Positions 1-64,000 of a stretch of DNA of 64,000 bases are shown here, one piece after another; positions within the stretch are counted from its first letter, which is position 1, and the number at the start of each line of letters is the position of its first letter. This DNA comes from Metallumcola ferriviriculae. GTDB taxonomy: Bacteria > Bacillota > JADQBR01. The stretch covers positions 1,960,501 to 2,024,500 of the forward strand of contig NZ_CP121694.1 in NCBI RefSeq assembly GCF_035573695.1. The letters run 5' to 3'. Made by a program: the position numbers and the translations under genes. Below the pieces are notes generated by a model. That model saw nothing but the letters and a program-made list of their open reading frames with translations, did not search any database and was not told the origin of the DNA.

Positions 1-480
1 GTATACTTAGAAGCTAAGCCTAAGGTATTTCGCTACCTCTACTATCAGTGCGGAAATAAATCGTTAGCGGAAGAATTAACACAAGAAACCTTCTATCAAG
101 TTTTTCTCTCTAGAAAAAGCTTTAAAGGTAATAGTAATGAAATTACCTGGGTGATGGCTGTAGCCCGGAATGTCTATCTTAAAGATTATAACAGGAATAG
201 GCTTCTTTCTGACCATGAAGTTAACGTAGATAGGCTTACTGCCTCCAGCAAAGAAGAACCCGATAGTATATTGCTAACAAAAGAAGCTGGCGAAGAAATT
301 CTTGCTATTTTGCAAGAACTACCGGAAAATTATCGCTCAGTTATTATCTGGAGGGAAATAGAAGGTCTGGCATTTGAGGATATTGGCAAATTACTCCACA
401 AGTCTCCCTCCACAGTGAGGGTATTATTATTTAGGGCAAAGAAAAGATTTAGAGAACTTTACTTTAAAAAATACACTTGA
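1..480 (+). CDS. ECF-type RNA polymerase sigma factor (5' end outside window)
   Basis: The reading frame is open from base 1 and stops at 480, so the N-terminus is missing. The visible part has sigma region 2 ('LTQETFYQVFLSRKSF', then 'ARNVYLKDYNRNR') and region 4 ('LPENYRSVIIWREIEGLAFEDIGKLL' split by the turn, then 'SPSTVRVLLFRAKKRF', a helix-turn-helix that reads the -35 box). Factors of this kind direct RNA polymerase to a small set of promoters and are usually held by an anti-sigma protein. No anti-sigma gene follows directly, unlike the pair at 2867-4772. It is followed at 514 by a promoter-like box that is repeated before that pair. The family is secure; the target genes are not. Confidence 0.88.
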   Translation, partial: VYLEAKPKVFRYLYYQCGNKSLAEELTQETFYQVFLSRKSFKGNSNEITWVMAVARNVYLKDYNRNRLLSDHEVNVDRLTASSKEEPDSILLTKEAGEEILAILQELPENYRSVIIWREIEGLAFEDIGKLLHKSPSTVRVLLFRAKKRFRELYFKKYT

Positions 481-513
481 AATGCAAAAAGGTCAAATTT
501 TTTTCCTTCTTAA

Positions 514-552
514 GTGTAATAAAACGGCTCTTGACGGTACTAAATATATAGA
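514..552 (+). promoter_or_regulatory. ECF-type promoter, copy A
   Basis: A box TGTAAT (515-520) and a box TACTAA (538-543) are 17 bases apart, and TATATAG follows. The same layout with near-identical flanks recurs at 2805-2843 before the anti-sigma gene. Matching boxes with equal spacing before two loci next to ECF sigma genes suggest a shared alternative-sigma promoter. Copy A would drive the VanZ-like gene at 688. Which sigma factor reads it is not known. Confidence 0.5.
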
Positions 553-687
553 CCCAAGACATTAAAGGCTATAAGGCTGAAAACCAGACAGGAATCAGTA
601 GGTAGCAGTTTATGATACAAAAACTGAAAACAGTAAAGTGGTGTTAAAGCGATATGGCAGCATACAAAGCAAAGGAGATGGATTTTA

Positions 688-1200
688 TTGAGTAACATTT
701 CGGACAGAATTACTAAGAAAATTTTCTTATCAAAAACAATCAGAGGTATTGCTATCATAGTTTTTGTATTTTATGCTCTTGTCATGTTAAGTGAGTTATT
801 TTTGGGCGGTCATAGATGGTATTCAAGTGAATTTAGATATAATTTGGTACCATTTAAAACTATCTCCCGATACATTGTTGATTATCATAGATATAATTTT
901 AATACTTGGTTTATCAATTTATTTGGCAACGTTTTGGCTTTTATGCCGCTGGGATTTTTAGCACCTATAATCTTTCACAAAAAACTCCCTACCATTAAAA
1001 ATGTTTTTGGTCTTTCTTTGACCATACCTTTTTTAATTGAAATTATTCAGTTGGTATTAAGAGTTGGGTCATTTGATATTGATGACATAATTTTAAATTC
1101 AATTGGTGTTATGTTAGGATACTTAATCTTAATTATTGTTTTGAAAACTATTAAAAAAATGTTAAAAAGTGAATACTTGCACGGTTACAGCGTCTTGTAG
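688..1200 (+). CDS. VanZ-like integral membrane protein
   Basis: A 170-residue protein starting at TTG 688, chosen because AAAGGAG (671-677) lies 10 bases upstream. It has four or so hydrophobic segments (about residues 18-38, 68-85, 95-115 and 130-152). The family pattern is clear: 'NLFGNVLAFMPLGF' in the middle and 'VGSFDIDDIILNSIG' near the end, typical of VanZ-like proteins. VanZ was named for low-level teicoplanin resistance, but most family members have no proven role. Expression from the ECF-type promoter at 514 would fit an envelope-stress role, which is inference. The gene ends just before the BlaR1-like fragment gene. Confidence 0.8.
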   Translation: MSNISDRITKKIFLSKTIRGIAIIVFVFYALVMLSELFLGGHRWYSSEFRYNLVPFKTISRYIVDYHRYNFNTWFINLFGNVLAFMPLGFLAPIIFHKKLPTIKNVFGLSLTIPFLIEIIQLVLRVGSFDIDDIILNSIGVMLGYLILIIVLKTIKKMLKSEYLHGYSVL

Positions 1201-1234
1201 TGGAAAGCAGTCTGATTTTAATGGAGATGTAAAG

Positions 1235-2632
1235 ATGATGAAGAAAAGATTTAATAATATCCTGCGGTCGCTGTCGCAAAGAAAAGGGCTTTTGACGGTG
1301 AATCCCCTGGCTTTTGGCGAGAGAAATGTGAAAAGGCCTGCCTTTGGGCTCATCCTTATCGCTATTGTTGTGGTAGTATCTGCGTCGCTTATATTTTCGG
1401 CTAATCCAAAAGAGGCCTTTGACCTGAAAAAAACAAAGGCGAAGGCTACGGTCTTTTCTACCCGGGAGACCGATTTGCTGAAGATTGGAGAAGCAGCCTT
1501 TAATCACTACTATGCTTCTTTTATGGGAGAGGATATCCCGGAAGAGTACAGGATTACAAGCTATCAACTTAACGACATTTCATTGTTTGCGGGCGATAAA
1601 AAGGAATTCTGTGTGCATATTAATTCAAACTATTCCACCACCGGGCTCTACTTCATGAGCGCCAACGGCAGTTTCAAGTCCACGGATACGGGCTATGAGG
1701 CTGAAGGCGACAATAGCGAATTCCGCATCAAAAGTTTGGGAAATAATGAATATCAAATCGTAAGCAAAGGCACGGGCGGGGGCCACCAGGGATTGTTGCC
1801 GGCTGATCCGGCTGACCAAAAAACATTTGTGGAAGACAACATTAATACGATTATGTCCTCCCCCAAGGAATCCTCCAATCCCCAGGATTATATTGACGCC
1901 CATCAAACAGAGTATAATGCCATTCTTGCATTGGATGTTAATGCGTTGCCTTATTTGTTTACTGAGTTTAAAAAGGGCGGACAAACCGGACTCAAGGGCC
2001 ATATCATGGTCAGTCTATGCAGGGACATCCTTTCTGAGGAGGACATCAAATACGATGCGACCGGCCCCCAGGACTGGTATGACACCTATGAAGCACATGT
2101 GCTTCATATCCGTGATCTTAATTCAACCGAGTTTATTAAAGACAACTACCCCAAGTCTTATATCCTGCTCTGGGCGACCGGCACTGTGTACGATGCTCTC
2201 CCGGTTAAAATCACCTGGCGGAAAGACAACGAAGGCCATAAACTGGAGGATTATCACATCCTGCCCAGTGTATGGAACGGTGCAATCTATGATCGGGCCA
2301 GCTATCGGCAGGTGTTTTATAAGGAGTTTGCTGAGGCGGATGGCTCGCCGCAAGTCGTTCCGGAGGGAGCGAAAATTGTTGTCAGCTTTTTTCAGAACGC
2401 GCCTGATGAAGTTTCTGTTACACGCGACCCTTTTACTTTCGACCGGTTTCCGCTTCACGCTTCCCGTCCCTATGTAGACCTCAATATGACATTTGATACC
2501 ACAGCAGACGGAGACGCTGCCCTCTACACTCTTCCCATTGAATATGATGACAATGCAGTTCTTTACTACGTTCTCACCTGCCGATGGGAAAATGGCAACG
2601 AACTAGAGTTGGCTTTCGCCGTGCAGGGATAA
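1235..2632 (+). CDS. Membrane-anchored protein with remnant of a BlaR1/M56 regulator
   Basis: 465 residues from ATG 1235; GGAG at 1223-1226 supports this start over an upstream in-frame ATG at 1169 that lies within the VanZ-like gene. Residues 1-30 ('LLTVNPLAFGERNVK') and the following membrane span (about 33-53, ending 'SANPK') resemble the segment just after the protease domain of M56 BlaR1-type antirepressors, but the HExxH metalloprotease part is absent. The remaining 400 residues look extracytoplasmic and I do not recognise them. The simplest reading is a descendant of a BlaR1-like sensor that lost its protease and keeps an anchored outer domain. A sensory or envelope role is possible but unproven. 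Confidence 0.55.
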   Translation: MMKKRFNNILRSLSQRKGLLTVNPLAFGERNVKRPAFGLILIAIVVVVSASLIFSANPKEAFDLKKTKAKATVFSTRETDLLKIGEAAFNHYYASFMGEDIPEEYRITSYQLNDISLFAGDKKEFCVHINSNYSTTGLYFMSANGSFKSTDTGYEAEGDNSEFRIKSLGNNEYQIVSKGTGGGHQGLLPADPADQKTFVEDNINTIMSSPKESSNPQDYIDAHQTEYNAILALDVNALPYLFTEFKKGGQTGLKGHIMVSLCRDILSEEDIKYDATGPQDWYDTYEAHVLHIRDLNSTEFIKDNYPKSYILLWATGTVYDALPVKITWRKDNEGHKLEDYHILPSVWNGAIYDRASYRQVFYKEFAEADGSPQVVPEGAKIVVSFFQNAPDEVSVTRDPFTFDRFPLHASRPYVDLNMTFDTTADGDAALYTLPIEYDDNAVLYYVLTCRWENGNELELAFAVQG

Positions 2633-2804
2633 TAATAATCTGGGGGGTGGACGATGGGGATCCAACAGTACCACCCAGATTCACTTGTGAGGGTTTGGGA
2701 GGAGAAATGCGACCAACCACTTATAAAGGAATTCACGGGTAGAAATATGAACTAAACAATAGCAAAGACTAAAGCGCGCCGATAGGCACTTTTTTTATTT
2801 ATTG

Positions 2805-2843
2805 GTGTAACAAAATAGGTGTTACCGGTACTAAGTGTATAGG
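2805..2843 (+). promoter_or_regulatory. ECF-type promoter, copy B
   Basis: TGTAAC (2806-2811) and TACTAA (2829-2834) are separated by 17 bases, and the run GGTACTAA with TATAG beyond it matches copy A at 514-552. It sits 24 bases before the start of the anti-sigma/sigma operon, so autoregulation by that sigma factor is the natural guess. Confidence 0.55.
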
Positions 2844-2866
2844 ACGGAATTTGCGAGGTGAGTTTT

Positions 2867-4351
2867 GTGGATGAAATAGATAGAGAACAGTGCGAAGTTA
2901 TCCAGGACTTACTGCCAATTTATGCGGATGATGAGCTAAGTGCAGCCGGCACTAAGATGGTGGAAGAACATTTGGCCGGCTGCAGAAATTGTAAAGAGGC
3001 GCTCCTAGTTTATAAGGAGCAGCTATTCGAACATGATGAGATTGTGGTTGAAGAAAACCGGCGGAAGTTTGTCCTTTTACCCTGGGTATCCGGAAAAAGA
3101 CTGGCTTGGGTGCTGGTATTAATCCTCTTTATTGGGGCAGGCGGGCTCTCTTGGGCATATCAAGCCGGGAAAGTTACGGCATTAAGAGACCCGGAATACC
3201 GCCGTGCATTTAAAGAAAATCTTTTTACCCCGGTACATCAAACAAAGAAGATTGGGCCATATGAGGTTACCGTAGAAAGAATGCTCATTGATGCAGCCCA
3301 AACAGTGGTCTTTTATGAAATAGAGCCGGAAATCCAGGAAGGAGAGCGGCTGGAATTAGTTATCAGTGATCAGGATGGCAGAGTTTACGAGCCTATGTCC
3401 GGCTTTAGTTACAGCGGTGAGGAGCATGTTTTGGAATTAAAACCGGTCAGCCCTAAGGCATCACAGCTTTCTTTGGCATTTCGGCTGGAAGGTGCTCCGG
3501 CAGAAGGTGAGTTTATTGTGGCGGTAGAACCGGCGGCAGTTCAGGCCAGCACCAGTGAATGGTGGCCTGGTATCAAAAGGGAAGCCGGGCCGGTGGAGTT
3601 TGGTTTGGAACACGTTATCTTAGGCTTAACCAAAAGCCAGGTTAATTTAAGAGCATTTTGGCCGCTTGATCAGGATATTAGGGGTGTGGGCTTCGGGTTG
3701 TTCCCGCCTGTAGGACCGAAGATGCGAGAAGACGGAAGTGCCGGCAGCGCTTCAGGTTCTTTTTATAATGTGCGCCCAGGGATGGCAGCACTGCCCTGGT
3801 ATGCCGAACTTGTAGACATGGAAAACCGCAGAAAAGCCGAACTTGAACAACTTGGGCTAAAGACTGACTCTCTATCCGGCGGAATTACTGCAAGCTTTAA
3901 CTTTCAGCCGCTGCCGGAGACAACAAGTGAAGTGCAATTTACGTTACCCAATACTTATCTCTATCGGTATGTAAATGATAAAGAGCACCAAGAGATCAGC
4001 ATAGAGCTAAATGACGGGCAGGAAGAAAAGCTAGATAAAACGGTTAGTGGTAACGGAAAACAAATCAGACTTACATCAGCAAAAAGAGAGCGGTCGGCTT
4101 TGATACTGCAATTTGAATTAATAGAGGCAGGAAGTGCATCACTGCCCAGTTATGTTCCTGAATTTATAGTTGTCCATCCTAAAGGGTTCGAAACCCCAGG
4201 GCGAAGTCTAGAGTTTAGTTCAGAAAATGGAACAGGAACAGTAATGCTGTATTCAGATGAATGGCCGACCACCGTTCGTTTGAAAAGTATCGGGGAACAG
4301 TTAGACCTGGAACATGAATTTAACCTTCCCGTTCCAACTGCAAACTTTTGA
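2867..4351 (+). CDS. Membrane anti-sigma factor with zinc-finger domain
   Basis: 494 residues. GTG 2867 is preferred because GCGAGGTGA (2853-2861) is well placed; GTG 2858 is an in-frame alternative. The N-terminus has the anti-sigma zinc-finger pattern H-x3-C-x2-C ('EEHLAGCRNCK', about residues 35-45). One membrane span follows (about 74-94), then a long outer region resembling the DUF4179/DUF5643-type parts of Firmicutes anti-sigma proteins. Such proteins hold the sigma factor at the membrane until a signal arrives. The sigma-like gene starts 10 bases downstream, so the two are co-transcribed, with the anti-sigma gene first, the reverse of the usual order. Confidence 0.8.
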   Translation: MDEIDREQCEVIQDLLPIYADDELSAAGTKMVEEHLAGCRNCKEALLVYKEQLFEHDEIVVEENRRKFVLLPWVSGKRLAWVLVLILFIGAGGLSWAYQAGKVTALRDPEYRRAFKENLFTPVHQTKKIGPYEVTVERMLIDAAQTVVFYEIEPEIQEGERLELVISDQDGRVYEPMSGFSYSGEEHVLELKPVSPKASQLSLAFRLEGAPAEGEFIVAVEPAAVQASTSEWWPGIKREAGPVEFGLEHVILGLTKSQVNLRAFWPLDQDIRGVGFGLFPPVGPKMREDGSAGSASGSFYNVRPGMAALPWYAELVDMENRRKAELEQLGLKTDSLSGGITASFNFQPLPETTSEVQFTLPNTYLYRYVNDKEHQEISIELNDGQEEKLDKTVSGNGKQIRLTSAKRERSALILQFELIEAGSASLPSYVPEFIVVHPKGFETPGRSLEFSSENGTGTVMLYSDEWPTTVRLKSIGEQLDLEHEFNLPVPTANF

Positions 4352-4361
4352 GGTGTCTAAC

Positions 4362-4772
4362 TTGAGTAACGAAATATTTATACGCCAACTTTATACTCTT
4401 TGCTATCGACTTACCGGCGACGTGCAGTTAACCCAAGACCTTTGCCTTCGCACTGTGGAAAAACTTCAACGGGATAAGCTGTTTAGCTCGGCTGAAGGAA
4501 TATTTGTTAGGGCGGCAGAGGCAGCAGTAGAGCTGCTGCTGGAGCAAAGGTGCAGCAATTTATCACGGGCTATAGCTCCCGATGACTCAATCCCTGAAAT
4601 TCAACAGGCGCTTAACGGGCTGCCGGTAAAAGAACGTGCCGTCATTGTGCTTAAAGATATATACAGGCTGACATACCCTGAGATAGAGAGGATTGTTCAA
4701 GGCGAAGAGGTAAGCTATCTGGCACATCAGGGTCGGCAAAAGCTTACCCGTATTATAATAGACGCACCCTAA
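4362..4772 (+). CDS. Short, divergent sigma-70-like factor
   Basis: 136 residues from TTG 4362, with GAGGTG (4350-4355) six bases before it and overlapping the stop of the anti-sigma gene. Residues 1-40 keep a weak region 2 ('YRLTGDVQLTQDLCLRTVEKL'), and the C-terminus keeps region 4 ('LPVKERAVIVLKDIYRLTY' then a second helix and 'GRQKLTRII'). The middle of region 2, which melts the -10 box, is poorly conserved, and the protein is shorter than usual ECF factors (about 160-190 residues). It may still be functional with its neighbouring anti-sigma, or be a degenerate partner. The tandem arrangement strongly supports a sigma/anti-sigma pair. Confidence 0.7.
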   Translation: MSNEIFIRQLYTLCYRLTGDVQLTQDLCLRTVEKLQRDKLFSSAEGIFVRAAEAAVELLLEQRCSNLSRAIAPDDSIPEIQQALNGLPVKERAVIVLKDIYRLTYPEIERIVQGEEVSYLAHQGRQKLTRIIIDAP

Positions 4773-4822
4773 TGGGCGGAATCTGTACCATGTAATCAAG
4801 ACCAGAAAGGATGGTTTTCCTA

Positions 4823-6598
4823 ATGAAGTTATGTAGAACGATTGTGCTTACACTTATCTTTTTGCTGTTAGGAACGACTGCTGTGTGGGCAGGAGATGTT
4901 CCGAAAAAACCCCTTAGTGAAGCCTTTTATAATGCAGTGGTGCTGCCCCTTGATTATCACGATAAAGCCTTTGTCAATGGCCGAAAAACGGATGTTCGCG
5001 GTGACTATAAACTGTACCTGAGGAACGACCGTATTCTTGTACCTATTCGTTTGATGGGATATTTAGCCACAGAAGTGGACCGTAATAACCAATCCGGCGT
5101 GGTTACATGGGCCTATTGGGAAGTAGTATGGGATGCACAAAAGCCCAAGGAAGTGCTTCTATCTAATCATAAACTACATAAGACTGTTAAACTGACGGTT
5201 AATAGCAAAACCATGTTCGTTAATGATGAGCCGCAGACTTTAGATGTTCCGCCTCAAAATATCAACGGGCGCATTGTCCTGCCTTTAAGAGCTGCAGCAG
5301 AGGCATTGGGAAAAAACGTCGAATGGTTCGACGGCTTGGTAATTATCAGCAATGACATGGTTGATTTACATAGCCCGCAGGCTGAAATAATCAAGAATCA
5401 GATGAAGGTGAAATTGGATGATACACGAGAACCTGTCGGCTACCAAGAACAGGTGACTCCCCTGGCAAAATATCAGGATGAGATCTTCTACGTAAAAACA
5501 AACTACGAAGACAGCAACAACATCCAAGAACTTTATAAGCAAACACCTGGCAGCTCAGGACAAAAGGTAAGACTGCCTGGTTTAAATAATTTTAGCAGGA
5601 GTCAGGTAATTAATGATGAACTCTACTATACCACCACTATCAACGGCAAAATAGAACTCCGTGTGTTTAACCTGGCAGCCGGTCAATCGAGGAAATTATG
5701 TGATTTGGACCAAGATTATTCTTGGCTGGGAACTATGAAGTATATCGATGATGACTTTTATTTTGTGCTCCATTACGGCGATTTGACCATGGGTTCGGAA
5801 ACCTTATACAAGTTGGTGAACGGTCAGGCTCACGAAGTTGCCAGTGCCAAAACCTTTATCAGCTTTGAAATTACCGGCGATTATCTTTACTATACGGAAT
5901 TTTATCCACCTGCTTTTACTAATAACTTATATAGAGTTAACTTAGAAACCGGTGCAAAGGAAAATTTCGGTGAGCAGGGTTTTACGTATGGAGTAAACCG
6001 TACAATCAGGGAAGGTGGTGGCGTGAGTTACTCAGGTAATCCTACCCTTTACTTCAAAGACGGCTATCTTTATATCTTAGGATATCAAGAAACTGACCAG
6101 GAGGATAAGAGTTCCGTTTTTCGAATTAATTTGGAGGATTTGACGCAAGAAAGAATATCATCCCCAGCAAGAAATTTCTGGCTTATCGCCCAGCAGATAT
6201 ATTATGTTGATTCGGGAACTGGGGATTTAGTGAAGATGGATTTAGATGGGAACAGTAAAATTACAATTTCTGACCAACAGGTTATTGATCTTCAAGCCTA
6301 TGAAGGGAACATCTACTATACTGCTGCAAAAAATGATACTGCAGCTCATAAATTCTATCAATATAACATCAAAAGCGGGCAGCAGACATTGCTGACAAAT
6401 CAATCAGTGCAAAATTTCTTTGTTGGCAAAACCGGCATCTATTACCAAACAGATGGTTATGAATTAGGACTCTATAAAGTCGGTGCTGATGACAATACTA
6501 CCTTGTTGGTGAATGATACCATCGATTCCGCCCTTATAACGGATATGGGGATGGTTTATACCCTCCGTTATCAAGCTGGAATCTATACGGTACAATAG
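4823..6598 (+). CDS. Secreted copper-amine-oxidase-N-domain protein with DUF5050-like propeller
   Basis: 591 residues. ATG 4823 is preferred over ATG 4811, since AGAAAGG ends at 4810 and leaves no spacing for the earlier codon. A signal peptide is clear (about residues 1-23, hydrophobic core then 'AVWAGD'). Residues 60-175 form the beta-rich domain found at the N-terminus of copper amine oxidases ('DRILVPIRLMG', 'GRIVLPLRAAAEALG'), which in Firmicutes is a general wall or surface module without enzyme activity. The rest has repeats of 'YY...DG..Y' type like the DUF5050 beta-propeller. The substrate is unknown. It follows the sigma/anti-sigma pair and could be a target of it. Confidence 0.75.
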   Translation: MKLCRTIVLTLIFLLLGTTAVWAGDVPKKPLSEAFYNAVVLPLDYHDKAFVNGRKTDVRGDYKLYLRNDRILVPIRLMGYLATEVDRNNQSGVVTWAYWEVVWDAQKPKEVLLSNHKLHKTVKLTVNSKTMFVNDEPQTLDVPPQNINGRIVLPLRAAAEALGKNVEWFDGLVIISNDMVDLHSPQAEIIKNQMKVKLDDTREPVGYQEQVTPLAKYQDEIFYVKTNYEDSNNIQELYKQTPGSSGQKVRLPGLNNFSRSQVINDELYYTTTINGKIELRVFNLAAGQSRKLCDLDQDYSWLGTMKYIDDDFYFVLHYGDLTMGSETLYKLVNGQAHEVASAKTFISFEITGDYLYYTEFYPPAFTNNLYRVNLETGAKENFGEQGFTYGVNRTIREGGGVSYSGNPTLYFKDGYLYILGYQETDQEDKSSVFRINLEDLTQERISSPARNFWLIAQQIYYVDSGTGDLVKMDLDGNSKITISDQQVIDLQAYEGNIYYTAAKNDTAAHKFYQYNIKSGQQTLLTNQSVQNFFVGKTGIYYQTDGYELGLYKVGADDNTTLLVNDTIDSALITDMGMVYTLRYQAGIYTVQ

Positions 6599-6652
6599 AG
6601 AGCTATAATGAGTAACTAGGGAGAACCTCAAGGGAAGGAGAGTAACAAGAAA

Positions 6653-6826
6653 ATGACTACGGTTTTAAAAATCCTAAGGCTTTGGTCCCCTAAAGAATCG
6701 CTTGAACGGTCATTAAAAGAAATGCAGTTAATTCGGCAAGGTAAACTTAAGAAACGTTTTTGGAAGGATCTAAAAAAGGATCTTAAAACAAACGACGATG
6801 TTAGAAATAATATTTCGTATAAGTAG
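6653..6826 (+). CDS. Small basic protein, function unknown
   Basis: 57 residues from ATG 6653, with a strong site AGGGAAGGAG (6631-6640) upstream and a terminator directly downstream. The protein is rich in Lys and Leu ('QGKLKKRFWKDLKKDL'), has no membrane span and matches no family I know. It may be the last gene of the operon that begins with the anti-sigma gene. Good ribosome site, compact length and the following terminator support a real gene. Confidence 0.55.
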   Translation: MTTVLKILRLWSPKESLERSLKEMQLIRQGKLKKRFWKDLKKDLKTNDDVRNNISYK

Positions 6827-6853
6827 TAGTTAACTATATAAATTCACAATGAA

Positions 6854-6885
6854 GTAGCTGCACTTTCCGTGTGGCTGCTTTTTTC
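6854..6885 (+). terminator. Rho-independent terminator
   Basis: A 10-bp stem (6854-6863 with 6869-6878, including G-T wobbles) closes a 5-base loop and is followed by six T. It ends the transcript carrying the genes from 2867 to 6826. Confidence 0.8.
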
Positions 6886-7117
6886 TTGCTCCGAACAAAA
6901 CACTTGAAGGAATTGCCAGACCTTCCTATCCGCTTTATTATTTTCAAATATCAGAGGATTTAGTAATAAGGGCACGACACGGCAGGATGTTAGTACATTT
7001 GGCATATAAATAGAGTATAATATAACGATAATTTGCCGATAATAAAAAACTAATGAAATAACACCGTTGATTCTCCATGGGAACTGTTGTAAAATTAATC
7101 CAAAGGAGGGGAACGGT

Positions 7118-7339
7118 ATGTCAGTTCTATTAAAAGATATGGAAGCTAAATTGGGGGCGTGCAGTATGCAAAAGGAGCCTTCTGTAGAAGAAATGAAAGC
7201 TAAATTAGGTTTAGATCAGTGTAGGCCGATTGAAGCTTCTCCTTCTGATGCTTTAGATATGCAGGAGAAAGGAGACGTTTTCAAAGAGTGGTATGAACAA
7301 GAAATTAAACGACTATACAAAGAAGCTACAAAAGGATAG
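7118..7339 (+). CDS. Putative antitoxin partner of PemK/MazF-like toxin
   Basis: 73 residues from ATG 7118, set by AAAGGAGG (7102-7109). Two similar segments, 'DMEAKLG' and 'EMKAKLG', precede an acidic, probably helical C-terminus. It shows no clear DNA-binding fold, and I do not recognise the family. It overlaps the next gene by 47 bases, and the toxin-like product of that gene makes an antitoxin role likely. The role comes from context only. Confidence 0.5.
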   Translation: MSVLLKDMEAKLGACSMQKEPSVEEMKAKLGLDQCRPIEASPSDALDMQEKGDVFKEWYEQEIKRLYKEATKG

Positions 7340-7643
7340 AGACGAAGCGAAACAGGGAGAATTTTTCTTTGCAGCATTCCATAGTGAACATATATTGAGA
7401 ACTTCTCCTGTGCTTGTAGTAGGGAATAGTGAGGCTCATGATGACAGGGATATTATCGTCTGTAAATGTAGTACTAAGCCAGCAAGGACTAAGTTTGACA
7501 AACCTGTTCAACTCAAAGAAGAAAGTATAATAAGAACGAACAAATTATATACAATCGGTCGAGATCAGCTAGAGTTTAAAATACCCCAGGGAATTGAAGA
7601 AGAATTGAATGAAGTTTTAAATTGTGTGAAATCTTGCTTTTAA
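7293..7643 (+). CDS. PemK/MazF-like endoribonuclease toxin
   Basis: 116 residues from ATG 7293. The core 'RTSPVLVVGNSEAHDDRDIIVCKCST' (split here as it reads) is the opening of a PemK/MazF fold: a strand carrying 'PVLVV' and a second strand with 'IIVCKCST', then 'LYTIGRDQLEFKI' near the end. MazF-type toxins cut mRNA in single-stranded ACA-like sites when their antitoxin is degraded. The conserved Arg before the first strand is present. The 47-base overlap with the upstream gene is typical of coupled toxin/antitoxin genes. A terminator follows, so the module is a separate transcription unit. Alternative start codons are possible. Confidence 0.65.
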   Translation: MNKKLNDYTKKLQKDRDEAKQGEFFFAAFHSEHILRTSPVLVVGNSEAHDDRDIIVCKCSTKPARTKFDKPVQLKEESIIRTNKLYTIGRDQLEFKIPQGIEEELNEVLNCVKSCF

Positions 7644-7645
7644 CT

Positions 7646-7677
7646 AGCCCTGTTAATATACTGACAGAGCTTTTTTA
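7646..7677 (+). terminator. Rho-independent terminator after toxin module
   Basis: AGCCCTGT (7646-7653) pairs with ACAGAGCT (7664-7671) with one mismatch, and six T follow. Confidence 0.65.
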
Positions 7678-8061
7678 CATTTCTCTGAAATAGCTATCAA
7701 ATACAGATATAAACATACATTTCAGACCAATCCCGGTCCCCGGCACTAAAATTTTTTCCCCCATCAATACGGTTAAAGAAATAATTGAGCGCAAACTTGA
7801 AAGTATCAAACAATAAAACCGAAAAACATGAGAAAATGAAGACGAAATTATAACTGGTACAGAGATAAAGTACTAAAATTTTATCAAACCATTTATCAAA
7901 CCAATCAAACGAAAAAGTGCTGAAAGAACTGAAATCAATTAAAACTAATTTACACGAAATAAGATGTCCTCTGGGTAAAAGCCTTGATATTATGGGATTT
8001 TTTCAGACTAACTAACATCAACAGAAACGAACGAAAACCAAGTAAAATACTGGATTCAGTC
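7678..8061. other. Gene-free stretch with a short decayed coding piece
   Basis: No intact gene seen. One plus-strand frame at about 7690-7816 reads as a plausible C-terminal tail ('PGTKIFSPINTVKEIIERKL', then stop) with no start or upstream part; it may be the end of a lost gene. The rest is AT-rich. The stretch leads into a tRNA-Thr 3' half, so it may be scar tissue of an integrated element. Confidence 0.3.
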
Positions 8062-8106
8062 CTCGTAATGCGCAGGTCGTCGGTTCAAATCCGACCATCA
8101 GCTCCA
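8062..8106 (+). tRNA. 3' half of a tRNA-Thr(CGU), pseudo-tRNA
   Basis: From the anticodon loop onward the sequence is a perfect tRNA: loop CTCGTAA (8062-8068, anticodon CGT 8064-8066), stem TGCGC, variable AGGTC, T arm GTCGG-TTCAAAT-CCGAC (8079-8095), acceptor strand CATCAGC, discriminator T and encoded CCA (8104-8106). Upstream bases cannot pair with the anticodon stem, so the 5' half is missing. The break falls at the anticodon loop, a usual crossover site for tyrosine integrases. Not a functional tRNA. Confidence 0.75.
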
Positions 8107-8219
8107 GTGAAACATTTGGGGTCAGGCTTGAAACCTGGATTCCCGTTAAACTCATAACGAGGCGATAACAAAAAACACTACAAACCATTGAAAAACCTGG
8201 ACTTAATGCCATTTTTTAC

Positions 8220-8248
8220 TTGCAGCCAACATCGTCATGTGTTATAAT
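8220..8248 (+). promoter_or_regulatory. Sigma-A-type promoter of the transposase
   Basis: TTGCAG (8220-8225) and TATAAT (8243-8248) are 17 bases apart, and TG one base before the -10 box gives an extended -10. It lies 26 bases before the transposase start. Confidence 0.7.
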
Positions 8249-8273
8249 ATACATAACGAGGAGGTGCAATCGA

Positions 8274-9884
8274 ATGGCAGCCATCGTATATCAGACAGAT
8301 AAGCGATCAGGGATTACATACGCCTATGAGTCCGTTTCTTACTGGGATAAGGACAAGCAGCAATCCCGGGCAAAAAGGACGCTCATCGGCCGGGTGGACA
8401 GTGAAACCAAAGAGATAGTCCCGACAGACGGTAGGGGCCGAAAAAAGAAAGAAGTGCCTGCGCCTCCCCAAAGAGGCCCTATTCCATCTGTTCAAACCTC
8501 AAGGTCTTTCTACGGAGCAACGTATCTGCTGGACGCTATTGGTGAAAAGCTCAGCATTACCGAGGATTTGAAACACTGTTTTCCAAGTATTTATTGGCAA
8601 ATTCTTTCGATTGTGTATTACCTGATTCTTGAGGATAAAAACCCCCTCTATCGTTTTGAAAAATGGAGCAGCTTACATAAGCATCCTTACGGTAAGAACA
8701 TAACCTCCCAGCGAAGCAGCGAACTCTTCACATCCATCACCGAAGAAGCAAAGAACAAATTCTTTCAGCTGCAAGGGAAACGGCGGACAGAAAAGGAGTT
8801 CTGGGCATATGACATTACTTCCATCTCCAGCTATTCTGAACATCTACGCCAAGTGCAATACGGCAAGAATAAAGAGAGCGATCCACTGGCTCAACTGAAC
8901 CTGGCGTTAGTGTTCGGTGAAAGGTCCAACCTTCCTTTTTATTACCGCAAACTGGCTGGAAACATTCCTGATTCCAAAACAATTAAGAATTTACTTGCTG
9001 ATTTGGATGTCCTTGGTTTTTCCAAAGTGAAGCTGGTTATGGACAGAGGCTTCTATAGTCAAGATAATATCAATGCCCTCTTTAAAGAACACTTGAAATT
9101 CCTGATCTCCGTAAAAATATCCCTCGCTTTTATCAGGAAAGAATTGGACCTCATCTACGATAAGTTTCGTATATTTGAACACTATAGCGAGAAATACGAG
9201 CTGTATTGCCATACAGTACAGACTAATTGGCTTTATACACAGTACCGTCCGTATAAAGGGGACACCCTCTCAGAACCCAGGCGCATCTACATTCACTATT
9301 ATTACAACATTGATAAAGCAGCTGAAGACGAAAAAGCCTTTGACCGAAAGTTAATCGCACTGCGCCATGAACTGGAGTCAGGTAAGAGGGTTCCTGAACA
9401 TGAAAACCTCTATAAAAAGTATTTCGAGACGAAAACTACGCCAAAACGAGGGACAAAGGTCACCGTCAATGAAGAGGCCGTTACTAAAGCAAAACGGTAT
9501 TATGGATTCTTTGCCCTTTTGACTAATGAAAAGATGGATGCCATTACCGCACTGGAGTTTTATCGCAACAAAGATGTGGTTGAAAAAGCATTTGGCAACC
9601 TTAAGGAACGTCTGAATATGCGCCGCACATTGGTTTCCTCGGAGCAAAGCCTTGACGGTAAACTATTTGTAGAGTTTGTGGCTCTCATCTATCTTTCTTA
9701 CATCAAAAAGCAGATGCAGGAGACGCATTTATTCAAAAATTATACCTTGCAGAGCGCTCTCGATAAACTTGACGTCATTGAATGTTTTGAAGCGCCCGGC
9801 CAGAAACTGCGTGTTGGTGAGCTTCTTGAGAAACAGAAGGAAATCTATATAGGCTTGGGCGTTGTTCCGCCCTCCTCGTTATGA
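8274..9884 (+). CDS. IS1634-family DDE transposase
   Basis: 536 residues from ATG 8274, chosen because CGAGGAGGTG (8257-8265) is correctly spaced; an upstream in-frame start at 8220 overlaps the promoter. The IS4-superfamily DDE core is visible: 'WAYDITSISSYS' (first Asp), 'VKLVMDRGFYSQDNI' (second Asp) and 'VEKAFGNLKERLNMRR' (Glu and the basic C1 signature). It cuts and pastes the element. The frame is intact and full length for the family. The gene fills the IS, and nothing else is encoded in it. Confidence 0.92.
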   Translation: MAAIVYQTDKRSGITYAYESVSYWDKDKQQSRAKRTLIGRVDSETKEIVPTDGRGRKKKEVPAPPQRGPIPSVQTSRSFYGATYLLDAIGEKLSITEDLKHCFPSIYWQILSIVYYLILEDKNPLYRFEKWSSLHKHPYGKNITSQRSSELFTSITEEAKNKFFQLQGKRRTEKEFWAYDITSISSYSEHLRQVQYGKNKESDPLAQLNLALVFGERSNLPFYYRKLAGNIPDSKTIKNLLADLDVLGFSKVKLVMDRGFYSQDNINALFKEHLKFLISVKISLAFIRKELDLIYDKFRIFEHYSEKYELYCHTVQTNWLYTQYRPYKGDTLSEPRRIYIHYYYNIDKAAEDEKAFDRKLIALRHELESGKRVPEHENLYKKYFETKTTPKRGTKVTVNEEAVTKAKRYYGFFALLTNEKMDAITALEFYRNKDVVEKAFGNLKERLNMRRTLVSSEQSLDGKLFVEFVALIYLSYIKKQMQETHLFKNYTLQSALDKLDVIECFEAPGQKLRVGELLEKQKEIYIGLGVVPPSSL

Positions 9885-9979
9885 GTAGGCGGGAATCCAG
9901 GTTGAAATATTCCCTTACTATCAGGGGGATGTTTAAGCCTGCCCCTAAATTCTTTCCTACAACAATCCAATCTGATACA

Positions 9980-10129
9980 TTTACCCAACAGGCCATGTAG
10001 TGACTGAGTGGGATAGGGCAAATCTGGATGAAGATGCAATAGCCTCGGCCTTTTACGCCTGTGATTCTAAAGGGTACTGATGATATCCAGGGGGCGGGTA
10101 AAGCTACATTTGTTATTACTTACCGCTAA
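9980..10129 (+). pseudogene. Decayed C-terminal coding remnant with a frameshift
   Basis: One frame reads 'PTGHVVTEWDRANLDEDA' and on to 'FYACDSKG', then stops. A +1 shift at about 10073 continues as 'GTDDIQGAGKATFVITYR' and a stop at 10129. The composition looks coding, but there is no start and I do not recognise the protein. It lies beside the IS and its end overlaps the convergent crotonase gene by a few bases. It could be a remnant of a gene disrupted before or by the insertion. Confidence 0.35.
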
Positions 10130-10895
10130 AGCTGGGCGCCCTTTTTGCTAGAAATGAAATTAGTCCTTCTTTTATGTCCTCTGTCTGACCAATAGAGATC
10201 ATCGCCTGGCGTTCCTTTTCCAAATGTGTTTCCAACATTGGCATGATCGATTGATTTAACAGTTCTTTTGCAGTTGCATGCGCTATGGTGGCCCCTTTTG
10301 CCAGATTTGTCGCCACCTCTTCAACTTTTTGATTAAATTCACTTGAAGGTACCATTAGATTGACCAAGCCCAGCTCGTAAGCTCTTTGGGCATCTATTAC
10401 CTCATCCAATAACAGTAATTCACTGGCTTTGGAATAACCCAGCATGGCCGGTGCAAAAAGACTCCAGCCGCCGTCAGGAACCAGACCACCGCTGGTATAT
10501 GCTTGTTTGAATTTAGCCTTATCTGAGGCGATTCGCAAGTCGCACGCTAAAGCAAGGCTCATTCCGCCGCCTGCTGCGGCACCGTTGACTGCAGCTATTA
10601 CCGGTTTTGGCAACAATCGAATATCGGTTATCAGCCTGTGAAACAATTGGGTAAGGCCTGCCAACGCTTGCGAAATTGAGTCCTGTGAATTAAGGTAGGA
10701 AAGATCCCCGCCGGAACAAAATGCTTTCCCGATACCCCTTATGACAACCGCCCGCGACTTGTCTTCAAAACACTTACTTATTGCTTCTGACAGTTTTTCA
10801 GCCATTTCCGGGTTCAGCGCATTATAGTTATTGGGTTGGTTTAATGATATGTAAGTGACTGAATTAGATCGTTCTATCAATACAATACTCTCCAT
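10116..10895 (-). CDS. Enoyl-CoA hydratase/isomerase family protein (PaaG-like)
   Basis: 259 residues, the usual crotonase length, with AAGGAGGC upstream of the ATG. The oxyanion-hole segments are present: 'GKAFCSGGDL' (about residues 56-65) and 'NGAAAGGGMSLALACDL' (about 103-119). The two Glu residues of true enoyl-CoA hydratases are replaced (Ser in 'GGGMSLAL', Tyr in 'FKQAYTSGG'). Instead there is an Asp in 'GLVPDGG', the arrangement used by PaaG and dienoyl-CoA isomerases. An isomerase acting on unsaturated acyl-CoA is therefore more likely than a hydratase. It is in one operon with the thioesterase at 10945 and divergent from the LysR gene, which may control it. Confidence 0.85.
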   Translation of the reverse strand: MESIVLIERSNSVTYISLNQPNNYNALNPEMAEKLSEAISKCFEDKSRAVVIRGIGKAFCSGGDLSYLNSQDSISQALAGLTQLFHRLITDIRLLPKPVIAAVNGAAAGGGMSLALACDLRIASDKAKFKQAYTSGGLVPDGGWSLFAPAMLGYSKASELLLLDEVIDAQRAYELGLVNLMVPSSEFNQKVEEVATNLAKGATIAHATAKELLNQSIMPMLETHLEKERQAMISIGQTEDIKEGLISFLAKRAPSFSGK

Positions 10896-10944
10896 TATAT
10901 TGCCTCCTTAGGTATGTTCAGTACCTTTAATTGCCTAGCCGGCT

Positions 10945-11376
10945 CTAGTCCATGTCAACCACCAACAGCGTTACAGTGGCTTTGGCGGCCAACTTTTTAA
11001 TTCCTTCATTAACGGTAAATACTTCAGATTCAGACACGTAAATTCTTTTCCCAGGCTTTAACACTTTGGCGCGGCATAATATCATCTCCCCCACGGCGGG
11101 GCGCAGCAAATTGATTTTAAATTCTACGGTCAATACCTCTTCCTTCTCTGACATCAGCGAATATGCGGCAAAGCCGCTGCTGAGGTCGGCCATGGACGCC
11201 AGGGCACCGGCATGTACATAATTGTGGTGCTGGAGAATTTGCTGACTGGGAATCATTTTGGTGTGAAACCAGCCGGGGCCAAAATCTTCAACTTCAATGC
11301 CAAGAGTATGTGCTAAACCTTGATGATTAAATGATTGCAGGACCTTTTCCTTATAATCGGCAAATTGCGCTTTCAA
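10945..11376 (-). CDS. PaaI-type hotdog-fold thioesterase
   Basis: 143 residues with AAAGGGGGTG upstream of the ATG. The hotdog signature 'HNYVHAGALASMADLSSG' (about residues 51-68) contains the helix cap and catalytic acid of PaaI-type acyl-CoA thioesterases, which release CoA from blocked or dead-end acyl-CoA esters. It is the first gene of a two-gene minus-strand operon with the PaaG-like crotonase, a pairing also seen in aromatic acid pathways. The substrate is not known. The divergent LysR regulator lies 134 bases away. Confidence 0.82.
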   Translation of the reverse strand: MKAQFADYKEKVLQSFNHQGLAHTLGIEVEDFGPGWFHTKMIPSQQILQHHNYVHAGALASMADLSSGFAAYSLMSEKEEVLTVEFKINLLRPAVGEMILCRAKVLKPGKRIYVSESEVFTVNEGIKKLAAKATVTLLVVDMD

Positions 11377-11510
11377 GTTATTTCACCCCCTTTGGGCAAC
11401 GCCACTGGCAATAGTTATAATTTTCAAACTAATTATATCAATTTGCTATATATTAGACAAATTATTAGTTATAATATTGTTAATTAGATACACTTATAAG
11501 GGGGATATTT

Positions 11511-12395
11511 ATGCGGTGGCAACAAATGGTGGGTTTTTATCATGTGGCAAAGACGGGTAAATTTACAAAAGCTGCGGAAAAAACGTATCGCACTCAATCA
11601 GCTTTGACACAGCAAGTCAAGAAACTGGAGGAGGAAATGGGCTGTCAACTTCTGGAACGGGTGGGAAAGAAAAAGCTTTTGCTTACGCCTGCCGGCCGGA
11701 AGTGTTTTGCTTTTGTAGAAACAGTTTTGAATAATTATGATTATTTAGTGGAGGAAATCAGTGTTTTAAACGGTCAAAAGAGAGGAAAGTTAAAGATAGC
11801 AGCACCCTATACCACACTTAATCAACTGCTGCCGAAAGTTGTGGAACAATATATGGTCCAATTTCCCTGGGTTGAACTATCCCTGCTGGATCGGCCGCAG
11901 CGAGCTGTAATTGAACTAGTAAAAAGTGGGGAGGTAGACCTGGGTTTTGCCATAGAGTCAATTATTCCCGGTAACTTGGATAAGAAACATTGGAAAATAA
12001 TCGAGTCCGTGTTGGCAGTTCCGAGAGAGCATCCGCTTGCCAAGGAAAAGACCGTTATGTTGGAGCAAATAGCGCGGTACCCCCTGATTTTACCACCTGA
12101 GGGAGGGGCTTATAATAACCGTAAAAAGTTGGAAGAATTGTTCCGGCAAAATAGTCTCAACTACCGTGTAATAATGGAGTCTTCAAATGTGGAGCTTAGC
12201 GCAGTTTATGTGGAAATGGGTCTGGGTATATCCTTTGCAACAGTTGTGAGAGACTTGCCGTTATTAGAGCGGAAAAACTTCGTGTTTATATCTTTGAACC
12301 ATTACTTCAAACCGCAGTACTTAGATGTCATTACACGAAAGGATAAGCCCATCCCCCCTTATATGGATGCTTTTTTAAGTCTTTTACACCCCTAA
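11511..12395 (+). CDS. LysR-family transcriptional regulator
   Basis: 294 residues from ATG 11511 with AAGGGGGAT upstream. The N-terminal winged helix is clear ('FYHVAKTGKFTKAAEKTYRT' then 'SALTQQVKKLEEEMG', residues 8-45). Residues 90-294 form the periplasmic-binding-like effector domain ('KIAAPYTTLNQLLPKVVEQY'). LysR proteins normally bind the intergenic space of a divergent target operon, so the thioesterase/crotonase pair at 10116-11376 is the likely target. The AT-rich 134-base spacer holds several T-N11-A matches, too common in such DNA to single one out. The inducer is unknown. Confidence 0.9.
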   Translation: MRWQQMVGFYHVAKTGKFTKAAEKTYRTQSALTQQVKKLEEEMGCQLLERVGKKKLLLTPAGRKCFAFVETVLNNYDYLVEEISVLNGQKRGKLKIAAPYTTLNQLLPKVVEQYMVQFPWVELSLLDRPQRAVIELVKSGEVDLGFAIESIIPGNLDKKHWKIIESVLAVPREHPLAKEKTVMLEQIARYPLILPPEGGAYNNRKKLEELFRQNSLNYRVIMESSNVELSAVYVEMGLGISFATVVRDLPLLERKNFVFISLNHYFKPQYLDVITRKDKPIPPYMDAFLSLLHP

Positions 12396-12631
12396 CTCCC
12401 TTACAGCAGAAAGTATCTTTAAGTTTTACAGACGACCCCGCCCTGTTTAGCCATTCCAGAACTAGCGGAAAAAGAACAAGAGGTTTCTTTAACTAACCTT
12501 CCCCGACGAAAGGGTTTCCAGTTTATTTTTGTCCAATATGATAAGAGAATTAATTCCTTTAAAAACTGGTGAAGAAAGGAACAAAGCAAAAATGCTTACG
12601 TCTAATTTATTAAAATTGGAGGTGAGATTCA

Positions 12632-14953
12632 ATGAAAAGACTGACATTTGTAGCAATGGTTTTACTATTTTTATTGGTGGCTGTTTCTTTTTCCTTTGCC
12701 AATACGTCGGAGATAGAATTATATCTGAACGATGAGAAGGTTTCATTCAACGATCAACCGCAGCTAAGTAACGACAGAGTATACGTGCCGCTAAGAGGTA
12801 TTTTTGAGGCATTCGAGGCTCAGGTGGAATGGAATGACGCTACCCAAACCGTTACCGCTGTTAAAGGCGATACTGAAATTAAGGTGACAATTGGCAGTAA
12901 ATCGGCAAAAAAGAACGGTACTAACATAATGCTTGAAGCGGTTCCTTATCTCAGCCAAAAAAGAACGTATGTACCGCTCCGTTTCGTTGGTGAGGCGTTT
13001 GGCGCGCATGTAAACTGGGATGGGAATACAAAAGCGATTTCCATCGTGACTGCCGGTGATTTACCCGTTGTAGGTTCTTTTGAGACCCTTAAAAAGCTGC
13101 TTAAAGAAAATGCAGACATGAGACAATCTTATCTTTATAACGGTATAAATGAAGCAGTTAGCGACGCCGCTGTTAAGTCAGTTGACAGAGTAGAGCTGAA
13201 AAGTGAGGCGGCTTCAAGCCCTGAACACTCGGAAACCAATGTGCAGGTTCAAGGTGTGGATGAGGCGGATATTGTTAAGACTGATGGTGAATATCTGTAC
13301 CAGGTATCAAATCAGCAAATAGTTATATCCAGGATTTTCCCCGCGGATGAACTAGAGGTACGTAACGTTATCGGTTTTGAACCGAGGGGGGATACCTCCG
13401 GTTTCATGCCGGCAGAACTTTACATTGATGACGATTATTTGATTGTTATCGGTACTGCCTATTATCGGCATGAAGATATTACAGTTGATAAGCCTAGTAT
13501 GGCCCGGCCGGAAGTTTACCCACCGGTTAACATTAATAACAGTATTAAAATTATTGTCTTTGACCGTACGGACCGGGAAAATCCGAATCAAGTTCGAGAA
13601 ATTGAAGTGGAAGGGAATTACTTATCGTCAAGAAAAGTAGGGTCTTCTTTGTATCTGGTTTCAAACAAATATTTTGGCGGCTATCAAATTATGGGGACAG
13701 AAACGGAATACGTTCCTGCCTTGCGTTACAGAGATAACGAGAGCAGCTTTACCGAAATGCCGTACTCTAAAATACACTACTTTCCTAAGGCCATTAGCCC
13801 CAATTATTTGACGGTGGTAGCAGTTAATCTTGATAAACCAAATGAGAAAGCAAACATTTCGACTTTCTTAGGTGCAGGCGAAAATATATATGCATCACCG
13901 GAGCACCTATATGTGGCATTGACCGAATATGAAGCGGCAGAAACAAAACCTGCTGTACTTCCGCTTGAGCAGCAAAAGATGATTGCGCCGCCGGTGCCCT
14001 TACAAAATAACGAAACCACTGCCATCCATAAGTTTGCATTACTGAATGGAAACATGGTTTATCAAGGGAAAGGCAAAGTGTCGGGGCATATATTAAATCA
14101 GTTTTCCATGGATGAATATAACGGCCATTTCCGGATTGCCACTACAAGCGGAAGCCTTTTTGGTCAGGGACAAAATCAGTCAAGTAATAATATTTATGTG
14201 TTAGATGGCAAGATGAATACTGTTGGAAAAATTGAAGATATTGCCCCGGGTGAAAGAATTTACTCTGCTCGATTTATGGGTGAGAGGGGTTATCTGGTAA
14301 CCTTCAAAAAGGTTGACCCGCTGTTTGTCCTAGATTTGAAAGACCCTGACAGTCCTAAAATATTAGGAAAGCTAAAAATTCCTGGGTACAGCGATTATTT
14401 ACATCCATATGGTGAGAACTATATCATTGGCTTTGGCAAGGATGCCATGGAAACAGCTGATGAAAGATTTGGCGATGGGGTATCAATGGCATTCTATCAA
14501 GGTATGAAAATAGCCCTCTTTGACATCACTGATGTTAATAATCCTATTGAGCTTCATAAAGAAATCATTGGTGATAGGGGGACGGATTCGGAATTGCTTC
14601 ACAATCATAAAGCGTTATTGTTTGATAAGGAGCGGAATCTGTTGGCGTTTCCGGTAACGGTAATGGAAATTAATAAGCAGCAGGAGAATACCGGCAGCTG
14701 GCCCCAATATGGAGAGTTTTCCTTTCAGGGTGCTTATGTATATAATCTTGATATAGAAAACGGATTTAATTTACAAGGCCGCATTACCCACTTAAATAGT
14801 CAAGACTTTCAGAAAACCGGATATTACTATAACAACAATAAGAATGTGAAACGAATCTTCTTTGTAGAGGATAATCTTTACACCGTATCCGACGGGATGG
14901 TTAAAGCAAATCGGATAAGTAATTTGGAAGAAATAGACTCGCTAAATATTTAA
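12632..14953 (+). CDS. Secreted protein: copper-amine-oxidase N domains plus beta-propeller
   Basis: 773 residues from ATG 12632 with TTGGAGGTGAG upstream. A signal peptide covers residues 1-23. Residues 28-140 hold the duplicated copper-amine-oxidase N module ('NDRVYVPLRGIFEAFEAQ' and 'KRTYVPLRFVGEAFGAH'). From about residue 200 the signature 'VQGVDEADIVKTDGEYLY' starts a secreted beta-propeller (Pfam Beta_propel type) that runs to the end. Proteins of this design are exported by many Firmicutes and archaea; the role is unknown, perhaps adhesion or wall processing. It is a single-gene unit ended by the strong terminator at 14999. It shares the N module with the product of 4823-6598. Confidence 0.82.
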   Translation: MKRLTFVAMVLLFLLVAVSFSFANTSEIELYLNDEKVSFNDQPQLSNDRVYVPLRGIFEAFEAQVEWNDATQTVTAVKGDTEIKVTIGSKSAKKNGTNIMLEAVPYLSQKRTYVPLRFVGEAFGAHVNWDGNTKAISIVTAGDLPVVGSFETLKKLLKENADMRQSYLYNGINEAVSDAAVKSVDRVELKSEAASSPEHSETNVQVQGVDEADIVKTDGEYLYQVSNQQIVISRIFPADELEVRNVIGFEPRGDTSGFMPAELYIDDDYLIVIGTAYYRHEDITVDKPSMARPEVYPPVNINNSIKIIVFDRTDRENPNQVREIEVEGNYLSSRKVGSSLYLVSNKYFGGYQIMGTETEYVPALRYRDNESSFTEMPYSKIHYFPKAISPNYLTVVAVNLDKPNEKANISTFLGAGENIYASPEHLYVALTEYEAAETKPAVLPLEQQKMIAPPVPLQNNETTAIHKFALLNGNMVYQGKGKVSGHILNQFSMDEYNGHFRIATTSGSLFGQGQNQSSNNIYVLDGKMNTVGKIEDIAPGERIYSARFMGERGYLVTFKKVDPLFVLDLKDPDSPKILGKLKIPGYSDYLHPYGENYIIGFGKDAMETADERFGDGVSMAFYQGMKIALFDITDVNNPIELHKEIIGDRGTDSELLHNHKALLFDKERNLLAFPVTVMEINKQQENTGSWPQYGEFSFQGAYVYNLDIENGFNLQGRITHLNSQDFQKTGYYYNNNKNVKRIFFVEDNLYTVSDGMVKANRISNLEEIDSLNI

Positions 14954-14998
14954 TCAAAAGGCTTTATTACACGAAGTGAATCTGAAGATGGGATTGAG

Positions 14999-15043
14999 AC
15001 TTGTTTTGGACGGTTGTGATCACCCGTCCAAAACAAGTATTTT
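14999..15043 (+). terminator. Strong rho-independent terminator
   Basis: A perfect 15-bp stem (14999-15013 with 15024-15038) is followed by ATTTTT. It ends the gene at 12632 and lies between two convergent genes. Confidence 0.88.
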
Positions 15044-15061
15044 TGAATGGGTATATAATAA

Positions 15062-16150
15062 TTAAATCACAGTTAAGCCCTGGGCTCCTAGAGTAGGTAC
15101 TTCTTCAGAATCTATCACTTGTAATCTAATGAGTTGCCCAACGGAGTTTATTTGAAATACAGAAATTGACCCCTGGTTTCCATTTAAAACGTAGAAATTG
15201 CGCTGATCTCTACTTACCCCGCTATCAATAGGTGCGCCCATGGGTGATCCCTCTGGTGTGCTTGGTATATTCTCTACAAGCTCCAAAGTCCCATCGGTAT
15301 TGATGCTATAGAAACTGATGGTACCACTGCCAGTATTGGACGTATAGGCAAAACGCTCATTTCGAGTTGCCACTACCCAACAGGTTGCCATCTGACCGCT
15401 TTCAACAGAACCGCTGATAACATTTAGTATTCCATCTGGAGAAACGGTATAAGAGGATAGGGCATTTGTACCAGCTTCCGAATTTAACAGTAACCCGGAC
15501 GGAAGAAAATATGATCCAAATGGCCCTGCCCCACTGGATCTGTTAACGGTACGTCGTGATACTGTACCATCGGGTTTGACGTCAAACACGCTGAGGTGGT
15601 TTGTGGTTAATTCAGATACAACAAGTTGACTGCCGTCAGGGGTGAATACAACGCTGGCTGGATGGGCGTTTGGGGTACTTAAAGAGCTTTCTGAGTTGGG
15701 TACCCTGTTGAGTTCCCCCCTGGCGCCTATGCGAAAGCCAGTAATATTAGAATCAGAACCGTTAGTATCACTTCCGGCATTAGAAACATATAGTAGTTTT
15801 TCATGTACAGCTAAGCTGTTAGGCTGTAACCCGCCCGAAGGTACCTTATCTACTAGAATTAGCTCGCCGGTAACATTTCTACGAAAGCTTGAGATATTAT
15901 TGCTGCCAGCGTTGACAGCAAAGAGAAAACGCTTATCGTCAGAAAGGGCAATAGATCCCTGTGATGCCAGTGGGTCGACAGCGCCACCTGGTGTTTCAGG
16001 GGAAACCCTTCTTGTGCCAGTACCATGGCCACCTGTTTTGTATGCATCTATTAGCGATAATGTTCCGTCAGGTCCCCGGCGAAAGGCGACTACCTCATTA
16101 TTAATACGTGAATTTGTCATGACATAAACTGTCCCTAAAGTCGTGGACAT
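15062..16150 (-). CDS. Lactonase-type seven-bladed beta-propeller protein
   Basis: 362 residues with AAGGAGGAATT upstream of the ATG. Repeats of the type 'FLFAVNAGSNNISSFR', 'LLYVSNAGSD' and 'FYVLNGNQGSISVFQI' mark the YncE/6-phosphogluconolactonase (Pgl) propeller family. There is no signal peptide, so it acts in the cytoplasm or is exported in another way. Members include true 6-phosphogluconolactonases, but many lack that activity; no pentose phosphate genes are nearby, so I do not assign the enzyme. It is a single-gene unit convergent with the gene at 12632. Confidence 0.78.
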   Translation of the reverse strand: MSTTLGTVYVMTNSRINNEVVAFRRGPDGTLSLIDAYKTGGHGTGTRRVSPETPGGAVDPLASQGSIALSDDKRFLFAVNAGSNNISSFRRNVTGELILVDKVPSGGLQPNSLAVHEKLLYVSNAGSDTNGSDSNITGFRIGARGELNRVPNSESSLSTPNAHPASVVFTPDGSQLVVSELTTNHLSVFDVKPDGTVSRRTVNRSSGAGPFGSYFLPSGLLLNSEAGTNALSSYTVSPDGILNVISGSVESGQMATCWVVATRNERFAYTSNTGSGTISFYSINTDGTLELVENIPSTPEGSPMGAPIDSGVSRDQRNFYVLNGNQGSISVFQINSVGQLIRLQVIDSEEVPTLGAQGLTVI

Positions 16151-16337
16151 TTAGTAATTCCTCCTTGGTAATTTTTATTAACTATGCTATATTGTATGTC
16201 CATGATTAATAATGGTGAATGATATGTAGGTACATAGGTAAAGTCACAATTTGGGCAGCTTTTGGTCAATAGTTGGAACCGATGCGGTACTAATCACGTC
16301 TATAAAACTAGAAAACATTTTTAAAAGGGGCTGCAAT

Positions 16338-18302
16338 ATGAAGAAAATAGTATTCTCTATACTCATTTTATTGGTAAGTGTTTCTTTGGTTGGGTGTACA
16401 AATGGGGCGAGCGGTAATCAGGAGAAACCTAAAATCGGTGGAAATGATGAAGCGGCGGTTATCAGTTTGGTTGAAAATTTCGGCGGGCAGCTTCAAAAGG
16501 TATCGCTTTTAGCCCCCAAGGATAAAGTGGAAGAAAGTATGCAGGAGAATTATGGTGAGTTGGTGTCCCTGGATCTCCTGCAAGAGTGGGTAAGTGATCC
16601 TCAGGATGCTCCCGGGAGAATGACTTCAAGTCCATGGCCGGACCGCATAGAAAACATGACCGTAGAAAAAATGTCCGAACAAGCATACGAAGTTAAAGGA
16701 GACATAATTGAGATAACGAGTACCGAGAAAGTTAAAGGCGGAATTGCTGCAAAACGGCCAATTACACTCACGGTATACAAGACCGGGAAGCGCTGGAAGA
16801 TTGACGCCGTCAGCCTAGGTTCCTACCAAGAAGCTAATAATGTTGTTTACAGGAATAACAAGTATGGCTTTAGTTTTACCTTGCCGAAGAGTTGGAAAGA
16901 TTATTCGATAATAACAGGTAACTGGGAGGGTATGGCTGTTGGAGGTCCAAAAGCCGGTGAGATTGTGGAAACCGGTCCGATGATTTTCATCAGACACCCT
17001 CAATGGACTTCTGAAAATCTAAGACAAGACATTCCCATAATGGTCTTCACCCTTAGACAGTGGGACGCACTGCAGCAGGATGAATTTCATATTGGTCCGG
17101 CACCTATCGGACCAAGCGAACTGGGGCGCAACACCACTTACGTTTTTGCGCTTCCTGCACGTTACAACTATGCATTCCCCTCAGGATACGAAGAAGTTGA
17201 AAAGATTTTAGAAAGTAACCCTCTTCAAACAGAAGAATCGATGGGTTCCACTTCTAACCCAAAGCAAACTGGGAGCAGTCAGAACGATTATAGTAAAGAA
17301 AAACTGCAGGACCTATTAGCTTCAAAGAATGAAATATCCAAAATAACCTGGTCCCCGGACGATACACAGGTCGTTTATGTTGAAGAAGGCAACCTTGATA
17401 ATGGATTAAATAAAGCATATCTTTGGAAAGTTGGCGAAGCAAATAGCAGGTTCGTACGGGACGTTTCCCCGACAACTTACGGTTTTACCTGGGCACCAGA
17501 CAATGAACATTTTTTAATTAGTGAAAAGCTTGGAGAAGGAGCCGTAAGTAGTATTGTAGGCGTCGAAACTTTAACTGAAGAGGAATATAAAATAAAAAGT
17601 ATTTCCATTCCAGTGTGGAGTCCGGACGGTTTGGCTTTGGCATCTGCTTATGAGCAGCACAACTACGGGGAAAGTTGGGGATCTTTAGAAGTTTATACAT
17701 TGGGAGAGAAGAAAGGTGAATACATCTGGAAAGCCAAAGATGTCTTATATAAAGTTTCATACTGGGATAAAGAAGGGAATATAGGCTATACGGAAATTTA
17801 TGAAGGTAAAGAAACTAAAAAGACAACTAAAAATATTAGACCCAGCATCGTGGGTGTCCATTTGGGGGATACCAAAGACCAAGTTAGAGAAGTATTAGGA
17901 AATGGTTACGAAGAAACTCCTCCCTCCGGAGAAATGGGACATTTTCCGGAGCAAGTTTACAGGTGGACTTATGATGAGGGTTATCAGATTTTCATAGGTG
18001 AAGAATCTGGAAAAGTGCTAGAGATAATGGCTACTTCTCCTAAAGCTGAAACCAACTTAGGGGTAAGAATAGGTGATACGGCAGCGAAGGTTTTTAAGAC
18101 ATATAGATCAAGATATATAGAACCGGAGAGTATTCATGGGGGTAAACTTTATGGGATTTTTAAGGTAGAAGGTGCCGCCGCCTTATACTTCAAGTTTGAC
18201 ATGCCGGAAGGACAATCACAGTTTTCGGCGGATATCGACCCTGACACGAAAGTTCAAACAATGATGCTAACCTACCCTGAACAAATGGATGATTCTTTTT
18301 AA
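16338..18302 (+). CDS. Lipoprotein with propeller-like and YjgB-like parts
   Basis: 654 residues from ATG 16338, with AAAAGGGG (16323-16330) upstream. The signal ends in a lipobox ('SVSLVGC', Cys at about residue 20), so the mature protein is lipid-anchored outside the membrane. About residues 30-170 are a conserved secreted alpha/beta part. 'SKITWSPDDTQVVYVEEGN' and 'GFTWAPDNEHFLISE' at about 330-400 are WD40/PD40-like blades. The C-terminus 'GVHLGDTKDQVREVLG' (about 520-640) resembles DUF4309/YjgB-type domains. The function is unknown. It is one of several secreted propeller proteins in this region. Confidence 0.65.
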   Translation: MKKIVFSILILLVSVSLVGCTNGASGNQEKPKIGGNDEAAVISLVENFGGQLQKVSLLAPKDKVEESMQENYGELVSLDLLQEWVSDPQDAPGRMTSSPWPDRIENMTVEKMSEQAYEVKGDIIEITSTEKVKGGIAAKRPITLTVYKTGKRWKIDAVSLGSYQEANNVVYRNNKYGFSFTLPKSWKDYSIITGNWEGMAVGGPKAGEIVETGPMIFIRHPQWTSENLRQDIPIMVFTLRQWDALQQDEFHIGPAPIGPSELGRNTTYVFALPARYNYAFPSGYEEVEKILESNPLQTEESMGSTSNPKQTGSSQNDYSKEKLQDLLASKNEISKITWSPDDTQVVYVEEGNLDNGLNKAYLWKVGEANSRFVRDVSPTTYGFTWAPDNEHFLISEKLGEGAVSSIVGVETLTEEEYKIKSISIPVWSPDGLALASAYEQHNYGESWGSLEVYTLGEKKGEYIWKAKDVLYKVSYWDKEGNIGYTEIYEGKETKKTTKNIRPSIVGVHLGDTKDQVREVLGNGYEETPPSGEMGHFPEQVYRWTYDEGYQIFIGEESGKVLEIMATSPKAETNLGVRIGDTAAKVFKTYRSRYIEPESIHGGKLYGIFKVEGAAALYFKFDMPEGQSQFSADIDPDTKVQTMMLTYPEQMDDSF

Positions 18303-18595
18303 TTATTTGTGTTGATTGCCCTTAATTTTGGCCGTTTTTTACTTAAAAGCATTAAATAGTTGCTTAGGGGTTTGCTCTAAGGCAATAATTATAGATCTTT
18401 TTGAAATATAAAATGCAGTTTAACTATTCAGCGGCTGAAATTGATGTTCATCAATATGAGTATTATTTCAATTCTAGCAGCACTATCATGATCAATTTGC
18501 TGTAATGAGTGGACGCCAAATAACACGGGAACAAATCACCTTCATATTATGTACTAAAGGCATTGTGCGTACTTAAATTGGAGGGTGATTTTATT

Positions 18596-19174
18596 ATGTT
18601 TCGACAGATAGAACCGCGTGTTCCTTCGTCGTGTCCGTTGGGATTTCAGGCTAGGTATACGGTAGTCAGAGGAGACACTATGTTTCTCATTTCCCAACGG
18701 TTTCGGGTCACGCTTGTTTCATTGATAACGGCTAATCCCCACATCAGTAATCTTAATCTTATTGTTCCGGGAGATGTACTTTGCGTTCCTGAAGGTCTGG
18801 CTGCTCCATGCTGCGTGGTGCTAACGCTGCAGGAACAGTTACAGCCGGGTGCTGATGCTGCTGCGGCTGCCTTTGTCCATTCGGCGGCATCTACCGGGTT
18901 ACAGGAAGTGAGTGTTGTAGCAGTTCTGCCACCGCCGGAAGTGTTGGGGGAATTTAACGGTTGGCTGGCACAGGTTTTGATACCGGAAGTTAACGGATTT
19001 GGCAATCAACTGTTTGCCACGCCGGTGACTCCCCCTACATGGGCTACCACGTTTGCTCTACCCAGAGGAATTTCAGTATCGGCCGGCAGCAGGGTAGAAG
19101 TACGCCCGTTTAATACCGACAGTGGGGTATCAGGGCCTGTGGTTTTACAGGGGTCTCTGAGAAACTGCACCTAG
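18596..19174 (+). CDS. LysM-domain protein
   Basis: 192 residues from ATG 18596 with GGAGGGTGA (18580-18588). A LysM repeat is visible at residues 18-65 ('YTVVRGDTMFLISQRFRV' ... 'NLIVPGDVLCVP'), which binds N-acetylglucosamine in peptidoglycan or spore cortex. There is no signal peptide. In spore formers, LysM proteins without one are often coat or cortex proteins such as SafA and its relatives. The C-terminal 120 residues are hydrophobic/beta and unassigned. The 293 bases upstream show no gene. Confidence 0.75.
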   Translation: MFRQIEPRVPSSCPLGFQARYTVVRGDTMFLISQRFRVTLVSLITANPHISNLNLIVPGDVLCVPEGLAAPCCVVLTLQEQLQPGADAAAAAFVHSAASTGLQEVSVVAVLPPPEVLGEFNGWLAQVLIPEVNGFGNQLFATPVTPPTWATTFALPRGISVSAGSRVEVRPFNTDSGVSGPVVLQGSLRNCT

Positions 19175-19250
19175 CAAAGAATGGGGCATCATCCCGGTTT
19201 CGGGCTGCGCCTACATTCCTCCTTTTGGGTTTTTTATGGGGGTATTTATT

Positions 19251-19412
19251 ATGTTTTGTGTATTTGGTTGGATCTCCGGCACCGGTTTTTTTCATGGCAG
19301 GGATATCACTACCGTATGGATAAATGCAAAGAATATAGGTATCAATTATTGGTTTTGGGCCATTATTTCAATGTTGTTATCTCCCGTTGGCTTGGTAGGT
19401 TATTTACTTTAA
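19251..19412 (+). CDS. Possible small membrane protein
   Basis: 53 residues from ATG 19251, with GGGGG (19238-19242) eight bases ahead; ATG 19236 in the same frame would add five residues. Two hydrophobic segments are separated by a polar loop ('FCVFGWISGTGFF' and 'FWAIISMLLSPVGLVGYLL'). I do not recognise the family. The weaker ribosome site and lack of known relatives keep confidence low, but an orderly two-span topology ending at a stop before the next ribosome site supports a gene. Confidence 0.35.
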   Translation: MFCVFGWISGTGFFHGRDITTVWINAKNIGINYWFWAIISMLLSPVGLVGYLL

Positions 19413-19461
19413 CGCCATCTAAAGATATCCGGGAGAGTTAAATTAGGAATGAGGTGTTGTT

Positions 19462-21288
19462 ATGAGATTTAAACTTTTTATAATCTTATTTTTCACTGTA
19501 TTTTTAGTAATATTTGGTGCCGGGTGCAAAGATCAGTCCAGGGATGTATCCGTTCGTGATCCAGAAAACACCCTGCCGGCCGCAATTCAAGACGGCGGCG
19601 CTAAAATCGATACAGCGGAGGTAAACCAGAAAGAAGGCGACGCTGCCGACGCCCAGGAGACAAACTTGAAATACGGCGTCATCACCGATCCGACAGAATT
19701 GGAGAAACTTTGGCAGGAATACCTTTATGATGCAATCGCCACCATAGGGAACTCACATGAGTTTAATTCAGCTGCAGAAATAGATCCTGTACATATTGCC
19801 CAATACAGCTGGTTTAAGTATATTGCAGAACATGGCAGAGAAAGTCTGGAACTGGCAAATGAGAACAGCCGCAGGCGGGTATTCCCCGTCGAGGCAGTGC
19901 TTGAGTACGCCCAGCGTTATTTCAATTTGACGACCCTTAATGTGACTGCATTTGATGATAGAGACTACGACCCGGAAAGACGTGCCTTTATCTTTAATCT
20001 CGGCAGCGAAGGTGACCGCCCCCGCTACAATGAGGGTAACCCTTGGGGGATAAAACTCGGTGAAGTCACACGAAACAGCGACGGTACTATTACTGCGGTT
20101 TTAAAACATTACGATTCAAGTGTGACTCGTCGCGTGGAGCGGACCAGGACATTCACACTAAAACCGCGTGAGGACGGCAGTCTATACTTTATAAGCGGAC
20201 GCGAAGAGTGGGTAAATAATAATTTAGTGAGCTTGACCGGTGATTTTCAGCGCTTTGACAAAATCAATGGTTTTGATGACAATATGCAAACCCTTGCCAT
20301 GTTAGGCGAATACAATGATAAGGTGATTATTGCCTATGGACCATACGATAAAAAGAAAAACGGATCTCTCATGTTGCTTAATCCCGAAAACATGGAAGTG
20401 GAGAAGGAACTTAACTTAGGGGAGAACTTTACCTCAACTGATGTCACGTTGACGGGAGAAAGAATCGTTGTGCGCCTTAAAGACAGAATTATTATTGTTA
20501 AGAAAAACCTGGAGCAGTTGGAGGAGCTATCCCTGCCGAAAGTGATTAAGGACAAAATAACACGCGAGCTGCAGCAGGGGACCTACTTTGGCGGTTACGA
20601 CATTTCCACCGACCTTACGAGGATTATCTATTCTGATGAGGAAGGGGTCAAGTTGTTCGATTTAGCTGACAGCAGTGAAAAGCTGCTCGCTTCAACGAAG
20701 CCTGTAACGGGCACTGACTTAGTAAAAAAATCTTACCACTCTAGTCCCAGATTTGTGGCTAATGACCAAAAGGTAATAACCACCATGACCGGCTATGAAT
20801 CTGCCATGGGGTACACTCTATATGATTTACAGGAAAATACTTCTAAGACTTACAATATCACCGGGGAGGCATCTTCATCTAGATTTATCCGTTATGATAC
20901 CGGTGTGTTGGAGGTGAAGGGTGTCCGTATAAAAGATAAAGAGACCAGTGAATTAACCCTGCAATATTTAGATTTTAAGACGGGCCATGTTAAGGAAATC
21001 GAACTGGGTGACCTTGGCGATGGCGGCTATATTCGCTTTCCTGATCTTACCTACGTCGGCGAGAATGATGCCGCTTTTATAACTTCCCGGCAGGGCCTTG
21101 ATTACAGCCAGGGCATGTCCTATTTGCACCGCCTTGATTTAGATACCCTAACGGTGGAAACTAATATTATTACTGTAAAGGCAGCACAAACATATATTCT
21201 AGGAGTACTTTCCGATGGGCGTGTACTGTTTTGGTATGATTTTAATCCCAGCGAAAATGGGGTATGTTTAACAAAATACAAGAAGTGA
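19462..21288 (+). CDS. Lipoprotein of unknown function, propeller-like C-terminus
   Basis: 608 residues from ATG 19462 with GAGGTG upstream. The signal peptide ends in the lipobox 'VIFGAGC' (Cys at about residue 22). A low-complexity acidic linker follows, then a mixed alpha/beta part (about 70-270) and a region of short repeated strands (about 280-605: 'VIIAYGPYDKK', 'IIYSDEEGVKLFDL', 'GRVLFWYDFN') that looks like a beta-propeller. No catalytic motif is seen. It resembles the lipoprotein at 16338 only in general design. Confidence 0.6.
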   Translation: MRFKLFIILFFTVFLVIFGAGCKDQSRDVSVRDPENTLPAAIQDGGAKIDTAEVNQKEGDAADAQETNLKYGVITDPTELEKLWQEYLYDAIATIGNSHEFNSAAEIDPVHIAQYSWFKYIAEHGRESLELANENSRRRVFPVEAVLEYAQRYFNLTTLNVTAFDDRDYDPERRAFIFNLGSEGDRPRYNEGNPWGIKLGEVTRNSDGTITAVLKHYDSSVTRRVERTRTFTLKPREDGSLYFISGREEWVNNNLVSLTGDFQRFDKINGFDDNMQTLAMLGEYNDKVIIAYGPYDKKKNGSLMLLNPENMEVEKELNLGENFTSTDVTLTGERIVVRLKDRIIIVKKNLEQLEELSLPKVIKDKITRELQQGTYFGGYDISTDLTRIIYSDEEGVKLFDLADSSEKLLASTKPVTGTDLVKKSYHSSPRFVANDQKVITTMTGYESAMGYTLYDLQENTSKTYNITGEASSSRFIRYDTGVLEVKGVRIKDKETSELTLQYLDFKTGHVKEIELGDLGDGGYIRFPDLTYVGENDAAFITSRQGLDYSQGMSYLHRLDLDTLTVETNIITVKAAQTYILGVLSDGRVLFWYDFNPSENGVCLTKYKK

Positions 21289-21479
21289 GCGGTGTCTGTG
21301 CACTTGTTAAACGGGGCATAGTCTTGAGTTTTTTTGTTGGCAAACCCCAGTTCCCGTGTCAATTTTTTCCTTAACTATTATGGGAATATTTTGAATTTAA
21401 AAAAGGAATCTATCATCAAAATATAGAATTGTACAAAAAAGTTAATGTTAAGAATATTGAATATGGGAGGATGCAGAAC

Positions 21480-22247
21480 GTGGCTTTTGAAACTATTGCT
21501 TTGGAGAAGAAAGATGGGACGGCAGTATTGACTTTAAATCGACCTGAAAAATTAAATGCTGTCAATATGACCATGAGAGCGGAAATTTTATCGGTCCTTG
21601 CTGACCTGGAACAGGACGAGGAAGTTAAAGTCTTAATTATCACCGGCGCTGGGCGGGGATTCTGTGCCGGGGCTGACATTAATGAATTTGCTGCTGGTTC
21701 CGATGATGCAGATTTACAGAAGGAAATTAACAAAAAGCTATTGGAAATGGCCCGGGCGTTTTTTAAATTTGAGAAACCGGTGCTGGGAGCAATCAATGGT
21801 GCGGCGGCTGGAGACGGTGCCCAGTGGGCGCTGGCGTTTGACTTAAATGTTGCTTCCGAAAAGGCGAAATTTGCCTGGCCGGCGACGTACCTAGGCATCT
21901 TGTGACCGTACGGTATTATCCGACTTCCGGGAGAAGTCGGGCGTTTCCGAGCTAAAGAGGTGCTAATGACCAGAAAGTTTGTCACTGCCGAGGAAGCAGT
22001 CCAATGGGGTTTTGTTACAAAAGTGGTTCCCCATGACCAGCTGATGGCAGAAACTATGAAGCTTGCTGACGAAATCAAAAAAATGCCGCCGCTGTCTATC
22101 AAGGCGGTTAAAAAGGCTGTCAACAGGGGATTTGAGGGTTACGAGTATGCAGAAAGCGTCCTGGCTAAGCTGCAGCAGACGGAAGATGCTGCAGAGGGGG
22201 CAAAGGCTTTTCTGGAAAAGAGAGAGCCGAACTTTAAAGGTGTGTAG
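21480..22247 (+). pseudogene. Crotonase-family gene with one in-frame TGA (nonsense or selenocysteine)
   Basis: Starting at GTG 21480 (GGGAGG at 21465-21470), the frame is open for 141 codons, meets TGA at 21903-21905 and runs on in the same frame to TAG 22247. Read through, it gives 255 residues, exactly the crotonase length, ending 'FLEKREPNFKGV' as these enzymes do. 'GRGFCAGADINEFA' and 'INGAAAGDGAQWALAFDL' are oxyanion-hole segments. Both catalytic Glu positions of hydratases are altered (Gln and Ala). The TGA falls in the active-site turn ('YLGIL', stop, 'PYGIIRLPGEVG'). There is no other lesion. A perfect hairpin begins 14 bases after the TGA. Either a young nonsense mutation or a Sec codon fits; a sequencing error is also possible. 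Confidence 0.6.
21920..21940 (+). other. Hairpin just after the in-frame TGA, possible bacterial SECIS
   Basis: CCGACTTC (21920-21927) pairs perfectly with GAAGTCGG (21933-21940), leaving the loop CGGGA. It starts 14 bases after TGA 21905. Spacing, stem length and a G in the first two loop bases meet the published bacterial SECIS description. The same bases encode the conserved 'RLPxxVG' of crotonases, so the pairing could be chance. Confidence 0.3.
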
Positions 22248-22259
22248 TTCGGGCAATAT

Positions 22260-22289
22260 GTCGACGATTCGAATCCGACCATCAGCTCC
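22260..22289 (+). tRNA. Degenerate 3' end of tRNA-Thr, second copy
   Basis: The run TTCGAATCCGACC then ATCAGCTCC matches the T loop and acceptor end of the tRNA fragment at 8084-8104 with one change in 22 bases. Two further changes spoil the T stem. There is no anticodon arm. It starts 13 bases after the crotonase stop and is followed by a terminator, as real tRNA genes often are. Not functional. Confidence 0.6.
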
Positions 22290-22297
22290 TTAATATC

Positions 22298-22332
22298 AAC
22301 GCCTCCGGTTTTTTCTCCCGGAGGCGTTTTTG
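22298..22332 (+). terminator. Rho-independent terminator
   Basis: A perfect 11-bp stem (22298-22308 with 22318-22328) is followed by TTTT and more T after a short gap. It ends the crotonase transcript. Confidence 0.85.
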
Positions 22333-22684
22333 AGATTTTTTTAGCTGCTATATTCATATAAATTACCTCCCTTAATTAAAACAAATGCTCAGCCAGAGCC
22401 TTCTAAGATAATTAAATAGCTTACGAAATTATACCAAAGGGACCATAGGGTGACAAGCTTGTTTAAAAAAGGGAGAAAGGCTAACTTTACAAAATAATAT
22501 TTTTATGTTAATATGAAATATTCTCTTAAATCATATCTTTAAAAACGTACAAGCTGTATCATGTCCTTCCAGAGAAATTAAAATATTTATTTACGCTTTA
22601 CTTTCCCCCATTTGCTACCGGTTTTCTAAAAATAGTTCCTTCGAAGGGTAGGAGATTAATATATATTCGCCGACAATACGCAGA
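22333..22684. other. Gene-free AT-rich stretch
   Basis: No gene, RNA or clear terminator seen over about 350 bases. On the minus strand a good AGGGAGG site and ATG at 22357 lead into the terminator and the tRNA fragment, giving a short frame that I do not trust. The promoter of the helicase gene at 22685 must lie here; I see no convincing boxes. Confidence 0.4.
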
Positions 22685-24622
22685 ATGCCGTTTAAATATG
22701 ACAGTCAACAAGAGTTTTCAATAAAATTGGCCGAGTGGATTGGCAATATATTTTATGATATCCTGCCTAAGCACGGGTATGAAATTCGTGAAGAGCAAAT
22801 ATATACAGCTTATCAAATGGCTGATGCTTTCTGCAAGCGACAGGTGCATTTTGCGGAAGCGGGGCTTGGTGTGGGTAAGACTTTTGCATATTTAGTTAGC
22901 GCGGTTGCCTATGCTAGATTAAAGGGAAAGCCAGTGATAATTGCTTGTGCTTCAAGCGCTCTTCAAGAGCAGCTTGCCGGACCCCAAGGGGATATTAATA
23001 CGCTTTCGCATCTTCTTGACTTGGATATTGATGCTCGAATGGCTAAGGAATCAAGCCAGTATCTTTGTGATTTAAAGGTTAGACGTTTTACACAGCCATT
23101 CGGGGCGCAAACAAGCAGCGCATTAGGTAAGGCTATTCGTTGGGCGGAGGAAACTAAACGGGGTGAACGTTCGGAGATTCCCCATATATCAGACCACATA
23201 TGGACGCAGTTGGCTTGGGACGAGGCGATGCCTTGCGATGGGTGTTCATCCCGGGGCTTCTGTAAGTTGGCCAAGGCAAGAGATTTTTATCGACCGGCAA
23301 AAGATTTAATCGTGTGCGACCATGGGGTTTTCTTTGACGATCTATGGTCGCGAGCAGAACGAAAGATGGAAGGAAAACTGCCTCTTCTGCCTGATTACGC
23401 GGCAGTTATTTTTGACGAAGGGCATAAGGTGCTGCTTCCCGCAGCAAAAAGGGCAGGTAGGTATATTGTTCGGGGAGAGATTGACGGTATGACTTCCTTA
23501 ATAGAACAGCTTCAGGGAGCTAGAACTTCCTTGCTGGCTAGTGCTGTAGCTGTATCTTTAGCTAGTGCTAAATTTTTTAAGGTTCTTCGTAAATCGGTTA
23601 TTAAAGAAGAAAGAAATAACCGGCAAGTTATCCAGGTAAATGATGAACTATTTGCTATAGCGGAAACCTTAAAACGGGCTTTTGACAGCTTGGATGTGGA
23701 GTTGCAAAATGAACAAGAGCTGCATAGCCAAACGTTGCCCGCAAATCGTTTGCTGACCTATGAATTAAGGGTGGAGCATTCATTGGAAGCTCTAAATAGT
23801 TTTTGTAACAATAGGGGGAGAGATGCTCTTTTTTGGTTGGATCGGTTGGATGATAGTTTCTGGGTTATTCCGCGACAGCTCAACGCACTTTTAAGGGAGC
23901 ATCTATTTTCCAAAGAGATTCCCGTATTGTTTTCGTCAGCAACCCTTAGTATCGGAGGAGATTTTAATTACTTGGCAACCTCGCTTGGGGTAACGGAACC
24001 ATCTGGCTCGTCAGTTGAAGGTTCTTTTGATTACGAAAAGCAAACGGTCGTTTACTTGATGGAGCGTTTTCAAAGTGAAGATCAGATTCCCTGGCGGCCT
24101 CGTGCTGTACAGCATCTGGTGTCGTTGCTAGAACGTTCTCAAGGGCGGGCGCTGGTGCTCACTAACTCTTTTTCTGAAACAAAGAAACTTCGTGCACATC
24201 TTAAACAATATCAGTTTCCTTTTAAGATACTTTGGGAAGATAAAGCTGAACGGGGCTATTTGCTGGGAAGGTTTCGAGAGGACGTATCTTCTGTGCTTGT
24301 TGGCAGTGAATTTTGGGAAGGAATAGATATACCCGGTGAAGCATTGTCGCTGCTTATTATCTGGCAATTGCCTTTTCCGCCCAAGGACCCGTTAATTGAA
24401 GCTCAGCGTTCTGAAGTAAAGGAGCGGGGGCTTGACCCGGTAACTGAGGTAGATTATCCTGAAATGGGGTTGAGATTGAAACAGGGCTGTGGTAGGTTGA
24501 TCCGCAGGAAAGAAGACCATGGTATCATTGCTATTCTTGAACCGGTATTTGGTATGCCTTGGCAGGAAGTGGTCCTGAAAGGCCTGCCAAAAGGGGCAAA
24601 GGTGTTAACGTTAGATGTTTAA
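22685..24622 (+). CDS. DinG/XPD-like iron-sulfur DNA helicase
   Basis: 645 residues from ATG 22685; the ribosome site is weak. The superfamily-2 core is clear: Walker A 'GLGVGKT' (60-66), DEAH-type box 'DEGH' (244-247), and C-terminal motifs 'LVGSEFWEGIDIPGEALSL' and 'GCGRLIRRKEDHG'. Four Cys (128, 184, 187, 193) sit between motifs Ia and II and are placed to bind the 4Fe-4S cluster of XPD/DinG helicases. These unwind DNA 5' to 3', including forked and RNA-DNA structures, in repair. It is longer than XPD cores by about 60 residues and lacks a fused exonuclease domain seen in many Firmicutes DinG proteins. It stands alone. Confidence 0.85.
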   Translation: MPFKYDSQQEFSIKLAEWIGNIFYDILPKHGYEIREEQIYTAYQMADAFCKRQVHFAEAGLGVGKTFAYLVSAVAYARLKGKPVIIACASSALQEQLAGPQGDINTLSHLLDLDIDARMAKESSQYLCDLKVRRFTQPFGAQTSSALGKAIRWAEETKRGERSEIPHISDHIWTQLAWDEAMPCDGCSSRGFCKLAKARDFYRPAKDLIVCDHGVFFDDLWSRAERKMEGKLPLLPDYAAVIFDEGHKVLLPAAKRAGRYIVRGEIDGMTSLIEQLQGARTSLLASAVAVSLASAKFFKVLRKSVIKEERNNRQVIQVNDELFAIAETLKRAFDSLDVELQNEQELHSQTLPANRLLTYELRVEHSLEALNSFCNNRGRDALFWLDRLDDSFWVIPRQLNALLREHLFSKEIPVLFSSATLSIGGDFNYLATSLGVTEPSGSSVEGSFDYEKQTVVYLMERFQSEDQIPWRPRAVQHLVSLLERSQGRALVLTNSFSETKKLRAHLKQYQFPFKILWEDKAERGYLLGRFREDVSSVLVGSEFWEGIDIPGEALSLLIIWQLPFPPKDPLIEAQRSEVKERGLDPVTEVDYPEMGLRLKQGCGRLIRRKEDHGIIAILEPVFGMPWQEVVLKGLPKGAKVLTLDV

Positions 24623-24840
24623 ACGTTAAAGCTTCCAACCCTTGCCGCTGGTGGGGAATACATAGGAGCGTTTGCCCTTTAAAATACTGGGTGGGTACGG
24701 TTATTGTGGCGTCCGTACAGCTAACTTCTGATATAGTGTGACTGAACCTGATTATTCTACGGTTCAAGAAGAATTGTTTTATTTTTGTACTATGCTCAAG
24801 TAAAATAAAGATAGACAGAATATGTTTTGAGGGAAATTAA

Positions 24841-26214
24841 ATGAGTATTATCAAGGATATTATTTCCAGGTACAATCACATACTTGACTTTTCTTTCGAT
24901 GAGTTTGTTATAAGCGATGGTGAGGGTGTCTTGCTTTATGCCAACGCAGCTTGTGAAAGGCATTACGGAGTTAAGGTTGAGTACTTAATTGGCAAACATA
25001 CTTCTGAGCTTGAAAGAGAAGGAATTTATCATCCGGCAGTAATTCCTTTGGCACTGAAGGAAAGAAGAAAAGTTACCATTATCCAGGATACTCAGATTGG
25101 CCGAAAAACAATTGTCACCGCTAATCCGGTATTTGATGATACTGGCAACATTGAGCTAGTTGTGGTTAACGCTAGAGATATTTCTGAAGTATCGGACTTA
25201 AAAGAAAAATTAGAACAGACTCAGCAATTAGTGAAACGTTATTCCGAAGAACTCAATGTTCTTCGTAGAGAGCAAATTGAGGTTGAAGGAATAATAGCGA
25301 AGAGCAAACAAATGCAGGAAATTATGGATTTGATCAGAAAAGTGGCGCCAACCAGTTCAACGGTGATGTTATTAGGGGAGACCGGGGTTGGTAAAGATGT
25401 TCTTGCTAGAGGGATACACAAAGTTAGCAAGAAAAAACAAGGGCCTTTTATACGCATCAATTGCGGTGCCATTCCCGGGCCATTATTAGAATCAGAGTTG
25501 TTTGGGTATGAAGCTGGCGCTTTTAGTGGCGCAAAGAAAACGGGCAAAATTGGTTTAGTTGAATTAGCTAATGGTGGAACCCTTTTCCTAGATGAAGTTG
25601 CGGATTTGCCTATTGACTTACAGGTAAAATTACTCCAGGTTATTCAAGAAAGAGAAATGATGCGAGTGGGTGGCACAAAGCATATAAAAGTAGACGCTCG
25701 TATAATCTCAGCTACTAATAAAGATATTGAAACAATGGTTCATGATAATTTGTTCAGAGAGGATTTATTTTATCGACTGCATGTAATACCGATAAGAATT
25801 CCACCCCTGCGACAGCGTCCAGAAGATGTTTTTGCATTTATTCAACATTTTGGTCATCGCCTAAATACGTTTTATAATATCAATAAGCAGCTTCATCCTC
25901 AGACAATTGACGTTTTAGTGAATCATGATTGGCCGGGAAATGTGAGGGAGTTGGAAAACTTTTTAGAAAGGCTCCTGCTTACTGTTGATCGGGAAATGAT
26001 AACTCCTGAGGAGTTACCTGATAATGTCTTTCGAAAGAAGGTTAACGTGCCTGTTGGCCAGCGGACGTTAAATGAAATACTAAGTGAAGTGGAAAGAGAA
26101 GTTGTTTTAAGAGTATATAAAAGATTCGGCTCCAGCTATAAGGTTGCAAGAGAACTAGGCATTAGTCAGCGGACTGCCTTGAGAAAAATTAATAAATATA
26201 TGGAAGAACCATAA
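24841..26214 (+). CDS. Sigma-54-dependent activator with PAS sensor domain
   Basis: 457 residues from ATG 24841. A PAS domain covers about residues 10-118 ('DEFVISDGEGVLLYANAAC'), a coiled linker follows (118-150), then the AAA+ activator core: Walker A 'GETGVGKD' (179-186), the sigma-54 contact loop 'GAFSGA' (226-231, usually GAFTGA), Walker B 'GGTLFLDEVADL' and 'LFYRLHVIPIRIPPLR'. The end is a Fis-type helix-turn-helix ('VARELGISQRTALRKINKY'). It uses ATP to open sigma-54 polymerase at -24/-12 promoters. Four such promoters lie in this window, the nearest 160 bases downstream. The PAS domain probably senses a pathway metabolite; no ligand can be named. Confidence 0.93.
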   Translation: MSIIKDIISRYNHILDFSFDEFVISDGEGVLLYANAACERHYGVKVEYLIGKHTSELEREGIYHPAVIPLALKERRKVTIIQDTQIGRKTIVTANPVFDDTGNIELVVVNARDISEVSDLKEKLEQTQQLVKRYSEELNVLRREQIEVEGIIAKSKQMQEIMDLIRKVAPTSSTVMLLGETGVGKDVLARGIHKVSKKKQGPFIRINCGAIPGPLLESELFGYEAGAFSGAKKTGKIGLVELANGGTLFLDEVADLPIDLQVKLLQVIQEREMMRVGGTKHIKVDARIISATNKDIETMVHDNLFREDLFYRLHVIPIRIPPLRQRPEDVFAFIQHFGHRLNTFYNINKQLHPQTIDVLVNHDWPGNVRELENFLERLLLTVDREMITPEELPDNVFRKKVNVPVGQRTLNEILSEVEREVVLRVYKRFGSSYKVARELGISQRTALRKINKYMEEP

Positions 26215-26289
26215 GCCATTAAGGGCTGATAATGAGCCATTGGTGGCTTAGTCCAATTTTGGCACCATACTACTGCTATTATGGTATTT

Positions 26290-26340
26290 ATTCCTCGGGG
26301 CAAGTCACTACTGACTTACACCGGGGAATGTCTGTTTTTA
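26290..26340 (+). terminator. Large hairpin terminator after the activator gene
   Basis: ATTCCTCGG (26290-26298) pairs with CCGGGGAAT (26321-26329), with an inner perfect hairpin AAGTCA-CTAC-TGACTT (26302-26317), and TTTTTA follows. It probably ends the activator transcript. The inner palindrome is also placed where an enhancer for the promoter at 26374 would be. Confidence 0.6.
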
Positions 26341-26373
26341 GTAAAAGCATTGTGGTGTAAGGGTTTTAAGCAT

Positions 26374-26389
26374 TGGTACAGGACTTGCT
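26374..26389 (+). promoter_or_regulatory. rpoN-dependent: Sigma-54 (-24/-12) promoter of the symporter operon
   Basis: TGGTAC-AGGAC-TTGCT matches the -24/-12 consensus with exact spacing. It lies about 80 bases before the small accessory gene and directly downstream of a sigma-54 activator gene. Confidence 0.85.
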
Positions 26390-26467
26390 AATATATATAG
26401 AAGATTCAGAACATTTTAACAATAAACGTAATGGGTCAAAGTGGCAGTTACGGGGGGAGGTGTTATT

Positions 26468-26575
26468 TTGTTCGGTATGCCTGTAGTAACGTTTTTCTTG
26501 ATGCTTGCAATACCGGTAATGGGCATTGTCAGTGGAGTGGCTTACATGTGGTACTACGAAAAGTATGAACAGTGA
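26468..26575 (+). CDS. Symporter small accessory protein
   Basis: 35 residues from TTG 26468, with a strong site GGGGGGAGGTG before it and the symporter gene 20 bases after. A single membrane span ('VVTFFLMLAIPVMGIVSGVAYMWYY') fills most of it, followed by a charged tail. Very small one-span proteins of this kind are encoded directly before Na+/solute symporters in many bacteria and are thought to be transporter accessory subunits, as the small subunit is for DASS/SSS relatives. Its tight link with the symporter and good ribosome site make a real gene likely although it is so short. Confidence 0.75.
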   Translation: MFGMPVVTFFLMLAIPVMGIVSGVAYMWYYEKYEQ

Positions 26576-26594
26576 ATGAAAGGAGGAGAGCATT

Positions 26595-28049
26595 ATGCTT
26601 ATAACGGTAGTTGCTATTTATCTATTGATAGTTTTGGGCATTGGTCTTTGGTCAGCAAAGGGTAAGGAGAGTATGCGAGACTTTTATATCGCTGGGGCTG
26701 GGATTGGTTTTATTCCGGTAGCTTTCTCCGCTTCGGCCTCTACAATGAGCGGCTGGGGTTTCGTAGGTGGTCCGGGTGCACTTTATGCTTATGGGTTCAG
26801 TCCTATATTAATTATTGAGTTGTTTGCAGTTATTGGTACTGCAGTAGCGTATTTCTTATTGGCAGCACCTATTCGAAAGATGGTTGATTCCCACGGGGTA
26901 CTGACTATTCCAGATATTATAGACGCTAAGTTTGGTGGCAAATTGGCTGGGACGCTATCGGGGATAGCCATCCTGGTGGGCTGCGTTGCCTACCTTTTGG
27001 CACAGTATATAGCTTTAGGAGCCATTGGTGAAGCTATCTTTGGTATTCCCTTTGCAACTTTCGTGATCATAGGCGCTGTGCTAATGATAATCTACTCTGT
27101 TGCAGGTGGAATTGCGGCTTCCATTTATACGGACACATTTCAAGCAGTAGTTATGATAATTAGCGCAATTGTTATACTATTTACCGGACTTAAGGTTGGC
27201 GGTGGTTTCACCAACATATTTTCTACCTTGTCGCAGCAGCCCCACTACATGGATGCAGTTAAACCGGTTGTAGAAGGTGGATCAAGTATTTGGGGCTTAA
27301 TATCCTGGTTTTTGTTAATGGGTATCGGGCTTGGTGGTTTACCACACGTGGTGACCAGGTTTTACACTTTAAACAAAATCCAATTTCTGAAATACGCCTG
27401 TCTGGTAGGTACATTTTCTTACGCCATTATGGTTATGGGGGAATTTTCCGGCTTTTGGATGAAGTACTTGGAGATTACCGGGGCGGTAAAACCTTTGGCT
27501 AATCCCGATATGGCGGGACCGACATTTATTAAGCTCTATTTTGGGCCGGTGGCTGGCGGGGTAATGACTGCTGCAATTTTAGCTGCAATTATGTCTACAG
27601 CAGATTCCTTTTTGGTGACTGCGAGTTCAGTTGTCAGCAGAGATTTCTATCAAAAATATTCAAAACGCGAGCTAACGCCAAAACAGGAATTGAAAGTTGC
27701 CAGGTGGTCAGTAGTTGTTATTGGTTTGATTCCCATATTATTTGCCCTTAACCCTCCGAATTTAATTATTTGGATTGGTTCGGCTGCATGGGGTATCTTT
27801 TCAGCAAGTATTTTTATTCCTTTGGTAATGGGATTGCGATGGGAAAAAGCTACCCGAAATGGCGCCAGTGCTTCCATAATTATTGGACTGGTTTTCAGCT
27901 TGGGGTTATTCCTGTTGAGACAGATTTATGGTTTTGAAACTTATTTGGAGCCGGGTGCCTGGGGTATGATTTTTGCTTTTGCGGCCATCGTTGTTGTGTC
28001 ACTGGCTGAGAGCAAAAAAATTGTAAAAGAAAAGGAAATTGCTTCCTAG
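26595..28049 (+). CDS. Sodium:solute symporter (SSS family)
   Basis: 484 residues from ATG 26595 with AAAGGAGGAG upstream. About 13 hydrophobic segments span the length. Family motifs are visible: 'YIAGAGIGFIPVAFSASASTMSGW' at the start (core helix with the substrate site), 'SVAGGIAASIYTDTFQAVVM' (SSS signature) and 'ILAAIMSTADSFLVTASS' (Na+ site Ser residues). It imports a small organic solute with Na+. Closest in look to the PutP/PanF/acetate-type branch. Being co-transcribed with an acyl-CoA ligase and an amidohydrolase suggests an organic acid as substrate. Confidence 0.9.
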   Translation: MLITVVAIYLLIVLGIGLWSAKGKESMRDFYIAGAGIGFIPVAFSASASTMSGWGFVGGPGALYAYGFSPILIIELFAVIGTAVAYFLLAAPIRKMVDSHGVLTIPDIIDAKFGGKLAGTLSGIAILVGCVAYLLAQYIALGAIGEAIFGIPFATFVIIGAVLMIIYSVAGGIAASIYTDTFQAVVMIISAIVILFTGLKVGGGFTNIFSTLSQQPHYMDAVKPVVEGGSSIWGLISWFLLMGIGLGGLPHVVTRFYTLNKIQFLKYACLVGTFSYAIMVMGEFSGFWMKYLEITGAVKPLANPDMAGPTFIKLYFGPVAGGVMTAAILAAIMSTADSFLVTASSVVSRDFYQKYSKRELTPKQELKVARWSVVVIGLIPILFALNPPNLIIWIGSAAWGIFSASIFIPLVMGLRWEKATRNGASASIIIGLVFSLGLFLLRQIYGFETYLEPGAWGMIFAFAAIVVVSLAESKKIVKEKEIAS

Positions 28050-28061
28050 GGAGGTCGCTTG

Positions 28062-29402
28062 ATGAGCTGGAAAAAATATTGGGATGAAGAATTGGAGACT
28101 ATGTCGCCATCTAAGTTAGAGGTGTTGGAGGAGAAGAAGCTGCGTCAGCAAATTGAATACTGTTTTGCGACAAGCAGTTTTTATAGAGATAAGATGCAGT
28201 TGGCCGGTATTAAACTGGAAGACATACAATGCAAGCAGGATTTAAGTAAGTTTCCCTTTACTACAAAAGATGAAATCCGAGAAAATCAGGAAACAGAGTC
28301 GCCGTATGGGGGTTACTTAAGCTCATCCCCTGAAAAACTTAAACGTGTGCATGGGACTTCTGGTACCACCGGGCGCTTTATTTTAACTTGTTTTACTCAA
28401 AACGATGTGCGTGTAGCTGCTGAATGCGGAGCAAGGAGTTTGTGGACAGCCGGCATGAGGCCTGATGATACAGTGTTTCATGTGTTTAATTACAGCATCT
28501 ACGTTGGCGGGTTGACTGACCACCTTTCGGCAGAATATCTGGGAGCGACCGTGGTTCCCATAGGGGTGGGGCAGTCCCAGGCATTTATTAGCCTTGCAAA
28601 GGATATCCAACCTACAGTTATCACCAGTACTCCTTCCTACCCTGTCTATTTGGCAAAAAAACTGAGGGATGAATATGGTATGGAACCGAAAGAACTTGGG
28701 CTGAAGAAAGGTTTATTCGGTGGTGAACCGGGAGCGGGTATTCCAGCCACTCGTAAGCGTTTGGAAGAAATGTGGGGCTTTGAAGCTAGGGATGCCAACT
28801 ATGGTCTTGGCGAAGTGTTGGCCATATTTGCTTCGGAATGTGAAGCTGAAGACGGACTTCATTTCTGCGGTCAAGGTGCTTTGATTGTTGAACTAATTGA
28901 CCCAGATACAGCTGACGTAAAAAAGATAGAAGCTGGAGCGGAAGGTGAATTGGTTCTCACAACTTTAGAAAGAGAGGCCACCCCGTTAATCCGCTACCGT
29001 ACAAGGGACTTTGTCAGGGTTGTTACCACGGAACCTTGTTCATGCGGCAGGACTAGTTTTCGCTTTAAAGTTATTGGTCGGAGTGATGATATGCTATGGG
29101 TTCGTGGTGTTAACGTTTTCCCTAAGGCAATTGAAGAGACAGTGATGAAGCTGCGGCCTCAGGTTACCGGTGAGCATCAAATAATCCTTGATCGTGAAGG
29201 GGCAATAGATATCTTACCTTTAAAAATCGAATACGCAGAACATATTGAATTAAACCATTTAGATAAATTAAGGAAGTTTATTGAGGATAGATTTTCTGAT
29301 GAACTGAGGGTTACAACAAAAGTCGAACTAGTGCCTTCAGGATCCTTGCCAACCTTTGAGAAAAAGGCCAAACGTATTAAGAAAGTTTTCAAGGGAGAAT
29401 AA
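28062..29402 (+). CDS. Phenylacetate-CoA ligase-like acyl-CoA synthetase
   Basis: 446 residues from ATG 28062 with AGGGAGG at 28048-28054. The size and sequence fit the PaaK branch of adenylate-forming enzymes: 'HGTSGTTGR' (97-105, ATP loop), 'YGLGEVLAIFASECE' (about 247-261), 'ATPLIRYRTRDFV' and 'GRSDDMLWVRGVNVFP' near the C-terminus. These enzymes make an acyl-AMP and then the CoA thioester of an aromatic or other carboxylic acid. The third gene of the sigma-54-controlled operon, it probably activates the acid brought in by the symporter. The exact acid is not readable from the sequence. Confidence 0.88.
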   Translation: MSWKKYWDEELETMSPSKLEVLEEKKLRQQIEYCFATSSFYRDKMQLAGIKLEDIQCKQDLSKFPFTTKDEIRENQETESPYGGYLSSSPEKLKRVHGTSGTTGRFILTCFTQNDVRVAAECGARSLWTAGMRPDDTVFHVFNYSIYVGGLTDHLSAEYLGATVVPIGVGQSQAFISLAKDIQPTVITSTPSYPVYLAKKLRDEYGMEPKELGLKKGLFGGEPGAGIPATRKRLEEMWGFEARDANYGLGEVLAIFASECEAEDGLHFCGQGALIVELIDPDTADVKKIEAGAEGELVLTTLEREATPLIRYRTRDFVRVVTTEPCSCGRTSFRFKVIGRSDDMLWVRGVNVFPKAIEETVMKLRPQVTGEHQIILDREGAIDILPLKIEYAEHIELNHLDKLRKFIEDRFSDELRVTTKVELVPSGSLPTFEKKAKRIKKVFKGE

Positions 29403-29431
29403 AGTAATACCATTAGACGGAGGTAGATAGG

Positions 29432-30283
29432 ATGATTGTAGATTTTAGAGTACGTGTCCCATTACGTGATACGGAAGATGACCCTATGGTCCCGGCGCCC
29501 CCATTTATGGGTCGCTATAATAAGTTACTCAACTACGAGGAAAGAGTAAATAAGCCTTTAGACAAGTTAATAGAGGAAATGGATGAAGCGCGGATAAATA
29601 GGGCGGTACTGCAGGCTGAGTATGAGTATGGTGATTACGCTAAGATATTAAATAGGAGAGCCGGGGAAATAGTGGCGCGTTACCCTAACCGCTTTGTTGG
29701 ATTTGCTACTGTTGATCCACGAGAGGGAATGGAAGCTGTCAGGGAGTTAGAAACAGCGGTGAAGGATTTTGGCTTAAGGGGTCTAAATCTGCAGCCATGT
29801 TTTTTAAGAATGGAACCGACCCATCGCTTATTTTACCCTTTATATGCTAAGTGTGTGGAGTTGGGGATACCTGTAACCCTTCATACAGGAGTAAACTATT
29901 CCGAGGTCCATCCGATGAAATACGATCACCCGCTTCATATTGACGAAGTAGCTTGTGATTTCCCTGAGCTTAATATTATTGCCTGCCATACTGGTTGGCC
30001 CTGGATATCTGATATTGTTGCTGTTGCTAGAAAACATCCAAAGGTGTATATGGACCTTGGAGGTATTTCTCCTAAGTATATCGCAAAACAGGGCAGTGGC
30101 TGGGAGGTATTCTTTCACTTTGCCAATTCGTTGCTGCAGGAGCAGGTTCTATTTGCCACTGACTGGCCGGTTTTTCCTTTTCAAAGGGCTATTGAGGAGT
30201 TGAAGGGTTTGGCGTTTAAAGAGGAAGTTAAAGAAAAAATACTCTTTAGAAATGCAGAAAAGTTACTAGAAGAAATAAGTTAA
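29432..30283 (+). CDS. Amidohydrolase-2 family TIM-barrel protein
   Basis: 283 residues from ATG 29432 with GGAGGTAG upstream. 'GLRGLNLQPCF', 'GIPVTLHTGVNYSEVHP', 'LNIIACHTGWPW' and 'VLFATDWPVFPF' are the barrel strands with metal ligands His, His and Asp of the ACMSD/amidohydrolase-2 group. The first strand has 'VDFRVRVP' in place of the usual HxH, so one metal pair is missing, which happens in decarboxylase-type members. These enzymes hydrolyse ring or amide bonds or decarboxylate aromatic acids. Last gene of the operon from 26468, followed by a terminator. Confidence 0.82.
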   Translation: MIVDFRVRVPLRDTEDDPMVPAPPFMGRYNKLLNYEERVNKPLDKLIEEMDEARINRAVLQAEYEYGDYAKILNRRAGEIVARYPNRFVGFATVDPREGMEAVRELETAVKDFGLRGLNLQPCFLRMEPTHRLFYPLYAKCVELGIPVTLHTGVNYSEVHPMKYDHPLHIDEVACDFPELNIIACHTGWPWISDIVAVARKHPKVYMDLGGISPKYIAKQGSGWEVFFHFANSLLQEQVLFATDWPVFPFQRAIEELKGLAFKEEVKEKILFRNAEKLLEEIS

Positions 30284-30301
30284 TATTTAGAGGGAATGAT
30301 T

Positions 30302-30342
30302 ATAACCTTCGCTCTTTAGTAAAAGAGCGAAGGTTATTGTTT
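30302..30342 (+). terminator. Terminator of the symporter operon
   Basis: A perfect 16-bp stem (30302-30317 with 30322-30337) closes a 4-base loop; the trailing T run is short (TGTTT). Confidence 0.7.
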
Positions 30343-30683
30343 GGGATGTGCCTTAGCCGTGATGGGTAACAAGCTTAGCTAACAAAACACCGGTAAATGC
30401 TTGTAACTTTTTTCACAACTTTAGTCAATTTTTCCTAACCTAAGAATAAATATAAGATTGAGAAGAATTTTACCCTTATCGCCTCAGCGATGAGCCTGAC
30501 TTTATCATGTCAAGGCCATGTGACCGGTTTCCGGTACGCATGGCTTTTCGTATTTTTACGGTGCTGCTAATTGTGGTTTTTACCTAGGCAAAATAGGCAG
30601 CACTACCGATGCCTGCCTTAGCCCTCCCGTGGTTTAATAAACCTAGGGTGGATTCAACCTAAAAACTTTAGGAGGTTTTACTT
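30343..30683 (+). promoter_or_regulatory. Leader of the electron-transfer operon with three hairpins
   Basis: About 340 bases without a gene. Three hairpins follow one another: ATCGC-CTCA-GCGAT (about 30479-30492), GCCTGAC with GTCAAGGC (about 30494-30517), and a strong one (30515-30544: GCCATGTG/CGCATGGC around ACCGG-TTT-CCGGT) followed by TTTTCGTATTTTT, which would act as a terminator. A further weak hairpin (GGTTT-AAT-AAACC, about 30632-30645) precedes the ribosome site. The second and third compete for shared GCC bases, as in attenuators. I cannot match it to a known riboswitch; it could also simply end an upstream transcript. Confidence 0.4.
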
Positions 30684-30977
30684 ATGGGAGCGAGAGCGTA
30701 TTTGTTGGTCAATGTAATGGATGGGGTTAAACACAGGGAATTCATTAAAATTCTACAGGAACTGGAAAACACTTTGGAAGTAGACTTTGTTGACCCGGTA
30801 GTAGGGGATTACGACTTAGTTATCATGATTGAAGCGCCGGTTACTGTCCAATGCGTAGCGCAAAAAATTGCTGAACAGCCGTGGGTTGCTAATCTCTCTG
30901 TATTGAAAATGACCAGCTTGCTAGAGCGGCATAAGCCCATCAAATCTTTATCGATAAGTGTAACCGAGGGACAATAA
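30684..30977 (+). CDS. Stand-alone Lrp/AsnC ligand-binding (RAM) domain protein
   Basis: 97 residues from ATG 30684 with AGGAGGT upstream. The whole protein is the C-terminal half of an Lrp/AsnC regulator ('AYLLVNVMDGVKHREFIKIL', 'VVGDYDLVIMIEAP', 'IAEQPWVANLSVLKM'), without any DNA-binding helix-turn-helix. Such SRAM proteins bind amino acids or related ligands and form rings; some modulate full-length Lrp proteins or enzymes. It lies two bases before the NuoE-like gene and is co-transcribed with it, which suggests a sensor for this redox operon. The ligand is unknown. Confidence 0.82.
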   Translation: MGARAYLLVNVMDGVKHREFIKILQELENTLEVDFVDPVVGDYDLVIMIEAPVTVQCVAQKIAEQPWVANLSVLKMTSLLERHKPIKSLSISVTEGQ

Positions 30978-30979
30978 TT

Positions 30980-31531
30980 ATGAAGGACGACAGCCGAAAA
31001 ACTACCTTAGACCCGTCTACCAGATCTATCATCGATAAGATTGTACAGGAGAATAACTTGAATAAAGGTGCTGGAATAACAATTTTGCAGCAAGTGCAAG
31101 CCTCCTTGGGGTACGTTTCACCGCCAATGATTAGACGCATCTCTAAATTAACAGGAATAACCGCCAGCGCTTTATACAGCATCGCTACCTTTTATGCTCA
31201 GTTCCGTTTGGAGCCCATTGGCAAACATCTTGTGCAAGTGTGTCACGGCACTGCCTGTCACCTGGCAGGAGCTGAAAAAATAACTGAAACCATAACGATG
31301 GAAACAGGTGCTGCCGAAGGCCATACCAGTCCGGACGGGAAGTTTACGGTGGAAAAGGTAGCCTGCCTCGGGTGTTGCAGCCTTGGGCCGGTAATGACCA
31401 TTAATGAAACGACCCATATTCGGCTAACACCGGAGGCGGCACGGAAGTTGGCAAAAAGTAAGAAAAAAGGTTGTAAATGTGAGAAAAGTTCGCATGCTGA
31501 TCAGCAGCCGGGGGTGACGCCGGATGAGTGA
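30980..31531 (+). CDS. NuoE-like 2Fe-2S subunit (HymA/HndA type)
   Basis: 183 residues from ATG 30980. The thioredoxin-like 2Fe-2S fold has four ligands in NuoE order: Cys88 and Cys93 ('CHGTAC'), Cys129 and Cys133 in 'ACLGCC'. 'LNKGAGITILQQVQASLGYV' is the helical N-terminal part. In soluble hydrogenases and formate dehydrogenases this subunit relays electrons to or from the NuoF-like flavin subunit. The C-terminal 25 residues are charged and variable. The stop overlaps the NuoF-like gene by 8 bases, so translation is coupled. Confidence 0.92.
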   Translation: MKDDSRKTTLDPSTRSIIDKIVQENNLNKGAGITILQQVQASLGYVSPPMIRRISKLTGITASALYSIATFYAQFRLEPIGKHLVQVCHGTACHLAGAEKITETITMETGAAEGHTSPDGKFTVEKVACLGCCSLGPVMTINETTHIRLTPEAARKLAKSKKKGCKCEKSSHADQQPGVTPDE

Positions 31532-33332
31532 GAAGAAATATGCTGCTAAGATAACTGTCGGCATGGCTAGCTGTGGTATTGCAGCAGGTGCGCGGGAAGT
31601 TTTCAATACGCTGAAAGCCGCTGTAAAAGAGCTGCCGCTGGCATTGGATTTTAGCGGCTGCATGGGCATGTGCTACAATGAACCCTTGATGGAAATGACC
31701 ATGTCAGATGGTAGCCGCTATCTATATTGTCAGGTTACTCCGGACAAAGCGAAAGAAATTGTAAATAAATACATGGAAAGTGGAAAACCAGTCAGCGAAT
31801 GGCTCGCTTATGCTGAGGATAGGGATACCGCAGATAAAAGCTTTTTAGTACAGCAGCAGCGCATCCTCTTGAAAAACTGCGGTATTATTAATCCGGAAAG
31901 CCTCCAAAGTTATTTGGCAGTTGATGGTTACGCAGCAATAAAAAAAGCTCTTCGCATGCATCCAGAACAGGTAATTCGAGAAATAATTGACTCTGGCCTG
32001 CGGGGAAGAGGCGGGGGAGGATTTCCTACCGGTACTAAGTGGGCCCTGGCCAGAAAAACCTTAAGTCAGGATAAGTACCTTATTTGTAACGCCGATGAAG
32101 GTGATCCAGGCGCCTTTATGGATCGAAGCGTGCTGGAAAGTAACCCCCATGCCTTGTTGGAAGGAATGTTAATTGGCGGCTACGCCATTGGCGCACAGCA
32201 GGGTTATGTATATATTCGAGCAGAATACCCTCTAGCCATTAAGCGGTTATCCCTTGCTATTGCGCAGGCCCGTGAAGAAGGATATCTTGGTCGAAACATC
32301 TTGGGGCATGGTTTTGATTTTGACATTAACATCAGGGAAGGCGCGGGCGCATTTGTCTGTGGAGAGGAAACCGCGCTGATTATGTCCATTGAGGGGAAAC
32401 GGGGCATGCCCCGAATTCGCCCTCCCTACCCGGCTGAATCGGGTCTTTGGGGAGAGGCTACCTCCATCAATAACGTAGAAACTTTAGCCAACGTACCGTG
32501 GATAATGCTAAATGGAGTGGCCAGCTTCAATCAATACGGCACCGAAAAAAGTAAAGGCACCAAGGTTTTTGCCCTAGCAGGAAATATCGCCCGTGGCGGT
32601 CTGATTGAAGTACCCATGGGTATGACCATCAACCAGATAGTATTTGACATTGGCGGCGGGTTGGCTTCGGGTAAAGCACTAAAGGCAGTACAAACCGGCG
32701 GACCTTCCGGCGGTTGTATCCCGGCTAAGCTGGCGGATACGCCCATCGATTATGAATCTCTAAAAAAGATAGGCGCTATTATGGGTTCAGGCGGCTTGCT
32801 GATTATGGATGATACCACCTGTATGGTGGATGTGGCAAAGTTCTTCTTAAACTTTACCCAAGAGGAATCATGCGGTAAGTGTACTTTCTGTAGAGTGGGT
32901 ACACGGCGCATGCTGGAGATATTAGAGCGTATCACTCAAGGAGAAGGAAAAGAAGGCGATCTTGAACTGCTGGAAGAGCTGGGCCAAAGCATCATCGCCG
33001 GATCACTCTGCGGCCTGGGACAATCAGCACCAAATCCGGTACTTACCACCATCAAGTACTTCCGTGAAGAATACGAAGCCCATATCTACCATAAATTATG
33101 TCCGGCCAAAAAGTGTAAGGCACTAATCAGAATGGAAGTAGTGGAGGAACGGTGTAAAGGCTGCGGACGCTGCAGTAAAGAATGCCCAACTGACGCTATT
33201 TCAGGGGAGAAAAAGCAGCCGTTTACCATAGAACAGGAGAAATGTATCCGCTGCGGGCTTTGTGTTAGTGCCTGTAAGTCCAATGCCATTTTGATATATC
33301 CGGGGGCAAGGGGGGAAGAATACAATGGCTAA
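31524..33332 (+). CDS. NuoF-like NADH/FMN-binding subunit (HymB/HndC type)
   Basis: 602 residues from ATG 31524. In order: an N-terminal thioredoxin-like ferredoxin (about 1-90, Cys in 'GMASCG', 'FSGCMGMC' ), the NADH and FMN site ('GLRGRGGGGFPTGTKW' at about 157-172; 'CNADEGDPGAFMDR'; 'GAGAFVCGEETAL'), the SLBB domain, the 4Fe-4S motif 'ESCGKCTFCRVGT' with its fourth Cys 40 residues on, and two 4Fe-4S ferredoxin motifs at the C-terminus ('CKGCGRCSKEC', 'CIRCGLCVSAC'). This is the architecture of bifurcating hydrogenase and formate dehydrogenase flavoproteins. It passes electrons between NAD(H) and iron-sulfur clusters. It overlaps both neighbours by 8 bases. Confidence 0.94.
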   Translation: MSEKKYAAKITVGMASCGIAAGAREVFNTLKAAVKELPLALDFSGCMGMCYNEPLMEMTMSDGSRYLYCQVTPDKAKEIVNKYMESGKPVSEWLAYAEDRDTADKSFLVQQQRILLKNCGIINPESLQSYLAVDGYAAIKKALRMHPEQVIREIIDSGLRGRGGGGFPTGTKWALARKTLSQDKYLICNADEGDPGAFMDRSVLESNPHALLEGMLIGGYAIGAQQGYVYIRAEYPLAIKRLSLAIAQAREEGYLGRNILGHGFDFDINIREGAGAFVCGEETALIMSIEGKRGMPRIRPPYPAESGLWGEATSINNVETLANVPWIMLNGVASFNQYGTEKSKGTKVFALAGNIARGGLIEVPMGMTINQIVFDIGGGLASGKALKAVQTGGPSGGCIPAKLADTPIDYESLKKIGAIMGSGGLLIMDDTTCMVDVAKFFLNFTQEESCGKCTFCRVGTRRMLEILERITQGEGKEGDLELLEELGQSIIAGSLCGLGQSAPNPVLTTIKYFREEYEAHIYHKLCPAKKCKALIRMEVVEERCKGCGRCSKECPTDAISGEKKQPFTIEQEKCIRCGLCVSACKSNAILIYPGARGEEYNG

Positions 33333-36300
33333 AATTAAAATAATCATCGACGGTCAGGAATACCTCGAAGAATCCGGAAGTATCCTCTTGGAAGCAGCTC
33401 GAAAAAACGGCATTCCTATTCCCTCCCTCTGCCATGACCCGCGCTTAGAGCCCTTCGGTGCCTGCCGCCAATGCTTGGTGGAAGTAGAAGGGGCCAAGGG
33501 TCCGGTACAGGCCTGCGGTCTAAGGATTACTGAGGGTATGGTGATTAGAACAAATACCGAAAAAGTGAAGCGGCTGCGAAAGCTATGCTTAGAGATGATG
33601 CTCTCAGAACATTACGGCGATTGCATCGCTCCCTGTCAGTTAGCCTGCCCCGCCGGCATTGACATCCAGGGGTTTGTCGCCCATATTGCCAATGGCAATC
33701 CGGAGGAGGCTGCTGCATTAATCAAGGAAAAGCTTCCCCTTCCTGCATCCGTCGGCAGGGTTTGCCCTCGGTTTTGCGAAGAAGAGTGTCGTAGAAACCT
33801 GGTGGACCAACCGGTAGCTATATGCACCTTAAAACGCTATGCCGGTGACTGCGAACTTGGAAAAGATGCTGCAATAACCTCCCCTGCCTTAGCACCCGAC
33901 ACCGGGAAAAGAGTGGCTGTGGTAGGCGGTGGCCCCGCGGGATTATCTGCAGCCTATTACTTGGCACTAAAAGGTCACCGGATAAGCATTTTCGATGCAT
34001 CTACCCAATTAGGAGGCATGATGCGTTATGGTATCCCTGAATACCGCCTGCCCAAGGCAGCCTTGGACTACGAGATTGAGGCGATAACCTGTCTTTGCGA
34101 AAAAGTTTTTAACAATAAAAAATTGGGCCGCGATTTCACCGTTGGCCAATTAAAACAGATGGGCTTTGACGCCGTCTTTGTAAGCATCGGTTCCTGGTCA
34201 AACCAAGAATTAGGTTTAGAAAATGAAGCATTGACGGGAATTTACTCAGGGATTGACTTTCTCCGTCAAGTAGGAGCTCGGATGGATACCCATATTGGTG
34301 ATCAAGTAGTGGTAATAGGCGGCGGTAACACTGCCATGGATGCCGCCAGGACCGCATTGCGCCTAGGAGCAGCAAAGGTAACTGTGGTCTATCGCCGTTC
34401 GCGGGAAGAAATGCCCGCCAGCGCCCATGAAATTTCCCAGGCAGAAGAAGAGGGAGTTAAATTTTCTTTGCTGACAGGTCCGGTAGCATTTACCGGCGAC
34501 CAAGGCAGCATCGAGACAGTGAGCTGTATTAAAATGCGGCTGGCAGAACCGGACAGTTCAGGTAGACGGCGCCCGGTACCTATCAAGGGAAGCGAATATG
34601 ATATTCCCGTGGATACGTTGATTGCCGCCACCGGTCAAAAACTAAATGTCTCGGATGTAACCACCAGTAATGAAATAATACTCAGCAGCCGCGGCCGCAT
34701 TAAGGCCAATTCTAATACCATGCAGACTGATACCCAGTGGCTGTTTGCCGGTGGAGATTGTGTCACCGGGCCAGCGACAGTGGTTGAGGCCGTATCAGCC
34801 GGGCGTAAGGCCGCCCTCGGCATCAATCAATACCTTGCCGGTGAAATAATTCGCCCCGAGGCAGAACCTTTTAACTGCTCTCGCGGTAATTTAGCAGACA
34901 TTGATACCGCTGAATTTGAACAGCACCCGAGAATACCCCGTACCGCGATGCCTACTTGCGTGCCTAAGGAAAGGAAAAGAAATTTTAAGGAGTTTGAATT
35001 AGGCTATAGTAAAGAAATGGCAGAAAGGGAGGCTGGGCGCTGCCTATCTTGTGGCTGCTTAGATACTTTCTCCTGTCGACTGCGTCAGTATGCTGCGGAG
35101 CAAAGAGTAGATATCAAAAAGTTGGGCTTTGGCAAGAGGGCGTACCCCGTTTACCTGGATCACCCATTTATCATACGTGATCCAAACAAATGCATTCTTT
35201 GTGGCAATTGTGTGCGTATTTGCGAGGAAGTACAGGAGGTGGGTGCCCTCGGTTTTGTGGGCAGAGGTTCAGAAACCGTAGTATTGCCCGCTTTAAAAAA
35301 CCCTCTGATGGAAACCCTTTGCCAATCCTGCGGCCAGTGTCTTAACGTTTGCCCCACCGGGGCCTTAACCGGAAAGAGCATACTGCCAAAACCGGGGCCC
35401 TGGAATTACAGGAAAGCTGCATCGGTCTGTAATTACTGTAATATCGGCTGCCGCTTGGAGGTCAGAACCGCCGGTAACCGGATCATAGGAGTAACATCAC
35501 CTGTGGCTGCTGACACCCCTAATGAAGGAAATCTTTGTATGAATGGAACTTTTGGTTATACCGATATAAAGATGTCGGATAGAATGACCCAGCCGCTAAT
35601 TATTAACGGTATACCTAAAGAGGTTAATTGGGAAACAGCACTAGCAGCAGCAGCCAGCCTGTTGAATGATGTTTGGGGTAAAGAAGGGCTGGACAGCATT
35701 GGTGTTGCGGTTTCTCCTAAGCTAACCAATGAGGAGCTTTATCTGGCATATAAGCTGGGGCGCATGGGTCTAGGTACCCAGAGAATTTTTAGCACAGTTC
35801 CTGTTATTTCGCCGTTAATGGATGCTAATATCCATTGCCCATCATTCCAAAATCTGTCGGACAGTGACCTAATCGTGCTGGTAAACGGGGAAATATTTAC
35901 TAAGTATCCCGTCGTTGGTCATAAAATTAAGAAGGCAGTGGCTAATGGCAGTAAACTGGTAATCATCAGCCCCTACGCCACCAATTTTGACATTATTGCC
36001 TGCCTTACTTTAAAAAGCAGTAGTCGCAATACCAGCGATTTACTAAAAGTAATTATTCATTATCTGAGAAGCAGTCAAGGAAACTCACAGCAATGCCTGG
36101 AAAATGAATTTGACAGTAGTAGCAATAGTAATGTGCATACCACTAGGCACCGATTACAGGAATTGACACGGCTGCTAACCGAAGCTGTTAAGCCGGTGAT
36201 AATAGCGGACGGTGACACTGTATCTCCAGAAACGATGGCCCTGCTTCAGCGTCTATTTTCTCTGTCAGGAAGCGGCACTAAGAGCTATAACGGTTTAATG

Positions 36301-36729
36301 CCCCTCTACCCGCAGGGTAATATAGCCGGCCAATGGAAAATAGGCATCAATACACATCCGGGGGATTACCGTCAACAGCTAGCCGATTTAAAAGTGGGTC
36401 GAATAAAAGGGCTCTTGGTGATTAATGATGGAGCCGAATTGAATCCTGAGCTATTTCAACCGAACGTGAAAACAGTGCTGATAACTCCAGCCAAACCCCG
36501 AAACCTACAAGTGGATGTAGTACTTCCCGGAACATTAATCATGGAAACCACGGGCAGCATCACTAACGTAGAAGGCAAGATTCAGCTCGTGTCGCCGGCG
36601 GTTTCCCCCAAGGGAGGCAAAGAAACCCGGCAAGTGATAGCGGAATTGGCCCGTGGCCTAGGTACATCTATAGGGAGTGTGGACCCTGCAGCCGTCCATA
36701 AGGAGATATTAGACAGATTTTTAAAATAG
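33325..36729 (+). CDS. Fusion: 2Fe-2S ferredoxin, GltD-like flavoprotein, ferredoxin and NuoG-like domain
   Basis: 1134 residues from ATG 33325. Residues 1-80 are a 2Fe-2S ferredoxin (Cys36, 47, 50, 64). About 85-180 carry the His/Cys-rich part (Cys100, 104, 108) that opens GltD/NfnB proteins. About 195-540 are the FAD/NAD(P) oxidoreductase ('VAVVGGGPAGLSAAYY' near 197, 'VVVIGGGNTAMDAA' near 329, 'WLFAGGDCVTGPATV'). 'CLSCGCLDTFSC' is near 573, followed by two 4Fe-4S motifs near 622 and 666. From about 700 there is a molybdopterin-oxidoreductase-type domain with its 4Fe-4S motif ('CNYCNIGC') but no active-site Cys or Sec, as in NuoG. With NuoE and NuoF it should form a soluble multi-flavin complex; no hydrogenase H-cluster is present. 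Confidence 0.88.
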   Translation: MAKIKIIIDGQEYLEESGSILLEAARKNGIPIPSLCHDPRLEPFGACRQCLVEVEGAKGPVQACGLRITEGMVIRTNTEKVKRLRKLCLEMMLSEHYGDCIAPCQLACPAGIDIQGFVAHIANGNPEEAAALIKEKLPLPASVGRVCPRFCEEECRRNLVDQPVAICTLKRYAGDCELGKDAAITSPALAPDTGKRVAVVGGGPAGLSAAYYLALKGHRISIFDASTQLGGMMRYGIPEYRLPKAALDYEIEAITCLCEKVFNNKKLGRDFTVGQLKQMGFDAVFVSIGSWSNQELGLENEALTGIYSGIDFLRQVGARMDTHIGDQVVVIGGGNTAMDAARTALRLGAAKVTVVYRRSREEMPASAHEISQAEEEGVKFSLLTGPVAFTGDQGSIETVSCIKMRLAEPDSSGRRRPVPIKGSEYDIPVDTLIAATGQKLNVSDVTTSNEIILSSRGRIKANSNTMQTDTQWLFAGGDCVTGPATVVEAVSAGRKAALGINQYLAGEIIRPEAEPFNCSRGNLADIDTAEFEQHPRIPRTAMPTCVPKERKRNFKEFELGYSKEMAEREAGRCLSCGCLDTFSCRLRQYAAEQRVDIKKLGFGKRAYPVYLDHPFIIRDPNKCILCGNCVRICEEVQEVGALGFVGRGSETVVLPALKNPLMETLCQSCGQCLNVCPTGALTGKSILPKPGPWNYRKAASVCNYCNIGCRLEVRTAGNRIIGVTSPVAADTPNEGNLCMNGTFGYTDIKMSDRMTQPLIINGIPKEVNWETALAAAASLLNDVWGKEGLDSIGVAVSPKLTNEELYLAYKLGRMGLGTQRIFSTVPVISPLMDANIHCPSFQNLSDSDLIVLVNGEIFTKYPVVGHKIKKAVANGSKLVIISPYATNFDIIACLTLKSSSRNTSDLLKVIIHYLRSSQGNSQQCLENEFDSSSNSNVHTTRHRLQELTRLLTEAVKPVIIADGDTVSPETMALLQRLFSLSGSGTKSYNGLMPLYPQGNIAGQWKIGINTHPGDYRQQLADLKVGRIKGLLVINDGAELNPELFQPNVKTVLITPAKPRNLQVDVVLPGTLIMETTGSITNVEGKIQLVSPAVSPKGGKETRQVIAELARGLGTSIGSVDPAAVHKEILDRFLK

Positions 36730-36748
36730 GTTGAGAAAGGGGGGAGGG

Positions 36749-37444
36749 ATGTTGGAACCTCTAAACGACGAACATCTGAGCTTTTATGTACGACAGATTA
36801 CCAGGGCTCAGGAAGAAGAACGCTTGCGAATTGCCAGAGACCTACATGACAGTACCATTCAATCGTTAGTGGCCATCAGCCATGACTTGGAGCGGTTCCT
36901 GGCAGAGACCGGACAATGTGACATGCCCACAGTAAGGTTTTTATTAAAATTAGATGACCAAATCAAAACAGTATTAAAAGAAGTACGTAACTTTAGCCAA
37001 AATCTGCGTCCTTCAATAATCGATCATTTGGGACTGCTGCCTTCCATTGAATACTTGGTGGCAGAATTACGAAAGAAATATCAAATAGCAGGAACGATTT
37101 GCATTATAGGTAACCCCTGCCGCTTTCAACCTGAAGTGGAGATTAACTTGTTTCGTATAGCTCAGGAAGCATTACAAAACATTGTACGGCATTCTCATGC
37201 CACAACCGCCAAAGTGTTAATGGAATTTGCTTCGGAAAAAATTTCTATTACTATTGTAGATGACGGAATTGGCATGCCTGACCTCCCCCAATCGTCCACC
37301 GGCTTTTTGAAACAAGGAAAACTAGGCCTGGCCGGTATGGCAGAACGGGTCAGGCTGCTGCAGGGGAGCATTAGGATGACCTCGGAAGCTGGTAAAGGAA
37401 CTACCATCACCATCATCTTAAATAAGGCAGGCCATGTAGTCTGA
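36749..37444 (+). CDS. Soluble NarL-type histidine kinase
   Basis: 231 residues from ATG 36749, after a GGGGGGAGGG run. Residues about 15-80 hold the HisKA_3 box ('ERLRIARDLHDSTIQSL', phospho-acceptor His). The rest is the ATPase domain ('IAQEALQNIVRHSHAT' N box, 'VDDGIGMP' and 'GLAGMAERVRLLQGS' G boxes). No membrane span and no recognisable sensor domain exist, so the input must come from a partner or from the cytoplasm. It lies 20 bases after the fusion gene in the same operon and is followed by its response regulator. That placement suggests it watches the state of the electron-transfer complex; this is inference. Confidence 0.88.
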   Translation: MLEPLNDEHLSFYVRQITRAQEEERLRIARDLHDSTIQSLVAISHDLERFLAETGQCDMPTVRFLLKLDDQIKTVLKEVRNFSQNLRPSIIDHLGLLPSIEYLVAELRKKYQIAGTICIIGNPCRFQPEVEINLFRIAQEALQNIVRHSHATTAKVLMEFASEKISITIVDDGIGMPDLPQSSTGFLKQGKLGLAGMAERVRLLQGSIRMTSEAGKGTTITIILNKAGHVV

Positions 37445-37577
37445 CAGAATACCTGCAGCCTTTTACCAGGCTGCAGGGGTCTTTGCCGCGTAACCCTTAA
37501 AAAATCACTAAACGCATGGACTATTTTTTCACCGAGTTTGTGAAATATAGTGCGATTAATTAGAAGGAGTGTCCTTT

Positions 37578-38267
37578 ATGACTAAGGTCCCCATTATGCT
37601 GGCTGAAGACCATGTGGTAGTGCGAGAAAGTATTCGCAAGTTCCTGGAAAGTGAAGATGATTTATTGGTAGTTGGAGAAGCTGGAGATGGTGAAAGGGCT
37701 GTGGAAATGGCCAAAGAGCTTCACCCAAAAGTTATTATAATGGACATCGACATGCCCAAACTGAACGGGATTGAGGCCACTAGAAAAATAAGGGAACTAT
37801 GCCCCGGCACCGCTGTTTTAATTTTAACTGCATATGACTACGACCAATATGTCATAGCCTTATTAGAAGCTGGGGCAGCAGGCTACCTGCTTAAGGACGT
37901 AAGCGGGCGAGAATTAATTAAAGCTACCAAAGCGGTTTCCCAAGGGGAGACCGTCTTGCACCCAAGCATTGCGGGAAAAGTAACCAAGCATCTTCGCAGC
38001 CACAAAAGTAATAATGGGGAGACAGTGGAGTCATTGACACAGAGAGAAATGGAAGTACTACATCTGGCAGCCGCTGGGTTAAAAAATAAAGAAATAGCCA
38101 GTCAGTTATTTGTCAGTATCCGCACGGTAGAGGCGCATCTGGGAAAGATATTTTCCAAATTAGGTGTTACCTCCCGAACTGAAGCTATTTTGACAGCTTT
38201 AAATTTTGGGTTACTATCTTTAGACCAAATACTTAAAGAGGATGTTCAAAAAGTCCATCGCAGGTGA
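37578..38267 (+). CDS. NarL/FixJ-type response regulator with MITE-altered C-terminus
   Basis: 229 residues from ATG 37578 with AGAAGGAG at 37562-37569. The receiver (1-120) has the acidic pocket ('LAEDH'), phospho-acceptor Asp in 'IIMDIDMPKLNG', Thr in 'LILTAYD' and Lys in 'YLLKDVSG'. Residues about 155-215 are the LuxR-type helix-turn-helix ('LTQREMEVLHLAAAGLKNKE' and 'VSIRTVEAHLGKIFSKLGV'). It is the partner of the kinase upstream. The last nine codons and the stop lie in the 153-bp MITE at 38238-38390; before the insertion the protein would have ended 'LKQNHQN'. The DNA-binding part is complete, so function is probably kept. Confidence 0.9.
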   Translation: MTKVPIMLAEDHVVVRESIRKFLESEDDLLVVGEAGDGERAVEMAKELHPKVIIMDIDMPKLNGIEATRKIRELCPGTAVLILTAYDYDQYVIALLEAGAAGYLLKDVSGRELIKATKAVSQGETVLHPSIAGKVTKHLRSHKSNNGETVESLTQREMEVLHLAAAGLKNKEIASQLFVSIRTVEAHLGKIFSKLGVTSRTEAILTALNFGLLSLDQILKEDVQKVHRR

Positions 38268-38390
38268 GCGGCGAATTTCTGCGTTGCTCAGTCTTTGAGA
38301 CTGCTCACGTACGCCACCAGTACGCTCCGCGTCTGAAAGCCTTCGCGCCTTGAACTTCTTGCTCCTGCTACAATGGACTTTTTGAACACG
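38238..38390. mobile_element. 153-bp MITE-like element inserted in the regulator's 3' end
   Basis: Perfect 16-base inverted repeats TGTTCAAAAAGTCCAT lie near both ends (38243-38258, and complement at 38373-38388), and the repeat TACTTAAA flanks it (38230-38237 and 38391-38398). It encodes no protein. The inside is GC-richer than the surroundings, with short inverted motifs. Removing it and one repeat restores an open frame for the regulator with a new stop. Confidence 0.75.
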
Positions 38391-38475
38391 TACTTAAACA
38401 GAATCATCAAAACTAGTTTCGTTTGTAAAACGAAGGTTGGCAGGAAATAACCGCGACACCCTTAGTAACGAATGT

Positions 38476-38512
38476 AAAATGATACCAAAGTTAAATTTGG
38501 CATCATTTTATT
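38476..38512 (+). terminator. Terminator of the redox/two-component operon
   Basis: A 14-base stem with one A-C mismatch (38476-38489 with 38496-38509) and 6-base loop, followed by an AT-rich tract. It is now split from the regulator by the MITE. Confidence 0.6.
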
Positions 38513-38810
38513 ATTTGTCCTACTGTGGAAGAAGGAGTGGCTTCAATTTATAGAGAATTTATGGAAAGAAGGTTAACTACCTCCAGTAATGTTTCTGAAA
38601 TGTTTAACTAAGCTATTTGCTGAGAGGGAATTTATATCAACGCCAAACCAGCTTTTCGGCCTAGGCGGTTGGACCGTAGCCGGTCTAAATCTAAGTAACT
38701 GTTTTGGCAAGACCTCCACTTGGTGGAGCAATGCACCAAGGAGGTGCATCTATGCAACCGAATCAAGCGGATTTTTTTGAAACACCCAATTGATACCTAC
38801 ATCTTGTCCT
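38513..38810. other. Gene-free upstream region with an inverted repeat
   Basis: No gene seen. CTTGGTG (38719-38725) and CACCAAG (38734-38740) form an inverted repeat extended by ACCTC/GAGGT (38712-38716, 38741-38745). It ends 66 bases before the sigma-54 box at 38811, the usual distance of an enhancer. It could be a binding site of the activator from 24841; there is no proof. Confidence 0.35.
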
Positions 38811-38826
38811 TGGCATCAAGATTGCA
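38811..38826 (+). promoter_or_regulatory. Sigma-54 (-24/-12) promoter of the beta-oxidation/transport genes
   Basis: TGGCAT-CAAGA-TTGCA matches the -24/-12 consensus with exact spacing, in an intergenic region about 200 bases before the 3-hydroxyacyl-CoA dehydrogenase gene. Confidence 0.8.
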
Positions 38827-39028
38827 ATAAATAAACTAAACAATAATAAAATTTGCTTAGAATATTTATAAATCATCAGGATTAAAATCTCTCTATGTTT
38901 CTGAAAAATCTGACAAGGAACTCATGAACACATTGTGAAACTTTAAGGAAAGGAAATGCCATTATTGTTTAGTGTTACTTCTACCGGTGGAGCCCGGAAT
39001 ACAAGACATTTTATAGGCGGTGGTTGTT

Positions 39029-39889
39029 ATGAAGACTATTAGAAGACTGGGTGTGGTTGGAGCAGGATTTATGGGCAGCGGAATTGTTGAAACTGCTCTG
39101 GAGGCGGACATGGCGGTGGTTATGGTGGAAGCCAGTCTTCAACGTGCCGAAGAGGCTTTTATAGCCGTAAAGAATCGGTTAGAAAAAAAGTGTACAAGTG
39201 GTAAACTTGATGCAGATATTGGTCAGTTGATTAACAATTTATCATACACTGACCGAATTGAAGACATTTCGGAAGTGGATATGGTGGTGGAGGCGGTTTC
39301 AGAACAGATTGAATTAAAAAAAGAAGTTTTCAGAAAATTGGACCAAGTATGTCTAGAAAGCACGATTTTGGCTTCTAATACTTCGTCCATTTCCCTTACT
39401 AAATTAGGAGCATACACTAGCAGACCTGAAAAGGTTGTAGGAACCCACTTTTTCTGTCCGGTACCGCAAATGCCTCTTGTCGAATTGGTACCCGGTTTGG
39501 AAACGAGTGATGAAACTATGAACATAGCGAAGGATTTTGCTGAACAGATGGGAAAACAATGGATTATTGCAAAACCGTATCCGGCATTCACCATAAACAG
39601 GGTATTGGGTGCGCTGCTTAATGAAGCATTTTATTTGGTTTATGAAGGGAATGCTCCGCAGGATGTAGATAAGGGCATGAAATTGGCGATGGATTGGAAA
39701 ATCGGTCCTTTGGAATTAGCGGATTTTATCGGTCTTGATGTCTGCTTGGATGTACAGCAGTCTGTATATAGTGGCTTTCAGGATAATAAATACCGTCCAT
39801 GTCCACTGCTAAAAGAATATGTCAGTGCCGGTCGACTAGGGCGGAAAACCGGTAAAGGTTTTTACGAATACGGAAAGCAAGAAGTTTAA
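39029..39889 (+). CDS. 3-hydroxyacyl-CoA (3-hydroxybutyryl-CoA) dehydrogenase
   Basis: 286 residues from ATG 39029, with TAGGCGG (39014-39020) before it; GTG 39020 in frame is less likely. Residues 7-30 are the NAD Rossmann motif ('GVVGAGFMGSGI'). 'VVGTHFFCPVPQMPLVELV' holds the catalytic His, and a Glu follows 'VE' at the dimer contact. The length fits short monofunctional Hbd enzymes, which oxidise (S)-3-hydroxyacyl-CoA to 3-oxoacyl-CoA. The sigma-54 box at 38811 controls it. It lies directly before an ABC importer, consistent with beta-oxidation of an imported acid. Confidence 0.92.
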   Translation: MKTIRRLGVVGAGFMGSGIVETALEADMAVVMVEASLQRAEEAFIAVKNRLEKKCTSGKLDADIGQLINNLSYTDRIEDISEVDMVVEAVSEQIELKKEVFRKLDQVCLESTILASNTSSISLTKLGAYTSRPEKVVGTHFFCPVPQMPLVELVPGLETSDETMNIAKDFAEQMGKQWIIAKPYPAFTINRVLGALLNEAFYLVYEGNAPQDVDKGMKLAMDWKIGPLELADFIGLDVCLDVQQSVYSGFQDNKYRPCPLLKEYVSAGRLGRKTGKGFYEYGKQEV

Positions 39890-40017
39890 GAAGTTATTGT
39901 TTGACCTGATAAATGGTAGGAAAACAAAATAATAAGGGGGCGAGCACAACTTCAAACCGAAAGGATTGAAAATATTTTTAAGAGTAAGAATATTTAGAAA
40001 AAAAGGAGGATTATGTA

Positions 40018-41340
40018 ATGAAATTAATCAAAGGTACTATAGTGACGTTACTAGTATTAGGATTACTTATTTTTGCTGTTGCTTGCGGCAGTACGGATAC
40101 GCCGGATAACAGCTCACAGGCGCCGGATGATACCAAAGCAGAGGTTAATGAAACACCTAAAAATGAACCACCTAAAGAGGTTGTTATCGGATTTAGTGGA
40201 CCATTAAGTGGACCGGCAGCTCAATATGGTAAGGACAATGTCAATGGCCTTGAAATGGGTATCGACAATATTAATGAAAATGGTGGTATCACCATTGGCG
40301 ATCAAAAATATACTTTTAAGCTGGAAGCTATGGATGATCAGGCAGACCCAACACAGGCAGTTAATAATGCTCGGAGAATGCGTGATCAATTTGATGTACC
40401 GGCAATTTTTAACCCGGTATTCACCACAATTGCTCCGCTGATGGGAATTAACCAGGAACCGGGTAACGAATTCTTGATGATGGCCTACAGCAGTACGCCG
40501 GCGATTCTTCAGATGGACAATGACTTGGTAGTTCGCATACCACCCTCATTTTTAGTATATGTGAATGGATTTGCCGAAATTGCTTGGGAAAATGGTTGGC
40601 GTAAGGGCGGTATGGTTGTGACTCTTGGCGGATATGGTGACGAATGGCGTGAAGCATTCCGCGAGAAGTGGGAGAGCATGGGCGGCGAAATTACCGTTGA
40701 CCAACCGGCAAATTATTATACTGAGACTGATTTTTCCACTCAGTTAAGTGCAGTTCTTGCATCTAATCCCGATTTTATCTTGATTGGTGGTCCGACTGAA
40801 TCCACGGCATTGGTAATTGAGCAGGCGAGAAACCTTGGTTATGAAGGTCCGCTAATGCTGGTAGACCAAGCTAAAATGGATCATGTTGAGCAGATTCTAG
40901 GCGGCACCGATTTGATGCATGGAGTAATGGGAGTACCGGCAACCAAGGACGCTGGTACAGCAGTGGCTGAAGAGTTCAAGAAAGCTTATGAAAGTAAATA
41001 TGGTACTATTAATACTTGGGAATCTGTCTGGAATTACATGGCTATCCATGCTTTGGTTGCCGCTATGGAAGAAGCGGGCACAGTGGATGACCCAGTGGCG
41101 ATAAGAGCAGCTTTCCCCAAAGTATTCCCGCTGAGTGGAGAAAAATACCCGGCTGAGATGTATGATATTGGCGAACGGGGCGCTATACACGGTCTAGGTG
41201 GTGTTCAAATTATTGATGACAACGGCAACTATACTACTCCCACAAACTATGTATGGTGGAGTGATTCTGAAGAGGTTCTAAATGATGTTAAGGAATTCTC
41301 GCAGTTAGATAATATTAAGATCACTGAAATTGAAGAATAA
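40018..41340 (+). CDS. LivK-type substrate-binding lipoprotein of an ABC importer
   Basis: 440 residues from ATG 40018 with AAAGGAGGA upstream. The lipobox 'LIFAVAC' anchors Cys (about residue 22), followed by a Ser/Pro/Asp-rich linker. The mature part is a type-I periplasmic-binding fold of the branched-chain amino acid group ('VVIGFSGPLSGPAAQYGKDN', 'KFTFKLEAMDDQADPTQAVN'-like start, 'ADDPVAIRAA' near the end). It catches the substrate for the LivHMGF transporter encoded next. In bacteria that degrade aromatic or short-chain acids this family also binds acids, so the substrate need not be an amino acid. Confidence 0.9.
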   Translation: MKLIKGTIVTLLVLGLLIFAVACGSTDTPDNSSQAPDDTKAEVNETPKNEPPKEVVIGFSGPLSGPAAQYGKDNVNGLEMGIDNINENGGITIGDQKYTFKLEAMDDQADPTQAVNNARRMRDQFDVPAIFNPVFTTIAPLMGINQEPGNEFLMMAYSSTPAILQMDNDLVVRIPPSFLVYVNGFAEIAWENGWRKGGMVVTLGGYGDEWREAFREKWESMGGEITVDQPANYYTETDFSTQLSAVLASNPDFILIGGPTESTALVIEQARNLGYEGPLMLVDQAKMDHVEQILGGTDLMHGVMGVPATKDAGTAVAEEFKKAYESKYGTINTWESVWNYMAIHALVAAMEEAGTVDDPVAIRAAFPKVFPLSGEKYPAEMYDIGERGAIHGLGGVQIIDDNGNYTTPTNYVWWSDSEEVLNDVKEFSQLDNIKITEIEE

Positions 41341-41342
41341 AT

Positions 41343-41384
41343 AATATCGCCCCCACCTCCTGCGGGGTGGGGGTATTATTTTTA
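41343..41384 (+). terminator. Terminator/attenuator between livK-like and livH-like genes
   Basis: CCCCCACC (41350-41357) pairs with GGTGGGGG (41366-41373), extended by AT pairs, and ATTTTT follows. It would raise binding-protein mRNA over that of the transporter. Confidence 0.75.
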
Positions 41385-41426
41385 CCCGAGTTAGAGAAAT
41401 ATGACTGCAAAGGGTGTGATCAACAG

Positions 41427-42290
41427 ATGGAACTTTTTTTTCAACAAGTATTCAATGGTGTCATGCTTGGAAGTACTTATGCTATGGTTGCTTTAGGGCT
41501 GACTTTGGTCTTCGGAATATTGCATGTACCGAACTTTGCCCACGGTAATTTATACATGCTAGGGGCCTATGTTACTTTTTTTCTCATAACTTATGTTGGC
41601 TTTGGATTTTGGGTGGCACTATTATTTTCCATGATTTTATTAGGGTTAACCGGGATGTTAGTGGAGCGTTTGGTTTTTCGACCTTTGGAAAAACAGCCGG
41701 ATATTAATATGTTTATTTCGGCTATTGGCTTATTACTTTTTCTAGAAAACTTCGTGATAGTTTTTTGGGGGGCTAGTGGCAAGCGTATTGAAAATCCCTA
41801 TCCAGATGCGGTTCAATTTTTAGGTGTCACCACAAGCGAGCAGCGCCTGATTGTTATTTTGGCAGCCATAATATTTATTGTTTTGTTGCAGCTCTTCATT
41901 AAGAAGACCGTTCATGGCATTACCATTGAAGCGGTAGCTCAGGACCGAGAAGGAGCACAATTGATGGGAATAAATGTAAATTGGGTATCTTCTATGACAT
42001 TTGGCATTTCATCGGCTTTGGCAGCTGCAGCTGCATCCCTGGTGGCACCGATTTTTATGATAACACCCACTATGGGCGCATTCTTAGTAATGAAGGCATT
42101 TGTTATTATTATTTTGGGCGGATTGGGTAGCATGAAGGGTGCTATTATGGGCGGGTATATTCTTGGACTCATTGAAGCTCTCGGCGGCGGTTATATATCC
42201 GCGGCTTATAAGGATGTTTTTGCTTTCGGCGCATTGGTATTAATCTTAGCAATTAAGCCAACAGGCTTGTTTGGAAAGGAGTCAGCCTAA
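41427..42290 (+). CDS. LivH-type permease
   Basis: 287 residues from ATG 41427. It has about eight membrane spans and the LivH pattern ('NGVMLGSTYAMVALGLTLVF', 'GITIEAVAQDREGAQLMGIN', 'GGLGSMKGAIMGGYILGLIE'). The conserved EAA-like loop ('EAVAQDREGAQLMG') contacts the ATPases. It is one half of the membrane channel. The gene stop overlaps the start of livM by one base (ATGA-like junction), so the two are coupled. Confidence 0.9.
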   Translation: MELFFQQVFNGVMLGSTYAMVALGLTLVFGILHVPNFAHGNLYMLGAYVTFFLITYVGFGFWVALLFSMILLGLTGMLVERLVFRPLEKQPDINMFISAIGLLLFLENFVIVFWGASGKRIENPYPDAVQFLGVTTSEQRLIVILAAIIFIVLLQLFIKKTVHGITIEAVAQDREGAQLMGINVNWVSSMTFGISSALAAAAASLVAPIFMITPTMGAFLVMKAFVIIILGGLGSMKGAIMGGYILGLIEALGGGYISAAYKDVFAFGALVLILAIKPTGLFGKESA

Positions 42291-43321
42291 TGCCCAAAAA
42301 AGCTTTTTTCAAACAAAACTGGCCTTATTTCATATTCCTTATGATTGCCTTATTATTCCCTTTGGTAGTTTCCAATAGGTATTATATCCAGATAATGACA
42401 ACAGGTGGCATCTGGGCAATGGCTACTCTAAGTTTAAATTTAATTCTTGGCTACACCGGGCAGGCTTCTCTGGCACATGCAGGTTTTTTTGGCATTGGAG
42501 CATATGGGGTAGCTATGATAACGAAGGCGGGCTATTCTTTTTGGCTGGCGCTACCTATAGCTGCTTTAATTTCCGCTTTTATCGGATTGTTGATAGGTAT
42601 GTTGACTCTGCGCACCCGAGGACATTATTTTGCCATCAGTACTCTCTGCTTTGGGGTAATCGTCTTCGTTGTTTCCGGCAGTTGGATTGATTTTACCGGT
42701 GGATATACCGGACTGTTAGGCATACCTCGTCCAACTCCTATTCCGGTTCCTTTTCTTGGCGATATAACTTTTGTAAGCCAAGTTTCTCAATATTACCTGG
42801 TGATAGGCTTTTTACTACTAACTTTATTTGTTAAGTATAGAATAGTTTATTCTTCCCAGGGACTTAGCTTTATGGCCGTCAGAAATAACGAGGTATTGGC
42901 CGAGGCAGTGGGCATTAATACTTTTGCGACTAAGTTGCTTTCATTTATAACGGCAGATTTTATGGTTGCAGTGGCCGGGGGAATTTACGCTGCGTTGATG
43001 GGCAGCATTAGTCCTACATCTGCCAGCTTTAACCTTACATTCTTCTGGTTAGCCTATTTAATTATTGGCGGAATTGCTACTCTTGCCGGTCCTATTATTG
43101 GTGCCTTTGCAGTTTCATTTCTGGTGGAGTATATGTATGCACTAGGTGAATACCGCTTGATGCTATTTGGTCTGGTATTAATATTGGCGATTATCTTTTT
43201 TCCACGCGGCATTATGGGTATTGTTGAAGGTATACGGGTCAAGATCCAGGATTACTATTCTCGAAGAGGGGTAGGTGTAGAAGATGTTGCTGAAAATAGA
43301 AAAATTGACGAAACACTTTGA
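42290..43321 (+). CDS. LivM-type permease
   Basis: 343 residues from ATG 42290 with AAGGAG upstream. It has about ten hydrophobic spans and the LivM signature ('LSLNLILGYTGQASLAHAGF', 'FGIGAYGVAM', 'MAVRNNEVLAEAVGINTFAT' as the ATPase-contact loop, 'GGIATLAGPIIGAF'). It pairs with the LivH-type permease to form the channel. The C-terminal 30 residues are polar and overlap livG by 38 bases. Confidence 0.9.
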   Translation: MPKKAFFKQNWPYFIFLMIALLFPLVVSNRYYIQIMTTGGIWAMATLSLNLILGYTGQASLAHAGFFGIGAYGVAMITKAGYSFWLALPIAALISAFIGLLIGMLTLRTRGHYFAISTLCFGVIVFVVSGSWIDFTGGYTGLLGIPRPTPIPVPFLGDITFVSQVSQYYLVIGFLLLTLFVKYRIVYSSQGLSFMAVRNNEVLAEAVGINTFATKLLSFITADFMVAVAGGIYAALMGSISPTSASFNLTFFWLAYLIIGGIATLAGPIIGAFAVSFLVEYMYALGEYRLMLFGLVLILAIIFFPRGIMGIVEGIRVKIQDYYSRRGVGVEDVAENRKIDETL

Positions 43322-44048
43322 GGGTCTAGTGGCCAATAATAATGTAGAGTTTGGTTTGGCCCGCGGAGAAATTTTAGCCATTATTGGGCCCAACGGAGCC
43401 GGAAAATCAACCCTCTTTAATTTAATCAGCGGAATGCTGCGACCCACTTCGGGAAAGGTCTACCTGGAGGGTGCGGATATCACCGGACTTAAGTCACACA
43501 CCATTGCTGAAAAGGGTATTGCTCGTACTTTTCAAACAACTACCCTTTTTGATGAACTGCGGGTAGTGGATAATTTGGCTATCGGTCATAAAGTGCGCAC
43601 TAAATCGGGTTTTTGGGATACTCTATTTCATACTTCTCGCTACCAACGGGAAAGGGAAGAAACTCAGGCTAAAGTTATGGATGTTTTAGAGTTTATAGGT
43701 CTTAAGCATAATGCATTTGACTTTGTATCTACGCTGCCCCAAGAAGCCCAGAAGCGTTTGTCTATAGGGGTAGCGCTGGTGAGTGAACCTAAGATTATTT
43801 TATTAGATGAACCTACAGCTGGGATTATCCAGGATGAGACAGATGCCATTACTGACCTGATATTTAAGATAAAAGCAAAAGGAATTACTGTATGTTTAAT
43901 TGAACATAAAATGCGTATGGTTATGGATCTGGTAGACAGGATAGTGGTTTTAAACTATGGAAGCAAGATAGCGGAGGGTACTCCCGAGGAAATTAGTAAT
44001 AACCCTAAAGTCATTGAAGCTTATTTGGGTGGTGAGCACATTGCTTAA
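43284..44048 (+). CDS. LivG-type ABC ATPase with atypical signature motif
   Basis: 254 residues from ATG 43284. Walker A 'GPNGAGKST' (about residues 37-45), Q loop, and Walker B 'IILLDEPTAG' (about 172-181) are present. The ABC signature, usually 'LSxGQ' ('LSYGQQRRLEIA' in LivG proteins), here reads 'LPQEAQKRLSIG', lacking the Ser-Gly pair that contacts ATP. The H loop 'LIEHKM' is present. ATP hydrolysis at one of the two sites may therefore be weak, as in other asymmetric ABC dimers. It overlaps livM by 38 bases and livF by 8. Confidence 0.88.
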   Translation: MLLKIEKLTKHFEGLVANNNVEFGLARGEILAIIGPNGAGKSTLFNLISGMLRPTSGKVYLEGADITGLKSHTIAEKGIARTFQTTTLFDELRVVDNLAIGHKVRTKSGFWDTLFHTSRYQREREETQAKVMDVLEFIGLKHNAFDFVSTLPQEAQKRLSIGVALVSEPKIILLDEPTAGIIQDETDAITDLIFKIKAKGITVCLIEHKMRMVMDLVDRIVVLNYGSKIAEGTPEEISNNPKVIEAYLGGEHIA

Positions 44049-44748
44049 GCTAACTAACGTATCAACTAGTATTGGCAACTCACAGGTAATTAGGGGTGTG
44101 TCTCTTGAAATAAAAAAAGGTGATTTTGTTTCGCTGTTGGGGAGTAATGGTGCCGGTAAAACTACTCTATTTAAAACCGTAGCCGGTGTGTTAAAACCAA
44201 CACAGGGTACCATCGAATTTAAAGGAAAGCTGACTAACCGCCTTTCTGCTGATAAAATGGTACGGCGCGGGTTGTCTTTATGTCCTGAGGGACGGCGGCT
44301 TTTCCCACATCTTACGGTGTACAAAAATTTATTAATGGGGGCTTATACCAGGAGAAAGAGTCCAAAGAAGGTACAAAGAAACATAGGCATGGTGGAGGAG
44401 ATGTTTCCTATTCTCAGAGAACGGCGGGAGCAGATGGCCGGCACTTTAAGCGGTGGAGAACAGCAGATGCTGGCCATAGCCCGGGCATTAATGGCTGAGC
44501 CGGAGCTGTTGCTTTTGGATGAACCATCCATCGGGCTGGCTCCTTTAATCGTCAAGCAGATCGCTGATACTATTAAAAATATTAACCAAATGGGGACGAC
44601 AATATTTCTCTCTGAGCAAAATGCCAATATGGCATTAAAGATTACCCACCGCGGCTATGTGCTGGAAAACGGTGTTTTAATCATGGAGGGTTCCAGCGAA
44701 AAACTGATCAAAGATGATTCGGTAAAGAGGGCATATTTAGGAGCTTAA
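44041..44748 (+). CDS. LivF-type ABC ATPase
   Basis: 235 residues from TTG 44041, the usual LivF length; an upstream in-frame ATG at 44014 would overlap livG further. Walker A 'GSNGAGKTT', signature 'LSGGEQQML', Walker B 'LLLLDEPSIG' and the LivF-type 'GRRLFPHLTVYKNL' are all intact. With a normal signature here and a degenerate one in LivG, only one ATP site of the dimer has a canonical signature. It closes the five-gene importer set. Confidence 0.9.
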   Translation: MLKLTNVSTSIGNSQVIRGVSLEIKKGDFVSLLGSNGAGKTTLFKTVAGVLKPTQGTIEFKGKLTNRLSADKMVRRGLSLCPEGRRLFPHLTVYKNLLMGAYTRRKSPKKVQRNIGMVEEMFPILRERREQMAGTLSGGEQQMLAIARALMAEPELLLLDEPSIGLAPLIVKQIADTIKNINQMGTTIFLSEQNANMALKITHRGYVLENGVLIMEGSSEKLIKDDSVKRAYLGA

Positions 44749-44798
44749 ATAAGTAGGATTGAGTCGGATAATTTTTAACAGGAGGGATTGAGCTGGTT

Positions 44799-46238
44799 AT
44801 GCATGAAACAGACACAATTTTTAAGGCCGGTGTAGCAGCTTTGGCCGGCATGATAAAGAGGAAAGAACTGTCACCGGTTGAAGTGGTAGATGTCTTTCTT
44901 CAAAGAATTTGGCAGCATAATGACAAGATTAATGCCTTTTGTACTGTTGCCGCCGAAGAAGCTGGCAAAAGGGCTAAGGAAATTGAGAAAGCAGTGATGC
45001 TGGATGAGGACCTACCTCTTGGAGGCATACCAATAGCTATTAAGGACCTCACACCTACCAAAGGAATTCGAACCTCCTTTGGTTCAAAAATTTTTGCTGA
45101 AAATGTCCCGAGCTATGATGCCACTTTTGTCACTAGGGTTAAGCAAGCAGGGGCTATAGTTATTGGCAAGACCAACACTCCTGAATTTGGTTATACTGGG
45201 ACAACGGATAACCTGATTTTTGGGAAAACCAGTAATCCTTGGGATATTAGCAGGACCTCCGGCGGTTCAAGTGGTGGTTCGGCAGCGGCGGTGGCGGCAC
45301 GGTTGATACCAGTTGCCGAGGGAAGTGACGGCGGGGGATCTGTGCGTATACCAGCCAGTGCCTGCGGCATTTACGGCTTCAAACCTACTTACGGACGCAT
45401 ACCGTTCGATTCTGCTCCTTCAAAGTTTTCCTCCAATAGTCCTTTTCTGCATCATGGTACGCTAACATTTAATGTAGATGATGCGGCATATATGTTGGAC
45501 ATTCTTCAGGGGCCCGATAGTCGGGATCCGTATTCTCTTCCCAAGGCCCAAGAAGCATTTTTCCCCATTATGCCTATGGATCTAAAAGGGCTGAAGGTTG
45601 CTTACAGCCCCAACCTAGATTACTTTGAAATAGATTCCGAGGTAAGGGAAATCGTGGAAAAGGCAATACATTCCCTAACTGGCTTAGGGTGTAAAGTGGA
45701 AGAAGTTACCCCGGGTTTTGAAGCTGGTAGAGAGTTGGTAACGGAAACATTTATTTCACTGTGGGCGGTCTATTATGCGGCATTTTATGAAAATTTTTTG
45801 CCTCGATGGGAAACGGAGATGTCCAAAGGATTTGTGGCCACAATTAAGTCCGGGCAAAAGATTTCGGCTGTGACCTATAAGCGATTGGAGAGGGCACGGT
45901 CAAAGGTATATAACAAAATTGAAAAGATTTTTTCTCAATATGATTTATTAATTACGCCAACATTGGCTGTGCCGGCCTTTCCCCATGGTCCTGGACCAAT
46001 GCAAATTAATGGCAGGCAGGTAGACCCTTATGCAGATTGGATGTTAACTTCGGTATTTAATTTAACCGGCCATCCTGCTGCCAGCATTAATTGCGGTTAC
46101 ACTAAGGAAGGTCTGCCGGTAGGGCTGCAAATAGCTGCTCCCCGCTTTGACGAAGGCATGATATTTCGTCTATCGAAGGCTTTTGAGATTGCTAATGCAG
46201 ATATCTTTAAGATTCCGCCCGAATTTGACAATAGCTGA
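44799..46238 (+). CDS. Amidase-signature family amidohydrolase
   Basis: 479 residues from ATG 44799 with AGGAGGG at 44780-44786. The Ser-cisSer-Lys triad is visible: Lys82 ('PIAIKDL'), Ser157/158 in 'SGGSSGGSAAAVA' and Ser181 in 'GSDGGGSVRIPAS'. It hydrolyses amides to acids and ammonia; it may also be GatA, but no gatB or gatC is near and the setting is catabolic. 50 bases after the importer genes, it is probably co-transcribed and may convert an imported amide to the acid that feeds the CoA pathway. Confidence 0.88.
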   Translation: MHETDTIFKAGVAALAGMIKRKELSPVEVVDVFLQRIWQHNDKINAFCTVAAEEAGKRAKEIEKAVMLDEDLPLGGIPIAIKDLTPTKGIRTSFGSKIFAENVPSYDATFVTRVKQAGAIVIGKTNTPEFGYTGTTDNLIFGKTSNPWDISRTSGGSSGGSAAAVAARLIPVAEGSDGGGSVRIPASACGIYGFKPTYGRIPFDSAPSKFSSNSPFLHHGTLTFNVDDAAYMLDILQGPDSRDPYSLPKAQEAFFPIMPMDLKGLKVAYSPNLDYFEIDSEVREIVEKAIHSLTGLGCKVEEVTPGFEAGRELVTETFISLWAVYYAAFYENFLPRWETEMSKGFVATIKSGQKISAVTYKRLERARSKVYNKIEKIFSQYDLLITPTLAVPAFPHGPGPMQINGRQVDPYADWMLTSVFNLTGHPAASINCGYTKEGLPVGLQIAAPRFDEGMIFRLSKAFEIANADIFKIPPEFDNS

Positions 46239-46309
46239 TGGTAGTGTCGCCTTAATAAAATGTGGTGTGGTATGAAATTTTACAGTTGTTATGGAAAGGG
46301 AGAGCTAAA

Positions 46310-47284
46310 ATGTTCCAGCAAATCTTACCGAATATCTATAGGGTCGAAGTGCCACTTCCCAAAAACCCACTTAAATCGCTTAATTCTTATGTGTTAAAAG
46401 GACCGGAAAGAAACTTAATTATTGACACCGGGATGAACAGGGCAGAGTGCAAAGCAGTCATTCTTCCCGCACTGGATAAATTGGAAATAGATGCGGAAAA
46501 AACGGACTTCTTTATTACGCACATGCATGCAGACCATTCAGGGTTGGTCACCTCTCTAGCAGCTAGCAGCTCTACAATATATTTCAGTGAGCCCGATGGC
46601 GATGTAATTAAGTACGGCGATCCTTGGCATAAGATGCGGGAGTTCGCCGGTACCAACGGGTTTCCCGAACACGAACTGCAGCAGGCTATCGATAACCATC
46701 CCGGGAATAAATACAGTTCCAGCGGACAACTGGATTATACTGAGGTTAAAGATGGTCAGATCCTAGTGATTGGTGAATATAAATTTCGGTGTATCCTCAC
46801 CCCGGGCCATACTAAAGGCCATATGTGCCTCTATGAGCCGGTTAATAAAATACTTATCTCCGGTGACCACATTCTCAAAGATATCACCCCTAATATTTCT
46901 CTCGCGCTTCCTGAGCAGGGAAATCCACTGAAGGAATACATGGAAAGCCTGGACAAGGTTTATCAACTGGAAGTTAAATTGGTGCTGCCAGGGCACAGGA
47001 GCATGTTTGAAAATCATAGAGAGAGAATTGATGAACTGAAACAGCACCACCAGCTTAGAGTAAATGAAGTATTGTCCATTTTAAAAAGCAGCAGTCAGAC
47101 TGCCTACGATACCGCATCAGCGATGAGCTGGGATATAAAATGTGAATCGTGGGATGAATTTCCCATTCCACAAAAGTGGTTTGCTACCGGCGAGGCCGCA
47201 GCGCATCTGAAGTATTTAGAAGGGCAGGGGCAGGTACGTCAGGAAAGCAAAAACGGGCTTAATGTGTATTCATTAACAGAGTAG
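46310..47284 (+). CDS. Metallo-beta-lactamase-fold hydrolase
   Basis: 324 residues from ATG 46310 with AAAGGGAGAG upstream; an ATG at 46262 is less well supported. The metal motif 'THMHADHSG' (His71, His73, Asp75, His76) and 'LTPGHTKGHMCLY' with 'LISGDHIL' give a complete two-metal site. About residues 245-324 form a helical winged-helix-like C-terminal domain of the type found in the RNase Z/LACTB2 relatives. The substrate may be a thioester, an ester or RNA; the setting suggests a thioester, without proof. Its stop codon abuts the sigma-54 box at 47285. Confidence 0.85.
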   Translation: MFQQILPNIYRVEVPLPKNPLKSLNSYVLKGPERNLIIDTGMNRAECKAVILPALDKLEIDAEKTDFFITHMHADHSGLVTSLAASSSTIYFSEPDGDVIKYGDPWHKMREFAGTNGFPEHELQQAIDNHPGNKYSSSGQLDYTEVKDGQILVIGEYKFRCILTPGHTKGHMCLYEPVNKILISGDHILKDITPNISLALPEQGNPLKEYMESLDKVYQLEVKLVLPGHRSMFENHRERIDELKQHHQLRVNEVLSILKSSSQTAYDTASAMSWDIKCESWDEFPIPQKWFATGEAAAHLKYLEGQGQVRQESKNGLNVYSLTE

Positions 47285-47300
47285 TGGCACGAAAGTTGCA
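47285..47300 (+). promoter_or_regulatory. Sigma-54 (-24/-12) promoter of the acyl-CoA dehydrogenase
   Basis: TGGCAC-GAAAG-TTGCA is a perfect -24/-12 match with exact spacing, starting right after the stop codon of the upstream gene and about 120 bases before the dehydrogenase start. Confidence 0.88.
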
Positions 47301-47421
47301 ATATAATTTAATGATCACTACGGCAATTATCTAATTTATAAGGAAAAGCCGCAGGGCAAGGGAATAGTACCAATCTAGTCTGGTGCGATTCTGCATAAAA
47401 TAAGGGGAGGGTGTTATTTTT

Positions 47422-49245
47422 ATGGCTTCTAATTTTGTTTATGATAACAGAGAACAAAAATTTATTATTAAGGAATGGCTGGATGGCGAGAAACTTTTCG
47501 GGTTTGATGCTTTTAAAGATTTCTGCAGCATTGATGATGTGGATATGATTCTTGATCAAGCATTGAAGGTCTCTAAAGAAGTTATCGCACCAACCAATGA
47601 TGATGGGGAAAACTATCCTATGCGCTTAGAGAATGGCAAGGTTGAGGTGCCGGATTCATTTCGATCCGCTTATGCGTTCTTGAACGAAAATGGTTGGGGT
47701 CCCAGTCATGCTAATCCTGAGGAAGTAGCAATGCCTAATCTGCTGCTCCATATGTGCGAGGAATTTATGGGTGCTGCTAACTATCCGTTAATGCAATATA
47801 TTGGGCTGACCAGCGGTTCAGCAGGGTTAATCCAAGCATTTGGTGACCAGGCGGTAAAAGAAATGTTTTTGCCGAAAATGTTCAGTGGTGACTGGGCCGG
47901 TACCATGTGTCTTACAGAGACCGGCGGCGGCTCCGATGTTGGTGATCTGTTAACTAAGGCCTATCCTACCGATGACCCGAGGGTTTATAAGATTCGAGGA
48001 ACAAAATGTTTTATTTCTCAGGGAGATCATGAGCTTACGGAAAACATCGTTCACTTGGTCTTAGCGCGGGTGGATGGTGCTGCTCCGGGAACCAAGGGAA
48101 TTTCCCTTTTCGTTGTACCTAAGTATACGGTTAACGAGGGCGGCAGCGTTGGAGAATCAAATGATGTGACCACTGTAGCTATAGAACACAAATTAGGCAT
48201 GAATGGGTCAGCAACTGCAATGCTTAATTTTGGCGACAATGATAATTGTTACGGTATATTACTAGGCAATGCGCCGGATGAAAATGGTCGTGGAGAAGGT
48301 ATGGCTCAGATGTTTCAGATGGTCAACGGGGCTAGGATGGGAACCGGTCATACGGCTCTTTCCTTAGCAGCGGTTGCCTATAACAATGCCGTGGAGTATG
48401 CCAAGGAAAGAGTACAGGGCCGTCCATTTGGCCAGGGCAAAAAGGCCTCGCGAGTGCGTATTATTGAGCACGAAGATGTCAGAAGGATGCTAATGGTGCA
48501 AAAAGCCACCATAGAAGCGATGCGAGCCTTAATCTATCAGACTTATTACTATATTGATATTGCGGCGCATAGTAATGATGCGGATGAGAAACGAAGAGCC
48601 CAAAGACGTATGGAAGTTAATACTCCCCTTGTTAAGGCCTATTGCTCTGATACTGCTTGGCAGCTTACTGCAGAGGCAATTCAGGTTTATGGCGGTTACG
48701 GTTACTCCGAAGAATATCCCGCAGCCCGGTGTGCCCGGGATGTAAAGATATTAACAATCTGGGAAGGAACCAACTTTATCCAGTCTCTGGACCTATTAGG
48801 GCGGAAGTGGAGCATGGAAAAAGGCACTGTATTTGCAGAATGGCTGGCGGATATTGACAAATTTATTACACAACATCAGGATAATCAAGAATTCTCTAGA
48901 GAAATCAATATTTTGTCCACGGCTTGCCAATCCTACCAGGAAATGCGTAACTTCATCCTCAAGTCTTTACAGCAAAAGCCACAGTTGATGCCGCTGTATT
49001 CTACGCGAATTCTTCACAGTACGGCCATGGTTTACTGTGGAATGATCTTAATGGAGCAGGCACTTTTAGCGGCCAAGCAGCTTGAACAGTTGGATGCAGG
49101 TAACAGCGAGTATAATTTCTACAAGGGTAAAGTGGAAACCGCTAAGTTTTATCTGCGCAATATTGTACCAAAAGTAATGATGACCAGGGATGTTGTCTTG
49201 GATGCTGACACTTCTGCAATTGAAATACCCGAAGAAGCATTCTAA
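47422..49245 (+). CDS. Long acyl-CoA dehydrogenase (about 600 residues)
   Basis: 607 residues from ATG 47422 with AGGGGAGGGTG upstream. Family motifs: 'GTMCLTETGGGSDVG' (FAD and substrate contact), 'IFCISQGDHEL'-like loop 'KCFISQGDHEL', 'ARMGTGHTALSLAAVAYNNA', 'QVYGGYGYSEEYPAARCARD' and the catalytic-Glu region 'TIWEGTNFIQSLDL'. The extra 200 residues relative to 400-residue enzymes place it with the long group that includes DmdC and similar Clostridia proteins, with a small N-terminal addition and a helical C-terminus. It oxidises an acyl-CoA to a 2-enoyl-CoA, presumably passing electrons to ETF. Own sigma-54 promoter at 47285. Confidence 0.92.
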   Translation: MASNFVYDNREQKFIIKEWLDGEKLFGFDAFKDFCSIDDVDMILDQALKVSKEVIAPTNDDGENYPMRLENGKVEVPDSFRSAYAFLNENGWGPSHANPEEVAMPNLLLHMCEEFMGAANYPLMQYIGLTSGSAGLIQAFGDQAVKEMFLPKMFSGDWAGTMCLTETGGGSDVGDLLTKAYPTDDPRVYKIRGTKCFISQGDHELTENIVHLVLARVDGAAPGTKGISLFVVPKYTVNEGGSVGESNDVTTVAIEHKLGMNGSATAMLNFGDNDNCYGILLGNAPDENGRGEGMAQMFQMVNGARMGTGHTALSLAAVAYNNAVEYAKERVQGRPFGQGKKASRVRIIEHEDVRRMLMVQKATIEAMRALIYQTYYYIDIAAHSNDADEKRRAQRRMEVNTPLVKAYCSDTAWQLTAEAIQVYGGYGYSEEYPAARCARDVKILTIWEGTNFIQSLDLLGRKWSMEKGTVFAEWLADIDKFITQHQDNQEFSREINILSTACQSYQEMRNFILKSLQQKPQLMPLYSTRILHSTAMVYCGMILMEQALLAAKQLEQLDAGNSEYNFYKGKVETAKFYLRNIVPKVMMTRDVVLDADTSAIEIPEEAF

Positions 49246-49384
49246 TACAAGTCAAACCCAAAAGACGGGTAATGTATATGCTCGTTTGCTGGATGGCGAC
49301 GGACGCCATCTGATAGAAGTTGGTGAGTCAGGAGCAAGTTCTCGGTACAGCTATGATGACGGGGTCTTAACTTTAGCGGAATAA
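49246..49384 (+). other. Coding-like tail after the acyl-CoA dehydrogenase
   Basis: In a different frame from the upstream gene, the bases read 'TGNVYARLLDGDGRHLIEV' and on to 'YDDGVLTLAE' before a stop at 49384. It has no start of its own. It may be the remnant of another gene's C-terminus. I do not recognise the protein. Confidence 0.25.
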
Positions 49385-49422
49385 TGATGTATATTAAAAA
49401 TATGATGCATGAGAAACAATCA

Positions 49423-49456
49423 AGAGGCGCATAAAAATGCGCCTCTAATATTTATG
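49423..49456 (+). terminator. Terminator after the acyl-CoA dehydrogenase
   Basis: A perfect 10-bp stem (49423-49432 with 49437-49446) and 4-base loop, with a weak T tract. Confidence 0.65.
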
Positions 49457-49622
49457 TCTTTGTAACGAAAAATGTCTGCCGGTGATTACATCGCATTTCC
49501 TGTCTGAAGGGACTCAAAGTGGTCATTAAAAGTTCAGGATTAGTTCTCATTATAGTAGGGACATACTGCGGCCTCTTAAGAAATAACTATTAGTATAAGA
49601 TATATTTGACATGGAGGACTCA

Positions 49623-51050
49623 ATGGTTAGTTCCCGCTTTAAGAATGGTTATGAGTTTAGAGGAAAACATTTAGTCGCGGCAGCATGGATACTGGTATTG
49701 GTTATTTATTTTGCCTATCAACCACCTGTTGTTCGAAACTCATTTAGTCATGCAGATGCTATTCACTTTAATGCTGCAGTGGTGGATGCGCACAGTGATA
49801 CCTTAATGAAAATACTTGATCAGCGGGGGTTCCCTGTGGTTGATCTGGGTAATGATACTGCTTTTGATATCGATATTCCCAAATTGATGCGTGGCGGTGT
49901 GGACGTCCAGCTTTTTGCCATTTGGGCAACGGATAAACAGTTTCCCGGCCGCAGTCGTCACTGGACTTTGGCCGGAATAAACGCTTTATACTATACGGTG
50001 GTAAAAAACTCAGCAAATATTGCCATCGCTAAATCGCCGGGTGAGCTTGAGCAGCTCATAAATGATGGGAGAATAGTTGCTGTGGCCGCTCTGGAGGGTG
50101 CTGATTCCCTTAAGCCTCCGCATGGCATAAACTTGTTAAGGCAGTATTATGACCTTGGCGTAAGGATTGTGGCTCTCACCTGGAATTATTCCAATTTCTT
50201 GGCCGTGGGGTATAATGATGTAGTTCGCCAAGGGCCGGGACGTGGACTTTTTCAATATGGCCGCTCCGTGGTAAAGGAGTTAGACCGTCTGGGGATAGTA
50301 ATTGATGTCAGTCATCTGGCGGAGCCGGCTTTTTGGGATGTAATGGAGCTCACGACCAACCCGGTGATAGCGAGTCATTCAGGGGTTTATTCCTTGCGAA
50401 ACCATTACCGTAATCTAACTGACCAACAAATTCGAGCGATAGCTAAGTCCGGCGGTGTGGTTCAAGTAGTATTTCACTCTCATTTTCTGAAAAAGCTGGG
50501 GTCGAATGTTACTTCAAAGACTGTAGCGGACCATATAGACTACGTCGTGAAACTGGTAGGAATAGATCATGTCGGTATTGGCTCTGATTTTGACGGGTTG
50601 GGACAGATGCCCGGGGATTTACGTGACGCTGCCATGCTGCCTAATCTAACAAAGGAGCTATTAGGGCGAGGATATTCAAAAGATGATATTGATAAAATTA
50701 TGGGTGGTAATACTCTACGAATAATGGAGAAGGTGTGGGGTGACACAATTAGTGATGAAAAAGCAGCGGCAGTTAAACTTCGCCCGATAAAGCCAGGTCA
50801 AATCGGGCAGTGTATTAGTGAAAGAAAACCTATTCTTGCGGCTAAGGTAATTGGTGATATAGCTCAGAAAAAAATTCGGTTTAAAGTGCTAGTTGATGGA
50901 AAAGAATATCAAAACAACTATGATATAGAATCAAAGTTGGTCAGTGTACCCATCGTTAAACCGTTGGATAAGGGATTCCATGTGGTAACCTTTATCTTTT
51001 TGCATGAAGGTAAAAGTGTTCAAGAAACATTAATATTTTATGCTTCGTAA
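49623..51050 (+). CDS. Membrane dipeptidase (peptidase M19) with N-terminal anchor
   Basis: 475 residues from ATG 49623; GGAGG at 49613-49617 lies within the codons of an earlier in-frame ATG at 49611, so the later start is preferred. An N-terminal membrane anchor (about residues 20-38) precedes an outer renal-dipeptidase-like domain: 'VVDAHSDTLMKI' (metal His and Asp), 'VAALEGAD' (Glu), 'VIASHSGVYSLRNHYRN' (His, His) and 'GIGSDFDGL' (Asp). It cleaves dipeptides with zinc. The last 90 residues, after 'IMEKVW', are an extra beta domain. Single-gene unit with a terminator on each side. Confidence 0.88.
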   Translation: MVSSRFKNGYEFRGKHLVAAAWILVLVIYFAYQPPVVRNSFSHADAIHFNAAVVDAHSDTLMKILDQRGFPVVDLGNDTAFDIDIPKLMRGGVDVQLFAIWATDKQFPGRSRHWTLAGINALYYTVVKNSANIAIAKSPGELEQLINDGRIVAVAALEGADSLKPPHGINLLRQYYDLGVRIVALTWNYSNFLAVGYNDVVRQGPGRGLFQYGRSVVKELDRLGIVIDVSHLAEPAFWDVMELTTNPVIASHSGVYSLRNHYRNLTDQQIRAIAKSGGVVQVVFHSHFLKKLGSNVTSKTVADHIDYVVKLVGIDHVGIGSDFDGLGQMPGDLRDAAMLPNLTKELLGRGYSKDDIDKIMGGNTLRIMEKVWGDTISDEKAAAVKLRPIKPGQIGQCISERKPILAAKVIGDIAQKKIRFKVLVDGKEYQNNYDIESKLVSVPIVKPLDKGFHVVTFIFLHEGKSVQETLIFYAS

Positions 51051-51054
51051 AAAC

Positions 51055-51090
51055 ACAAGAAGTCTCCGGGTCGGTATGGAGGCTTCTTGT
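51055..51090. terminator. Bidirectional terminator between convergent genes
   Basis: A 13-bp stem with one wobble (51055-51067 with 51078-51090). On the minus strand it is followed by GTTTTT, on the plus strand by a weaker T tract; it serves the dipeptidase and the oligopeptidase genes. Confidence 0.75.
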
Positions 51091-51096
51091 ATGGGT

Positions 51097-52911
51097 TTAA
51101 TCTATTTGCTTTTCCAACAAGGTCTCAAATTCTTCCAGTCGCTGCTCAAACACTGCTAAAGCCTCATCCACCGGTTTTCCTGTTGATAGGTCTACCCCGG
51201 CTTTTTTCAGAATTTCCAAAGGATAATCACAAGCGCCGCTGCGTAAAAATTGTAGATAATGACCTTTTGCAGTTTGATCTTTTTGAGCCAGCTTTTCAGA
51301 CAGGGCTACAGCAGATGAAAAACCGGTAGCATATTTGTATACATAAAAAGCAGAGTAAAAGTGAGGTATTCTAGCCCACTCTCCGCGGATATAATCATCA
51401 ACAACCAGAGCGCTGCCGTAGTATTTTTCCAATAGATGGCCGTAGATTTCGTTTAATTTATCCGGTGTTACTGGCGTACCTGCTTCGGCGAGTTCGTGTA
51501 CTTTCTTTTCGAATTCTGCGAAAAGAACCTGACGAAATACGGTGGCACGGAATTGTTCCAGATTTTTCTCTAAAAGTGATGCTTTTTCTTCAGCTTCGGC
51601 ATTATTAAGCAGATGCTTAAAAAGTAAGGCTTCATTGACGGTGGAAGCTACTTCAGCCAGAAAAATAGGATAGTGGCTGTAAACATAGGGCTGGTTTTCG
51701 TTGGTGTAATAACTATGTAGGGCATGACCCATTTCGTGGGCAATGGTGAAGACATTTTCTAGATTGTGCTGATAGTTTAATAAGACGAAGGGATGTACCC
51801 CATATGCTCCCCAGGAGTAGGCACCACTTCTTTTGCCCTTGGTTTCGTATACATCCAGCCAACGTTCTTTAAATCCTTTTTTTAGTCGTTCGATATATTC
51901 CTCACCCATCACCGAAAGACCCTGAATCACCGTACTTTGCGCTTCTTCCACGGAGGGTTTTCTCTTGCTATCGCCGGTTACCGGTACATATAAATCGTAG
52001 GGTTTAAGCTCATTAAGGCCCAGGACTTTCTTTTTTAGCTCCATATAACGGTGCAGCGCCGGCAGGTGGTCATGTATGCTTGACAGTAAATTATCATAAA
52101 GAGACAGGGGGATTTTATCGGGGTCTAAGGCAGCCTCCAAAGCCGAATTATAACGCCGTACTCGGGCTTGAAACATATCACCTTTAATACTACTTCCGTA
52201 TGTGGCCCCCAGCGTATTAGCATACCCAGTATATGTCTGGAAAAGCGCATCATAGGCCGCACGGCGGGTTTCGCGGTTGGTGCTTTGTAAAAACCCAACA
52301 AAATTCCCCTGGGTGAGTTGTTTTTTCTCCCCTGCTACATCTATTTGAGGAAATTCCATATCTGCGTTTGTCAATAGGCTAAATATCGTCCTCGGCGCTT
52401 GGGCTATTTCCCCGGCTTGGGCGACAATTTCTTCTTCCTCCGGGGAAAGAAAATGCTGTTTTTGACGGAGTGCATCATCTAAAAAGTGGCGGTACAGTTC
52501 AAGCTCGTCCTTTGACTCTATGTACGACTGAAGTTTTGCTAGCTCTAGCGAGATAATTTCCGGCATAATAAAAGAAAGCCTGCTTTCTACCTGGACGCTT
52601 AGCGCAGTTACTCTGTCCGCCAGACCTTGAAAATGCTGATTACCGGTATTTTCATCTCGGTGCAGCATAGCATAAGTTGTTACTTTTTCAAGAAGCATTA
52701 AGATTTCATCTTTCAGAACTAAGGTCTGATATAGGTTTTCTGCTGATTTTAACACCTGTCCCCGGTAATGCTTAAGCTCATTCAATAACTTCGAAACCGC
52801 TTGAAAGTCTTTTTCCCATGCTTCTTCAGAGATATAAATGTCTTCCAAATTCCAGCAGTATTGCTCTGGGACATCTTCGCGCTTCTGATAGGATTGTTGG
52901 GTTTCTGTCAT
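51097..52911 (-). CDS. pepF: Oligoendopeptidase F (M3B metallopeptidase)
   Basis: 604 residues, the normal PepF length, with a GGGAG site upstream of the ATG. The zinc motif is 'AHEMGHALHS' (His392, Glu393, His396), with the third ligand in 'FLAEVASTVNEALL' downstream. The N-terminal 200 residues are the helical oligopeptidase cap ('YCWNLEDIYISEEAW'). PepF degrades short peptides of about 7-17 residues in the cytoplasm. No operon partners. The C-terminal motif 'YATGFSSAVALS' is that of the M3B group. Confidence 0.93.
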   Translation of the reverse strand: MTETQQSYQKREDVPEQYCWNLEDIYISEEAWEKDFQAVSKLLNELKHYRGQVLKSAENLYQTLVLKDEILMLLEKVTTYAMLHRDENTGNQHFQGLADRVTALSVQVESRLSFIMPEIISLELAKLQSYIESKDELELYRHFLDDALRQKQHFLSPEEEEIVAQAGEIAQAPRTIFSLLTNADMEFPQIDVAGEKKQLTQGNFVGFLQSTNRETRRAAYDALFQTYTGYANTLGATYGSSIKGDMFQARVRRYNSALEAALDPDKIPLSLYDNLLSSIHDHLPALHRYMELKKKVLGLNELKPYDLYVPVTGDSKRKPSVEEAQSTVIQGLSVMGEEYIERLKKGFKERWLDVYETKGKRSGAYSWGAYGVHPFVLLNYQHNLENVFTIAHEMGHALHSYYTNENQPYVYSHYPIFLAEVASTVNEALLFKHLLNNAEAEEKASLLEKNLEQFRATVFRQVLFAEFEKKVHELAEAGTPVTPDKLNEIYGHLLEKYYGSALVVDDYIRGEWARIPHFYSAFYVYKYATGFSSAVALSEKLAQKDQTAKGHYLQFLRSGACDYPLEILKKAGVDLSTGKPVDEALAVFEQRLEEFETLLEKQID

Positions 52912-52995
52912 TTATGCTCCCTCCCGATTACGGTTTGTAATAAGAGTATTTCCCTAAGAAAGAATTTTTTTACTAAATGCGATAATTTTTTTTTG

Positions 52996-53142
52996 CTAAC
53001 TGGTTACCAGCCGGTAGATAAATGTATATATGATTGCCGCTATTAACCACCGGGAGTATTTAACTTTGCCTTTACCAAAAAGGTAATCGAGAAGAACGGT
53101 GACGGTAAAAAAAACAAAGCCTATAGTGAACAGTTTTTGCAT
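52996..53142 (-). CDS. Small two-span membrane protein, unknown
   Basis: 48 residues, minus strand, start ATG at 53142 with a strong GGAGGT site 9 bases away. Residues 4-22 and 31-46 are hydrophobic spans ('FTIGFVFFTVTVLLDYLFG', 'RWLIAAIIYTFIYRLV') around a basic loop 'KGKVKYS', giving a hairpin topology with the loop inside. No family recognised. It lies in the 429-base gap between pepF and the UV endonuclease gene; the remaining part shows nothing else. Confidence 0.55.
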   Translation of the reverse strand: MQKLFTIGFVFFTVTVLLDYLFGKGKVKYSRWLIAAIIYTFIYRLVTS

Positions 53143-53340
53143 TTGACCTACCTCCAAGTACTTAGCTATACAAATCTTAGTTACAGGTTAATCTTACCAG
53201 AATTGTATTGCCATTAATAGATGTAAGTCTAAACCTTAAAAAGGCATATGTTTATAGTACTTTCGGAGTGGCTTCTAGTAAAATTCTATTTATTAATATG
53301 GGCATAATAGCCATAAGTGATTAAAACCGGAGGTTAAAGG

Positions 53341-54330
53341 ATGAAAATTAACTTTGGTTTTGTAGCAATGTCTTTAGCATTAGAGGATGCTTCTCCATCC
53401 AAAAGTACTACTCTTAAAGTGTTGGAGAAGTTGGATAAGCCTGTGTTAGAATCTAAGCTCACAAAAATAACCAGGGAAAATCTGACGAATACACTGCGAG
53501 TACTGCGCCACGCCAACGCCCATCAGATAAAGTTTTACCGGTTTACTTCTAAGTTAGTTCCTTTTGCTACCCATAGTGTTGTTGATGATTGGGATTACAT
53601 CAAAAGCTGTGAAGAAGAATTTAGCAAGGTGGGGGCATTTATTAAGGACAATCTTATTCGTACCGGTGCGCATCCGGATCATTTCACCGTTTTGAATTCC
53701 CCTAAAGCAGAGGTGGTGGAAAGCGCAGTTAAAGATTTAGAATATCATGATAAAATTTTTGCGGCGATGGGTTTAGATAACAGGGTAAAGCTAGTACTGC
53801 ATGTGGGTGGAAAATACGGCAGTAAGGGTAATTCCCTGGCGCGCTTCAAGGATAATTTTCGGCAGCTGCCTGAAAACATAAAGCAGCGAATAATTATAGA
53901 GAATGATGATAAAATCTTTAATATTGCTGATACACTCGCACTGTGCCGTGACCTTAAAATTCCAATGGTACTGGATTTTCATCATCATCGCTGTAATGAC
54001 GGCGGGTTTTTGCTTAAGGATTATCTACCTAAAATTATTGAGACATGGCCTTCCGGTCTTAAGCCTAAAATGCACATTTCCAGTGCCAAAAATGAAAAAC
54101 AATTTCGTAGTCACGCTGCTGACATCGGTTGGGAGGATTTTCTGTGGGTAGCGGAAGAATTAAAAGACTGTGACTCTGACATCGATCTGATGGTGGAGGC
54201 AAAAAATAAGGACCAGGCAGTACTCAATCTGGCAGAAAAAATTAGACGTGACGGCAGATGGAAACTGCAAGGGGATGGCACAGTAATAATGGGGTCAGGC
54301 TTGAATTATTCACTAATTAAATCTTATTAA
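53341..54330 (+). CDS. uvsE: UV damage endonuclease UvsE
   Basis: 329 residues from ATG 53341 with GGAGG upstream. The TIM-barrel UVDE family pattern is clear: 'FGFVAMSLAL', 'YRFTSKLVPFATH' , 'LVLHVGGKYGSK', 'RIIIENDDKIFNI', 'PMVLDFHHHRCN' and 'KMHISSAKN', which carry the metal-binding His, Glu and Asp residues and the Lys of the site. The enzyme nicks DNA 5' of UV photoproducts and starts repair without UvrABC. Typical of spore formers and deinococci. It is a single gene with a terminator after it. Confidence 0.93.
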   Translation: MKINFGFVAMSLALEDASPSKSTTLKVLEKLDKPVLESKLTKITRENLTNTLRVLRHANAHQIKFYRFTSKLVPFATHSVVDDWDYIKSCEEEFSKVGAFIKDNLIRTGAHPDHFTVLNSPKAEVVESAVKDLEYHDKIFAAMGLDNRVKLVLHVGGKYGSKGNSLARFKDNFRQLPENIKQRIIIENDDKIFNIADTLALCRDLKIPMVLDFHHHRCNDGGFLLKDYLPKIIETWPSGLKPKMHISSAKNEKQFRSHAADIGWEDFLWVAEELKDCDSDIDLMVEAKNKDQAVLNLAEKIRRDGRWKLQGDGTVIMGSGLNYSLIKSY

Positions 54331-54365
54331 GGCATTGGTCGTTTAAATCCGTCATTTATAACAGT

Positions 54366-54400
54366 CAATAAAAATCCCCCGGGAAAGGGGGATTTTATTG
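54366..54400. terminator. Bidirectional terminator between uvsE and larA
   Basis: AAAATCCCCC (54371-54380) pairs with GGGGGATTTT (54387-54396); AT-rich tracts flank it on both sides, so it works on either strand. Confidence 0.8.
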
Positions 54401-54408
54401 AATCAACA

Positions 54409-55677
54409 TCATTCTACCAGTTTTGGAATGGTATTTCCGCCGTATGGGATAATGACTGTTTTTTGGTCGTGACGGGAAATTTCTGCCAATTCCATTGCTT
54501 CTGTGAGAGAATTAGTGGCAGTTATACCCATCGGTTTAACTGACTCCGGGTCAATCGAAGAATAAAGAATTACTTTTGCCCGTTTGGCTACTTCTACGGC
54601 TGCGTAAAAGATGTAACCCGCTATGGTAAAATTACTTCGCAATGCACTATCTAAATTTCCAGCTATCAAGGGTTTACTCCATCCGAAAAAGGAATCAGCA
54701 CCTGCACCCTCACGGCATTCTGCCAGCATCAGTATGGTGCCACCGGGTTTAACTGCTAGGTTTGCATTAAACATGGTTTTGGTACCTTGGTAGAGTGATA
54801 TATCCTTGGGGAAGCCGCCGCAGCTGGTTATTACCAAGTCCGCATCTTCTGCCAACGTGACCCCAAAGGTTTCGTCAGCCCACTTACATCCTTGTTCCCA
54901 AGCACTAAGCCAGTGGCCGCAAAATATTTTGGCGATATTACCGTCTGGGTCCATCACGGCATTAATTAAAAAATCAGGGTTGACCAGGCGGGTACACTCC
55001 ACCATATCCTCATTTATTGGATTGCCGGCTGTCACGCCTACGCCGATTAATGGGTTAGAGCGTTCGTTTTCCGGGTCTAGAGCATGGTTATGATTCTGGC
55101 GGACAGTTTTTCTGCTTGCTACGCCGGGTACGATAGATTTTCGACCGCCGCCAAAACCGGCCATTAGATGATGGACAATACTGCCAGTGAGGATGGTTTT
55201 ACGTTCCGCTACTAATCGGTTTATTTCTACTTCCGTACCGAATTTAGTTTTACCCATATAAGTAACCGCTCCGTCACAGTCATGGTCAATGACCTCTAGA
55301 CGGTTATACATTTCCTCACCGACAATTTGTTTTCTTTCTTCATCGGTCTGGTGGCGATGGGTACCTAGAGCTATGATTACTATGATATTCTCATCGGGGA
55401 TACCTAACCGATTAAGTCGGTCAACAATGTGGGGCAAGAACAGATTTAGTCGCACTACTCGGGTTACATCACTGGCAATAATAACAACTTTATCCCCTTG
55501 GCAAAAAATTTCGTTAAAGGGTTTTGTGCCGATAGGGCCATCCAGGACCTGATTGAGTTCTTGCTCCAAGTCCTGAATAGGAGAAACTTTCTTTGGCATA
55601 AGTTCAGTAAAATTGCCGTCGGGTAGTGGTATTGCTACCTTCCCGGAACCGTACTTAAAATCAATGTTTGTAGTCAT
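54409..55677 (-). CDS. larA: LarA-type nickel-dependent racemase
   Basis: 422 residues on the minus strand, the usual LarA length (about 420-430). 'GSIVHHLMAGFGGGRKSIV' carries the conserved His pair and Lys that hold the nickel-pincer cofactor, 'ALGTHRHQTDEERK' is the upstream His motif, and 'VVIIASDVTRVVR' the N-terminal domain. LarA interconverts D- and L-lactate; relatives racemise other 2-hydroxy acids. The cofactor genes larB, larC and larE are not in the window, so they must lie elsewhere, or the substrate may differ. No neighbour in the same operon. A terminator precedes the next gene. Confidence 0.85.
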   Translation of the reverse strand: MTTNIDFKYGSGKVAIPLPDGNFTELMPKKVSPIQDLEQELNQVLDGPIGTKPFNEIFCQGDKVVIIASDVTRVVRLNLFLPHIVDRLNRLGIPDENIIVIIALGTHRHQTDEERKQIVGEEMYNRLEVIDHDCDGAVTYMGKTKFGTEVEINRLVAERKTILTGSIVHHLMAGFGGGRKSIVPGVASRKTVRQNHNHALDPENERSNPLIGVGVTAGNPINEDMVECTRLVNPDFLINAVMDPDGNIAKIFCGHWLSAWEQGCKWADETFGVTLAEDADLVITSCGGFPKDISLYQGTKTMFNANLAVKPGGTILMLAECREGAGADSFFGWSKPLIAGNLDSALRSNFTIAGYIFYAAVEVAKRAKVILYSSIDPESVKPMGITATNSLTEAMELAEISRHDQKTVIIPYGGNTIPKLVE

Positions 55678-55760
55678 TTTATCCCCCCGTTTTGGCTTAT
55701 TAACTTAACTTATTCGTACAAAGGAGTGAAATTCCTTTTTTATTTGTCCACCTGGAGGGC

Positions 55761-55782
55761 AAAAACCCCGCGTGTGCGGGGC
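55761..55782 (-). terminator. Terminator of the DUF438 gene
   Basis: CCCCGC-GTGT-GCGGGG (55766-55781) is followed on the minus strand by TTTTT. Confidence 0.8.
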
Positions 55783-55788
55783 ATCAGT

Positions 55789-57006
55789 CTATTCTTGGTT
55801 TTGCCATGCTAAGATACGTCTTTCCCCTTGGAGCGTGCGCAGGTCAGTTAAGTCCTGAGACACTTCGACTACACCCCGGTATTTGCCATTCTGGTCACGA
55901 ACAGCGAAATAGCGTATATGAATAAACCGGTCGTTTAGTGTCAGCCAAAACTCTGCAGTGTCTTTACTGCCATCTTTAAACGCTGCCACAATTTTCCCCA
56001 CAACATGGACACTTTCAGCTGGGTGACAGTTTTGCACATCGCGTCCAATTATTCCCGGGCTGCGGGGGAAGATTCGCTCCTTGCCCTGTGAGTAGTAGCG
56101 CACTTTATCATTTTCGTCGACAAAAGTTACATCTACCGGCAAATGGGTCAACATTAAGTTTATTTGTTCCGCTGTCATTTCTCCTACGCTTAAGGAAATA
56201 CCATCGTTTTTGGCTGCAGTATCGGAAATATTTCGTTGTAGTTGTTTAGGTGGCTGCCATTGGCTGCCCGGTTCGACAAGTGTATAGCCAATTTCTTCCT
56301 CGCCATAACGCACATCGCCCCATTCGGCTTCTGAAAGGGTCTTTAGTGCGGTGGGGAAGAGGATATTTTCTTCTTTGTAGATGGTTTCCTCAATGGTTTT
56401 AAGTAGTTCTTCGCCGGTATCCAGCAAGGTATTGCTATCTTTTTTTACTAATGAACCCTTGACCTTTTTCAGCATTACTCTGGCATCATCATGGAATTTC
56501 CACATTACTTTAGTAGGACCGGTGATGTTATGTTTTTCCAGGAAAGGAAAGAGTTGATTTTCTTTGCGAAGATAGTGTTTTTCTACTTCGCCAAGTAGGT
56601 CTAACTGGCTTTTAATGGCACCGGCCATCTCATCCAGTTTGCCATTACTGCGTAATTGGTCAAACATTTCGCGGATGGAAGTTACCACTTTTTGAATTTG
56701 TTCATTCTCTGCTATAAATGTATGTAGTGGATGCCCGGGTTCTAATTCTGGCTGTTCAGGTTGGGCATTAAGCGCTTCTCGGAATACCGCAACGTGTACG
56801 TCACAGAGCCGCTTAATTTCGGATTCGGGCATACCTTCCGCAATCAGCCGGTCTTCCAATTGAGAGATTTCTGTGGGGCTTACATGGCGGAGTAGTTGAG
56901 CGAATTTTTCTTTGACTTCTTCTATCCCTTTGCCTGCGTGCAGGTCGGCAATAATCCCTTTAAGCATTTCTTGCCGCTGTTTTTGGCTGTCCAGCAATTC
57001 GGACAT
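55789..57006 (-). CDS. DUF438/hemerythrin/PAS protein
   Basis: 405 residues from ATG at 57006; AAAGGGG leaves the right spacing for this codon and none for the ATG at 57015. Residues about 10-75 are DUF438 ('QEMLKGIIADLHAGKG'). About 95-240 are a hemerythrin-like four-helix bundle ('HPLHTFIAENEQI', 'HYLRKENQLFPFLEKH', 'HDDARVMLKKV', 'YKEENILFPTAL'), whose His and Glu bind a di-iron centre. About 290-400 form a PAS domain with 'HPAESVHVVGKIVAAF'. Such proteins are common in anaerobes and thought to sense O2 or NO; none is proven here. Confidence 0.87.
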   Translation of the reverse strand: MSELLDSQKQRQEMLKGIIADLHAGKGIEEVKEKFAQLLRHVSPTEISQLEDRLIAEGMPESEIKRLCDVHVAVFREALNAQPEQPELEPGHPLHTFIAENEQIQKVVTSIREMFDQLRSNGKLDEMAGAIKSQLDLLGEVEKHYLRKENQLFPFLEKHNITGPTKVMWKFHDDARVMLKKVKGSLVKKDSNTLLDTGEELLKTIEETIYKEENILFPTALKTLSEAEWGDVRYGEEEIGYTLVEPGSQWQPPKQLQRNISDTAAKNDGISLSVGEMTAEQINLMLTHLPVDVTFVDENDKVRYYSQGKERIFPRSPGIIGRDVQNCHPAESVHVVGKIVAAFKDGSKDTAEFWLTLNDRFIHIRYFAVRDQNGKYRGVVEVSQDLTDLRTLQGERRILAWQNQE

Positions 57007-57145
57007 AAAAAACATCCCCTTTAATTATACTTAGTGCTTACTACTATTATGATTTTTCCCCGACTAGTTTATCAGTATTCAAATGGCTTTAGGTAAACAA
57101 TAGCTCTAATTGGTGTTTGTTTTACTTGAGGGACTTGACAGGTTC

Positions 57146-57175
57146 CTGACAATATGATTAGCTTTTCTTTATGAT
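57146..57175 (+). promoter_or_regulatory. Possible sigma-A promoter
   Basis: CTGACA (57146-57151) and TATGAT (57170-57175) are 18 bases apart and precede the transporter gene. The match is partial and the -10 box is only 23 bases before the start codon. Confidence 0.35.
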
Positions 57176-57197
57176 ATAAATGCTAGTGGAGGATGAA

Positions 57198-58592
57198 ATG
57201 GACAAAATGGACAATCAGCTATGGATTAAACTACGCAGTATAGGAATATTTATTTTGGCTATCAGTTATTTAACTTCTGTATTTGTACAATCGGTATGGT
57301 TGAATGAATTTATCGATGTTGTATTGATAATGGTGGTGGTGTTGAGCGCTGCAGCGGCACGAGGAACATCAAGGCTAATTGGCTATGCTTTATTTGCTTT
57401 GGGGGGCGTTTTGCTTTGGCTGTATGATGCTCCTTTAGGAGTTTGGGAGCAGGCATTAAATAGGAACTTGTTTTTGCTTGTGATGTTTACTTTAGTGCCG
57501 CTATTAGGGATACCCATCCGCCGAGGAGGATATATGATAGTCCTCCAGGGCTTTTTCAAACGTTTTGTTCGGCGGGATCATCAGTTTTATCTGCTGGTCA
57601 AAATAATTACATTTTTGGTGGCTATTTTGATTAATGTGGCAGTTATTCCGCTAATGTACCAACTTAGCTTGGCTAGCGAAAAGAGCAAAAATGGGCGATT
57701 ATTGAGCACAGCAATTATTCGTGGATTCGCGGCATCTATCATCTGGGCACCCAGCTACGCCGCGGTAGCTTTGATTATCGAATTAACCGGGGCCAATTGG
57801 TTGGAATTTTTCCCTTACGGATTATTTATGGGTACAGCAGCACTTCTAATTGGTTGGTTGTTGACTGTCTGGCAAGAGAAATCAATAGACTCTGATAAAA
57901 CCTCAGCTGGTGATGTTAAGGTTGACGATATAATAATATCTTGGCAGAAAATTATTGAACTAACTGCATTCGGTGTCGTAATGCTTGGCAGTATTGTGGT
58001 GCTTTCCATCATTACCGACATCAAAACTGTGATTATAGTGGCCTTAATTTCATTGGTTTACCCTTTAATCTGGCTGGCTTTAATTGGAAGAATAAGAGTA
58101 TTCCCTGAGGAATTTAGGGGGCAGTACTTTGCAGTCAATTTACCTAAGCTTAAAAACGAAGTCGTTTTGTTTCTTGGTGCGGGTTTTTTTTCCACTGCAG
58201 TAAACTACTCTCAATTAGGGAGTATGGTGCCAAGGTTGTTAAATGGGGTAGTAGGGTCAAATACTGTACTTCTTTCTATAGCGGTAGTTAGCGTGACCGT
58301 TATTTTCTCCATGGCAGGCATACACCCTATTATCACGGTTACTATTTTTGGCAGTACGTTGCAGCCGGAGGTTTACCATATTTCCCATAACCTATTGGCG
58401 CTTATGTTAACAGTCAGTTGGTCATTAGGGGTAACTGTATCACCTTCATCAGGGATAAACGTAGCTATGTCCGGTCAGATTGATCGATCTCCAATGGAAA
58501 TCGGGCCTCGTTGGAATGCGGGTTATACGTTTATCATAATGGTAATTCTCTTATTAATGCTGAATTTGTTTAATAGTTTTTCTTTACTTTAA
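57198..58592 (+). CDS. Multi-pass membrane protein, possible transporter
   Basis: 464 residues from ATG 57198, with GGAGG at 57188-57192; an in-frame ATG at 57180 is less well spaced. About twelve hydrophobic segments run through the protein in two halves with a polar loop near residue 235-250. The repeated pattern 'INVAVIPLMYQLSLASEKS' and 'AGIHPIITVTIFGST' , plus 'SPSSGINVAMSG', resemble the helix-breaking hairpins of the ion transporter (IT) superfamily, such as citrate and arsenite carriers. I cannot name the family or substrate. No operon partners. Confidence 0.6.
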   Translation: MDKMDNQLWIKLRSIGIFILAISYLTSVFVQSVWLNEFIDVVLIMVVVLSAAAARGTSRLIGYALFALGGVLLWLYDAPLGVWEQALNRNLFLLVMFTLVPLLGIPIRRGGYMIVLQGFFKRFVRRDHQFYLLVKIITFLVAILINVAVIPLMYQLSLASEKSKNGRLLSTAIIRGFAASIIWAPSYAAVALIIELTGANWLEFFPYGLFMGTAALLIGWLLTVWQEKSIDSDKTSAGDVKVDDIIISWQKIIELTAFGVVMLGSIVVLSIITDIKTVIIVALISLVYPLIWLALIGRIRVFPEEFRGQYFAVNLPKLKNEVVLFLGAGFFSTAVNYSQLGSMVPRLLNGVVGSNTVLLSIAVVSVTVIFSMAGIHPIITVTIFGSTLQPEVYHISHNLLALMLTVSWSLGVTVSPSSGINVAMSGQIDRSPMEIGPRWNAGYTFIIMVILLLMLNLFNSFSLL

Positions 58593-58801
58593 ATATAATC
58601 ATAAAATTATGACCAATAGATTGCCTATTTGGATAAAACTCAATTGGACACGTTAATGCGAGGGAGCTCGAAACTTCTTCGTTTTTTCTTTTTTGCAAAA
58701 TAAAAGGGAAAATCATTTGTCATGTTTTGTCGAAACAATTGTGCTTGTGACATATTTTGCTTACAATTAATAGGAAAAAAATAGACGTGGAGGTTAATCT
58801 A

Positions 58802-59543
58802 GTGAAAGCAGAAAAAATATCGAATCGTCATATGAGTGATTTGGCTAAAATTAATATATATGAAGTAATCTTTAGTAGCAGCCATTCAGGGATTATTACC
58901 TATGATTGTAATGGTAGGATTATTGACTGCAACGATTCTTCGACTAAAATTTTCGAAATGCCTAAAGACAAGATCATCGGTTTTCATGCTGCCAAGGAAT
59001 TAGAAAACACCGCAATGAGAAATGCGCTGCTAAAAGCTTTAAAAGGGGAAAGAGGTTATTACCAAGGTGAACACCAAGCTACCATGTCAATTACCAGGTT
59101 TACCTCTGTTAGTGGAGAACGAGATAATTACCGATACAGCCAGTACTGCGGAAAAAGCTAATTCTACGGGAAAGGGTAGAATTCTTGTTATGGATGATGA
59201 TAAAATGCTCCGGCAGGTACTTTCCGAAATGTTAAAGTACATCGGCTATGAAGTAGTTTGTGCCTGTGACGGGGAAAAGTCCATAGAATTGTATCAAGAG
59301 GCTAAAATGATGAACAAACCTTTTGATGTAGTAATCATGGACTTGACTATCCCAGGGGGTTTGGGAGGGAAGGAAACGATTAAAGAACTTCTTAAAATAG
59401 ATGCCAACGTCAAAGCCATTGTATCCAGCGGTTATTCTAACGATCCGGTTATGGCGCATTATGATAAATATGGATTCAAAGGTTTAGTTGCCAAACCTTT
59501 TAGTATCGAGGAAATAGCCCAAGTATTAATAGAAGTGATTTAA
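58802..59543 (+). pseudogene. Remnant of a PAS/receiver hybrid sensor kinase, kinase core lost
   Basis: From GTG 58802 (GGAGG at 58788-58792) one frame encodes a PAS domain ('VIFSSSHSGIITYDCNGRII', 'GERGYYQGE') and stops at 59161. A second frame (59067-59543) encodes a complete receiver domain ('GRILVMDDDKMLRQVLSEML', phospho-Asp in 'VIMDLTIPGGLGGKE', 'SSGYSNDPVM', Lys in 'VAKPF') of the type found at the C-terminus of large hybrid kinases ('SNDPVMAHYDKYGF'). The histidine-kinase and ATPase parts that should lie between are missing and the frames differ. The simplest explanation is an internal deletion. The receiver alone might still be translated. Confidence 0.7.
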
Positions 59544-59623
59544 TAACCAGCTAACGGTTTTAGTGCAACATGGCTGATATTGTCTTGCCTTTTCAGCCCT
59601 AATCATCTTTTTCGATACTTATG

Positions 59624-59657
59624 GAAAAAAACTAGGGTACAAAAATGTACCCTAGTT
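59624..59657 (-). terminator. Terminator of the acetoacetyl-CoA synthetase gene
   Basis: A perfect 11-bp stem (59630-59640 with 59647-59657), followed on the minus strand by seven T. Confidence 0.85.
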
Positions 59658-59675
59658 AAATATCTGACATATCCA

Positions 59676-61625
59676 CTAAGAGATAAGTTCGGGAATATCT
59701 TGATAATATTCTAATGCTTCGGGATTTGCTAAGGCGTCCTGATTTTTTACCGGCTGATTATGGATCATTTTTCTGACTGCCAACTCCACTTTTTTGCCGC
59801 TAATGGTGTACGGGATATCCGGCACGGCAATTATTTTTGCAGGCACATGTCTTGGGGTGGTGTTCGCTCTGATGTCCGATTTTATTCTTTTAATTAATTC
59901 TTCAGTAAACTTTACTCCATCCCTAAGTTTGACGAACAAAATTACCCTGACATCATTATCCCATTCTTGACCGATTACCACACTATCCAATATCTCATCC
60001 ATAGCCTCAACTTGGCGATAAATTTCCGCTGTACCAATACGTACACCACCGGGGTTAAGGGTGGCATCTGACCGGCCATAGATTATGATACCACCGGTAT
60101 CGGTAACTTCAATGTAATCTCCGTGATGCCAAATGCCTGGATATTCTTCAAAATAAGCGCTTTTATACTTCTTTTGCTCGGGGTCATTCCAAAATTTTAC
60201 CGGCTGAGAGGGAAAGGGTGCTGTACAAACTAATTCGCCCTTTTGTTTTATTACCGGCTGACCACACTCATCGTAAGCTTCTACTTTCATACCCAATCCC
60301 CGACACTGCAGTTCACCGGGATAGACCGGCGCTACCGGATTACCTAAAGCAAAACAGGACACAATATCGGTACCCCCGGAAATTGAAGAAAGGCATAAAT
60401 CTTCCTTAATATCACGGTAGACGTAGTGGAAGCTTTCTACGGATAACGGTGAGCCCGTAGATAAAATTGCCTGGAGTTTAGAAAGGTCATATTCCTTACC
60501 TGGTTTCACGCCTGCTTTTTCTAAAGCTGCCAGGTATTTGGCACTGGTACCGAATATTGTGATACCCGCATCTTGTGCGTATTTAAATAGGACGCCTGGT
60601 TCAGGGTAAAATGGCGAACCATCGAATAAAACAAGAGTGGCACCTACTGCCAGGGAACTCACCAACCAGTTCCACATCATCCAACCGCAGGTGGTAAAAT
60701 AAAAGATAGAATCATCTCTGCCTAAATTGGTATGAAGCACCAATTCCTTCAAATGTTGAATAAGTGTGCCGCCTGCACCATGCACAATACATTTAGGGAC
60801 GCCTGTGGTTCCGGAAGAATACATAATATAAAGTGGATGGTCAAAGGGAAGCTGTTCGAAGGTTAATTCCGGAATATTTTTACGGCTGGTAAAGTCTTCA
60901 TAATGTACGGCTTTTGGTATACTGCTGATATCCGGACGACTTTCAGTATACGAAACTATTACAACTTTTTCGATGCTATCTATATCTTGCTGTACTTTTG
61001 TAACCCGTTCCAGGGAATTATGGGTCTTACCGTTATAAAAATAGCCATTGGCAGCAACTAATACCTTGGGTTCAATCTGGCCAAAACGATCCATAACGCC
61101 ATTAAAACCAAAATCCGGAGAACATGATGACCAGATGGCGCCAATACTGGTAGTGGCTAGCATCGCTATGATGGTCTCAGGCATGTTAGGCATAAAACCG
61201 GCAACACGGTCACCAACAGTTACTCCTGCATCACGAAATGCGGCAGCAAGCAGCGCAACCTTATCATATAGCTCCGCATAGGTAATGGAAATGGGCTCAT
61301 TTCCTTCGGCTTTGAAGATTATTGCTTCTTGCTTGTCCCGGTATTTCAGCAAATTTTCAGCAAAGTTTAGTCTAGCACCTTGAAACCATTTGCATTCCAT
61401 CATATCTGAACCGGTAGCAATTGTATCAGGGCTTTTTGAGGATATCACATTGTTGAAATCCCATATTGCTGACCAGAACTGCTCCCTGTTGTCAATGGAC
61501 CATTGGTACAACTGATCGTAGTTGACTAAGGTCTGATCGTACCTCTTGTTGATAAATTCTCTGAATTCAGTCATATTGGCATTTTTTACGCGTTCTTCAC
61601 TTGGTTGCCATAATGGTTGTGTCAT
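59676..61625 (-). CDS. aacS: Acetoacetyl-CoA synthetase
   Basis: 649 residues, the AacS length (about 650), longer than acetyl-CoA ligases' short relatives. Adenylate-forming motifs: '[14 protein letters not shown]' (P loop), '[16 protein letters not shown]' (AacS/acetyl-CoA synthetase group), '[15 protein letters not shown]' hinge and '[14 protein letters not shown]' with the catalytic Lys. The N-terminal '[18 protein letters not shown]' is typical of AacS. It converts acetoacetate, ATP and CoA to acetoacetyl-CoA. A sigma-54 box lies about 60 bases upstream, so it probably shares control with the 3-hydroxyacyl-CoA dehydrogenase, whose product it can also supply. Confidence 0.93.
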
Positions 61626-61687
61626 TTTTAAAAATCTCCTTTCAAACTCGATTTAAATCTTATCTGTTGATTCTTATTCATTATTGA

Positions 61688-61703
61688 TGCAAAATCAATA
61701 CCA
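61688..61703 (-). promoter_or_regulatory. Sigma-54 (-24/-12) promoter of acetoacetyl-CoA synthetase
   Basis: On the minus strand TGGTAT-TGATT-TTGCA matches the -24/-12 consensus with exact spacing; the -12 end is 63 bases from the start codon. Confidence 0.82.
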
Positions 61704-62065
61704 AGAGCAAAATGATGCGGAAGAACAGTTGATATGTACCATTATAATAATATTTAAAATTTTCAATTATTATGCGTAGTATCAGTTACTGTAAATATTT
61801 TTTCACATTTGCTATTTTAACGCTGTGAACATATGTGAATATTATTGCGCACATAGTTTTTCCTGTAAAGAAATAATTTTTTGCATCGGCGAGCGGCTGA
61901 CATTTTATTATTAATAAAGGTCAGCACTGCTGGTTTTGATTTTTTTTCAATAAGGGTTTTTATTTATTGCTGGGATATAGGAAAGGGGTGGTTTGGCAAA
62001 AAAAATACCGGGAAAAATCTTAAAATCCCGGGGACTGTTTATACTATAAGGGAGAGCCAGCTAAA
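61704..62065. other. Gene-free region between aacS and the zinc-ribbon gene
   Basis: About 360 bases. The half nearest aacS is very AT-rich and holds ACATATGT inside repeated TTCACA motifs (about 61802-61840), possibly an activator site. Near the other end CCGGGA (62008-62013) pairs with TCCCGG (62026-62031) and is followed on the minus strand by eight T: a terminator for the zinc-ribbon gene. No other gene. Confidence 0.5.
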
Positions 62066-62200
62066 TTATTGGCATTCAGTTATGGTATTACCACACTGGT
62101 CGCATTGATATTCAGGTTGTTCGTTGTATCCTACCTCTTTAAACTTGGCGCAGTCATCATTTCCGCATACATCACATACTAAATCTTTGCCGCAAGACAA
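62066..62200 (-). CDS. Small zinc-ribbon protein
   Basis: 44 residues on the minus strand from TTG at 62200, with AGGAG at the correct distance. Two pairs of CxxC-type cysteines ('CDVCGNDDC' and 'CDQCGNTITEC', plus one near the start) form a small zinc- or iron-binding ribbon of the sort found in rubredoxin-like and zinc-ribbon proteins. It is divergent from priA and has its own terminator. Function unknown; such proteins often act as small redox or structural partners. Good ribosome site and cysteine spacing support it. Confidence 0.65.
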   Translation of the reverse strand: MSCGKDLVCDVCGNDDCAKFKEVGYNEQPEYQCDQCGNTITECQ

Positions 62201-62441
62201 AACTATCACTCCTAGTTTATATATTGTTGGCTCTCCCGCCATTAATATAATGGTCCTTGGGGGGAATAAAAATTCCTAAAGCTTTCCGGTAAATCTTTCC
62301 TATATCGCAGAGATAGGTTAAAAATTTAGTGGCAAAAGTATATTGTTGAGCTTTAAAGGTGAATTCTATGCGTACCACCTTTTTTAGTAGTATTTTTTTT
62401 GATATAATTTACCTGGACAGGTTTGTTCGGGAGGGCTTTGA

Positions 62442-64000
62442 TTGGAGAAATTGTTTGCAGAAGTGTATGTGGAATTAAAGCATAGAAGATTGGATCGTAT
62501 TTTTCATTATGGGATTCCCCCTGGCTTGACTGACAGAATTAAGGTAGGTGCCAGGGTGGTGGTACCTTTTGGCAATAAATTGCACCAGGGCTATGTAGTT
62601 AATCTGGTAAAAAGGGCTGATGTGGAAAAAATTAAAAATATAAAAGAGCTTTTGGATGAACGACCATTATTTACCCCGCAGGACATAGAATTAGCCCGTT
62701 GGATGGCTGATTATTATTTGTGCCCATTTGTGGCGGCACTAGAATGTATACTTCCTGCGGGGTTAAAATATGAGAATAGTACTGTTATTGCGCTATTGGG
62801 CAGTGATGAAGAGGCTATGTCCCTGCTTAACAGTCTAAAGTTTATGGATACTGAAGCGGCGGAAGTTTTACAATTCGTGCTAGATAAAAGCAGCATTACT
62901 AGAGCCAATTTAGAAAAAAAATTTTCGGGTAAGAATGTGGCTAGAGCCATTGAAACACTTGTCGATTACGGGGTCATATCAATGAAGCAGCAATTTCGTA
63001 TGACCGGCTTTCGCAGGGAGATGTCCGCCATATTGGTTCGTGATGAGGAAATTTCAAGTGACACCCAGGCGTTGGCCAATAGGGCGCCAAAGCAGGGCCA
63101 GTTGCTCTCCACCTTGATGGATAAGAAAAGGCTGCCGGTTTCACTGCTGTTAAAGCAAACCGGCGCCCCCAAAAGCTCTCTAAATGCGCTAGTGGCCAAA
63201 GGTCTGGTACGACTTGAGGAAGACACGGTGGCGGGTAAGGTTATTCGACAAAGTGATAGACCTGAGGTAATACACGAACTAACCGATAAACAGGAACAAG
63301 TATTTCGCCGGGTTTCTTCTGCCATTCGTGACGGGAAATATGCACCGTTTTTACTCCACGGAGTCACTGGCAGCGGTAAAACGGAAGTTTATTTGAGGGC
63401 CGTGCAGCGTGCATTGGAAGAGGGTAAAAGCGCAGTAGTGCTGGTGCCAGAAATCGCTTTGGCATCGCAGATGGTAAGCAGGTTCAGTCAGCGTTTTGGT
63501 GAGGGTATTGCCGTAATACATAGCGGTTTATCCCGTGCGGAACGGCTGCAGGAATGGATGCGGGTGCATCGTGGTCAGGCTAAGGTGGTATTGGGTGCCC
63601 GTTCGGCTGTTTTCGCTCCTGTTAAAGATATTGGTATTATTATAATTGATGAAGAACATGAATCTAGTTATAAACAAGATCAGGTGCCGAAATATCATGC
63701 GCGAGAGGTGGCTAAAGCCAGAGCTCGGCAGCATGAAGCGGCATTGGTGTTGGGTAGTGCCACCCCGGCCCTGGAGAGTTATTTGGAAACTCAGAAACGT
63801 AATTACGGTTTGCTGACAATAGACCAACGGGTGACAACCAGGCCGCTCCCTGTAGTTGCAGTGGTGGATATGCGTCAGGAAAGACGCCAGGGAAATTCGG
63901 GAATATTCAGTACGGCATTGTTTCAATCGTTAGAAAACTGTCTTGGAAACGGGGAACAGGCAATTCTTTTTCTCAACCGGCGTGGTTTTGCCAGTTTTCT
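62442..64000 (+). CDS. priA: Primosomal protein N' (PriA helicase), 3' end outside window
   Basis: The frame from TTG 62442 (GGGAGG at 62430-62435; TTG 62451 is an alternative) is open to the window edge, giving the first 519 residues of a protein normally 730-830 long. The N-terminal 3' DNA-end-binding domain ('AEVYVELKHRRLDRIFHYGI') and the winged helix are followed by the helicase core: Walker A 'GVTGSGKTEVYL' (about residue 308), 'VLVPEIALASQMV', and the DEEH box 'IIIDEEHESSYKQDQ' (about 398). PriA restarts stalled replication forks by loading the replicative helicase. Confidence 0.95.
   Translation, partial: MEKLFAEVYVELKHRRLDRIFHYGIPPGLTDRIKVGARVVVPFGNKLHQGYVVNLVKRADVEKIKNIKELLDERPLFTPQDIELARWMADYYLCPFVAALECILPAGLKYENSTVIALLGSDEEAMSLLNSLKFMDTEAAEVLQFVLDKSSITRANLEKKFSGKNVARAIETLVDYGVISMKQQFRMTGFRREMSAILVRDEEISSDTQALANRAPKQGQLLSTLMDKKRLPVSLLLKQTGAPKSSLNALVAKGLVRLEEDTVAGKVIRQSDRPEVIHELTDKQEQVFRRVSSAIRDGKYAPFLLHGVTGSGKTEVYLRAVQRALEEGKSAVVLVPEIALASQMVSRFSQRFGEGIAVIHSGLSRAERLQEWMRVHRGQAKVVLGARSAVFAPVKDIGIIIIDEEHESSYKQDQVPKYHAREVAKARARQHEAALVLGSATPALESYLETQKRNYGLLTIDQRVTTRPLPVVAVVDMRQERRQGNSGIFSTALFQSLENCLGNGEQAILFLNRRGFASF

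Follow-up and report, generated by a model that had tools for sequence, protein, structure and literature searches.

A probable recoded gene of the crotonase superfamily

A gene on the + strand at positions 21480..22247 of the window (the whole 64,000-nucleotide stretch of DNA analysed here) carries an in-frame TGA, and comparison of its sequence with its orthologues indicates that it is broken only in appearance: its product is almost certainly a functional enzyme that contains selenium and belongs to the crotonase superfamily, whose members handle acyl-CoA. The best explanation of the data as a whole is a full-length crotonase in which UGA142 is decoded as selenocysteine (Sec) and Sec acts on acyl-CoA, and we put its probability at about 0.88. 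Our confidence is high for the recoding and modest for the mechanism.

With TGA142 (21903..21905, + strand) read as Sec, the gene has 255 codons, a GTG start and a TAG end. A Shine-Dalgarno-like stretch, GGGAGG, was read from the sequence ahead of the GTG start (21463..21479, + strand), and purine-rich stretches are likewise found upstream of the start in the orthologues. The sole internal TGA of the frame sits between YLGIL and PYGIIRLP. When this codon was translated as Cys, Pfam PF00378 matched residues 9–254 (E-value 3.8e-58), and the only other Pfam match was PF16113. The first-pass annotation had described a crotonase gene of 255 codons, interrupted in frame by a single TGA at codon 142, and translation bore out both the frame and its ends.

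The TGA is shared by all close homologues

Orthologues were searched for in 149 related genomes and, in a second search, in 398 genomes sampled from the phylum. Among the 149 genomes, five others had a match at 73–76% identity, each with exactly one internal TGA. After the second search the carriers numbered eight: the window host; G013, G097 and G130, which form one genus; G235 and G259, which belong to that family but to a second genus; and G083 and G117, from another family. The seven orthologues, found in Thermincola-type genomes and in the other family, are 73–80% identical, share the architecture of the window gene and are open throughout apart from the TGA. In the alignment of the eight species (4 genera, 3 families), the TGA is invariant, being codon 142 within LGIL*PYGIIRLP in 8/8 sequences. 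Past the eight carriers the next matches are ordinary hydratases, and the E-value drops from 1e-153 to 1e-60. A scan across GTDB yielded these Thermincola records again and none closer. No close Cys orthologue was found among the genomes searched, and TGG or another sense codon at position 142 is absent from all orthologues. The gene is carried by 5/10 genomes in the class of G013 and 2/3 in the class of G117, with TGA every time, and by 1/3 genomes (the host) in the host's own family. Judged from these sequences, the Sec crotonase family is patchy, several genera deep and, among the genomes searched, apparently Sec-only.

Purifying selection is equally strong on both sides of the TGA, with omega values of about 0.03–0.08 where dS could be estimated. 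In comparisons between families, pS is 0.67–0.99, close to saturation, and pN is 0.14–0.21 before the TGA vs. 0.11–0.17 after it. From the TGA to a possible internal ATG (codons 143–162), 19/20 residues are invariant and synonymous changes are frequent. The protein sequence is kept while synonymous sites change, and this segment is therefore translated in this frame.

A SECIS-like hairpin follows the TGA

A SECIS-like stem-loop (21919..21941, + strand) lies directly downstream of the TGA. It has 9 pairs, eight of them Watson-Crick (21920–21927 with 21933–21940) and one U-G (21919/21941), with the loop CGGGA at 21928–21932, and the spacing between the TGA and the 8-bp stem is 14 nt. The 8-bp perfect stem, the loop, the spacing and the presence of G among the first two bases of the loop had all been pointed out earlier, and each was confirmed. 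Of the window's 2064 TGA trinucleotides, 12 (0.6%) have an equally good hairpin in the same range, again with G at one of the first two loop positions, and a stem of at least 8 pairs with such a loop follows 4% of them. The probability of a chance origin, judged on the single sequence, is low but not negligible. Because the single-sequence folding energy is not significant (z = -1.0), the hairpin alone proves little, and the argument lies in its conservation among the orthologues.

In the eight-row alignment, the stem cells are paired in 94% of cases vs. 29–65% for slid versions. Stem changes among the orthologues include A-U to G-U and C-G to U-G, and no both-side compensatory changes were found in the eight sequences. 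The lower stem pairs are broken in G083, G117 and G235, leaving 6–7 pairs. The orthologues' stems close one pair further, with a GGY (GGU or GGC) or GUC triloop. Synonymous change is depleted at codons 147–156, with 4/9 invariant vs. 5/131 elsewhere (Fisher p = 9e-4). Rfam gave no credible match at the locus, either to a SECIS or to any other RNA family.

The host encodes the Sec machinery

All four sel genes whose presence had been proposed as a check on Sec decoding were found in the host genome: selA and selB are adjacent (C1:~336000-339260), the tRNA-Sec (selC) lies 5 kb further on (C1:344391-344483), and selD (C1:414315-415238) itself has an in-frame TGA and is of the Sec type. SelB and tRNA-Sec genes were present in 8/8 genomes checked, six of the eight gene-bearing species among them. 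The host also has two Sec-type formate dehydrogenase (FdhA) genes with an in-frame TGA (G000:C1:3480650-3482650 and 1238788-1240791), in which a hairpin of about this size, its loop rich in G, comes about 12 nt after the TGA. FdhA and SelD thus resemble the crotonase gene in their in-frame TGA, and FdhA also in the hairpin directly downstream, but both belong to well-known families with other folds and chemistry.

Taken together, these sequence data make decoding of UGA142 as Sec highly probable, and the tests suggested by the first-pass annotation, where they were run, all favored selenocysteine.

Alternatives to Sec decoding

The main alternative raised at the outset was a fresh nonsense mutation, with a sequencing error as a further one, that is, a pseudogene caught early. 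Decay of this kind has a likely precedent in the host, where another crotonase (C1:2141069-2141779) has a lone in-frame TAG at the position of the usual Gln. The TGA of the Sec crotonase, however, is common to eight species in independent assemblies, and codons downstream of it are under full purifying selection. Since the close homologues all carry the TGA itself, neither a sequencing error nor a fresh mutation accounts for it, and with the omega values this led us to reject the pseudogene explanation, whose probability is close to nil. Alternatively, the gene might make two polypeptides: one of 141 residues from the N-terminal part, and a second, C-terminal one whose translation restarts at the ATG of codon 163. 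This ATG is invariant, a GAGGTG stretch lies upstream of it and a AAAGAGGT-like sequence precedes it in some species. Against this, codons 143–162 show amino-acid conservation with synonymous drift and are translated in frame, and in the structural model the split would land within the spiral core. Selection beyond the TGA and conservation of codons 143–162 thus rule out pseudogene formation and sequencing error, and they make re-initiation at ATG163 very improbable.

Selection past the stop strictly demands read-through alone, and UGA142 might then be decoded under a reassigned code, or a near-cognate tRNA might insert a different residue such as Trp. TGA, however, terminates 9/38 window genes, from which we conclude that the code is standard, and TGA as a general sense codon was rejected. 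TGG and all sense codons are absent at position 142 in the orthologues, and the homologues show Cys or Pro rather than Trp. The host, in addition, has the Sec machinery and the SECIS-like hairpin. Decoding as an amino acid other than Sec is therefore very improbable, and Sec insertion is the reading retained below.

The active-site columns and the Cys-containing homologues

The catalytic Glu residues had been reported as absent, and the alignments agree: Gln115 (21822..21824, + strand) and Ala135 (21882..21884, + strand) occupy the columns of the first and second catalytic Glu of canonical hydratases. The Sec crotonase thus lacks the pair of glutamates on which catalytic enoyl-CoA hydratases rely. 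Canonical enoyl-CoA hydratases, 3-hydroxypropionyl-CoA dehydratase (5ZAI) and PaaG are its best sequence and fold matches, but it lacks both Glu residues, its active-site loop is one residue shorter and Sec replaces the usual Pro, which most canonical hydratases have in this column.

Cys occupies the Sec column in the PRK08139/ECHDC3-type crotonases L088-L090, in L053 and in PDB entries 3MYB (Mycobacterium smegmatis) and 2VX2 (human ECHDC3) (GLFC-ST vs. GILU-PY). These proteins have the crotonase fold and share with the Sec crotonase the one-residue loop deletion; the first Glu column is mostly Gln in them, as Gln115, and the second is without Glu. They differ in having Cys for Sec, and L088-L090 are 29–32% identical to the Sec crotonase. 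The crotonase L053, from G382, has Cys in the Sec column but Gly, not Gln, at the position of the first Glu, and is possibly an intermediate towards ECHDC3-type enzymes. It had been proposed that Cys in close homologues would favor Sec and that Ser or Trp would not. Cys, rather than Ser or Trp, was indeed found in the distant PRK08139/ECHDC3 types; it is not general in the superfamily, however, and the close homologues have TGA. Sec/Cys exchange is seen only at about 29–40% identity.

In the tree, the Sec clade is sister to the PRK08139/ECHDC3 clade with support of 83/87 (87/75 without the active-site columns), a relation that on these sequences is suggestive, not firm. With tree support below 95, the residues common to the Sec crotonase and the ECHDC3 types may be convergent. 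The Sec crotonase scores 179 bits against the PRK08139 model NF006008 (cut-off 313), far below the cut-off, and is therefore not a member of that family.

Structure and a possible role of Sec142

AlphaFold2 run on a 27-row alignment gave a confident crotonase fold (pLDDT 93.5), and pLDDT was 52 with an alignment of 7 close sequences. The best PDB matches of the model are hydratases and PaaG, mostly with TM of 0.85–0.93. In the model, Sec142 lies in the active-site loop at the N-terminus of a helix (143–153) that begins directly after it. The oxyanion-hole and CoA-binding segments are conserved.

In crotonase isomerases this active-site loop carries an acidic residue. In 4-chlorobenzoyl-CoA dehalogenase (1NZY) a nucleophile at the helix start, in place of the hydratase glutamates, is Asp145, in the same loop and at the start of the same helix. 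The dehalogenase has the crotonase fold and scores about 106 bits to the family profile, but its Asp145 is one column off, the aligner setting Sec142 on Asn144 with a register that the loop gap makes uncertain by one residue. The Trp137 partner of the dehalogenase is Ala135 in the Sec crotonase.

From these comparisons Sec142 is probably an active-site catalytic residue. We envisage that host SelB and tRNA-Sec read UGA142 as Sec at the hairpin directly downstream, to give a full-length 255-residue protein with the crotonase fold. The CoA-binding fold would be retained while Gln115 and Ala135 stand in for the hydratase glutamates. With both glutamates gone, the likeliest function would be selenolate attack on bound acyl-CoA: the selenolate of Sec142, activated by the helix dipole, would attack an acyl-CoA whose thioester carbonyl is polarized by the oxyanion hole, and a covalent seleno intermediate would result. 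With an enoyl-CoA this could be a conjugate addition; leaving-group displacement and acyl transfer are other possibilities. A nucleophilic role, rather than a redox or acid-base one, has in our judgment slightly less than an even chance.

Sec may instead be inserted for redox, peroxide- or metal-handling chemistry, with the crotonase fold as a scaffold. A redox role is what is generally assumed for the majority of selenoproteins that have no known function (PMC13188914). The gene that follows in three Thermincola-type genomes codes for a metal-binding protein that is MbdU-like and has several Sec residues, and both catalytic Glu residues are lost. However, no resolving CxxU/UxxC partner is found near Sec142, the crotonase fold is complete with its oxyanion-hole and CoA-binding segments kept, and the MbdU neighbor is not beside the gene in other genera or in the window. 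We consider a redox, peroxide- or metal-handling role less likely, though far from remote.

To our knowledge, no catalytic residue is settled for ECHDC3-type crotonases. The Cys in the Sec column may be that residue, its thiolate acting in the same role as the selenolate, which is a testable hint. We advance only tentatively, at rather less than even odds, the broader proposal that (i) a Sec-only crotonase family of anaerobic Bacillota performs non-redox covalent catalysis on acyl-CoA thioesters through a selenolate; and (ii) Cys is the overlooked catalytic residue of ECHDC3-type crotonases, the human protein included.

Relation to described selenoproteins

The first-pass annotation knew of no selenoprotein in this family. 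The literature does name a 'crotonase' selenoprotein: a 2022 list has a predicted 'crotonase/enoyl-CoA hydratase family' protein, KAA1296466.1 (PMC9312934). This entry appears to be the same as 'DsbA-like protein form 2 (crotonase/enoyl-CoA hydratase family protein)', MDP6049977.1, filed under PF01323 with the motif DxxUP in an inventory from 2026 that covers 119 families of prokaryotic selenoproteins (PMC13188914). It shares with the Sec crotonase the name and the UP dipeptide, but is set apart by these descriptors only, PF01323 and DxxUP vs. PF00378 and GILUP. None of the 119 families is a PF00378 family (PMC13188914). Literature searches on selenocysteine and selenoproteins in connection with Thermincola, crotonases or enoyl-CoA hydratases found no account of the Sec crotonase. 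The crotonase name is absent from the main text of Peng 2016, and among the best matches to NCBIfam models (June 2026) none is a selenoprotein crotonase and none is over its cut-off.

The Sec crotonase would thus be an added selenoprotein family, outside the usual thioredoxin-like and metal-bound kinds in both fold and chemistry. Automatic pipelines are expected to label it a pseudogene or two fragments. The homology filter of deep-Sep demands Cys-containing homologues among the best hits (PMC12013277), and filters of this kind could miss it.

Genomic surroundings and other observations

The Sec crotonase gene stands alone. A likely intrinsic terminator (CGCCTCCGG...CCGGAGGCG followed by a T-run; 22299..22332, + strand) was read from the sequence, its loop exceeding the limit of the terminator scan, which hence did not list it, and it suggests a single-gene transcript. 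No neighbors are common across genera, so the surroundings give no hint of function or substrate that would hold for every species, and an operon-based function was rejected.

Only in the Thermincola-type genus is the Sec crotonase gene directly followed by an MbdU-like/DUF5714 gene with in-frame TGAs (L068:10228-11106, and likewise in L069 and L070, on the reverse strand). Its product has the motifs SSCUGP and, at the C-terminus, CKTUS, and in G130 also an AhpD-like CEPU domain. It scores 396–406 bits to MbdU (cut-off 600).

The TAG-containing host crotonase (L100, G000:C1:2141069-2141779) lies outside the window and reads S*RL where its relatives have TQRL. No pyrrolysyl-tRNA synthetase of the host passes its cut-off. 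L100 is likely a plain pseudogene, and crotonase pseudogenes therefore occur in this host.

Two 3′-end copies of a tRNA-Thr(CGT) gene lie in the window, at 8062-8105 and 22263-22289, and an intact copy is at about G000:C1:1929558-1929632. The remnant at 22263-22289 is degraded and comes right after the stop codon of the Sec crotonase gene; an IS1634-family transposase gene (8220-9884) lies just after the other. The remnants may be traces of tRNA-targeted integration, which might have to do with the patchy distribution of the gene. Further on, at 24841-29402, the window has in a row a PrdR-like sigma-54 regulator, a sodium/solute symporter and a PaaK-like phenylacetate-CoA ligase homologue; the symporter superfamily alone is over its cut-off, and the others are below theirs.
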